A stretch of DNA of 34,246 nucleotides from a virus. The notes beneath the pieces are model-generated. The model searched no databases, was not told the DNA's origin, and was given only the letters and a program-made list of their open reading frames with translations. The first letter of the stretch is position 1. Each line of letters starts with the position of its first letter. The stretch is from IMG/VR virus record IMGVR_UViG_3300027704_003403, positions 1 to 34,246 of that record. One strand, given 5' to 3'. Both the position numbers and the translations under genes were made by a program. This document shows, in pieces, positions 1 to 34,246 of the stretch.

Positions 1-1157
1 ACATTGAATCAGTAATTGGTAATCAATATAAATCTAAAGCTAACGACGGTACACAGTACTATGTCAATACGGTCGGAGAATATGTTAATAAGTCCAACTA
101 CATTACAGTAAAACGAGACTCAGTACGACAAACATTAGATTACTTAGGTAACGATGGATTAATTAGAGTAGCAGCTTCTACTGGATCTTTACCAACAGCA
201 CAAATAGGAGCATTTGTAAGTGCAACCGGAGTTAACGTTTCAGCTACACAAGCACATAACAAATATTTCGGTGACATAGACAATGTAGGAACACAAGGTC
301 TTGTTGGAACAAATTATGCAAATGCTATCTCAATTCTAGGAAACCAAGATGAGTATGTATTTAATATTGTATCTGCACCAGGTCTTTTATACGAATTCGG
401 AACACACAAAGATCAATTAGATTCAATTATCTCTTTAGCAGAATCAAGAGGTGATAATATCGCAGTAGTAGATTTACAGAACTACGGAGCAAACGTAACA
501 GATGCTACAACAACAGCTAAGACAGTTAATTCTTCTTACGCAGCAAGTTACTGGCCTTGGTTACAGACTCAATCAGCTACAGGTAAAAACGAATGGATAC
601 CAGCATCAGTTGTTATCCCAGGAGTATACGCCTTTACAGATGGAGCAGCAGCACCATGGTTTGCACCAGCAGGTCTTACTAGAGGAGGATTAGGAAATGT
701 AATCCAAGCAGAAAGAAAATTAACAAGAACACAAAGAGACACATTATATAGTGCTAACGTTAACCCAATCGCTACATTCCCAGGAAGTGGTATATCAGTA
801 TTCGGTCAAAAGACTCTTCAAAAGAAGAAATCAGCGTTAGACAGAGTTAATGTTAGAAGATTGCTTATTGAACTTAAAAAATTCTTAGGAGATACAGCTA
901 AAACTTTAGTATTCGAACAGAATACAATAGCAACTAGAAATAGTTTCTTAGCTACAGTAACACCCTTCTTAGAATCAGTTGTTCAGAGACAAGGATTGTA
1001 TGCATTTAGAGTTGTAATGGATGACAGTAATAATACGTCAGACACTATCGACAGAAATCAATTAATTGGACAAGTATTTATTCAACCAGCTAAAACAGTT
1101 GAATTCGTAGTACTAGACTTTACAATTGAACCAACAGGAGCAACTTTCTCAGCATAA
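1..1157 (+). CDS. Tail sheath protein, C-terminal part (partial at window start)
   Basis: This reading frame is open from the first codon at position 3 to the TAA at 1155-1157, so about 384 residues of a longer protein are present and the start lies upstream of the window. The C-terminal third has the usual sheath pattern: a segment with PWFAPAGLTRG, then a Phe-Pro-Gly-Ser-Gly loop, then QKTLQKKKSALDRVNVRRLL and a conserved LIELKKFL helix, ending in a beta strand that closes with an FTIEPTGA-type segment. The family (T4 gp18) forms the contractile outer tail tube that drives DNA injection. The next gene is the tail tube protein, the standard order. Identification rests on remembered family patterns. 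Confidence 0.92.
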   Translation, partial: IESVIGNQYKSKANDGTQYYVNTVGEYVNKSNYITVKRDSVRQTLDYLGNDGLIRVAASTGSLPTAQIGAFVSATGVNVSATQAHNKYFGDIDNVGTQGLVGTNYANAISILGNQDEYVFNIVSAPGLLYEFGTHKDQLDSIISLAESRGDNIAVVDLQNYGANVTDATTTAKTVNSSYAASYWPWLQTQSATGKNEWIPASVVIPGVYAFTDGAAAPWFAPAGLTRGGLGNVIQAERKLTRTQRDTLYSANVNPIATFPGSGISVFGQKTLQKKKSALDRVNVRRLLIELKKFLGDTAKTLVFEQNTIATRNSFLATVTPFLESVVQRQGLYAFRVVMDDSNNTSDTIDRNQLIGQVFIQPAKTVEFVVLDFTIEPTGATFSA

Positions 1158-1170
1158 TTTAAAAGTCGAA

Positions 1171-1178
1171 TATTTATA
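1171..1178 (+). promoter_or_regulatory. Late promoter-like motif TATTTATA
   Basis: TATTTATA followed by ATAAAC, 24 nt before the tail tube start. The same octamer stands before six other genes, most of them structural, so it is probably the -10-like element of a phage late promoter. Confidence 0.6.
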
Positions 1179-1194
1179 ATAAACAAACAATAAA

Positions 1195-1680
1195 ATGGCA
1201 GTACTAGATCCTAACGAAATAATGTTTAAAGCCTTCGAACCGAAGGTACAAAACAGATTTATCATGTATATTGATGCAATTCCATCATTCATGATTAAAA
1301 ATGTAACAGCTCCTTCTTTTACCGATGAAGAGGTAAAATTAGACCACATGAACTCTTATAGAAAGATAAGAGGGAAAAGAAGCTGGGAAAATATGGACTT
1401 GACTCTATATGATCCAATAACACCTTCTGGAGCACAAGCAGTAATGGACTGGGCTCGTTTATCTTACGAATCTGTAACAGGAAGAGCAGGATACTCAGAT
1501 TTCTACAAAAAAGATTTAACACTTAACATACTAGGCCCTGTAGGGGATGTAGTTAGCGAGTGGGTAATCAAAGGAGCTTTCATAGTTAATATGGCACAAG
1601 GTTCTTTCGATTGGGCAACATCTGATGTAGCTGAATTATCAATTACAGTTGCAATGGATTACTGTGTATTGAATTACTAA
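1195..1680 (+). CDS. Tail tube protein
   Basis: At 161 residues this has the length of T4 gp19 (about 163). It forms the rigid inner tube inside the contractile sheath, through which DNA passes. The protein shows the family order: a short N-terminal segment (MAVLDPNEIM), a KVQNRFIMYIDAIPSFMIK strand, a SYRKIRGKRSWENMDLTLYD segment, and a C-terminal beta region ending ELSITVAMDYCVLNY. It follows the sheath gene by 37 nt and has its own TATTTATA motif. The ATG at 1195 is the only start that preserves the conserved N-terminus. A rho-independent terminator follows the gene. Confidence is high because both the sequence pattern and the position agree. Confidence 0.93.
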   Translation: MAVLDPNEIMFKAFEPKVQNRFIMYIDAIPSFMIKNVTAPSFTDEEVKLDHMNSYRKIRGKRSWENMDLTLYDPITPSGAQAVMDWARLSYESVTGRAGYSDFYKKDLTLNILGPVGDVVSEWVIKGAFIVNMAQGSFDWATSDVAELSITVAMDYCVLNY

Positions 1681-1710
1681 AATTAAGTTTACTACCATTA
1701 TATATAAAGA

Positions 1711-1738
1711 AGCTCTACTAACGTAGGGCTTTTTTTTT
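1711..1738 (+). terminator. Rho-independent terminator after tail tube gene
   Basis: Stem AGCTCTAC (1711-1718) pairs with GTAGGGCT (1723-1730), with one G-U pair and a TAAC loop, followed by a run of nine T (1730-1738). A second run of T follows at about 1760. Confidence 0.85.
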
Positions 1739-1772
1739 GGTTTATAGTTGGTTCTAAAGTTTTTTTTTCTTA

Positions 1773-1786
1773 TATTTATATTTATA
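1773..1786 (+). promoter_or_regulatory. Overlapping double late promoter-like motif
   Basis: Two overlapping copies of TATTTATA (1773-1780 and 1779-1786) lie directly downstream of the tail tube terminator and 22-36 nt before the chaperone start at 1809. It is placed to restart late transcription. Confidence 0.6.
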
Positions 1787-1808
1787 ACAGTTATAACTAA
1801 ATAAATTT

Positions 1809-2549
1809 ATGTCACAAACAAACAAATTTCCAAGTGAAATTGTAGAGTTACCATCAAAAGGTTTACTTTATCCTCAAGACTCACCTTTAGCATCCGGAAA
1901 GCTAGAGATGAAGTATATGACTGCAAAAGAAGAGGATATTCTTACTAATCAGAACTTTATAGAAAGAGGAGTCGTAATTGATAAATTACTTCAAGCTCTT
2001 ATTGTAGATAAGAAAGTAGAATACAATACATTATTGATAGGGGATAAAAATGCTCTATTAATTGCAGCACGTATTTTAGGTTACGGTAAAGAGTACGAAT
2101 TTTCATACGGTAACGGTAAAGAACTTATTGACTTATCACTGCTTAATAATAAGACAGTAGATGAAACTCAGTTCAAAGACGGTAAGAATGAATTCGAATG
2201 GACAGCACCAGCTACCGGTACATCAATTAAGTTTAAACTCTTAACTCACGGTGATGAACAAAAAGTTCAAACTGAAGTTAGAGGTCTACAGAAAATCAAC
2301 AAAGAATCATCAGCTGAATTATCAACTCGTTTAAAGTATATGATATTAGCTGTAGATGGAAGCGAAGAAACTAAAGAAATTAGAGAATTCGTTGATAATC
2401 GATTTTTAGCTAGAGATTCAAGAGAGTTTAGAAAACATATAGAAAAGATATCACCAGACGTTGATATGACTTTCTACCCAAAAGACGTAGAGGAGGGCGT
2501 GTCGATACCAATCGGCGTTACATTTCTTTGGCCTGACGCAAACATATAG
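1809..2549 (+). CDS. Tail assembly chaperone / T4 baseplate (gp26-like) family protein, zero-frame product
   Basis: 246 residues. The N-terminus (IVELPSKGLLYPQDSPLASG, then MKYMTAKEEDILTN and FIERGVVIDKLLQAL) matches what I remember of the T4-like base plate / gp26 family of short tail assembly proteins, and the end is SIPIGVTFLWPDANI before a TAG. It lies between the tail tube and tape measure genes, the position where tailed phages encode a G/GT pair of tail assembly chaperones, the longer made by ribosomal frameshifting. A well-formed downstream reading frame without its own start continues at once in the next frame (2548-2781). The protein is likely a non-virion chaperone that binds the tape measure protein; the alternative is a baseplate hub component. 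The start ATG follows AAATAAATTT. Confidence 0.7.
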   Translation: MSQTNKFPSEIVELPSKGLLYPQDSPLASGKLEMKYMTAKEEDILTNQNFIERGVVIDKLLQALIVDKKVEYNTLLIGDKNALLIAARILGYGKEYEFSYGNGKELIDLSLLNNKTVDETQFKDGKNEFEWTAPATGTSIKFKLLTHGDEQKVQTEVRGLQKINKESSAELSTRLKYMILAVDGSEETKEIREFVDNRFLARDSREFRKHIEKISPDVDMTFYPKDVEEGVSIPIGVTFLWPDANI

Positions 2550-2781
2550 GGTAAACTTCTATAATCAAGTACATGAGATAGTATTTCATGGAAAAGGAGG
2601 ATATGATTGGGATACTGTTTTTAATATGCCTATATGGCTACGTAAGTTTACATTCCAGAAAATACAAGAGTATTATGAGAAGGAAGCTGAGGCTTCTAAC
2701 TCTAAAGGAACCAACTCACAATCAATGCCAACAGGACCAAATATTAAAGCACCATCTTATAGTACAAAGGCTTCTAATTAA
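2548..2781 (+). CDS. Frameshifted C-terminal extension of the tail chaperone (GT-like product)
   Basis: Frame +1 relative to the upstream gene encodes 77 residues beginning RVNFYNQVHEIVFHGKGGYD, then WDTVFNMPIWLRKFTFQKI, then a Ser/Asn/Gly-rich tail ending at TAA 2779-2781. This is protein-like (helix, Gly-Gly turn, MPxWLR motif), yet no ATG, GTG or TTG exists in frame before the internal Met of NMP, and a TAG closes the frame at 2488-2490. The shift must therefore occur between 2491 and 2549. The smoothest join is a +1 slip (or -2) at ATA-TAG (2544-2549), giving ...WPDANI-RVNFYN... and a product of about 323 residues. A sequencing indel is the alternative. Confidence 0.7.
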   Translation, partial: RVNFYNQVHEIVFHGKGGYDWDTVFNMPIWLRKFTFQKIQEYYEKEAEASNSKGTNSQSMPTGPNIKAPSYSTKASN

Positions 2782-2792
2782 TAGAGGCCTTT
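2766..2792 (+). terminator. Strong hairpin spanning the chaperone stop codon
   Basis: AAAGGCTTCT (2766-2775) pairs with AGAGGCCTTT (2783-2792) over ten positions with one G-U pair and a 7-nt loop; the TAA stop lies in the loop. No T-run follows, so it may be an mRNA 3' end stabiliser or a weak terminator. Confidence 0.45.
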
Positions 2793-2794
2793 AC

Positions 2795-2802
2795 TATTTA
2801 TA
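2795..2802 (+). promoter_or_regulatory. Late promoter-like motif TATTTATA
   Basis: The motif with flanking C and AATAAAG lies 25 nt before the tape measure start, directly after the hairpin at 2766-2792. Confidence 0.6.
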
Positions 2803-2819
2803 ATAAAGCAACCCGCTAA

Positions 2820-5800
2820 ATGGCATCCGAAGAAGAGAAAAACCAAAAGGAGATAAATAAGGCAAAACAGCAAGGCAATGTCTATAGTGATAAAGCTGTG
2901 CAAATTGCTGCCTTACTTACTAATGAAAGTAGAACCCTTAATGAAGCATTAAGAGATACTCTTGGTATACGTACTCGTCAAAACGATTTCGATAAAGCCT
3001 TACTGAAAGTAGCCAAACAAATCACAGCTTCATCTGAAGCAAATTCCTTAGCTTTAGGACGTTCAGGAGATATAAGTAAAGCAATATATAAAGACGAGTT
3101 ACTTGTACTTGATGCTAAACGTGAACTTGCAATAGCATCTGCAGATGTTGGTACAATACAACAGGGAATAGCAGAAAAACTTGTAAAAGCTAACAATCAT
3201 GCATTAGAGACTTCTAAGAAAATAGAAGATAGTTTATTAGCTCAAAAAGACCTTTCCGGAGAAGCACTAGAAAAGAGTAAAGAAGCTATCGCTCAGGATA
3301 AAGTTAAACTTGCTAATATCGAAAATGAAGTAGCAAAGAAAAGTCAGCTTCTCGATACAGATGGAGAAAGGTACGCAATAGCTATCCAGCTTGTAGATCA
3401 ATCACAAAAGAATTTAGCATCTAAAGATAAAGAATTAGATCTTCAAAAATCCATAAACGTTAGTATGGGTTCTACAGGAGCATTAATAAAAAGTGCAAAA
3501 GGGATGATGGACCAGTTAGGTATGTCCTCTCTTGGTAATTTCCTTAATGTAGATAAAGCAAACGAAGAACTAAAAGAACAGGTTGACTTAATAGAAAGAG
3601 CAGAAGCAGCAGGAGAACCTATGCCCGAAAGGTATAAGGGTATGAACAAAAGCCAGGCTTTACTAAATGCTAAACAATCAGCATATAACAATTTAATACA
3701 GGGAGCCGTAAAAGGAGCATTCTCTTTAGAAGCAGTATTAGGTTTTGTATTCAAAAGTATATTAGCTGGGTCAGATCAGATGGCAAGGTTGCAGAGGTCA
3801 ACAGGTATGACCTATAAAGCAGCTTACCAGTACCAAAATGAATTAAAATCAGCAGCTATAGCTTCGGGTAATAACTTTATTACCACAGAGAAGTTATTAA
3901 AAGCACACAGCATGATAACCAAAGAGATTGGGATGTCTGCTGCTATACTTAAGGGTGAATCTTTAATAAGTGCTACAAACCTTTCTGAGAAGGTAGGATT
4001 AGCAGCAAATGAAGCTGCACGACTAGTGACAATGGCTGAATTAACTGGTCAAAGCTCAGAAGGAATGCTTGACAATATGGGGAAACAACAAACCTCATTG
4101 AATAAGCAGAATAAAACTATGTTCTCTTTAAGGGATATGATGGAAGCAGTTGCTTCTGCCTCTATGGCGACTGTTTTGACATTAGGTAAATCTTCTAAAG
4201 CATTATTAAGCGCAGCAAATGCGGCAAAACAATTAGGTACTGATATAGCAGGAGTAGAGAAGATAGCAGATTCTTTATTAGACTTTGAATCTTCTATTGA
4301 AAACGAATTGCAAGCTCAGTTACTAACAGGTAAAAATTTAAACCTAACTAAGGCAAGAGAATTAGCTTTAGCTGGAGATTTAGAAGGAGTAGCAAAAGAA
4401 GTAGGTAAACAAGAGGCAATTAAAACTGCATTTGCCACTAAAAACGTAATTGCACAAAAAGCTGCAGCTAAAGCACTCGGACTATCTAGAGAAGAGTTAG
4501 CTAAAATGACATATCAGCAAGAACTATTAGAATTAGGAGCTAGTAGGTTTAAAGATAGATACGGAGAAGTTGCATACAACAGCTTAAAAGCACAATCAGC
4601 ACAGGATAAGTTTAATGACTTAATAACTAAAGCAACAGGTATACTTGGTGACCTATTAGGAATTTTTTCTCCTATAATAGATGCAATAGCATGGATAGCT
4701 AGTAACCCATTCGCTGGACCTATATTAGCAGCTGTAATAGCAGCCAAAGCACTGAACATGAATTTCATGGGAAGTATTAAGTCTATGGGATCAATGGTGG
4801 GCTCTGCTAAAAAATTAGGAGCTTCATTAGTATCTGCATTTAAAGCACCAGGATCAACTTTAAAGAGTCTTGGAGATAAAATGAAAACCTCTTTTGGAGA
4901 AGGTAAAGATGGACTAGCAAGCAAAGCATCCGATAAGACGAAAGCTCTCCAGTCAAAAACTAAAGGTGCTAAAGGACAAGGACCAAAAGGATTCTTAAAA
5001 TCACTTGGTGACGGTTTAGCCTCTATTGGTAAACAATTTGGGGACGTAGTTAAAGGAGCATTAGCATTAGGAATAGCAGGAATATCAATAGGAGGATCTT
5101 TTGCCTTGGCATTAAAAATGGTAGAAAAAGTTGACCCTAAAACTATGTTAGCTTTCGCTACCTCAATAGGTATATTCGGAGGTTCCTTAGCATTAGTAGG
5201 TAAACAAGCAAATAATGCTATAAAAGGAGCAGTTGCTATGGGTATTATGGGAGTAGCACTTATACCGGCAGCATACGCATTTAGTTTATTAGAGAAGACA
5301 GATCCAAAAGCAATAGCCACATTAGCAGGTACTTTACTCGTACTTGGAACTGGAGCAGCCATTTTAGGAGCACTCTCAGCTAATATTATAGCAGGAGCAG
5401 GAGCAATAGGCATACTAGGTCTAGCTATGGTACCAGCAGCATACGCATTTAGTTTATTAGAAAACGTAGATACAGGTAAACTAATAGCATTCTCTATAGC
5501 ATTACCCCTATTAGGATTAGCAGCAGCAGGATTAGGGATGTTATCACCATTTATATTGGCAGGAGCAGGTGCCTTAGCAGTTCTAGGAGCTGCAATGATA
5601 CCGGCAGCTGTGGCATTTAATATAATGGCTAAGGCTGATCTAGAAAAAATAGCAGCAGGCTTAACAGGAATAGCATCAGTAGGTCCACAACTTGCATTAG
5701 CCGGTATTGGGATGGTTGCATTAGGGGGTGGAGCAGCAGTATTAGGTTTAGCATCACCTATGTTATTAATCGCAGCAACGGCCTTAGGAGCAATAGGGTT

Positions 5801-6371
5801 AGCAGCACAATTAGCTTCTACTTCTAACTTACAAGATATAGCAGCTAACTTAGTACAGTTAGGAACAGCTGGCCCTGGTTTAATAGCAGCAGGAGTCGGC
5901 TTATTTGCAGTAGCAGGCGGAATCACAGCATTTGCCTTAGCAATGTCTATAGCTTCAGCAATAGGAGGCATATCCTCTCTATTTGGAGGTGGTATGATGT
6001 CAGATATATCTCAATTAGCAGCAATGGCAGAACCATTAGCTACAGTTGGAACAGCATTAGGAGCAATAGCATTAGGAGTATTAGGTTTATCTACGGCATT
6101 ATCTAGTTTAGATATAAGTAAGATAAGTGCATTAAATGGCTTAATGCTTACAACAGCAATAGCAGCACCAATGGTCGCCGCAGCAGGTGCCATTACAGGT
6201 GTAGTAGAGAGTATAACAGGAACAGGAGAAGAATCGAAGAGCGACAGTGATTCAAAGTTAGTCGCAAAGATAGACGAACTTATCTCAGCAGTAAAACAAG
6301 GAGGAGACGTATATTTAGATGGTGGTAAAGTAGGAACTTCATTATTATTATCAACATATAAATCTGCTTAA
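2820..6371 (+). CDS. Tape measure protein
   Basis: 1183 residues, the longest gene in the window, directly after the tail chaperone. The N-terminal 300 residues are charged and strongly helical (many Lys, Glu, Ala and heptad-like spacing), typical of coiled coil. A hydrophobic region near residue 620 (LLGIFSPIIDAIAWIASNPF) begins a long Ala/Gly/Leu-rich membrane-like part. Residues about 745-970 are four tandem copies of a 56-57 residue hydrophobic unit. The last 60 residues are soluble, with SDSDSKLVAKIDELISAVKQ and a short LDGGKVG segment often seen at tape measure C-termini. The family sets tail length and is ejected into the host envelope at infection. Function is inferred from length, composition and position rather than from a catalytic motif. 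Confidence 0.85.
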   Translation: MASEEEKNQKEINKAKQQGNVYSDKAVQIAALLTNESRTLNEALRDTLGIRTRQNDFDKALLKVAKQITASSEANSLALGRSGDISKAIYKDELLVLDAKRELAIASADVGTIQQGIAEKLVKANNHALETSKKIEDSLLAQKDLSGEALEKSKEAIAQDKVKLANIENEVAKKSQLLDTDGERYAIAIQLVDQSQKNLASKDKELDLQKSINVSMGSTGALIKSAKGMMDQLGMSSLGNFLNVDKANEELKEQVDLIERAEAAGEPMPERYKGMNKSQALLNAKQSAYNNLIQGAVKGAFSLEAVLGFVFKSILAGSDQMARLQRSTGMTYKAAYQYQNELKSAAIASGNNFITTEKLLKAHSMITKEIGMSAAILKGESLISATNLSEKVGLAANEAARLVTMAELTGQSSEGMLDNMGKQQTSLNKQNKTMFSLRDMMEAVASASMATVLTLGKSSKALLSAANAAKQLGTDIAGVEKIADSLLDFESSIENELQAQLLTGKNLNLTKARELALAGDLEGVAKEVGKQEAIKTAFATKNVIAQKAAAKALGLSREELAKMTYQQELLELGASRFKDRYGEVAYNSLKAQSAQDKFNDLITKATGILGDLLGIFSPIIDAIAWIASNPFAGPILAAVIAAKALNMNFMGSIKSMGSMVGSAKKLGASLVSAFKAPGSTLKSLGDKMKTSFGEGKDGLASKASDKTKALQSKTKGAKGQGPKGFLKSLGDGLASIGKQFGDVVKGALALGIAGISIGGSFALALKMVEKVDPKTMLAFATSIGIFGGSLALVGKQANNAIKGAVAMGIMGVALIPAAYAFSLLEKTDPKAIATLAGTLLVLGTGAAILGALSANIIAGAGAIGILGLAMVPAAYAFSLLENVDTGKLIAFSIALPLLGLAAAGLGMLSPFILAGAGALAVLGAAMIPAAVAFNIMAKADLEKIAAGLTGIASVGPQLALAGIGMVALGGGAAVLGLASPMLLIAATALGAIGLAAQLASTSNLQDIAANLVQLGTAGPGLIAAGVGLFAVAGGITAFALAMSIASAIGGISSLFGGGMMSDISQLAAMAEPLATVGTALGAIALGVLGLSTALSSLDISKISALNGLMLTTAIAAPMVAAAGAITGVVESITGTGEESKSDSDSKLVAKIDELISAVKQGGDVYLDGGKVGTSLLLSTYKSA
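5052..5726 (+). repeat. Four tandem 56-57 codon repeats inside the tape measure gene
   Basis: Units start at about residues 745, 802, 858 and 914. Each has a G-A-x-A-x-G-I-x-G run, an IPAAYAFSLLEK-type helix, a short D-P-K turn and a Leu/Gly/Ala helix. Units 2 and 3 share a perfect 26-bp DNA match (5268-5293 and 5436-5461) exactly 168 bp apart, which points to recent duplication. Confidence 0.8.
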
Positions 6372-6379
6372 TATTTATA
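6372..6379 (+). promoter_or_regulatory. Late promoter-like motif TATTTATA
   Basis: Starts 1 nt after the tape measure stop and 31 nt before the next start; followed by ATCAAAC. Confidence 0.6.
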
Positions 6380-6402
6380 ATCAAACAATTAAATTAATAA
6401 AC

Positions 6403-6612
6403 ATGGGAATCAAATCAAACCAATTAGCTTCACCTCTAGGATTAAAAGGTGAAACACCAACAAACAGACCAGGAGCTTCAGCAGCAAACGATATTCGTTA
6501 TAATCTGGAAAAAGGAACTGAAATTAACAACTCACCACTAAATGTGAAGTCTGACAATTTACAGGGTTCAAAATACAATCAAGCAAAGCCTTACACTAAC
6601 CCAGAAGGATAA
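6403..6612 (+). CDS. Small virion-associated protein of unknown function
   Basis: 69 residues, hydrophilic, rich in Asn, Gly, Pro and Ser, with no membrane segment and little predicted regular structure. It is not recognised. It stands behind a late motif, after the tape measure gene and before the tube-initiator-like gene, so a minor structural or assembly role is likely. The start ATG follows AATTAATAAAC, the A-rich leader usual here. Its TAA overlaps the AAGGAG that serves the next gene. Confidence 0.6.
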   Translation: MGIKSNQLASPLGLKGETPTNRPGASAANDIRYNLEKGTEINNSPLNVKSDNLQGSKYNQAKPYTNPEG

Positions 6613-6616
6613 GGAG
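6611..6616 (+). promoter_or_regulatory. Shine-Dalgarno site (unusual here)
   Basis: AAGGAG lies 7 nt before the ATG at 6624. Nearly all other genes in the window lack a recognisable Shine-Dalgarno sequence. Confidence 0.6.
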
Positions 6617-6623
6617 TTAACTT

Positions 6624-8276
6624 ATGGCATTAGTCGAATTAAAGACAGATTTAAAGTCTCTTAAGAACAGTACCTTTGGAGCAAAGGATCTTTTAGTTGG
6701 GAAGGATATTAACGATCCACCTAATTCGAAGGGTCTTATGATGCAAGTTACTCGCAGAGTAGATGACTTAGTTCGACATACAAAGCTTTTAGGAAGAAAA
6801 GAAGGTCTTAAATTTCTCGGTAATCAAGCCTTACTAGCCCAGACTAACCTAAAGCAGAAAATAAAGCAAGGTAAGAAGGACGGTAACCTGGGCGAGGTTA
6901 TGAAAGATCAAGCAATCCTTACCGGTATTAATACAGTAGCAGGAACCGCTTCAATTTTAGCTCAAATACCAGTTAATGGAACCGGTACTCACCTCATAAG
7001 AGGATTTGGAGGAAATAGCTACTTAAAACCTTCAGGAGATCCATCAGGAATTAATGGACTTGTAGCAGGAATGTCAAGCTTAGCTGGTGGAACCGGTAAT
7101 ACGGTAAATGCCGCTGTAAATTCTTTAAACGGTGAACTATCAATACCGGATACTGGAGCTTGGTCAGGAATACAAGATTATAATACTAAAAATTCTGGAG
7201 AAGACCGTGTTAAAAGTATTTTAAAAACTAAACACGAAGAAAATCCATCTCCTTTGGGAGATGCTATTACGGAAGTAAATAATCCAAGCGGACAGTGGAA
7301 TTATCTTGGTGAAGACGATATTGATAATGAAAAAACTAAAGTTCGCTCTACAGTAGTACTAGAAGGAGGTAAAATAACTTTAGATAAAGACAAAATATAT
7401 AGTAAACATTACTTTGACGGTAGAACTAGAGTAAGCGGAGGAATTCCTTCGAAAGGGGCAAAAGGTGGTAATACAGTTGTAAATAAATTCCCAGAAGATG
7501 AAATGGGACAACTTAATCTTGAAGAAGCTAAGATAAACAATAACGTAGATCAGCAAACAGAAGAAAAAAGGGTACTCCGAACAAGCGCAAAACTAAAAGC
7601 TAATTACGAAACATACGAAATTGATGGCAAAGCTATAGGAACTACAAGCAACCCAATCACTTTATCTAATCCAGGTAAAACAAGATTAGGAGCTGATGGT
7701 AAAATTTCAGATACTGAAGATAGACCAGACGTTATACAAAGTCAAGCAGTACTTACAGAAGCATTAGGCGTAGACAAGCAAGATTTAATACCTTTTGAAT
7801 TTAATACCTTTACCCCTGGCAATGTCGGAGGAAAGTTCTTATATTTTAGAGCATTGTTAGATGGATTTTCGGATAATTACGCTGGAGATTGGACTGGTAC
7901 TAAGTATGTAGGTAGAGGAGAAGAGTTATATACGTATAATGGGTTTAAAAGAGACATATCATTTGATTTCAAAGCAGCAGCTTTTTCAAAAGCAGATATG
8001 GTACCTTTATATGATAAATTAAATGCTTTAGTAGGAGCAACAGCACCGACTTATGGCAATGGATTATTTATGCAAGGAACATTTACTAAAATTACAGTAG
8101 GAGACTACCTTAAGAAAGTACCCGGTATCATTAGATCAGTTGGATTAACTTGGGATAAAGGTACACCTTGGGAGATAGAAGGAGATTTAAGAGTACCTCA
8201 TATGTTAAGCGTAAGCATAGCATTTACACCGATACATAACTTTGTTCCTCAGGAAGGAAGTAAATATATAGGATAA
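6624..8276 (+). CDS. Baseplate / tail tube initiator-like structural protein
   Basis: 550 residues. The C-terminal domain (about residues 395-550) resembles a recurring virion protein of T4-like phages: FLYFRALLDGFSDNYAGDW, then YVGRGEELYTYNGFKRDISF, a GTFTKITVGDYLKKVPGII strand pair and an HMLSVSIAFTPIHNF ending. This looks like a tail-tube fold, as in T4 gp48/gp54, which start the tube on the baseplate. The N-terminal 130 residues contain helices and a Gly-rich stretch; the middle (about 190-370) is charged and low in hydrophobics and may be a surface insertion. The LysM and hub-like genes follow with 1-nt spacing, so they are co-transcribed. Family assignment is from memory; the exact T4 counterpart is uncertain. 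Confidence 0.6.
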   Translation: MALVELKTDLKSLKNSTFGAKDLLVGKDINDPPNSKGLMMQVTRRVDDLVRHTKLLGRKEGLKFLGNQALLAQTNLKQKIKQGKKDGNLGEVMKDQAILTGINTVAGTASILAQIPVNGTGTHLIRGFGGNSYLKPSGDPSGINGLVAGMSSLAGGTGNTVNAAVNSLNGELSIPDTGAWSGIQDYNTKNSGEDRVKSILKTKHEENPSPLGDAITEVNNPSGQWNYLGEDDIDNEKTKVRSTVVLEGGKITLDKDKIYSKHYFDGRTRVSGGIPSKGAKGGNTVVNKFPEDEMGQLNLEEAKINNNVDQQTEEKRVLRTSAKLKANYETYEIDGKAIGTTSNPITLSNPGKTRLGADGKISDTEDRPDVIQSQAVLTEALGVDKQDLIPFEFNTFTPGNVGGKFLYFRALLDGFSDNYAGDWTGTKYVGRGEELYTYNGFKRDISFDFKAAAFSKADMVPLYDKLNALVGATAPTYGNGLFMQGTFTKITVGDYLKKVPGIIRSVGLTWDKGTPWEIEGDLRVPHMLSVSIAFTPIHNFVPQEGSKYIG

Positions 8277-8277
8277 T

Positions 8278-8583
8278 ATGGCAAATAGATATAATAGGTT
8301 AGAGCAATTACATACTTCAAGCGGTAGACGATACCGTATCAACGCCGTATATCCAGAAATCACTGAATCAGCAGAAGATACTTATATTATTACAACAGGA
8401 GGAGACAGGTATGATAGCTTAGCTCAAAAGTTTTATAACGACCAGTCATTATGGTGGGTAATTGCTATGGCAAATAACTCAAAAAAGGATGGATTAATTG
8501 TAAAACCAGGAATACAACTACGCATACCGGCAGATGGACCAGGAGCTAAAGATGCATTTGACCTTTTAAATGAAACTAGATAA
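8278..8583 (+). CDS. LysM-domain baseplate protein (T4 gp53-like)
   Basis: 101 residues. The core DTYIITTGGDRYDSLAQKFY, NDQSLWWVIAMANN and VKPGIQLRIP is a LysM-type fold: a threshold strand, D-S-L-A-x-K-F-Y, then W-x-I-A-x-A-N and a P-G-x-x-L-R-I-P close. In contractile tails such proteins (T4 gp53, P2 gpX) join wedges or bind the hub in the baseplate. The TAA of this gene overlaps the ATG of the next by one base (TAATG), suggesting coupled translation. The alternative is a peptidoglycan-binding hub protein. Confidence 0.75.
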   Translation: MANRYNRLEQLHTSSGRRYRINAVYPEITESAEDTYIITTGGDRYDSLAQKFYNDQSLWWVIAMANNSKKDGLIVKPGIQLRIPADGPGAKDAFDLLNETR

Positions 8584-10733
8584 TGGCAAAACAAGTTTTT
8601 GGATCTGGCCTTGACTCTAGAGTAGCAAAACAAATTGGGGTTAGAGAAGCAGTATTCGCAAAAAAAAATAGTAGAACAACCACCGATATAGCATTCCTTA
8701 ATGGGAGCACTGCTTGGGTGAGGTTAAGTTCTTCTGTTAATACTTTAGATAGTTATACACCATCCCCACAAGAACAAGGAACAGCAAGTCAAGCATCCTG
8801 TAATGAAGGAGAAAAGAATCTTGCAAACAGTCTAATATTATTTGGAGGAACATTAACACCAGAGCATAAGTTGAGAGCAGGTTTTGGAAACGAATCGTCT
8901 ACTAGTACTTCAAAATCAGCTTACCATAAGTCTAAATCAACAGGTTTTAGACCTATGCCCGGTATAACTTCTATTTCAGTAGCATCCAAAGGAGAATTCG
9001 GATCTTTAAAAGAGTCTAATATTAAACTTAAAGTATGGTCCAGAGAAGATCTAGACGATATGGATAGAGTATATTTCAGAGTAGGTTATTCAGCTCTATT
9101 AGAATTTGGCCATTCTGTGTACCTTAGTAATCAAGGAGAGATTCAAACAATATCTAAGAAAGTAGGAGTAGACAGTTTCTTTTCTTCTAATTCTTCCGAA
9201 CAAGTAGTTACGGAAATAGATAATATGAAAAAGAAATACGATTTCAATTATGAAGCATTATTTGGATTCGTTACTAATTTTTCTTGGACTTTAAATAGTG
9301 ATGGTAGTTACGATTGTTCTATTAAATTAGTTTCAAAAGGAGTTATTATAGAAGCATCAAAAGAAACTACTACTGTATCTCAAGAGGTAAAAGAAAAACA
9401 AGATGAACAAAAAGCAGAAGCAGATACACAGAAATTAAAATCTCTTCTACATTATATATTATACCAGGTTGAAGGCTGGACTATACTAGGACCTGTTAGT
9501 AATTTAGGAGAAGTTTTTACCCTATCTGAAAATGAACAGCTAAAAGGTAAAGTTAATAGGTTAAATGAACCATTCGCTGGATCTTCAGTATCAGTAGGGA
9601 CAGGTAACTATATGTTTACTAGAGCATTTTATAATGACCGTATCTCGATTAAGTACGTTAGGTTAAACTTTTTATTAAAAATGCTTAATGCATTTGTTAT
9701 GGTTAAAGACAAAACCGGTCAAACAATTTGTGGATTTGAAGAAGACAGTGTAGAACCTTATACAACATACCCCGGTCACTTTACATGTGATCCATTAGCT
9801 GTGTTGATACCTAAAACTAGTACTACTCACGGGTATGCTAAATTTGAAAAAGACGGTGTACACGATGGAATATGCTCAAGCTCAGCAGGAGGAACAGACC
9901 ATATTGCTAATATTTCTATTAGTACCCATGTACTTAAGGACTTATTAGACCAAATGCTTGATTCACCTCCAGAACCAGGAACAGGTATATTTGAATTTAT
10001 GGAAAAAGTACTTTCCACAATTAACTTTGCTTTAGGAGGTATTAATAACCTTTCTATTTTTTACGATGATGTAACTCAATTACATAAGATTATAGATAAA
10101 ACAGCACCAGGGTTAGTAAAAGGGGGAAAAACAGCTCCAAAAATCAATATATCAGGATTAGGAGCAACCGTACTTGACGTTTCAGTTAATAGTGAAATAA
10201 CAAGTGAAATGTCTAGCATGGTAGCAATTGCAGCACAAGCCGGAACAGGGAAGTATAAAGCTAACTTACAAAACATACTTGCCTGGAATAGAGGATGTAT
10301 AGATAGACACCATACTTTTAAAGCAACCGGTGATACAGGTAATAGTTCAACAGATACAGAGACACAAGAAAGAGAAGTACCATTTGGAGAAAGATTTAAG
10401 GAGGCCTGGGAAAAGATAAACAGTACGACTGGTGATATTAACCCGGAAATATGGAGTACTCTAAAATCAGAAGCTCAAGATGTAATTTTAGCCGGTTTAA
10501 GAAAAAATAAATTTTCATCTAGTATCCCCAATACTATACCAATGCCTATTTCACTTAATATTAAATTATTAGGTATAGGAGGCTGGAAAGTAGGTCAGTG
10601 TTTTAAATTAGATTCTAGTATTATACCGTCACAGTATAAGGAATGGGGGTTTTTGATAGTAAAAGCAGATCAGGAGATTGGCACAGATAATAAATGGGTA
10701 ACTACGATTGCAGGAAAAATGTTTAAACTATAA
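8583..10733 (+). CDS. Baseplate hub-like structural protein
   Basis: 716 residues. The part from residues about 120 to 260 (GFRPMPGITSISVASKGEFG, KLKVWSREDLDDMDRVYFRV, LLEFGHSVYLSNQGEIQTIS) is a regular beta-rich domain I associate with large virion proteins. The C-terminus (IPMPISLNIKLLGIGGWKVG, then a substrate-like loop and KADQEIGTDNKWVTTIAGKM) resembles the last domain of gp27/gpD-type hub proteins, where a strand is followed by a W-x-T-T-x-x-G close. A Glu/Lys-rich helix (about 262-285) separates the halves. It lies last but one in the tail operon after the LysM gene, where a hub gene would be expected. There is no visible lysozyme motif. Confidence 0.5.
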   Translation: MAKQVFGSGLDSRVAKQIGVREAVFAKKNSRTTTDIAFLNGSTAWVRLSSSVNTLDSYTPSPQEQGTASQASCNEGEKNLANSLILFGGTLTPEHKLRAGFGNESSTSTSKSAYHKSKSTGFRPMPGITSISVASKGEFGSLKESNIKLKVWSREDLDDMDRVYFRVGYSALLEFGHSVYLSNQGEIQTISKKVGVDSFFSSNSSEQVVTEIDNMKKKYDFNYEALFGFVTNFSWTLNSDGSYDCSIKLVSKGVIIEASKETTTVSQEVKEKQDEQKAEADTQKLKSLLHYILYQVEGWTILGPVSNLGEVFTLSENEQLKGKVNRLNEPFAGSSVSVGTGNYMFTRAFYNDRISIKYVRLNFLLKMLNAFVMVKDKTGQTICGFEEDSVEPYTTYPGHFTCDPLAVLIPKTSTTHGYAKFEKDGVHDGICSSSAGGTDHIANISISTHVLKDLLDQMLDSPPEPGTGIFEFMEKVLSTINFALGGINNLSIFYDDVTQLHKIIDKTAPGLVKGGKTAPKINISGLGATVLDVSVNSEITSEMSSMVAIAAQAGTGKYKANLQNILAWNRGCIDRHHTFKATGDTGNSSTDTETQEREVPFGERFKEAWEKINSTTGDINPEIWSTLKSEAQDVILAGLRKNKFSSSIPNTIPMPISLNIKLLGIGGWKVGQCFKLDSSIIPSQYKEWGFLIVKADQEIGTDNKWVTTIAGKMFKL

Positions 10734-10736
10734 GTA

Positions 10737-11261
10737 ATGTACATACCAAAACACAAACTTAAAGTAGGGGGAAAAGTACCCGGTAAATTGATCGACATGG
10801 TTACAGGTCGTCAGTTCCTAGGCAAGTATGTTCAGGGCCCAGACAAGAAGTATTACAAAGGAACCGAGATTACAAGCAAATCAGTAGAATTAACACTACA
10901 GAAGGATAAGTCTGCAGAAGAAAAAGCACTCGGAATTAGTACAGTACATGTAACTCCTTCAGCAGCAGATTATACGAAAGGGATATTTGTAAGGTACTTT
11001 GTAAAAGATTCAAGACTAAATAGAGTAGTTGAGGTAGATAAGCCTAAATACGTAGAACAAAGAAAAGCAGGTAAACTATACCGTAGAACATTAAAAGTAG
11101 CATGGTATATCACAGGAGACCCTGAAGATCAAACAATTAAAGGATATGTATATCCAGGATTAAAGAAAAAGAATCAAGACGTAATAAATAAAGCAGAAAT
11201 AATCCTATCAGGAATTGGTAAGCAAGTACTTACTGATACATCTCAATTTGTAAAAAAGTAG
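10737..11261 (+). CDS. Unknown tail-operon protein
   Basis: 174 residues, basic, no membrane segment, not recognised. The first 65 residues are beta-rich with many Gly and Lys (KVGGKVPGKLIDMVTGRQFL; GKYVQGPDKKYYKG). The middle contains YTKGIFVRYFVKDSRLNRVV and a YRRTLKVAWYITGDPEDQTI segment. The start lies 3 nt after the hub-like stop, so it is the last gene of the late tail operon and probably a small baseplate or assembly component. The stop is followed by the promoter region of the DNA polymerase. Confidence 0.6.
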   Translation: MYIPKHKLKVGGKVPGKLIDMVTGRQFLGKYVQGPDKKYYKGTEITSKSVELTLQKDKSAEEKALGISTVHVTPSAADYTKGIFVRYFVKDSRLNRVVEVDKPKYVEQRKAGKLYRRTLKVAWYITGDPEDQTIKGYVYPGLKKKNQDVINKAEIILSGIGKQVLTDTSQFVKK

Positions 11262-11287
11262 GAAAGAGTAGTTTATTCAGTTTTTAA

Positions 11288-11300
11288 TTCTTATATTGTA
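11288..11300 (+). promoter_or_regulatory. Promoter of the DNA polymerase gene (TTCTTATATTGTA)
   Basis: The 12-base core TTCTTATATTGT is identical to that at 13128-13139 and 25045-25056. The -7 box TATATTG is at 11292-11298. No TTG is found 20 nt upstream (TAGTTT instead), so the -33 side is weaker than in the related sites. Confidence 0.55.
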
Positions 11301-11316
11301 CTAAAGGTTATAATAA

Positions 11317-12642
11317 GTGTTTTATATAATAGAAGAAGAAACTAAACTTGAACGTTTAGAACGGTTGATGAAGATAGGAGTATATGTAGATATAATCTCC
11401 TCTAATGACTTATACCACCCTAAACTAGCTACTACAGTAGCAGTCTACATAAGAACTTTAAGTAGTAAGCACGGATTTATAATTCCTATTAATCACGATG
11501 AGGGTATTAGTGTAGCTAAAGACCGTATCTACAAGGTTTTAAAATCTGCCGATAAACTATATACATTAGATAAGAAGAAGTTGTTATACCACTTTAATTT
11601 ACAGGCAGCAATAGATCTTTCACTGCTTTACTCTATGACTAAATTTAATAAATTAGAGTATACTAGAGAAAATAATACACTAAACTATTTTTATAATAAA
11701 TTTAGCGACTTCCCTAATATAAATCAACTCATACCTATATCAAAATTACATGAGTCCTGTGAAAAAGTATTTAATCAAGTTAAGCATGTTATCGATACTG
11801 AAATACCTTCTGGTTTTGAGTTTTATAACAATACAGCAACTAATGTATTCTACCTATTAGAACAAAGCGGAATCGGAGTACACTACCAAGACTTTAAAGA
11901 TAACTTCAAACCCCGTAATCCACTATATAATATAAAAGACGATGTAGCCCTTACATCCTATAATCTATATAACTCTACTTCTAGACCTACAAATGCATTT
12001 AATAGTGTAAATTTTGCAGCAATACCAAAAGCAGATGAATATAGAAAGTGTTTTAAACCGCAGAACGATAAATTTATAGAGTTCGACTTCGACGGATATC
12101 ATTTAAGACTCCTCTCAGAACAGATAGATTATGAGTTAACCGCTGAATCAGCACATAAACAGTTAGCAAAGCATTACTTCGGTACAGAGGATATTTCTGA
12201 TGAACAGTACTTAGAAGCAAAACAGATTAACTTTCAAGCGATATATGGAAAAATTCCACCTGAACATAAAGGGTTAGATATCTTTAAACGTATACAGGAG
12301 TATATTGATAATATGTGGGCAACATACGAAAAAGACGGAGTAGTATATAACCCAGTATCAAATAAACCTTTTACAAAGGAACTAAAAGAAATGCATCCTG
12401 CTAAGTTAATGAACTATATGATGCAAAGTTTGGAGACCTCAAGAAATATTCTTATATTAAAAGAAGTATTCAGATACTTACAGAATAAAAAGACTAAAGC
12501 AGTTCTCTATACTTACGACTCTATACTATTTGACTTCAGTGAAGAAGACGGAGAAGAGTTTATGGAAGAGATAAAAGAAATACTTCAGACCGGGGAAAAG
12601 TACCCGATTAAATTTAAATTTTCAAAAGACCTATGTTTATAG
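11317..12642 (+). CDS. Divergent family A DNA polymerase
   Basis: 441 residues; phage replicative polymerase of the Pol I family. Motif A is DFDGYHLRLLS (Asp257), motif B has KQINFQAIYG (Lys302), motif C is YTYDSILFDF (Asp401). Both catalytic Asp and the motif B Lys, Phe and Tyr are kept, but the steric-gate Glu of QIELR is His, and the HDE of motif C is YDS. The N-terminal 150 residues look like a degenerate 3'-5' exonuclease: an IGVYVDIIS strand (Asp25) where D-x-E is expected, and LDKKKLLYHFNLQAAIDLSL later. The first acidic motif lacks its Glu, so proofreading is doubtful. The start is a GTG 17 nt after the promoter box; the next in-frame ATG would remove 17 residues. A separate 5'-3' exonuclease gene lies at 17012. 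Confidence 0.85.
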   Translation: MFYIIEEETKLERLERLMKIGVYVDIISSNDLYHPKLATTVAVYIRTLSSKHGFIIPINHDEGISVAKDRIYKVLKSADKLYTLDKKKLLYHFNLQAAIDLSLLYSMTKFNKLEYTRENNTLNYFYNKFSDFPNINQLIPISKLHESCEKVFNQVKHVIDTEIPSGFEFYNNTATNVFYLLEQSGIGVHYQDFKDNFKPRNPLYNIKDDVALTSYNLYNSTSRPTNAFNSVNFAAIPKADEYRKCFKPQNDKFIEFDFDGYHLRLLSEQIDYELTAESAHKQLAKHYFGTEDISDEQYLEAKQINFQAIYGKIPPEHKGLDIFKRIQEYIDNMWATYEKDGVVYNPVSNKPFTKELKEMHPAKLMNYMMQSLETSRNILILKEVFRYLQNKKTKAVLYTYDSILFDFSEEDGEEFMEEIKEILQTGEKYPIKFKFSKDLCL

Positions 12643-12652
12643 AAATAACAAA

Positions 12653-12660
12653 TATTTATA
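12653..12660 (+). promoter_or_regulatory. Late promoter-like motif TATTTATA
   Basis: Only 12 nt separate the motif start from the ATG at 12665, so a transcript from it would be almost leaderless. Confidence 0.45.
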
Positions 12661-12664
12661 CGAA

Positions 12665-13120
12665 ATGGTAAGTGCTCTAAAATCACAATTTGATTACGAC
12701 ATCGAACCGCTATATATAAATGACGATATGAGTAACAAATTATTCTGTACCTTTGCTACGGGAGATACTTTAGAAGGAGTACTTACAGAAATCCAAGAAC
12801 GTTACAAGATCATATATAACAAAATCTTTGTCTTATATTCAAAAAGTCAGGATGAGTATATATGTACCTATAATGTGGATTTCGGTAATGTAGGCGCATT
12901 CTTAGATAATACTATATTAGTACATCGTAAGAAGGAATCAAATACACTTTATACTATTAACGCTTTAAATACGTTAATAAAGGAATTAAACGGTGGAGTA
13001 TTAGATACTTCATACCGTATAAACTGGACAGACTACAAGAATTGTGTGCTGTTAACTAAAGGTCCTGAATTAAAAAGAGTAAATACTAAACTTTTTAGGA
13101 TAATAGAGTTGGATAATTGA
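12665..13120 (+). CDS. Unknown protein with late-type promoter
   Basis: 151 residues, not recognised. It is a mixed alpha/beta soluble protein with no membrane segment: LFCTFATGDTLEGVLTEIQE, ERYKIIYNKIFVLYSKSQDE, YICTYNVDFGNVGAFLDNTI. The fold looks like a small compact domain with two long strands. It sits between the DNA polymerase and SSB genes yet has the TATTTATA motif seen before structural genes, so it may be expressed late or in both phases. Start ATG at 12665 follows a GAA spacer. No catalytic motif is seen. Confidence 0.6.
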   Translation: MVSALKSQFDYDIEPLYINDDMSNKLFCTFATGDTLEGVLTEIQERYKIIYNKIFVLYSKSQDEYICTYNVDFGNVGAFLDNTILVHRKKESNTLYTINALNTLIKELNGGVLDTSYRINWTDYKNCVLLTKGPELKRVNTKLFRIIELDN

Positions 13121-13139
13121 GATTAAGTTCTTATATTGT
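13109..13139 (+). promoter_or_regulatory. Bacteroidota-type promoter of the SSB gene
   Basis: TTG (13109-13111), 20-nt spacer, TATATTG (13132-13138), inside TTCTTATATTGT. The SSB ATG is 40 nt downstream. The TTG lies in the last codons of the upstream gene. Confidence 0.7.
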
Positions 13140-13178
13140 TTATAATATCAAATGTTTTAATTAATAAAAATAAGTTAT

Positions 13179-13964
13179 ATGGATTTAAATGCAATCAAGG
13201 CTAAGCTAGATGCCTTAAACTCTAACGGTCAAGAGAGAGAGAAAATTGACTACTCTAAGATTTTTTGGAAACCCCAACTAGGTAAGCAAACGATTAGAAT
13301 CGTACCATCTGCTTTTGATCCTGCATTTCCTTTTAAAGAGTTAAAGTTTCACTATGGTGTAGGAAAATACCCTATGGTAGCTTTATCTAACTTTGGAAAG
13401 CAAGACCCTATTGAGGAATTCGTAAAAGAGCTTAGAAAAACAAGCGATAAAGACAATTGGTCTCTATCAGGAAAACTTAACCCTAAAACTCGTGTATTCG
13501 CTCCAGTAGTAGTAAGAGGAGAAGAAGAAAAAGGAGTTAGATTATGGGGATTCGGTGTTACTATCTATAAAGCATTACTTGCTTTAGCAGAAGACGAAGA
13601 TATCGGAGATTTTACAGACGTACTACAAGGATGGGATATGGTAGTAGAAATGGCTCAAGGTAACCCTTACCCTGAAACATCAGTTCGAATTAAACCTAAA
13701 CAAACAGAATTATCATCTGATAATACTCAAGTTGACTTATGGTTAAAAGAACAACCTAATCCAATCGAAGTTCATAATCAGTACGATTACGAATTTATTA
13801 AGAAACAACTTCAAAATTACCTTAACCCAGGCTCAGGAGACGCAGAAGCACCAGCTACTAGTACTCCAGCAGCAACACCAGCAGCAGAACCTTTCACATT
13901 AGAAACGGCAGCAGCAGGTAATAAGGATACAGTTAGCAAGTTCGACGACTTGTTCAACGAGTAA
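13179..13964 (+). CDS. Single-stranded DNA-binding protein (T4 gp32-like)
   Basis: 261 residues. It starts with a short helical arm (MDLNAIKAKLDALNS), followed by KIDYSKIFWKPQLGKQTIRI, a GKYPMVALSNFGKQDPIEEF stretch and an RLWGFGVTIYKALLALAEDE motif, all typical of the gp32 core. After about residue 215 comes an Ala/Thr/Pro-rich linker and an acidic end (KFDDLFNE), the partner-binding tail. It coats single-stranded DNA during replication and recombination and organises polymerase, helicase and UvsX, whose genes are all nearby. The cysteine/histidine zinc cluster of T4 gp32 is not visible. It is transcribed from its own promoter and closed by a very strong terminator, suggesting high expression. 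Confidence 0.88.
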   Translation: MDLNAIKAKLDALNSNGQEREKIDYSKIFWKPQLGKQTIRIVPSAFDPAFPFKELKFHYGVGKYPMVALSNFGKQDPIEEFVKELRKTSDKDNWSLSGKLNPKTRVFAPVVVRGEEEKGVRLWGFGVTIYKALLALAEDEDIGDFTDVLQGWDMVVEMAQGNPYPETSVRIKPKQTELSSDNTQVDLWLKEQPNPIEVHNQYDYEFIKKQLQNYLNPGSGDAEAPATSTPAATPAAEPFTLETAAAGNKDTVSKFDDLFNE

Positions 13965-13970
13965 ATAATT

Positions 13971-13994
13971 AGGCCGCTTCGGCGGCCTTTTTTT
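13971..13994 (+). terminator. Strong rho-independent terminator with UUCG loop
   Basis: AGGCCGC (13971-13977), TTCG loop, GCGGCCT (13982-13988), then seven T (13988-13994). This is the most GC-rich stem in the window. Confidence 0.93.
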
Positions 13995-14018
13995 ATGTTC
14001 TAAATACCCTCATACAGT

Positions 14019-14047
14019 TTGTACTCCGAATAAAAATCACTATATTA
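14019..14047 (+). promoter_or_regulatory. Bacteroidota-type promoter of the recombinase operon
   Basis: TTG (14019-14021), 19-nt spacer, TATATTA (14041-14047), then TAGTATATAAAATTA before the uvsX start at 14066. The downstream part nearly repeats at the helicase promoter (19212). Confidence 0.68.
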
Positions 14048-14065
14048 TAGTATATAAAATTAGAT

Positions 14066-15136
14066 ATGGCAAAAAAACAAGAAACACTAGACAAAGCTAA
14101 AAAAGCTGTTAAGAGTAACTTTAATTTAGGTAACTTTAAAAAGAAAAAAGGCTTCGCTAACGCATCAGTAAAATTTAAAGAACAAGGATGGATTCCTCTT
14201 TCTAAAGCATTTCAAGAAATAACATCTTTACCTGGTATTCCAACCGGGCATATTACCTTATTAAGAGGTCATAGTGATACAGGTAAAACTACTGCATTAC
14301 TAGAAGCAGCAGTAAACGCACAAAAGCAAGGTGTACTACCTGTATTTATTATTTCAGAGATGAAATGGTCTTGGGAACATGCAAAAGAAATGGGCCTGGA
14401 GTTCGAAGAAGTAAAAGATGCGAACGGAGTAGTAACTGATTATGAAGGTTTCTTTTTGTACGCAGATAGAGGCACATTAAATACTATAGAAGAAGTAGCA
14501 GTTCACATGGCTGACTTAATAGATGAACAATCTAAAGGTAATTTACCTTATGATATGTGTTTCTTTTGGGATTCAATCGGCTCTATTCCTTGTGACTTAT
14601 CAGTAAGATCTAATAAGAACAATAACGAATGGAATGCAGGAGCTATGTCTACTCAATTCGGTAATAATCTTAATCAAAAGATTCTGTTATCAAGAAAAGA
14701 GAATGCACCGTATACTAATACTTTGGTAGCTATTAATAAAGTATGGACAATGAAACCTGAGCATCCTATGGGTCAACCTAAGTTGCAGAATAAAGGAGGA
14801 ATGTCTATGTGGTATGATGCTACATTAGTAGTTACGTTTGGTAATATTACAAACCCTGGTACTTCTAAAATTAAAGCTGTTAAAAACGGTCTTCAAGTAG
14901 AATTTGCTAAAAGAACTAACATTCAGATAGAAAAAAATCATATAGGAGGAGTCCAGTCAAGAGGTAGAGTAGTAATGACTTCACACGGTTTTATAGAAGA
15001 TGATAAGAAAGCAATTGATAAATACAGAGATGCCCATAAAGACTATTGGTTAAAACTTGTAGGATCTATAGATTTTGATCTAACTGAAGAAGGAGATCTA
15101 GAAGAAGAACGTATTACACCTAATATTCTAGATTAA
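14066..15136 (+). CDS. uvsX: UvsX/RecA-like recombinase
   Basis: 356 residues. The RecA core has the Walker A motif GHSDTGKTT (residues 68-76), then FIISEMKWSWEHAKEMGLEF, and a Walker B strand MCFFWDSIG with Asp169. Downstream are NAGAMSTQFGNNLNQKIL and NTLVAINKVW, the loop regions that contact DNA. The N-terminus is basic (many Lys in the first 45 residues) and the C-terminus acidic (EEGDLEEERI). The family forms filaments on single-stranded DNA for strand exchange in recombination-dependent replication, with the SSB encoded just upstream. The next gene starts at the base after its TAA, so translation is probably coupled. Confidence 0.9.
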   Translation: MAKKQETLDKAKKAVKSNFNLGNFKKKKGFANASVKFKEQGWIPLSKAFQEITSLPGIPTGHITLLRGHSDTGKTTALLEAAVNAQKQGVLPVFIISEMKWSWEHAKEMGLEFEEVKDANGVVTDYEGFFLYADRGTLNTIEEVAVHMADLIDEQSKGNLPYDMCFFWDSIGSIPCDLSVRSNKNNNEWNAGAMSTQFGNNLNQKILLSRKENAPYTNTLVAINKVWTMKPEHPMGQPKLQNKGGMSMWYDATLVVTFGNITNPGTSKIKAVKNGLQVEFAKRTNIQIEKNHIGGVQSRGRVVMTSHGFIEDDKKAIDKYRDAHKDYWLKLVGSIDFDLTEEGDLEEERITPNILD

Positions 15137-15760
15137 ATGGAATTTAGGCCTGTATTTAAAGACAAAGATGCTATGCCGGTATGGGAAATTACCGGTGTAG
15201 TTATACCTGAAATATTTGAAGAAGTATTATGTACAGAGAGTGATTGGGAATCGGCTAATAAAGTTTATAAAACACATGGAAATCACAACGACGGAAAGTT
15301 TATATACTCAGGTAATGCACTCCAAGAAGTAGATTATACCAAGATAATGAATCCTGTAGTTGACTTTTTAAAAATACAGGAAGATTATGATTTTAGATCC
15401 TCCTGGTCCGCTTGGAAATTTATCGACGCTATTGAAGCCCATAGAGATTGCAGAAAAATGGACATATGGAAAATGTTAGCTAATGCTGATCATGGAGCGC
15501 ATACTGATAATCTATTTATTATGGGAACAGTAATCTTAAATATAGCTGAAAATGCAGAAGGATCAGGTACAAAGTACTATGATAAATTAGGACCAAAAAC
15601 TAATGGCTTTCTCAGAGAGTTATATGAGTCTCCTGCAAAAAAAGGAACCGGAGTGTTACATATTAATACACATTCAACCTTACACAGAGGTCATAATAAT
15701 AGCGAACAAGACAGGTATGTTGCATATACTAACTTAATGAGCACAAGTGGACAGAAGTAG
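15137..15760 (+). CDS. 2-oxoglutarate/Fe(II)-dependent oxygenase-like protein
   Basis: 207 residues. The iron-binding triad is visible: HTD (His122, Asp124) and a distal His in LHRGH (His183 or His186), followed by DRYVAYTNL in which Arg193 would hold 2-oxoglutarate. Between them is the expected jelly-roll strand set (GTVILNIAENAEGSGTKYYD and GTGVLHINTHS). Such enzymes hydroxylate proteins, nucleic acids or small molecules; phages often carry them and the substrate is usually unknown. The gene abuts uvsX with no spacer and is followed 9 nt later by a radical SAM gene, so the two may act on the same target. The substrate cannot be told from sequence. Confidence 0.75.
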   Translation: MEFRPVFKDKDAMPVWEITGVVIPEIFEEVLCTESDWESANKVYKTHGNHNDGKFIYSGNALQEVDYTKIMNPVVDFLKIQEDYDFRSSWSAWKFIDAIEAHRDCRKMDIWKMLANADHGAHTDNLFIMGTVILNIAENAEGSGTKYYDKLGPKTNGFLRELYESPAKKGTGVLHINTHSTLHRGHNNSEQDRYVAYTNLMSTSGQK

Positions 15761-15769
15761 TATAATTAA

Positions 15770-17011
15770 ATGAAGAGAGAAATACAATATATACATGCTG
15801 AAATATCAACCCTATGTAACGCAGCATGTCCGTGTTGCCCAAGGTTTTTATTTAGTTCACCAACAGTAACTCCTGGATTAGAGCCTGGTTACATTTCATT
15901 CCCTAATTTTAAAAAGTTTTTTCCACCATCTATACTAGGTAGGACTAAATCTATTAATTTCTGCGGTAACCACGGAGATCCTGGAACAAACCCTGACCTA
16001 TACGAGATACTTGAGTACTGTAGCCAATTTAATGAGTTAAAAGTACAGATGCATACCAACGGAGGAATGAAATCAGCTCAATATTGGGGTAAAATAGGTA
16101 AACTAGCTCAAGGACGAAAGAATTGGACGATAATCTTTAGTATTGACGGACTAGCAGATACTAATCATATATACAGGAGAAATGTTAAGTGGGATAAACT
16201 AGAGAAGAATATAAAAGCAGTAGGGAAATATGCTTGTCATAATCATGGCTCTACAGGTTTTTTCTTTATATGGGAGTACCTAGTATTTGAACATAATCAA
16301 CATCAGCTTGAAGAAGCAACAACTCTAGCAAGAGACTTTGGGTTTACATCTATACAACTTAAACGCCCTCTTAATGTAGATGACGGAGTAAATCATACTG
16401 CAATAGCAGCACTAAATAGTGATGGGGAAGTAGACTACTGGATTAAACCAACCACGTTAAAGAATTACATGCCTCCTTATATTAAAGATTCAGCTTCCCT
16501 AAAATATGAGTCCCCCCTCCGTACACATAAGACTACCTTAATAGAGGCCGTAAATAAAGCATCTGGACCAGCGCTAAAGAAAATAAATTTCTCTGATAAA
16601 GTAACAGTAGAAGAAAATATAGAAGTAGCTAATAACTCAAAAATAATACCTCTATGCCAGTCTCAGGAGTATTACGTAGAAGCTTCTGGTCAAGTACATA
16701 AGTGTTGCTTTATAGCAACCGGATTTGATTCAGCAAAAAAACTATACCTTAAGGGAGACAGACCTAATGAAGGAGTTAGGCAGTACGTAGAGAAAATGCT
16801 GGAACTAGGCAATTTACTGAATTTACATCATACTGACTTAGAGACTATTGTAGAAGATAAAACAGTCCAAAAGCTATACGATAAAGGATGGAAAAAAACA
16901 GTAGAAGAAGGAAAATTAATGCAATGCGTAAATTACTGCGGAAGTAATAATACTCTAGCAGCGATCGAATCAATATTTAACGCACCTGAACTTAACAAAA
17001 CTAAAATCTAG
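15770..17011 (+). CDS. Radical SAM protein with SPASM/twitch-like C-terminal cluster site
   Basis: 413 residues. The N-terminal motif is CNAACPCC: Cys16, Cys20 and Cys23 fit CX3CX2C and bind the 4Fe-4S cluster that cleaves S-adenosylmethionine. Downstream are FCGNHGDPGTNPDLYEILEY (the GGEP-like region), MHTNGG and IIFSIDGLADTNHIYRRNVK, all typical of the radical SAM barrel. The C-terminal part has Cys296, Cys312, Cys313, Cys386 and Cys390 in a PLCQSQEYYVEASGQVHKCC pattern, as in SPASM or twitch domains that bind an auxiliary cluster and often modify peptides. It lies between a 2OG oxygenase and the exonuclease, each with little or no spacing. The substrate is unknown; no precursor peptide gene was identified. 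Confidence 0.85.
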   Translation: MKREIQYIHAEISTLCNAACPCCPRFLFSSPTVTPGLEPGYISFPNFKKFFPPSILGRTKSINFCGNHGDPGTNPDLYEILEYCSQFNELKVQMHTNGGMKSAQYWGKIGKLAQGRKNWTIIFSIDGLADTNHIYRRNVKWDKLEKNIKAVGKYACHNHGSTGFFFIWEYLVFEHNQHQLEEATTLARDFGFTSIQLKRPLNVDDGVNHTAIAALNSDGEVDYWIKPTTLKNYMPPYIKDSASLKYESPLRTHKTTLIEAVNKASGPALKKINFSDKVTVEENIEVANNSKIIPLCQSQEYYVEASGQVHKCCFIATGFDSAKKLYLKGDRPNEGVRQYVEKMLELGNLLNLHHTDLETIVEDKTVQKLYDKGWKKTVEEGKLMQCVNYCGSNNTLAAIESIFNAPELNKTKI

Positions 17012-18046
17012 ATGCAATACAACGACATACTAAATAATTTAAAAGAAACACCACCTCGAGAATTAAACGATCATATTTTAATTGTAGATGCTATGAATAT
17101 GTTAATTCGTAGTTTTTCACTTCTAAAAGCTATGAACCCATCAGGCGCCCATGTAGGAGGCCTGGTAGGGTTTATGCGATCTTTAGCATATACTACCCGA
17201 ATATTTGATCCAACTAGAGTAGTTGTAGTATGGGACGGAAAAGGTGGGTCAGCAAACCGGCAGAATATAGATTCAAACTATAAAGCACAGAGAGCAAATT
17301 CAAGAATAACACATTGGGGGCTCTATGATACCAAAGAAGAAGAAACAAAAGCACTAATAGGGCAGTTGATGAGAACTCAAGACTACCTAGATTGCTTACC
17401 TCTTCATCAAATGGTACTGGATAAGTTAGAAGCAGATGATATAATTGCGTACATAGCTAAACAAGCTCAAACCTCTAAAGTTAAGAAATGCACAATAATA
17501 TCCTCGGATAAAGATTTCTTACAGTTAGTAGATAAGACAGTTGAAGTCTATGCACCAGTAAAGAAGAAAACCTTTACAGCAGATAACATCGCAGCAGAAC
17601 TTCAAGTTATACCTGAAAACTATAATGCAGTAAAAGCACTATTAGGAGATAACTCAGACAATCTTGCTGGAGTAAAAGGATTAGGTATTAAGACTATTTT
17701 AAAAGAATTTCCTAAGTTAGTAGATCAACCAGGAACAACTTTAGATTATGTTTATAAAGTTTGCGAAGAAAGAATGGATGAAAAAAAGATCTTCCCTAAA
17801 ATTATCACTGAATGGGATAAGGTAGAAACTAACTTTCAATTAATGAATCTTCATACGACTGTGTTGGATGAGAAAGAAAAAGTTCATATATTAGATACAA
17901 TGAAGAGTAAGATACCTACTCTACAAACCGGAGCATTTTTACATATGTTAGAAACCGACGGTATAGAAGGTATAACAAAAAATACTGAAACTTGGTTAGA
18001 GAACTTCAGAGGGTTAACAACGGTTATAGGAAATGAAAATAGATAA
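17012..18046 (+). CDS. 5'-3' exonuclease / flap endonuclease (RNase H-like)
   Basis: 344 residues. Visible motifs are LIVDAMNMLIRSF (Asp26), VVVVWDGKGGSANR, YKAQR, KLEADDIIAYIA, CTIISSDKDFLQLV, and the helix-hairpin-helix segment ALLGDNSDNLAGVKGLGIKT. These are the metal-binding acidic residues and DNA-binding arch of the Pol I 5' nuclease/T4 RNase H family. It removes RNA primers and flaps during replication and supplies the activity missing from the polymerase at 11317. The start abuts the radical SAM stop. The 3' end overlaps the next gene by 14 nt. Confidence 0.9.
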   Translation: MQYNDILNNLKETPPRELNDHILIVDAMNMLIRSFSLLKAMNPSGAHVGGLVGFMRSLAYTTRIFDPTRVVVVWDGKGGSANRQNIDSNYKAQRANSRITHWGLYDTKEEETKALIGQLMRTQDYLDCLPLHQMVLDKLEADDIIAYIAKQAQTSKVKKCTIISSDKDFLQLVDKTVEVYAPVKKKTFTADNIAAELQVIPENYNAVKALLGDNSDNLAGVKGLGIKTILKEFPKLVDQPGTTLDYVYKVCEERMDEKKIFPKIITEWDKVETNFQLMNLHTTVLDEKEKVHILDTMKSKIPTLQTGAFLHMLETDGIEGITKNTETWLENFRGLTTVIGNENR

Positions 18047-18392
18047 GATATTATTAGGAGCAATATTATTTTTAGCAGGTCAAACATTAGCATGGTATCA
18101 AACAAACGGACAGTTTATTTCTCCATGGGTTAAAAAACATCCTATACTAATGTCTGCTATTGTAGGACTACCAATCGGGTTAGCTTACATTTATGGTACC
18201 ACCTATATTGTAGAAGCATCAAACGGTTTAGTATGGTCAGCTAGAATAATTGGCTTTGTAACAGGTATACTTTCCTTTACATTTTTAACTTACTGGCATA
18301 TGGACCAAGGTGTAAATTTAAAAACTGCAGTAATTTTAGGGTTAATAACCCTGGTAGTAATATTACAGGTAGTTTGGAAAGATGAAGAATAG
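18033..18392 (+). CDS. Small membrane protein of unknown function
   Basis: 119 residues with about four hydrophobic helices: ILLGAILFLAGQTLAWYQ, HPILMSAIVGLPIGLAYIYG, a segment near SARIIGFVTGILSFTFLTYW and TAVILGLITLVVILQVVW. It ends in the charged KDEE. The family is not recognised. It overlaps the exonuclease by 14 nt and the next nucleotidyltransferase by 11 nt, so it is part of the operon. A role in the host inner membrane is likely; holin function is possible but nothing specific supports it. Confidence 0.7.
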   Translation: MKIDKILLGAILFLAGQTLAWYQTNGQFISPWVKKHPILMSAIVGLPIGLAYIYGTTYIVEASNGLVWSARIIGFVTGILSFTFLTYWHMDQGVNLKTAVILGLITLVVILQVVWKDEE

Positions 18393-18810
18393 TATGAAAA
18401 AAGGAGTAATAGCTGGAAATTTTGACGTAATGCATCCTGGGTATATAGCGATGTTTAAAGAAGCAAAAGAGAATTGTGACTGTCTTATTGTACTATTGCA
18501 TTCAAATCCTGCAATAGAAAGACCCCATAAGCTCAAACCTATTTTAAGTTTAGAAGATAGAAGAGAAATGTTAATGTCTTTGCGTCAAGTTGATGATGTA
18601 TTTAGTTATACTTATGAAGAAACTTTATATGATCTATTAAAAATAGGTGAATTTAATGTTAGGTTTTTAGGAGATGATTACATAGATAAGCCATTTACCG
18701 GAGACTGTTTAAAGATACCTATTCATTACTTAAACAGAGACCACGGGTGGTCAACAACTAAATTTAAAAAACTAATATCAGAGAGTTATGAAAAAAGCAA
18801 TAATAGTTAG
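18382..18810 (+). CDS. Cytidylyltransferase-like nucleotidyltransferase (HPGY variant)
   Basis: 142 residues of the glycerol-3-phosphate cytidylyltransferase/TagD type. The N-terminus is GVIAGNFDVMHPGYIAMFKE, where the family HxGH signature reads HPGY, so the second catalytic His is Tyr. Later are ERPHKLKPILSLEDRREMLM and the C-terminal WSTTKFKKLI, comparable to the ISSTxIR signature. Members join a nucleotide to a phosphorylated polyol or sugar. Two starts are possible: ATG 18382 overlapping the upstream gene, or ATG 18394 (2 nt after the upstream stop), which gives MKKGVIAG like its neighbour and may be the true start. Whether the HPGY form is active is unclear. Confidence 0.75.
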   Translation: MKNSMKKGVIAGNFDVMHPGYIAMFKEAKENCDCLIVLLHSNPAIERPHKLKPILSLEDRREMLMSLRQVDDVFSYTYEETLYDLLKIGEFNVRFLGDDYIDKPFTGDCLKIPIHYLNRDHGWSTTKFKKLISESYEKSNNS

Positions 18811-19207
18811 CGGATACTTTAACCCCTTACATAAAGGACATTTAGATTTATTTAAACAGGCAAAAGAAGCAGGTGATATTCTTATAGTAATCGTAAATAA
18901 CGATGTACAGAGAGAAATTAAAGGTTCTAAGTTTTTTCAAGACGAAGATGAAAGAACATCAATTATCAGAGCATTATCCTTAGTTGATATGGCTTGGATA
19001 TCAATTGACGAAGACTCAACACAAAATGCTACATTACGGTTAATGGTTGAAAAGTTCTACGGCTCTATGAAACTTGCTTTTGCAAATGGAGGAGATCAAA
19101 ATAATAACACCATTCCAGAAAGAGAAATATGTGAGCAATTCGATATAGAATTAATTGACGGATTAGGAAATAAAATACAATCAAGCAGTTGGTTGTTAGA
19201 AAAATAA
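18788..19207 (+). CDS. Second cytidylyltransferase-like nucleotidyltransferase
   Basis: 139 residues. The signature is intact: VSGYFNPLHKGHLDLFKQAK with HKGH. Further on are DEDERTSIIRALSLVDMAWI and a C-terminal KIQSSSWLLEK, similar to the ISST signature. It is homologous in layout to the gene just upstream (the two overlap by 23 nt) and also to the one at 28999. A duplicated pair may form a heterodimer, with the HPGY copy regulatory, or the two may use different substrates. The product is likely a CDP- or ADP-linked small molecule. It ends the operon; the helicase promoter follows and its -33 element lies inside this gene's last codons. Confidence 0.78.
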   Translation: MKKAIIVSGYFNPLHKGHLDLFKQAKEAGDILIVIVNNDVQREIKGSKFFQDEDERTSIIRALSLVDMAWISIDEDSTQNATLRLMVEKFYGSMKLAFANGGDQNNNTIPEREICEQFDIELIDGLGNKIQSSSWLLEK

Positions 19208-19218
19208 ACACTATATTA
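19189..19218 (+). promoter_or_regulatory. Bacteroidota-type promoter of the helicase gene
   Basis: TTG (19189-19191), 20-nt spacer, TATATTA (19212-19218), followed by AGAGTATATAAATTA as at the uvsX promoter. Confidence 0.68.
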
Positions 19219-19251
19219 AGAGTATATAAATTAACAAATAAAAGGTTATAG

Positions 19252-20589
19252 ATGACATTAAAAAGACTACAGGAGTATGGAAAAGGATTCCAATTAAAAG
19301 TATTAGGATCTTTACTAACAGACAAGACCTTCCTATTAAACGTTAGAGACGTTTTGCATGATAGTTATTTTGATGCAGATTCACATAAGTGGATTATAAA
19401 TGAAATCACAGGATATTTTGATACGTACCATACTGTCGTTACTATGGATGTTCTTAAAGTAGAACTACAAAAATTAGATAACGAAGTATTAAAGGTAGCT
19501 TTAAAAGAAGAGTTACGTAATTCCTATAATGCATCTAAGGATGATATGGAGTACGTACAAGAAGAGTTTTCTACCTTCTGTAAAAATCAAGAAATGAAAC
19601 AAGCTATACTAGCTTCAGCAGATCTGTTAAAAGAAGGAGACTTCGATGGCATTAGAACTAATGTAGAACAGGCTATGAAAGCCGGTATGGATAAAAATAT
19701 TGGACATGAATATAACAAAGATATTGAAACCCGTTACAGAACTGACTACCGTCCTACTGTTCCTACTCCTTGGCCTATCTTCAATGATGGTATACAGGGA
19801 GGATTTGGGCCTGGGGACCTTGCTATTGTATTTGGTAATCCAGGAGGTGGCAAAAGCTGGACTATGGTTGCTATTGCTGCTCATGCTGTTAAAATGGGGT
19901 ATAATGTCAACTATTACACTCTGGAACTTGGAGAAGACTACGTGGGTAAACGCTTTGACTGTTATTTTACAGGGTACTCTATTGATGAAGTTAATGATCA
20001 TCGTGATGAGGTGCAAAAAGTGGTTGAAGGTTTAAAAGGTAAATTAATTGTTAAAGAGTATGCTCCTAAAGGAGCTACTGTTAGCACTATTAAATCTCAC
20101 GTTCAGAAGTGTGCTGATATGGACCATAAACCTGATATGATTATTATAGATTATGTAGATTATTTAAGAGGTCCAAGTAGAGGAAAAGGATTCGAAAGAA
20201 AAGATGAAATTGACGACGTATTTATTGCTACGAAAGGATTAGCTAAAGAACTTAAAATTCCTATATTAACGCCTTCACAGGTTAATAGAATGGGAGCAAA
20301 AGATTCTGTAATAGAAGGAGATAAAGCTGCTGGATCATACGATAAGATGATGGTAGCCGATGTATGTATCTCTTTATCCAGACAAAAAGAAGATAAGGTA
20401 TTAGGGACTGGAAGAGTTCACGTTATGAAAAATAGGTACGGCCAAGATGGTATGACTTATAATATAAAAATGGATACAAACAATGGGCATATTGAATTTG
20501 ACGGCATCAGAGACGGTTCAGAAGACGAGTCTAACGGCCCTAGGTTTAATTTAGATAGAGATACGTTAAATAAGTTAGTAGGAGTGTAA
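19252..20589 (+). CDS. Replicative DNA helicase (DnaB / T4 gp41-like)
   Basis: 445 residues. The N-terminal 150 residues are helical, as in DnaB-type helicases. The motor domain has Walker A GNPGGGKSW (residues 195-203), Walker B MIIIDYVDYL (about 296-305), a QVNR segment after ILTPS, and an arginine-bearing GRVHVMKNRYG near the C-terminus. It unwinds DNA at the fork as a hexamer; no primase domain is present, so primase is separate. Between about 19735 and 20140 codon use changes: Arg is mostly CGT rather than AGA, Val mostly GTT with several GTG rather than GTA, and Pro CCT. This may be a patch acquired by recombination, although the protein reads through without defect. Confidence 0.9.
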   Translation: MTLKRLQEYGKGFQLKVLGSLLTDKTFLLNVRDVLHDSYFDADSHKWIINEITGYFDTYHTVVTMDVLKVELQKLDNEVLKVALKEELRNSYNASKDDMEYVQEEFSTFCKNQEMKQAILASADLLKEGDFDGIRTNVEQAMKAGMDKNIGHEYNKDIETRYRTDYRPTVPTPWPIFNDGIQGGFGPGDLAIVFGNPGGGKSWTMVAIAAHAVKMGYNVNYYTLELGEDYVGKRFDCYFTGYSIDEVNDHRDEVQKVVEGLKGKLIVKEYAPKGATVSTIKSHVQKCADMDHKPDMIIIDYVDYLRGPSRGKGFERKDEIDDVFIATKGLAKELKIPILTPSQVNRMGAKDSVIEGDKAAGSYDKMMVADVCISLSRQKEDKVLGTGRVHVMKNRYGQDGMTYNIKMDTNNGHIEFDGIRDGSEDESNGPRFNLDRDTLNKLVGV

Positions 20590-20623
20590 AAAAATATAAA
20601 AAAAAGCGGACGAAACATGAATA

Positions 20624-20630
20624 TATATTG
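20624..20630 (+). promoter_or_regulatory. Possible promoter -7 box before nrdB
   Basis: TATATTG followed by TATTTATTA. No TTG is present 20 nt upstream, so this is weaker than the other sites. If used, transcription would start just before the hairpin at 20643. Confidence 0.35.
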
Positions 20631-20642
20631 TATTTATTACTA

Positions 20643-20675
20643 GTCCCCTTGTACCTCTGCATAGGGGACATTTTT
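20643..20675 (+). terminator. Hairpin between helicase and nrdB (terminator or leader element)
   Basis: GTCCCCT (20643-20649) pairs perfectly with AGGGGAC (20663-20669) around a 13-nt loop, followed by ATTTTT. It may end the helicase transcript. Since it also follows a possible -7 box by 13 nt, it could instead be a 5' leader attenuator of nrdB. Confidence 0.65.
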
Positions 20676-20706
20676 ATCTAACATAATCAAAAATATATAA
20701 AGATAT

Positions 20707-21681
20707 ATGAGTTTATTAAATGAAAGAATAGTTTATAAGCCGTTTGAATACCCACAAGCAGCTGACTACTGGTTAAAACAGCACCAAGCACACTGGTTAC
20801 ATACAGAAGTTCCAATGGCACAGGATGTAACGGATTGGAATTCTAATATGAAAGACCATGAGAAGAACTTAATAGGCGGAATACTTAAAGGATTCGCTCA
20901 AACCGAAACAGTAGTAAATGACTACTGGACTAGCTTAGTAACCTCATGGTTTAGAAAACCAGAAGTAATTGCAATGGCAACAACCTTCGGAGCATTTGAA
21001 ACTATTCATGCTGAAGCCTACTCTCTACTTAATGAGCAATTAGGATTAGATAACTTTGCTGAATTTTTGGAAGATGAAGCTACTATGAATAAGATAGAAG
21101 CATTAATGGAAGTTCGTGACTCTCATGATAAACCAGACTGGCATAAAAGAGCCGTCTCTCTCGCTATTTTTTCTGCATTTACAGAAGGTGTTAACTTATT
21201 TAGTTCTTTTGCAGTGTTACTTTCATTTAAAATGAGAAACAAACTAAAAGGCATTGGACAAATAGTAGAATGGTCTGTAAGAGATGAATCACTACATTCA
21301 GAAGCCGGATGTTGGTTATTTAGAACATTAATGAAAGAACATCCTGAATTTAAAACTCCTCAGCTAGAAGCAGACATTAGAGAAGCAGCTACCGCAGCTA
21401 TTACATTAGAGTTTGGATTTATAGAAAAGGTTTTTGAAATGGGAGATTTAGAAAATTTAACTAAAGATGAACTTAAAAACTTTATTAAACATAGAGTTAA
21501 TACTAAAATGGGAGATTTAGGTCTTAAACCATTAATACCATCTTCAGAGATAGATAAAGGAGCTTTAAAAACTATGAAATGGTTTGACGCAGTAATAGCA
21601 GGAAAACAACAAACAGATTTCTTCGCAAACAGAGTAACAAACTACAGTAAAGGTCACTTAGACTGGTCAACAGCATTTTAA
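20707..21681 (+). CDS. nrdB: Ribonucleotide reductase class I small subunit
   Basis: 324 residues. Iron or manganese ligands are in place: Glu67 (AQTETVVND), Glu98 and His101 (ETIHAEAY), Glu160 (TEGVNLF), Glu194 and His197 (DESLH). Tyr105, four residues after His101, is at the radical position. The C-terminus ends SKGHLDWSTAF, the tail that binds the large subunit. The enzyme makes deoxynucleotides for phage DNA synthesis. It starts 117 nt after the helicase gene, behind a hairpin, and nrdA follows 9 nt later. The start follows AAAGATAT, a leader also seen at 25082. Confidence 0.95.
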   Translation: MSLLNERIVYKPFEYPQAADYWLKQHQAHWLHTEVPMAQDVTDWNSNMKDHEKNLIGGILKGFAQTETVVNDYWTSLVTSWFRKPEVIAMATTFGAFETIHAEAYSLLNEQLGLDNFAEFLEDEATMNKIEALMEVRDSHDKPDWHKRAVSLAIFSAFTEGVNLFSSFAVLLSFKMRNKLKGIGQIVEWSVRDESLHSEAGCWLFRTLMKEHPEFKTPQLEADIREAATAAITLEFGFIEKVFEMGDLENLTKDELKNFIKHRVNTKMGDLGLKPLIPSSEIDKGALKTMKWFDAVIAGKQQTDFFANRVTNYSKGHLDWSTAF

Positions 21682-21690
21682 AATAAACAT

Positions 21691-23406
21691 ATGAGCATAG
21701 TAGTAGATACTTCCCTATGGGAAAAAGGGAAAGATTATCCTGAATGGATGAACGAAGTTTCAATTGCAACAATTTCAAAAGGTTATTTATTACCGGATGA
21801 AACCCCTAAAAAAGCATATAAAAGAGTTGCTGATACAGTAGCTAAAAGATTAGACCGACCTGATTTAGCAGCAAAGTTTTTCCGCTATATGTGGAAAGGT
21901 TGGTTGAACTTGGCTTCTCCGGTGCTTTCAAATACTGGCACAGACAAGGGGCTACCCATCTCTTGTTTCGGTATTGATACGCCGGATTCTATTAGAGGAA
22001 TCGGTCTTACTAACGCAGAGTTAATGAGACTGACCTCTCTTGGGGGTGGAGTAGGTATTGGACTTTCAAAAGTAAGAGGAAGAGGAGAAAAAATAGGCAA
22101 AGAGGGATTAGGTCAATCTGAAGGAATTATTCCATGGGCTAAAATATATGACTCTACTATTATTGCAACTAATCAAGGAGCAGTACGTAGAGGAGCAGCA
22201 TCAGTAAACCTAGACATAAACCATCCAGATATTAAGGAGTTTATGCAAATTAGACGACCAAAAGGAGACCCTAACAGACAGTGTCTAAACTTACATCAAT
22301 GTGTTGTAGTGGATGATACCTTTATGGAGAAGTTAGAGCGTAGAGACCCTAGTGCAATGGAATTATGGGTTGAAATACTTAAATCTAGAATGGAGACTGG
22401 TGAACCTTATTTAATGTTTAAAGATAATGTTAATAACGCTAATCCACCTGCATATGTCCGTAACAACTTAGAGGTTACAATGACTAATATATGCTCAGAA
22501 ATTACATTATTTACAGATGAGGAGCATTCTTTTATATGTTGCCTATCATCAGTTAATTTATCAAAGTACCATGAGTGGAAAAACTCAGACTTAATAGAAA
22601 CCTCAATTTACTTTTTAGATGGTGTCTTAGAAGAGTTTTTGGCTAAGACTTCTGGAAGAGAATCATTAGCTAGAGCAGCACGTTCAGCTAAAAAAGGAAG
22701 AGCAATAGGGTTAGGAGTATTAGGATGGCATACATTTTTACAGAACGAAGGAATTCCATTTAATTCTATTGCAGCAACATCATATACTCATCAGATCTTT
22801 TCTGATATGAGATCAAAAGCCGAAGCAGCATCTAGAAAATTAGCTGATGAATACGGGGAACCAGTTTGGTGTAGAGGTACTGGAATGAGGAATAGTCACT
22901 TACTAGCTATTGCACCAACAGTATCTAACTCAACTATCTCAGGAGGAGTATCAGCAGGAATAGAGCCAGTACCCGCAAACGTATATACTTTTAATTCAGC
23001 CAAAGGAACATTCATTAGAAAAAACCCTGCTTTAGTAGATTTTTTAGAGAAGAAAGGTCATAATACTGAAGAAGTTTGGGATACTATTATGAAAGATAGA
23101 GGATCAGTAGCAAACTTACCGGATGATATCTTATCAATGAACGATAAAGAGGTGTTTTTAACATTTGCTGAAATTAACCAACTTTCTTTAGTTGAACAAG
23201 CAGCAGTAAGGCAGAAGTATATCGATCAAACACAGTCGTTAAATTTAGCTTTTGATCCTACAGATAGTCCAAGGTTTATTAATCTAGTTCACCAACAAGC
23301 TTGGAAATTAGGAATTAAGACGTTATATTATCTCCGTACCGATTCGGTTATTAATGGAGATATTGGGAGTAGAACAAGCGAAGACTGTTTAAGCTGTGAC
23401 GGATAA
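21691..23406 (+). CDS. nrdA: Ribonucleotide reductase class I large subunit
   Basis: 571 residues, shorter than the roughly 760 of E. coli NrdA. It starts near the ten-stranded barrel and lacks the N-terminal ATP-cone, so dATP inhibition at that site is absent. The catalytic cysteines are Cys92 (PISCFG), Cys268 (TNICSEI) and Cys283/284 (CCLSSVNL). Other conserved elements are LGGGVGIGLS, IAPTVSNSTISGG (PTxSxS motif) and the YY pair in KTLYYLRT for radical transfer. The C-terminus has a redox pair, Cys566 and Cys569 (CLSCDG), reduced by thioredoxin, probably that at 25221. A late-type structural gene follows after 21 nt. Confidence 0.95.
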   Translation: MSIVVDTSLWEKGKDYPEWMNEVSIATISKGYLLPDETPKKAYKRVADTVAKRLDRPDLAAKFFRYMWKGWLNLASPVLSNTGTDKGLPISCFGIDTPDSIRGIGLTNAELMRLTSLGGGVGIGLSKVRGRGEKIGKEGLGQSEGIIPWAKIYDSTIIATNQGAVRRGAASVNLDINHPDIKEFMQIRRPKGDPNRQCLNLHQCVVVDDTFMEKLERRDPSAMELWVEILKSRMETGEPYLMFKDNVNNANPPAYVRNNLEVTMTNICSEITLFTDEEHSFICCLSSVNLSKYHEWKNSDLIETSIYFLDGVLEEFLAKTSGRESLARAARSAKKGRAIGLGVLGWHTFLQNEGIPFNSIAATSYTHQIFSDMRSKAEAASRKLADEYGEPVWCRGTGMRNSHLLAIAPTVSNSTISGGVSAGIEPVPANVYTFNSAKGTFIRKNPALVDFLEKKGHNTEEVWDTIMKDRGSVANLPDDILSMNDKEVFLTFAEINQLSLVEQAAVRQKYIDQTQSLNLAFDPTDSPRFINLVHQQAWKLGIKTLYYLRTDSVINGDIGSRTSEDCLSCDG

Positions 23407-23416
23407 GAAACAAAGC

Positions 23417-23424
23417 TATTTATA
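23417..23424 (+). promoter_or_regulatory. Late promoter-like motif TATTTATA
   Basis: Lies in the 21-nt gap after nrdA, 11 nt before the ATG at 23428. A transcript from it would be nearly leaderless. It would separate expression of the structural gene from nrdBA. Confidence 0.5.
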
Positions 23425-23427
23425 TAT

Positions 23428-25020
23428 ATGTCAAAGACAATACGAATAAAGGCTAATACAGCTGGTGGGGATATAGCTACAGTAAACCTGTACCATACCG
23501 CTATACTACCAGCTAATTTATTAGCTACAAATGTTACAGTAGGTACCTTAACAGGTTCCGGAGTTTTAGTCACTGTAAATGATGATGTAACCACATTCTT
23601 AACACAAGTTACAGATGCTGGTTTATGTAATGCAGAAACTTCTAGTATAACAAGTAATTATTTTGAACCTAATAAGAGATATTTTCAGGTAATAAATTCA
23701 GGATCAGTAGGAAACACAGTACAAATTACTTACCCAACAGCAACTGATCCAACAACAAGCTCAGTCTCTCAAACTGTTGATTTTCAAAATTACGCTTCTT
23801 TTGTAATTCGAGGAGATTTTTCATACCCGGATTATACTTCCTTTCAAGGGTGGTTTGATGCAGAACATGCAGGAACTTTAATTAGTACAAATAACCCTTT
23901 AACAGTAACTAGAGATACATTTACTCAAGGTGATAAATTTTACGCAAGGTTTATAGGATCAACACCACCTGTAGCAACGTTTACAGCTTCAGCATCACCG
24001 ACAACGATTGATGAAGGAGCCGATATTGCATTTACCCTGACTACTACTGAATTAACAAACGGAACATCTGTACCATATACCATGACCGGTATAACAGCAG
24101 AAGACATTTCAGTCGATTTAATAACAGGTAGTTTTGTAATTAATGATAATACAAGCACATTTTCAGTTACTACAACAGAAGACTTATTAACAGAAGGAAC
24201 AGAAACCTTACTTTTAAGTTTAGATAATACTTCTGGATCAGTATCAGTTCAAGTAATTGATACTAGTACAACTCCTGTACCTACTTATAGTTTATCTGCA
24301 ACATCCCCCGTAGATGAAGGATCATTAGTAAGATTTACACTAACAACTGCTAATGTGCCCGACAATACTGTAGTGCCTTTTAATATAACCGGTATAACAG
24401 CAGACGATCTTGTAGAAAATACAGTAACAGGTAATTTCACAGTACAATCAAATACTGCATTAGTAGAGTTTACAATAGTAGCTGATAAAAAGACAGAAGG
24501 TGAAGAAGTGTTTGCATTAAACCTAAATAATGGACTAGCATATCAACACGTTTTCGTTACTGATAGTAGTATATTAATAGGAGACGTAGTAATAAACTCT
24601 GGAGACCTGACAGTATCCTCAACTTCTCTTGCAGCAAGCGGCGTATTAACAGCTACAATGACAATTAATTATACAGTATCAGTAGCACCAATCGTCCTAG
24701 GATCACCACGTGCATGGGTAGGAGGAAACGTAAAATGTGCATCAGGAACTAATCACACCTCTAATTATTATGGATTTTCACCACAGGAAAAACAGTTTTC
24801 AGCTATAGGTAGTCAATCAATTGGAACATATACGTATACTTCAACAATCAGTTGGACATATAATGGTACTTGTGCTTCACATACATCATCTCCACTTACT
24901 GGAGGAGGAGCAATTCAAAATGCATACTGTCAAACTGTTAATCTAGGATCAGGTCCAGCATCATGGAACCATAACGGAACTAATTTTACAAACACCACCC
25001 ACGCATTAACTTTACTATAA
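23428..25020 (+). CDS. Calx-beta-repeat virion protein
   Basis: 530 residues, Thr/Ser/Val-rich and beta-structured. Two tandem repeats of about 100 residues, at roughly 181-280 and 283-380, each contain a DEG turn, an FTLTT strand, a PYTMTGIT or PFNITGIT strand and an EGTETLLLSLDN or EGEEVFALNLNN end; this is the Calx-beta/Ig-like pattern common in phage surface proteins. The N-terminal 175 residues (ANTAGGDIATVNLYHT, a YFEPNKRYFQVINSGSVGN strand set) form one or two separate domains. The C-terminal 140 residues have several Cys and Gly and may be the tip. Likely a fibre or head decoration protein binding a surface ligand. A TATTTATA motif precedes it. The receptor is unknown. Confidence 0.75.
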   Translation: MSKTIRIKANTAGGDIATVNLYHTAILPANLLATNVTVGTLTGSGVLVTVNDDVTTFLTQVTDAGLCNAETSSITSNYFEPNKRYFQVINSGSVGNTVQITYPTATDPTTSSVSQTVDFQNYASFVIRGDFSYPDYTSFQGWFDAEHAGTLISTNNPLTVTRDTFTQGDKFYARFIGSTPPVATFTASASPTTIDEGADIAFTLTTTELTNGTSVPYTMTGITAEDISVDLITGSFVINDNTSTFSVTTTEDLLTEGTETLLLSLDNTSGSVSVQVIDTSTTPVPTYSLSATSPVDEGSLVRFTLTTANVPDNTVVPFNITGITADDLVENTVTGNFTVQSNTALVEFTIVADKKTEGEEVFALNLNNGLAYQHVFVTDSSILIGDVVINSGDLTVSSTSLAASGVLTATMTINYTVSVAPIVLGSPRAWVGGNVKCASGTNHTSNYYGFSPQEKQFSAIGSQSIGTYTYTSTISWTYNGTCASHTSSPLTGGGAIQNAYCQTVNLGSGPASWNHNGTNFTNTTHALTLL

Positions 25021-25025
25021 AAAGC

Positions 25026-25056
25026 TTGTTTTTATGCTAATTAGTTCTTATATTGT
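25026..25056 (+). promoter_or_regulatory. Bacteroidota-type promoter of the thioredoxin group
   Basis: TTG (25026-25028), 20-nt spacer, TATATTG (25049-25055) inside TTCTTATATTGT, then AGTATATAAAACATAA before the ATG at 25082. Confidence 0.7.
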
Positions 25057-25081
25057 AGTATATAAAACATAATAAAGATAT

Positions 25082-25219
25082 ATGGCATCAACAAAGCAGA
25101 GAATCCAACAGTTAAAAGAATGGTTAGAGGTAAGAAAGCAATCAGGAGGAAGTTCCCAATCAAATAGAACTACTGCTAAGTTCTCAAAAGCAGACACTTA
25201 TAATAAACAGAGAAGATAA
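25082..25219 (+). CDS. 45-residue basic protein of unknown function
   Basis: ATG at 25082 to TAA at 25217-25219. The N-terminal half is a likely amphipathic helix (ASTKQRIQQLKEWLEVRKQ); the rest is Ser/Thr/Lys/Arg-rich (KADTYNKQRR). It is the first gene behind a well-formed promoter, has the AAAGATAT leader also found before nrdB, and ends 1 nt before thioredoxin. These points support real translation. Not recognised. Confidence 0.6.
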   Translation: MASTKQRIQQLKEWLEVRKQSGGSSQSNRTTAKFSKADTYNKQRR

Positions 25220-25220
25220 G

Positions 25221-25490
25221 ATGACTAAAACAGCAATAAAATTTTATGCAGATTGGTGTGGACCATGCAAAGTATACGCAAAAGCATGGGAAGAAGTTTC
25301 TACAGAGTTAGAAAATGAAGTTAAGTTTTTAAATGTAGATGTAGATAATGATGATTCTGGGCTAGCCGCTAAATATAAGGTTAGAAGTATACCACATACA
25401 GTAATAATAAGTAATGAAAGCGGAGATACACTCGCTACTAAAAGCGGAAGACTATCTTCAACAGAATTAAAAAGTTTAATTTCAAATTAA
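25221..25490 (+). CDS. Thioredoxin
   Basis: 89 residues. FYADWCGPCKVYAKAW carries the WCGPC redox site, followed by EVKFLNVDVDND, a KYKVRSIPHTVI segment with the cis-proline after Ile, and GDTLATKSGRL. It is a short, otherwise complete thioredoxin fold. It likely reduces the C-terminal cysteines of NrdA encoded upstream and may also act as a polymerase processivity partner, although no thioredoxin-binding loop is apparent in the polymerase at 11317. It lies directly behind the 45-residue gene in the same transcript. Confidence 0.92.
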   Translation: MTKTAIKFYADWCGPCKVYAKAWEEVSTELENEVKFLNVDVDNDDSGLAAKYKVRSIPHTVIISNESGDTLATKSGRLSSTELKSLISN

Positions 25491-25506
25491 TTAAAATCAG
25501 AGTTAT

Positions 25507-25815
25507 ATGTTAAGAAAACCAGATTCTATCCCAGTAGGGGATACAGTAATTGTCGATCCAGTTATGGAACCTTTTTTTATTGCTAAATCTCAATCAGGAG
25601 GTTATACAGTTTATGAGAGAGTAGTAAAAGGAGAAAATGCTACAGAGTATATTAAGACTATTTGTTATCCCGCAACTTTTAATCATGCACTTAAGACAGT
25701 AGCAAGAGAGAGATTAAATAACGGGTCTACTAAGAGCTATACTATTAAAGAATATCTAAATCGTTTTGAAAGTATTCAAAAAGAAATGATGTCAATGACT
25801 ACATTAGATCAATAA
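25507..25815 (+). CDS. Unknown protein downstream of thioredoxin
   Basis: 102 residues. It has a beta-rich first half (PVGDTVIVDPVMEPFFIAKS, GGYTVYERVVKGENATEY) and a helical second half (FNHALKTVARERLNN, YTIKEYLNRFESIQKEMMSM). The pattern is reminiscent of small conserved phage proteins that repeat a display-and-helix arrangement, but I do not recognise the family. It is 16 nt after thioredoxin and begins with AGTTATATG, a leader shared with the SSB gene. Probably co-transcribed with thioredoxin. Confidence 0.65.
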   Translation: MLRKPDSIPVGDTVIVDPVMEPFFIAKSQSGGYTVYERVVKGENATEYIKTICYPATFNHALKTVARERLNNGSTKSYTIKEYLNRFESIQKEMMSMTTLDQ

Positions 25816-25871
25816 AAACGTCCGCCTATACGTTATTAATACCTGGCAAATAATAATAAATTAAATTAGTT

Positions 25872-26681
25872 ATGGCAAAAAATGTTGTAATATCCTTATC
25901 TGGAGGGATGGATTCCTCTACCTTACTACTCAGATGTTTAAAAGAGTATGACAGTGTAACTGCAATATCTTTTGATTACGGTCAAAAGCATAGAGTAGAG
26001 CTTGAAAGAGCACAATCGTTAGTTGAGTACTTAAATGATAATGGTAACAGTATCAAATACCAAGTAATTAAACTAGACGGATTAGTTAACTTACTAAATT
26101 CAGCTTTAACTGAAGGCGGAGCAGATGTACCGGAAGGTCATTATGAAGAGGATAACATGAAAGCTACAGTAGTACCTAATAGAAACAAAATATTTGCTTC
26201 TTTAGTTCAAGCAGTAGCACTATCAGAAGCAATGGCTAATGGCAATAACACAGATATTGCGTTAGGTATTCATGCTGGAGATCATGCAGTATATCCGGAC
26301 TGTAGACAAGAGTTTAGAGATGCAGATGACAATGCCTTTAGGTTAGGTAATTGGGAAGCAGACAAGGTAGGGTACTTTACTCCCTATTTAGATACAGACA
26401 AATTTGGAATATTAAAAGATGGACAGAAATTGGTTAAAGAGCTCGGAATTGGGTTTAATGATGTTTACGAACGTACTAATACATCCTATAAGCCATATCC
26501 TAGCGGTAATAGCGACTACAAATCAGCATCATCTGTTGAAAGGATCGAAGCATTTATCTTGTTGGGTGTGGATGACCCTGTACAGTATGAGGATGAAACT
26601 GGAGAAGTTGAATACGGTATTGCAAAAGCACATGTAGAGAAGTTATTAACAGAGCATGCAGCTGTAAAAGGAGACGCTTAA
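25872..26681 (+). CDS. queC: QueC-like 7-cyano-7-deazaguanine synthase without zinc cysteines
   Basis: 269 residues. The ATP-pyrophosphatase loop SGGMDSS is at residues 10-16, followed by FDYGQKHRVELERA, the VPNRNKIFASLVQA segment and HAGDHAVYPDCRQEF, all matching QueC, which turns 7-carboxy-7-deazaguanine into preQ0 using ATP and ammonia. The C-terminal zinc site, in E. coli TCY followed by CGHCAAC, reads TSY (Ser205) and then Asp215, Ser218 and Ser221 with the usual spacing of three, before VERIEAF. All four metal-binding Cys are gone, while an active-site Cys (YPDCRQEF) remains. The enzyme could fold without zinc or have an altered product, such as stopping at the amide. QueD and QueE are near the end of the window. 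Confidence 0.88.
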   Translation: MAKNVVISLSGGMDSSTLLLRCLKEYDSVTAISFDYGQKHRVELERAQSLVEYLNDNGNSIKYQVIKLDGLVNLLNSALTEGGADVPEGHYEEDNMKATVVPNRNKIFASLVQAVALSEAMANGNNTDIALGIHAGDHAVYPDCRQEFRDADDNAFRLGNWEADKVGYFTPYLDTDKFGILKDGQKLVKELGIGFNDVYERTNTSYKPYPSGNSDYKSASSVERIEAFILLGVDDPVQYEDETGEVEYGIAKAHVEKLLTEHAAVKGDA

Positions 26682-26687
26682 TAAGAT

Positions 26688-26831
26688 ATGAAAAACCACC
26701 AATCAACTAACGGAAATAACCAAGTAAATCAGGCTAGGAATACGTTTAATGATAATGTATCCAAATTACAGATTTTAGGTTCTTCTAAAAAAGTCGCTTG
26801 GGACAGTAAAAGACGTCACCGATCGATTTAG
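26688..26831 (+). CDS. 47-residue hydrophilic protein of unknown function
   Basis: ATG at 26688 (leader TAAGAT) to TAG at 26829-26831, 6 nt after the queC stop and 7 nt before the tRNA. It is Asn/Gln-rich at the start and basic at the end (SKKVAWDSKRRHRSI). Supported by tight placement and leader type only; not recognised. Confidence 0.45.
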   Translation: MKNHQSTNGNNQVNQARNTFNDNVSKLQILGSSKKVAWDSKRRHRSI

Positions 26832-26838
26832 AAAGGAT

Positions 26839-26912
26839 GGGGGATTAGCTCAGCTGGCTAGAGCGCCTGCCTTGCACGCAGGAGGTCATCGGTTCGACTC
26901 CGATATTCTCCA
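26839..26912 (+). tRNA. tRNA-Ala(UGC)
   Basis: Full cloverleaf: acceptor GGGGGAT (26839-26845) with ATTCTCC (26905-26911), D stem GCTC/GAGC, anticodon stem CCTGC/GCAGG with loop CTTGCAC (anticodon TGC at 26873-26875), T stem ATCGG/CCGAT with loop TTCGACT. The third acceptor pair is G-U, the alanine identity element. The CCA end is not encoded (A then CAA). It reads GCA, by far the commonest alanine codon in many genes here, such as the tape measure gene. It lies between queC and the glycosyltransferase. Confidence 0.97.
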
Positions 26913-26927
26913 CAAATACTATATTAT

Positions 26928-27533
26928 ATGTTATCAATACAAATACCTACCGTAGAGCAAAGGAAGATAACTTTCCGGAAGCTATACACTGAACTCAAAG
27001 AACAGAGTAAGCCTTATGGTAACGATATTGAAATAATATACCTTAGAGATAATAAAGAACTCCCTATAGGAGAAAAACGAAATAAGCTATATGAAATGGC
27101 TACTAAAAAGTATAGCCTTCAGTACGACGACGACGACTGGATTCATAAAAATGGAATAGAGCTTATAATGAACGAGCTTTATAGAGATGTAGATTGTTTT
27201 ACTTACAACTATAAAGTTCATTTAGATGATGGTAGGTACATATATAGAGAAAAGAACTCTTTCGGAGTAGATTATATAAAACAGAAGAATTTTAACGGGT
27301 TTAATAACGTACACCCTCCTACTCCTAAATGTATTTTCAAAACATCATTAGCTAGACAAGTTAAACTTGATGAGAATCTTAGATACGGTGAAGATGGATT
27401 CTTTGCAATAGGTATTAAACCATTAATTAATTCATCATTTCATATTGATAAGTATATTTATGAATATAAGAATTTATCTGGTGAGTCCTTTGATGATCCT
27501 GCTAGATACGGAATGACTGAAAAAACATGGTAA
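26928..27533 (+). CDS. Family 2-like glycosyltransferase
   Basis: 201 residues, short for a GT-A enzyme. SIQIPTVEQRKITFRKLYTE opens the nucleotide-sugar fold; IGEKRNKLYEMATKKYSLQY leads into DDDDW (Asp67-70), the DxD-type metal site; later YGEDGFFAIG holds the acidic catalytic base. The missing C-terminal region suggests a minimal enzyme. It is the first gene of an overlapping operon with hydrolase, kinase and carbamoyltransferase genes, so it may attach a sugar or polyol to DNA, virion protein or host glycan. The start lies 15 nt after the tRNA. No clear promoter is found between them, so co-transcription with the tRNA is likely. Confidence 0.75.
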   Translation: MLSIQIPTVEQRKITFRKLYTELKEQSKPYGNDIEIIYLRDNKELPIGEKRNKLYEMATKKYSLQYDDDDWIHKNGIELIMNELYRDVDCFTYNYKVHLDDGRYIYREKNSFGVDYIKQKNFNGFNNVHPPTPKCIFKTSLARQVKLDENLRYGEDGFFAIGIKPLINSSFHIDKYIYEYKNLSGESFDDPARYGMTEKTW

Positions 27534-28204
27534 AGCCGACTGTACATTTTTTTGGAGATAGCTTTACTGAAGGTGTTCAGTTAAAAAATACCCCGTATAT
27601 TTGGCCAAAATTAATTACCGCAGCATTAAAAGATTATGATTATAAAAATTATGCACAAGGTGGAGCAAGCCCACAGTTTATAGTCAATCAAGTTATTAAA
27701 AATTTAACAGGTATAAAATCAGGAGATAAAGTATTCTTATTAGAAACTATACCTGATAGAATAGAGGTTTATAGTGAATATAGAGATAAAGTAGTAAGCG
27801 TCACAAACAGTGCAATTGTAAACGCACTCTCAAACACACTTCCAATAGATAAAGAATACTTTAATGACGAACAGGAAATAAAAAGCGCTTTTAATTTTAT
27901 ATACGATCACAGGTATAAGAGACTTGGTGTTTTTGCAAAGTACTTTTCTAATATATACTCAGATTTTGGAGAGTATTTTAAAACTACCGGAGTAGAGTTT
28001 ATACTTCTTCCTTACAGATTAACTTTTCATAATATACCTACTGGTGAAATGTTTGAAACTGTAACTAAACAAACAAAAGGAGCAACAACAGACGGTCATT
28101 TTTCTGTTTCTGGACATTGGCAGTTTGCAAGCTACATACTAGGTAAATACTATAAGGAATTTAATTATGAACTCCCACTATTAAGGGATAAGCTACTAAT
28201 ATAA
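27527..28204 (+). CDS. SGNH/GDSL-like hydrolase
   Basis: 225 residues. Block I is FFGDSFTEG with nucleophile Ser12; block II-like YAQGGASPQFIVNQV carries the oxyanion glycine; the C-terminal DGHFSVSGHWQFA (Asp189, His191) supplies the other catalytic residues. No signal peptide, so it acts in the cytoplasm. Family members are esterases or acyltransferases, often on carbohydrates. It overlaps the glycosyltransferase by 7 nt, so the pair may set an O-acyl decoration on the same glycan. An alternative is a non-catalytic SGNH domain used in virion assembly. Confidence 0.78.
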   Translation: MVKPTVHFFGDSFTEGVQLKNTPYIWPKLITAALKDYDYKNYAQGGASPQFIVNQVIKNLTGIKSGDKVFLLETIPDRIEVYSEYRDKVVSVTNSAIVNALSNTLPIDKEYFNDEQEIKSAFNFIYDHRYKRLGVFAKYFSNIYSDFGEYFKTTGVEFILLPYRLTFHNIPTGEMFETVTKQTKGATTDGHFSVSGHWQFASYILGKYYKEFNYELPLLRDKLLI

Positions 28205-28214
28205 AATTTAAAAT

Positions 28215-28691
28215 ATGATAATTTGGTTAACAGGCCAGCCAGGAGCAGGTAAAACAGTACTAGGTAATATGCTTAGAGATAAAATGGAAGAGCATAAAAC
28301 TTTTACCTATATAGTTAAAAGGGTGGACGGTGATGATTTAAGAGATTTAACTGTTAATAAAGACTATTCTATAAAAGGTCGGATAGCTAATGTAGATACA
28401 GCACAAAAAATTTCACATTACTTACATAATAACTCAGATAATGTTGTTGTTTCGTTAGTTTCTCCGTATCTTGATCAAAGAGAAGAATTTAAAGAGTTAA
28501 TTGGAGAAAGTCTACTAGAGATTTATGTACATACTACTGAGAAGAGAGAAAGAGATCATTTTCATACAGATGGGTACCAGAAACCGATAAGTAACTTTAT
28601 CGATATAGATACTACAGAAGACACACCAGAAGAATCGCTTATAAAAATTATAACTCACCCGGAATGGAAAAAAAGAAAACTTATTTTGTAG
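28215..28691 (+). CDS. APS-kinase-like P-loop kinase
   Basis: 158 residues. MIIWLTGQPGAGKTVLGNML carries Walker A GQPGAGKT (residues 7-14). VDGDDLRDL corresponds to the LDGDNxR motif of adenylylsulfate kinases, NVDTAQKISHYL to the ENIRRxA helix, and VVVSLVSPYLDQREEF to the ISPYRxxR strand. The protein is shorter than CysC and diverges after residue 115, so the substrate may be another nucleotide- or sugar-like alcohol rather than adenylylsulfate. In bacteria, CysC-like kinases and DUF2061 proteins occur together in surface polysaccharide loci, as here. The 3' end overlaps the HAD gene by 28 nt. Confidence 0.8.
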   Translation: MIIWLTGQPGAGKTVLGNMLRDKMEEHKTFTYIVKRVDGDDLRDLTVNKDYSIKGRIANVDTAQKISHYLHNNSDNVVVSLVSPYLDQREEFKELIGESLLEIYVHTTEKRERDHFHTDGYQKPISNFIDIDTTEDTPEESLIKIITHPEWKKRKLIL

Positions 28692-29002
28692 ATATAGATG
28701 GAACTATATTTATGTACCGTAAATTTGAAACGTATAAGAGTAGTGAAGCAGTAGTACTCCCTAGTTCTAAACGGTTCTTACAACAGAGACATGACGAAGG
28801 TCATAGTATTATATTAACTACAGCAAGACCTGAAGAGCTACGTGCTCACACGGTTAATGAACTAAGCAAAGGTAATATACCTTATAATCAATTAGTAATG
28901 GGAATCGAAAGAGGACCAAGATACCTTATTAATGATATGGATCCTAAAGTTGCAGGAGAAAGAGCAATAGCAATGAATTTACATAGAGACACAGGAATAT
29001 GA
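28664..29002 (+). CDS. HAD-superfamily phosphatase-like protein
   Basis: 112 residues. YFVDIDGTIF contains the DxDGT nucleophile motif (Asp9, Asp11). IILTTARPEELRAHTVNELS has the Thr/Ser motif II and following helix; RYLINDMDP provides the last acidic motif. This is a small cap-less HAD, as found beside nucleotidyltransferases and kinases, where it removes phosphate from sugars, polyols or nucleotides. The start ATG inside the preceding gene is the only one that keeps the first motif. It overlaps the next gene by 4 nt (ATGA). Confidence 0.82.
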   Translation: MEKKKTYFVDIDGTIFMYRKFETYKSSEAVVLPSSKRFLQQRHDEGHSIILTTARPEELRAHTVNELSKGNIPYNQLVMGIERGPRYLINDMDPKVAGERAIAMNLHRDTGI

Positions 29003-29355
29003 ATAAACAATTTTCAATGTTTATCGGTAGATGGCAACCTTGGCATCCCGGACATAGATGGTTAATAGATCAGAGATTAAAAGAAGGTAAGAACGTTTGG
29101 ATAGCAATTAGAGATGTTGAATCAAACGATAAACAACCTTGGACTGCACAAGAGGTTTTAAAGAACTTAAGTGAGGAATTAATAGATTTACTACATGAAG
29201 GTAGAATTAAGATATCTATAGTACCAGATATTGAATCTATTAATTACGGTAGAGGAGTAGGGTACGAAGTAATAGAACACGTACCACCTGCAGATATACA
29301 TGATATATCAGCTACTAAGATTAGAAAACAGATGAAAGAAGATGGTAAGTTATAA
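28999..29355 (+). CDS. Third HxGH nucleotidyltransferase
   Basis: 118 residues. FIGRWQPWHPGHRWLIDQRL holds the HPGH signature; VWIAIRDVESNDKQPWTAQE follows as in nicotinamide-nucleotide or phosphopantetheine adenylyltransferases; ISATKIRKQM is the ISSTxIR signature. It is very short and would transfer AMP or CMP to a phosphorylated substrate. Between the kinase, HAD and DUF2061 genes it looks like the activating step of a small-molecule pathway. The first two nucleotidyltransferases (18382, 18788) belong to another subtype, so it is not a simple duplicate. Confidence 0.8.
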   Translation: MNKQFSMFIGRWQPWHPGHRWLIDQRLKEGKNVWIAIRDVESNDKQPWTAQEVLKNLSEELIDLLHEGRIKISIVPDIESINYGRGVGYEVIEHVPPADIHDISATKIRKQMKEDGKL

Positions 29356-29551
29356 ACGACATATTGCAAAAACAGTTTCATGGAGGGTTATAGGTACATT
29401 AGATACAGTAATACTCTCAGGAATAATTACAGGTTCATGGAAAACCGGTTTAGCAATAGGAGGCGTAGAAGTATTTACAAAAATGATACTCTACTTTTTC
29501 CACGAACGTGCTTGGTATAAGTATAGTAAATTTGGTATAAAAAAGAAATAA
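29342..29551 (+). CDS. DUF2061 small membrane protein
   Basis: 69 residues. It matches the DUF2061 pattern I remember: HIAKTVSWRVIGTLDTVILS, then IITGSWKTGLAIGGVEVFTK, then MILYFFHERAWYK. It has two hydrophobic helices. Function is unknown; the family is often adjacent to APS kinase and polysaccharide genes, as here. It overlaps the gene before by 14 nt and the gene after by 1 nt (TAATG). Confidence 0.85.
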   Translation: MVSYKRHIAKTVSWRVIGTLDTVILSGIITGSWKTGLAIGGVEVFTKMILYFFHERAWYKYSKFGIKKK

Positions 29552-31206
29552 TGGTACAATTAGGAATATCAGCATTTTACCACGACTCAGCAGCATGTCT
29601 AGTAATAGATGGAAAAGTAATATCAGCTGTTGAAGAAGAAAGATTCACTGGTATCAAACACGACGATGCTTTTCCTATTAATGCAATAAACTGGATTTTA
29701 AGCTCTAATAGGATTAGTATTGAAGGTGTTGATCAGGTATGTTGGTACGAAACACCAAATCTTAAGAAAAAAAGAGTACTCAAATCATTTAATAAAAATT
29801 TCTTTTCTACTTTATCACTGAGATATAAGTTTTTAAGTAAATTTAAAAAACAAGATCCAACCCGTAAGTTAAAACAGATTGGATATACAGGTGAAGTAGT
29901 AAATACATATCACCACAGCTCTCATGCTGCTTTTTCATACTTTACCAGTACATATAACGAAGCAGCAGTACTCACAATAGACGGAGTAGGGGAATCTGAA
30001 ACAGTAACAATTTCAAAAGCTACAGGAACTGAGTTAGAATCAAAATTTAGCTTAGAATATCCTAACTCTTTAGGAATGTTATATTCTACTATTACAGCTT
30101 ACCTAGGATTTAAACCAAACGAAGGAGAGTATAAAGTAATGGGATTAGCTCCATACGGAAACCCAGATCAATTCTTTAATAAACTACATAGTCTCTTTAC
30201 TCATAAAGATGGTAAGTTCTCACTTAATATGAAAGGCTTTGATTGGGAAAAATCAGACCGTACAATGTTTAATTCTAAGTTATGTAGAACATTAGGAATA
30301 CTTCCTAGACTACCTCAGGAAGAAATAACTCAAGAACACAAGAACTTAGCATCAGCATTACAGAAGGTATACGAAGTAGAGTTTTTAAAACTTGTAAAAC
30401 TAGCATCAGAGATTTCAAAATCAAAAAACCTATGTTTATCAGGTGGATGTGCGTATAATGGAGTTGCTAATACATTAGCATATAAGTATTTTGACTCTAT
30501 ACATATACCCTTTGCACCATCAGATGCAGGTTCAGCTATTGGAGCATGTCTATACCATTATAGAGGAGTCAAGCAATTAAATTTAAATCCATTCTTAGGT
30601 CCTAAATTTAAATCGACTGAAATACATAAAACTATTTTAGAGTTCACCGGCCTTGTAGTATCTTTTAAACTATCGGATGATCTTCTAGTAAAAAAAGTTG
30701 GTGAAATACTAAATAATCAAAAGATAGTAGCCTGGTTTAGAGGAAGCATGGAATTTGGAGCAAGAGCATTAGGTAATAGGTCTATATTAGCTTCCCCGTC
30801 AGACCCTAAGATGAGAGAAAAACTTAACCTCGTTATAAAGAAGAGAGAAGGATTCAGACCCTTTGCACCCTCAGTAATAGCAGACAAAGCAACCAAGTAC
30901 TTTGATATAGTTGAAGACATACCTTATATGAACCAAGTAGTTCAAGCAAAAACAAAAAAACTACCAGCTGCAACACATATAGATAATTCTTGTAGAGTTC
31001 ATACAGTCACTCCGGAACAAAATCCTATTTATTACCGGCTATTAAGTGAAGTAGGTAGACTTTCCGGTATTCCGGTACTTTTAAACACATCCTTTAATCT
31101 AAAGGACCAAACCATTACCATTACACCTAAACAGGCTATAGAGAGATTTTTAGATTCAAAAATTGATTTCTTAGTGCTTAATAATTACTTAGTACAAAAA
31201 CTATGA
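29551..31206 (+). CDS. Carbamoyltransferase (NodU/TobZ/CmcH family)
   Basis: 551 residues. The N-terminal Kae1-like domain starts LGISAFYHDSAACLVIDGKV, has the metal/carbamoyl-adenylate site HHSSHAAFSYF (His121, His122, His125) and DGVGESE (Asp144), then MGLAPYGNP and LSGGCAYNGVAN. The C-terminal YrdC-like domain has FRGSMEFGARALGNRSILAS and REGFRPFAPSVI, ending VLLNTSFNLKDQ. The enzyme makes carbamoyl-adenylate from carbamoyl phosphate and ATP and moves the carbamoyl group to a hydroxyl, often of a sugar or nucleoside. Its partner substrate here probably comes from the upstream glycosyltransferase/kinase/nucleotidyltransferase genes. It overlaps the next small gene by 4 nt. Confidence 0.92.
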   Translation: MVQLGISAFYHDSAACLVIDGKVISAVEEERFTGIKHDDAFPINAINWILSSNRISIEGVDQVCWYETPNLKKKRVLKSFNKNFFSTLSLRYKFLSKFKKQDPTRKLKQIGYTGEVVNTYHHSSHAAFSYFTSTYNEAAVLTIDGVGESETVTISKATGTELESKFSLEYPNSLGMLYSTITAYLGFKPNEGEYKVMGLAPYGNPDQFFNKLHSLFTHKDGKFSLNMKGFDWEKSDRTMFNSKLCRTLGILPRLPQEEITQEHKNLASALQKVYEVEFLKLVKLASEISKSKNLCLSGGCAYNGVANTLAYKYFDSIHIPFAPSDAGSAIGACLYHYRGVKQLNLNPFLGPKFKSTEIHKTILEFTGLVVSFKLSDDLLVKKVGEILNNQKIVAWFRGSMEFGARALGNRSILASPSDPKMREKLNLVIKKREGFRPFAPSVIADKATKYFDIVEDIPYMNQVVQAKTKKLPAATHIDNSCRVHTVTPEQNPIYYRLLSEVGRLSGIPVLLNTSFNLKDQTITITPKQAIERFLDSKIDFLVLNNYLVQKL

Positions 31207-31331
31207 CAAAGAAAGAGAAAGATAAAGAAATACAAGATGAAAAGAAGTACCAAGAAGAACTTCAGAAAGTATTCCAAAAGAAACTAAAGGAACTGAAAAA
31301 GTTAGACCCCTTTGTATATAAGAACTTCTAG
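31203..31331 (+). CDS. 42-residue lysine/glutamate-rich helical protein
   Basis: The ATG overlaps the carbamoyltransferase TGA (ATGA) and the stop TAG is at 31329-31331. The protein is almost wholly charged helix or coiled coil (KEKDKEIQDEKKYQEELQK), ending in LDPFVYKNF. The coupled start and the distinct ending support a real gene. Not recognised. Confidence 0.6.
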   Translation: MTKKEKDKEIQDEKKYQEELQKVFQKKLKELKKLDPFVYKNF

Positions 31332-31334
31332 TCC

Positions 31335-31342
31335 TATTTATA
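31335..31342 (+). promoter_or_regulatory. Late promoter-like motif TATTTATA
   Basis: 25 nt before the fibre-like gene, 3 nt after the stop of the 42-residue gene. Confidence 0.6.
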
Positions 31343-31359
31343 TTAAATACACTTTTTAG

Positions 31360-33153
31360 ATGGCTACATTAACAGGAAATAAAGTAAAAGACACCTATTA
31401 TAAACTACTCCAAGTAGATAATGGACAAATCGTTCAAAACGGAATAGGTTCCCCTATTACAGGGTCTATCAACCTAAGCGGGAGTTTACATATCACTGGA
31501 AGCTCAACTATAGGTGGGGACCTAGTAGTTACAGGTAATGTTACAGCAAAACAGTATATTGCTACTTTAGTATCTTCTTCTGTTATATTTGAATCAGGAT
31601 CTACAGCATTTGGAAATTCACTAGACGATAATCATACATTTACGGGGAGTATACTGCATACAGGTTCATTTACAAGATCAGGTAATATAATTTCATTTGA
31701 TGAAAACTCAAGAATAATACAGCTAGCAGATAGAGCTCAATTTAGAGTAATACCGACTGGAAGTATTGTTTCTGGATCTAGTAATGCTACTTTGCTTGGC
31801 CAGCTTGCAACAATTAGAGATGCATTTGATAAATCAGTTTCTTCTATTTATGGAAACGAAGTACAAATCGGATCATACAACTCAGGTAATAAATTTACAC
31901 AGGATATCAAGATAGGAACTTCCGGCAGTCTAATCGCCGTATCAGGTTCAGTAGGAATAGAAAAAGATTTAAGATTGGGAGGTTATACAGATGTATCAGC
32001 ATCTCTAACATCTACAATAGTTTCAATCTCTACATTATCCGGCTCAGCACACACAGATAGAATTGCTAAGATAGGTATATTAAGCGGTTCAACACATACT
32101 GATAGAATTGCTAAGGTAAATATATTAAGTGGTTCAACACACACTGATAGAGTAGCTAAAGTAAATGTACTAAGCGGATCAACTCATACTGATAGAATTG
32201 CTAAAGTAGGAATATTAAGCGCATCAGCAGCCCCAGCATTAAGAACAGAATATGTTGCTGCAGATACAGCTCTTTCATCATCGGTATTAGCAACATACAT
32301 AAAAAATACAGGAGGAGTAATAAGTGGATCACTTATACATTCAGGATCATCTCGATTCTCAGGTTCTCTATACCATGAAGGAGGAAATGTAGTATCATTT
32401 AACGACGATACAAGTTTAGTTCAGTTAGCTAATAGAATACAGTTCAGATGTTTACCAAGTGGAAGTTTAGTAACTGGAAGTTCGGTATCAACGATTAAAG
32501 GTCATTTAGGTACAACAATTGCAGATGATCAATCTACAATAGTCTCTTTATACGGAAATACAGTTAATATAGGAGCATATCAAGATGCAGACGAATTTAC
32601 TCAAAATATTGTAATGGGTTCAACTGGAAGTCTTATAGACATTTCAGGATCAATTGTAATACATAATACATTAAAGTTAGGTAATTTTACCAATGTATCA
32701 GCTTCATTAGCAACCGTAACTGACGCTCAATCATCGAATGTTTCTCATTCAGCTGGAATAGTAGACTTACCAGGTAAAAAGATACAGTATACTAATATGT
32801 ATGCTACAGAAGGAGATTTACCAGCAGCAACTACTTACCATGGAATGTTTGCACACGTGCATGCAACTGGGTTAGGTTATTTTGCACATGGAGGAAATTG
32901 GGTAAAACTAGCTAACTCAGGATCTGAAGCATCTGCTATAAGAACTGAATATATAGCAGCAGATAGTGCAGCAATTGCCCCGCTTAATACATTCACTGGC
33001 TCTATTCAGACTGAAGTAAATGGTTTGTCAGCAGTTACAAGTTCTTATGAAACATCTGGTTCAGTAGCAGCAGACTATATAAGTATAGAAAGATTAAAAA
33101 CATTCATTACAGGTTCCTATATAGAATTTCAAACTGCAATAGGATCATTATAA
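31360..33153 (+). CDS. Repetitive fibre-like virion protein
   Basis: 597 residues, rich in Ser, Gly, Thr and Ile. Many GSLxVSG or SGSLHxTGS stretches suggest a triple-stranded beta fibre. Two related modules of about 125 residues (about 100-225 and 335-465) share SFDENSRIIQLADRAQFR or SFNDDTSLVQLANRIQFR, GSLI and a SVSIYGN-like segment. Between them lie four 15-residue tandem repeats (at 32035-32214). The end has a separate domain around residues 480-530 (YHGMFAHVHATGLGYFAHGG), a likely tip. A TATTTATA motif precedes it and a terminator follows. A structural role is strongly suggested; receptor and exact position in the virion are unknown. Confidence 0.75.
   Translation: MATLTGNKVKDTYYKLLQVDNGQIVQNGIGSPITGSINLSGSLHITGSSTIGGDLVVTGNVTAKQYIATLVSSSVIFESGSTAFGNSLDDNHTFTGSILHTGSFTRSGNIISFDENSRIIQLADRAQFRVIPTGSIVSGSSNATLLGQLATIRDAFDKSVSSIYGNEVQIGSYNSGNKFTQDIKIGTSGSLIAVSGSVGIEKDLRLGGYTDVSASLTSTIVSISTLSGSAHTDRIAKIGILSGSTHTDRIAKVNILSGSTHTDRVAKVNVLSGSTHTDRIAKVGILSASAAPALRTEYVAADTALSSSVLATYIKNTGGVISGSLIHSGSSRFSGSLYHEGGNVVSFNDDTSLVQLANRIQFRCLPSGSLVTGSSVSTIKGHLGTTIADDQSTIVSLYGNTVNIGAYQDADEFTQNIVMGSTGSLIDISGSIVIHNTLKLGNFTNVSASLATVTDAQSSNVSHSAGIVDLPGKKIQYTNMYATEGDLPAATTYHGMFAHVHATGLGYFAHGGNWVKLANSGSEASAIRTEYIAADSAAIAPLNTFTGSIQTEVNGLSAVTSSYETSGSVAADYISIERLKTFITGSYIEFQTAIGSL
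32035..32214 (+). repeat. Four tandem 45-bp coding repeats in the fibre gene
   Basis: Each unit encodes LSGSxHTDRIAKxxI (15 residues). Unit starts are at 32035, 32080, 32125 and 32170. The following LSASAAP begins a partial fifth unit. Copies differ mostly at third codon positions. Confidence 0.85.
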
Positions 33154-33173
33154 TAAAAAAATAGATAAAAATT

Positions 33174-33206
33174 AAAGGGGGATAGTTGGTAGCTATCTCC
33201 TTTTTT
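33174..33206 (+). terminator. Rho-independent terminator after the fibre gene
   Basis: GGGGATAG (33178-33185) pairs with CTATCTCC (33193-33200) with one G-U pair, extended by AAAG with CTTT-like T-rich pairing, then TTTTTT (33201-33206). It closes the late fibre transcript. Confidence 0.85.
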
Positions 33207-33215
33207 CGTATATTG
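33186..33215 (+). promoter_or_regulatory. Bacteroidota-type promoter of the queD-queE group
   Basis: TTG (33186-33188) lies in the loop of the terminator just upstream; 20-nt spacer; TATATTG (33209-33215). The next ATG of a gene is 33266, giving a leader of about 45 nt. Confidence 0.68.
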
Positions 33216-33265
33216 TATTAATATAATGACAATAGTGTCGTAGCACCACTTTAAAAACACGTTAA

Positions 33266-33529
33266 ATGGAAAAGTTAAATAAAAAGGTTATGAAAGATCT
33301 CTATGATAGGGATACTAGAGAAAATGAATTCTACGCAGTAGAAGACTCAGATGCATTAAATGTAGCAGTTCAAGAATTGCCAGATGCAAAATTACACCAA
33401 CGAATAAGCTTTATTAAATCCGCAATAAGACTAGGAGCATGTGCTTTTGGTTTCTTTGGATTCTTTGAGTTAGGATTTATATTATTATTTTTAGCGGAAA
33501 TAGTTGGAATTGGTGAAGAATTAGTTTAA
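33266..33529 (+). CDS. Small single-helix membrane protein of unknown function
   Basis: 87 residues. The soluble N-terminal 50 residues are charged (VMKDLYDRDTRENEFYAVED); the C-terminal part holds a membrane segment of about 25 residues (GACAFGFFGFFELGFILLFL, then AEIVGI) and an acidic end. Not recognised. It is the first gene after the promoter and lies 8 nt before queD, so it may be unrelated to base modification and simply share the transcript. Confidence 0.65.
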   Translation: MEKLNKKVMKDLYDRDTRENEFYAVEDSDALNVAVQELPDAKLHQRISFIKSAIRLGACAFGFFGFFELGFILLFLAEIVGIGEELV

Positions 33530-33537
33530 ATTAAGTT

Positions 33538-34005
33538 ATGGGAAAATATCAATCAACTAAAGTATTCGATGGATTCAGTACAGTCTTTCGACAATGGAAA
33601 GCCGAAACAACTCATTGTAGATTTCTACATGGGTACGGCATCTCTTTTAAATTATGGTTTGAAGGAGATTTAGACGATCGAAATTGGGTTTGGGATTTTG
33701 GAGGAATGAAAAGAGCTAAAACCTTAATTGATGGAAAATCACCTAAGGCATGGATGGATTATATGTTTGACCATACTTACCTGGTAGCAGAGGATGATCC
33801 ATTTTTACCTGAAGCATTAAAGCTAGATAAGAAGGGTATAGCACAGGTTAGAATAGTACCTGCCACAGGAGCAGAGAAGTTCTCACAGTATATATATGAA
33901 AAGCTAGCTCCGTTCATAGAGACGGAAACTGAAGGAAGAGTTAAAGTTATAAAAGTAGAATTTAGAGAACACGGTAAAAACTCAGCATTATATGTCCCTA
34001 GGTAG
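33538..34005 (+). CDS. queD: QueD-like 6-carboxytetrahydropterin synthase, zinc site altered
   Basis: 155 residues. The core has HCRFLHGYGISFKLWFEGDL (catalytic Cys27), VWDFGGMKRAKTLI and WMDYMFDHTYLVAEDD, then a FREHGKNSALY end. These match the family that makes 6-carboxy-tetrahydropterin from dihydroneopterin triphosphate, the second step of preQ0 synthesis. The usual zinc ligands are three His (AAH, and HGH); here the HGH is HGY (Tyr33) and the AAH position reads TVF, so only His31 remains. I recall LHGY in a group of QueD-like proteins, so this may be a subfamily trait. queE overlaps the 3' end by 14 nt. Confidence 0.85.
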   Translation: MGKYQSTKVFDGFSTVFRQWKAETTHCRFLHGYGISFKLWFEGDLDDRNWVWDFGGMKRAKTLIDGKSPKAWMDYMFDHTYLVAEDDPFLPEALKLDKKGIAQVRIVPATGAEKFSQYIYEKLAPFIETETEGRVKVIKVEFREHGKNSALYVPR

Positions 34006-34246
34006 AATAGAAGATTATAATAAAAACTTACCGATTGTAGAAATATATACTGCAGTCCAGTCAGAAGGAAGTAGAGCAGGGTACCCTACAGTAGTAATTA
34101 GAACTACAGGGTGTACTCATAGATGTTATTTTGGAGAAGGTGGCTGGTGTGATAGCTGGTATACATCAATACATCCAGATAAAGGTCAATATAACTTTAA
34201 TGACATTATTAAAGCATATGAGAAAAATCCTCATATAAAAGAAATG
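33992..34246 (+). CDS. queE: QueE-like 7-carboxy-7-deazaguanine synthase (partial, runs off window)
   Basis: 85 residues are present; the rest lies beyond the window. It starts MSLGRIEDYNKNLPIVEIYT followed by VQSEGSRAGYPTVVIRTTGC, the typical QueE opening with the SEG loop. The radical SAM cluster motif is Cys41, Cys45 and Cys53: CX3CX7C rather than CX3CX2C, with YFGEGGW between the last two Cys and CDSWY after. The family rearranges 6-carboxy-tetrahydropterin into 7-carboxy-7-deazaguanine. The start ATG overlaps queD by 14 nt, which supports coupled expression. Confidence 0.87.
   Translation, partial: MSLGRIEDYNKNLPIVEIYTAVQSEGSRAGYPTVVIRTTGCTHRCYFGEGGWCDSWYTSIHPDKGQYNFNDIIKAYEKNPHIKEM

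Follow-up and report, generated by a model that had tools for sequence, protein, structure and literature searches.

The queC locus and its gene context

The window, meaning the whole stretch of 34,246 nucleotides analysed here, derives from a large tailed phage of marine origin, as a fragment of 34 kb. It encodes a QueC protein and, further downstream, a QueD of the same pathway. The features of interest are the following.

25872..26681, + strand: QueC, 269 aa; PF06508 at 138 bits (cutoff 22), phrog_1550, closest structures 2PG3 and 3BL5
25899..25916, + strand: ATP-pyrophosphatase loop SGGMDS, residues 10-15, intact
25977..26000, + strand: YxQxHxxE motif, here YGQKHRVE, residues 36-43, intact; Tyr36 corresponds to E. 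coli Y35
26172..26186, + strand: VPxRN motif, here VPNRN, residues 101-105, intact; Arg104 corresponds to E. coli R99
26292..26303, + strand: YPDC motif, residues 141-144, intact; it holds the last Cys of the protein
26475..26543, + strand: former zinc loop, residues 202-224 (TNTSYKPYPSGNSDYKSASSVER); Ser205, Asp215, Ser218 and Ser221 replace the four Cys, and Tyr206 is kept
33538..34005, + strand: QueD (6-carboxytetrahydropterin synthase), PF01242, phrog_2389

The score against PF06508, 138 bits compared with a curated cut-off of 22, places the protein in the QueC-like superfamily. It falls below the cut-off of the NCBI QueC equivalog TIGR00364 (136.4 vs 150.3 bits), as does a relative that bears the zinc site (L129, 148.3 bits), and the zinc-less QueC of a Dinoroseobacter phage passes (172.2 bits). 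Judged by QueC, the closest annotated relative is Flavobacterium phage vB_FspM_immuto_2-6A, whose protein is 67% identical across 97% of the query.

The window QueC shares with the canonical enzymes of E. coli and B. subtilis (2PG3 and 3BL5) the SGGxDS, YxQxHxxE, VPxRN and YPDC motifs, the fold and the neighbouring pathway genes. The E. coli enzyme requires Y35, R99, Y131 and Y189 (PMC13329287); these correspond to Tyr36, Arg104, Tyr141 and Tyr206, and all of them are retained. The conserved Lys (Lys177, E. coli K165) is kept together with the essential zinc-loop Tyr, Tyr206. An AlphaFold2 model built from 43 sequences had a pLDDT of 91.8 (90-92 in the loop) and a pTM of 0.90, and its top structural matches were QueC 2PG3 and 3BL5, followed by Cap9.

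The window stops short of the genes that follow QueD in relatives, which are queE, folE and dpdA, often with queF and a formyltransferase (gene order taken from phage immuto 2-6A). Directly after QueC (26928-31206) are genes for a glycosyltransferase, an APS-kinase-like protein, a HAD-like phosphatase fragment, a cytidylyltransferase-like protein and a NodU-type carbamoyltransferase; together they may form a cluster for decorating surfaces or nucleotides. Elsewhere in the window (15137-17011), a 207 aa protein that has no Pfam match precedes a weak radical SAM protein, whose motif is CNAACPCCPRF.

Replacement of the zinc-binding cysteines

The zinc site of canonical QueC is C(x)8CxxCxxC (PMC13329287), and a 2026 survey of the QueC family lists this four-cysteine site in the canonical signature (PMC13329287). 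The window QueC contains only two cysteines, C22 and C144, the latter in the YPDC motif. The register of the lost site was set by alignment with relatives that keep it, for example L129 (TCYKPNSQGQSCGRCGSCNER) against the window protein (TSYKPYPSGNSDYKSASSVER). The four positions are C1=Ser205, C2=Asp215, C3=Ser218 and C4=Ser221. The alignment bears out the original prediction that all four ligands are replaced while SGGMDS, VPNRN and YPDC are intact, and also its preference for Asp215 over Ser214 as the second position. Cysteine ligands elsewhere in the C-terminus, which would have spoken against that prediction, were looked for, and none was found across the 125 residues after Cys144. In addition to the replaced cysteines, the window protein differs from canonical QueC in a first spacer of 9 residues (likewise 9 in L129), in additional residues ahead of the loop and in a longer C-terminus. 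The QueC of phage immuto (YP_010114440), annotated as plain QueC, has the same S,D,S,S site; it differs by ten extra residues inside the former zinc loop.

At least 598 relatives turned up in a scan of IMG/VR, and the best 80 of them were retained; all database counts in this analysis are lower bounds. Sequencing error or chance was ruled out, since S,D,S,S is present in all of these best 80 (73-100% identity). Recoding was also set aside, as had been proposed from the single sequence, because the 80 relatives give the same residues with both types of Ser codon; serines 205, 214, 218 and 221 are each encoded by TCN and by AGY codons. Residues 202-228 stand out in an alignment of 62 non-redundant members: out of 216 possible stretches of 27 residues, this one has the lowest amino-acid entropy (0.046 vs 0.47 bits), whereas its codon entropy is average (1.31 vs 1.38). 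The loop is thus the most conserved region while its codons vary freely, so the S,D,S,S loop is under strong purifying selection and is a maintained feature rather than a decaying one. The catalytic residues were identical in 52 of the 52 zinc-less QueC sampled, save for a single alignment gap at the P-loop; in 26 zinc-bearing QueC they were essentially identical too.

Recurrent loss of the zinc site

The complete C,C,C,C site was found in relatives more distant than the best 80 (L129, L218, L219 and L220). Intermediate sites were also found, namely C,T,T,D in L131, S,H,T,D in L130 and S,S,T,D in L127; the graded series further includes L128 with S,S,S,D and L221 with S,D,T,D. A second group of zinc-less QueC belongs to siphophages, including Pseudomonas phage Iggy, Sphingomonas phage MMDA13, Rhizobium phage RHEph04, Aminobacter phage Erebus, Pseudanabaena phage Pan1 and Dinoroseobacter phage R26L. 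These proteins have lost the four Cys, keep the catalytic residues and adjoin preQ0 pathway genes, as in the window clade; they differ in belonging to a separate lineage, in their motif T(S/A)YDGxYPP and in their site pattern (S/A, any, D/N, T/S/N). Their close relative L121 retains the zinc site. In most zinc-less loops a single D or N occurs within positions 2-4, and its place varies: the window clade has D at C2, the intermediates and planctomycetes have D at C4, and the siphophages have D/N at C3.

On a phylogenetic tree built without the zinc columns, the state of the site changes 6 times, and supported branches force at least 4 of these changes, with loss and regain not distinguishable; a quicker tree gave 7 changes, 3 of them forced. 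As judged from the sequences, the siphophage lineage lost the zinc site separately from the window clade, and this loss appears as a recurrent event in at least two distant lineages, with every catalytic residue untouched. The proposal that the window protein may fold without zinc is supported by this recurrence, the confident model and the strong purifying selection on the loop.

Zinc-less QueC in planctomycetes and other cellular bins

Zinc-less QueC genes were also found on cellular contigs of up to 410 kb. The idea that these are only misbinned phage was rejected, because L130, L348, L352, L354 and L355 lie among cellular genes; L124-L126 may be misbinned phage. On L130, a planctomycete contig, the neighbours of the zinc-less QueC include citrate synthase and SAICAR synthetase. 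A QueC match was present in 75 of the 80 genomes examined from the same family. Most of these are the canonical, high-scoring form (about 200-270 bits), and among the 30 best-scoring loci read, all 29 that reach the zinc site have the four Cys.

A low-scoring form (105-148 bits) occurs in at least 12 genomes of this family, and a canonical QueC in addition to it was found in none of the 12. When read in all 12, eleven lacked all four Cys and one (L131) retained the first Cys only; the site is otherwise S,(S/H/D/N),T,D. These proteins (L130, L131 and L348-L357) belong to the same clade as the window protein (support 100/99) and have all the catalytic residues, but they are chromosomal genes in cells. 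QueF was found in 12/12 and QueA in 11/12 of these genomes, whose only full QueC is of the window-clade type. These planctomycetes appear to make queuosine with a QueC that lacks the zinc site, although the genomes may be incomplete, or preQ0, preQ1 or queuine may be salvaged.

In two further bins, named as a Poseidoniales archaeon (L128) and Verrucomicrobiota (L127), the zinc-less QueC is the sole full-length QueC, and QueA was not found in either bin. Contamination or another use may account for these two.

Pathway genes in the related phages

The queD, queE and folE genes to which canonical QueC is linked accompany the zinc-less form as well: queD is in the window, and FolE, QueE and DpdA are present in 12/12 long contigs of the window clade. 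Phage immuto itself has the complete folE/queD/queE/queC/dpdA/queF set. A two-domain QueF and a formyltransferase are located near an immuto-like DpdA in 9/12 contigs. The other three (L025, L034 and L074) have neither of these two genes, and their DpdA shows only 37% identity. One phage clade therefore has two DNA-modification gene sets, with QueC zinc-less in both. The QueC proteins nearest to that of the window within this set (L008, L013 and L015) are all on QueF-type contigs. Among 20 long phage contigs, each has one PF06508 gene, and no zinc-bearing QueC was found beside it.

The immuto QueF matches the Vibrio cholerae QueF 3BP1 (1e-47) and keeps the catalytic Cys/Asp of the nitrile reductase. 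Since QueF acts on the nitrile preQ0, preQ0 must be available. A PurN-like formyltransferase (immuto gp204; L082:35039-35566) is encoded after dpdA, from which one small gene separates it, and may formylate preQ1 in the DNA. Formylated preQ1 in phage DNA has reportedly been described by Cui et al., together with a formyltransferase, DpdN; the PurN-like gene near dpdA presumably resembles the latter.

Proposed function and alternatives

The window gene is best explained, with a probability of about 80%, as encoding a QueC that works without zinc and continues to produce preQ0 (7-cyano-7-deazaguanine). Judging from its gene context, the enzyme would convert CDG, with ATP and ammonia, to the intermediate ADG and then to preQ0. 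Ser/Thr plus one Asp or Asn have taken the place of the four zinc Cys, and a Ser/Thr/Asp hydrogen-bond network, instead of zinc, would hold the loop with the essential Tyr206. The phage preQ0 would be inserted into DNA by DpdA, often after reduction by QueF to preQ1 and perhaps formylation, and the modified base might protect the DNA against restriction. Zinc is probably dispensable for the chemistry of QueC. Several points weigh against a preQ0 synthase: host QueC could be the preQ0 source for Iggy and the window-clade phages, incomplete genomes or salvage may account for the planctomycete pattern, QueF is absent in 3 of the 12 long contigs, and the window protein is under the TIGR00364 cut-off.

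The loop might not be metal-free, because its four residues could bind another, harder metal ion such as Mg2+ or Mn2+. In favour of this, an Asp or Asn occupies one of the three downstream positions in nearly all zinc-less loops. However, three Ser/Thr and one Asp are a weak ligand set, the position of the Asp varies, and the siphophages have non-polar Ile, Leu, Val or Ala at C1 or C2. A replacement metal is therefore considered unlikely.

Another possibility, raised in the original prediction, is that the zinc-less enzyme halts at the amide and yields ADG, which DpdA inserts as dADG. ADG is a true intermediate of QueC (PMC13329287), dADG is known from phage DNA (PMC8306585), and QueF is missing from three of the 12 long contigs. 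Other observations speak against this possibility. Iggy has a zinc-less QueC, and its DNA is published as dPreQ0-modified (cited in PMC11008142; also PMC11945000), whereas Campylobacter phage CPt10, reported with dADG (PMC8306585), has a QueC with all four zinc Cys; zinc loss and ADG are thus uncoupled. QueF, which consumes preQ0, is present in 9 of the 12 long contigs, its catalytic site being intact in the one checked, and the planctomycetes that appear to depend on the zinc-less type for queuosine retain QueF and QueA. Of the earlier interpretation, folding without zinc stands, but ADG in place of preQ0 is quite improbable. The same low standing is given to a narrower version for the immuto-like clade, in which zinc loss altered the chemistry (ADG released, or activated CDG passed to another acceptor) and a host QueC supplies the preQ0 for QueF.

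A decaying or inactive QueC, retained by chance while preQ0 comes from the host, would fit the likely presence of an own QueC in the hosts of several of these phages, and the activity of the zinc-less form is itself predicted. This is very unlikely, because the altered loop is the most conserved region while synonymous variation is free, all catalytic residues are invariant, FolE, QueE and DpdA are kept in every long contig, and this type is the sole full QueC in the 12 planctomycete genomes. Repurposing for another reaction is hardly credible: the anti-phage defence proteins Cap9 and QatC, which share the QueC fold and ATP loop, do reuse the scaffold to join CDG to protein (PMC13329287, PMC13279940), but they retain the zinc cysteines that the window QueC lacks, no QatB or CD-NTase partner gene was found among the genes annotated in immuto, and the relatives have the full preQ0 pathway with DpdA and no substrate partner seen.

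The zinc-free preQ0 synthase remains the preferred reading. The zinc-less QueC is predicted to work like QueC yet lacks its zinc site, and within the QueC family it is best classed as a recurrent variant branch. The site was discarded in at least two distant lineages with the catalytic residues untouched, which suggests that zinc props up the QueC loop and has no part in nitrile formation. No description of a zinc-free QueC variant was found in the literature searched, a set that lacks key phage-base studies. The zinc-less proteins and the intermediates provide a ready set of natural variants for testing the role of zinc. Moreover, motif-based annotation can overlook preQ0 synthases in phages and planctomycetes.

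The PF06508 superfamily also includes a second, very divergent protein beside the zinc-bearing QueC on the 111 kb phage contig L219 (15570-16325, P0002). This protein has 251 aa, an SSSGLDST loop and CEWPSVVEGIMKPCGDCPAC.
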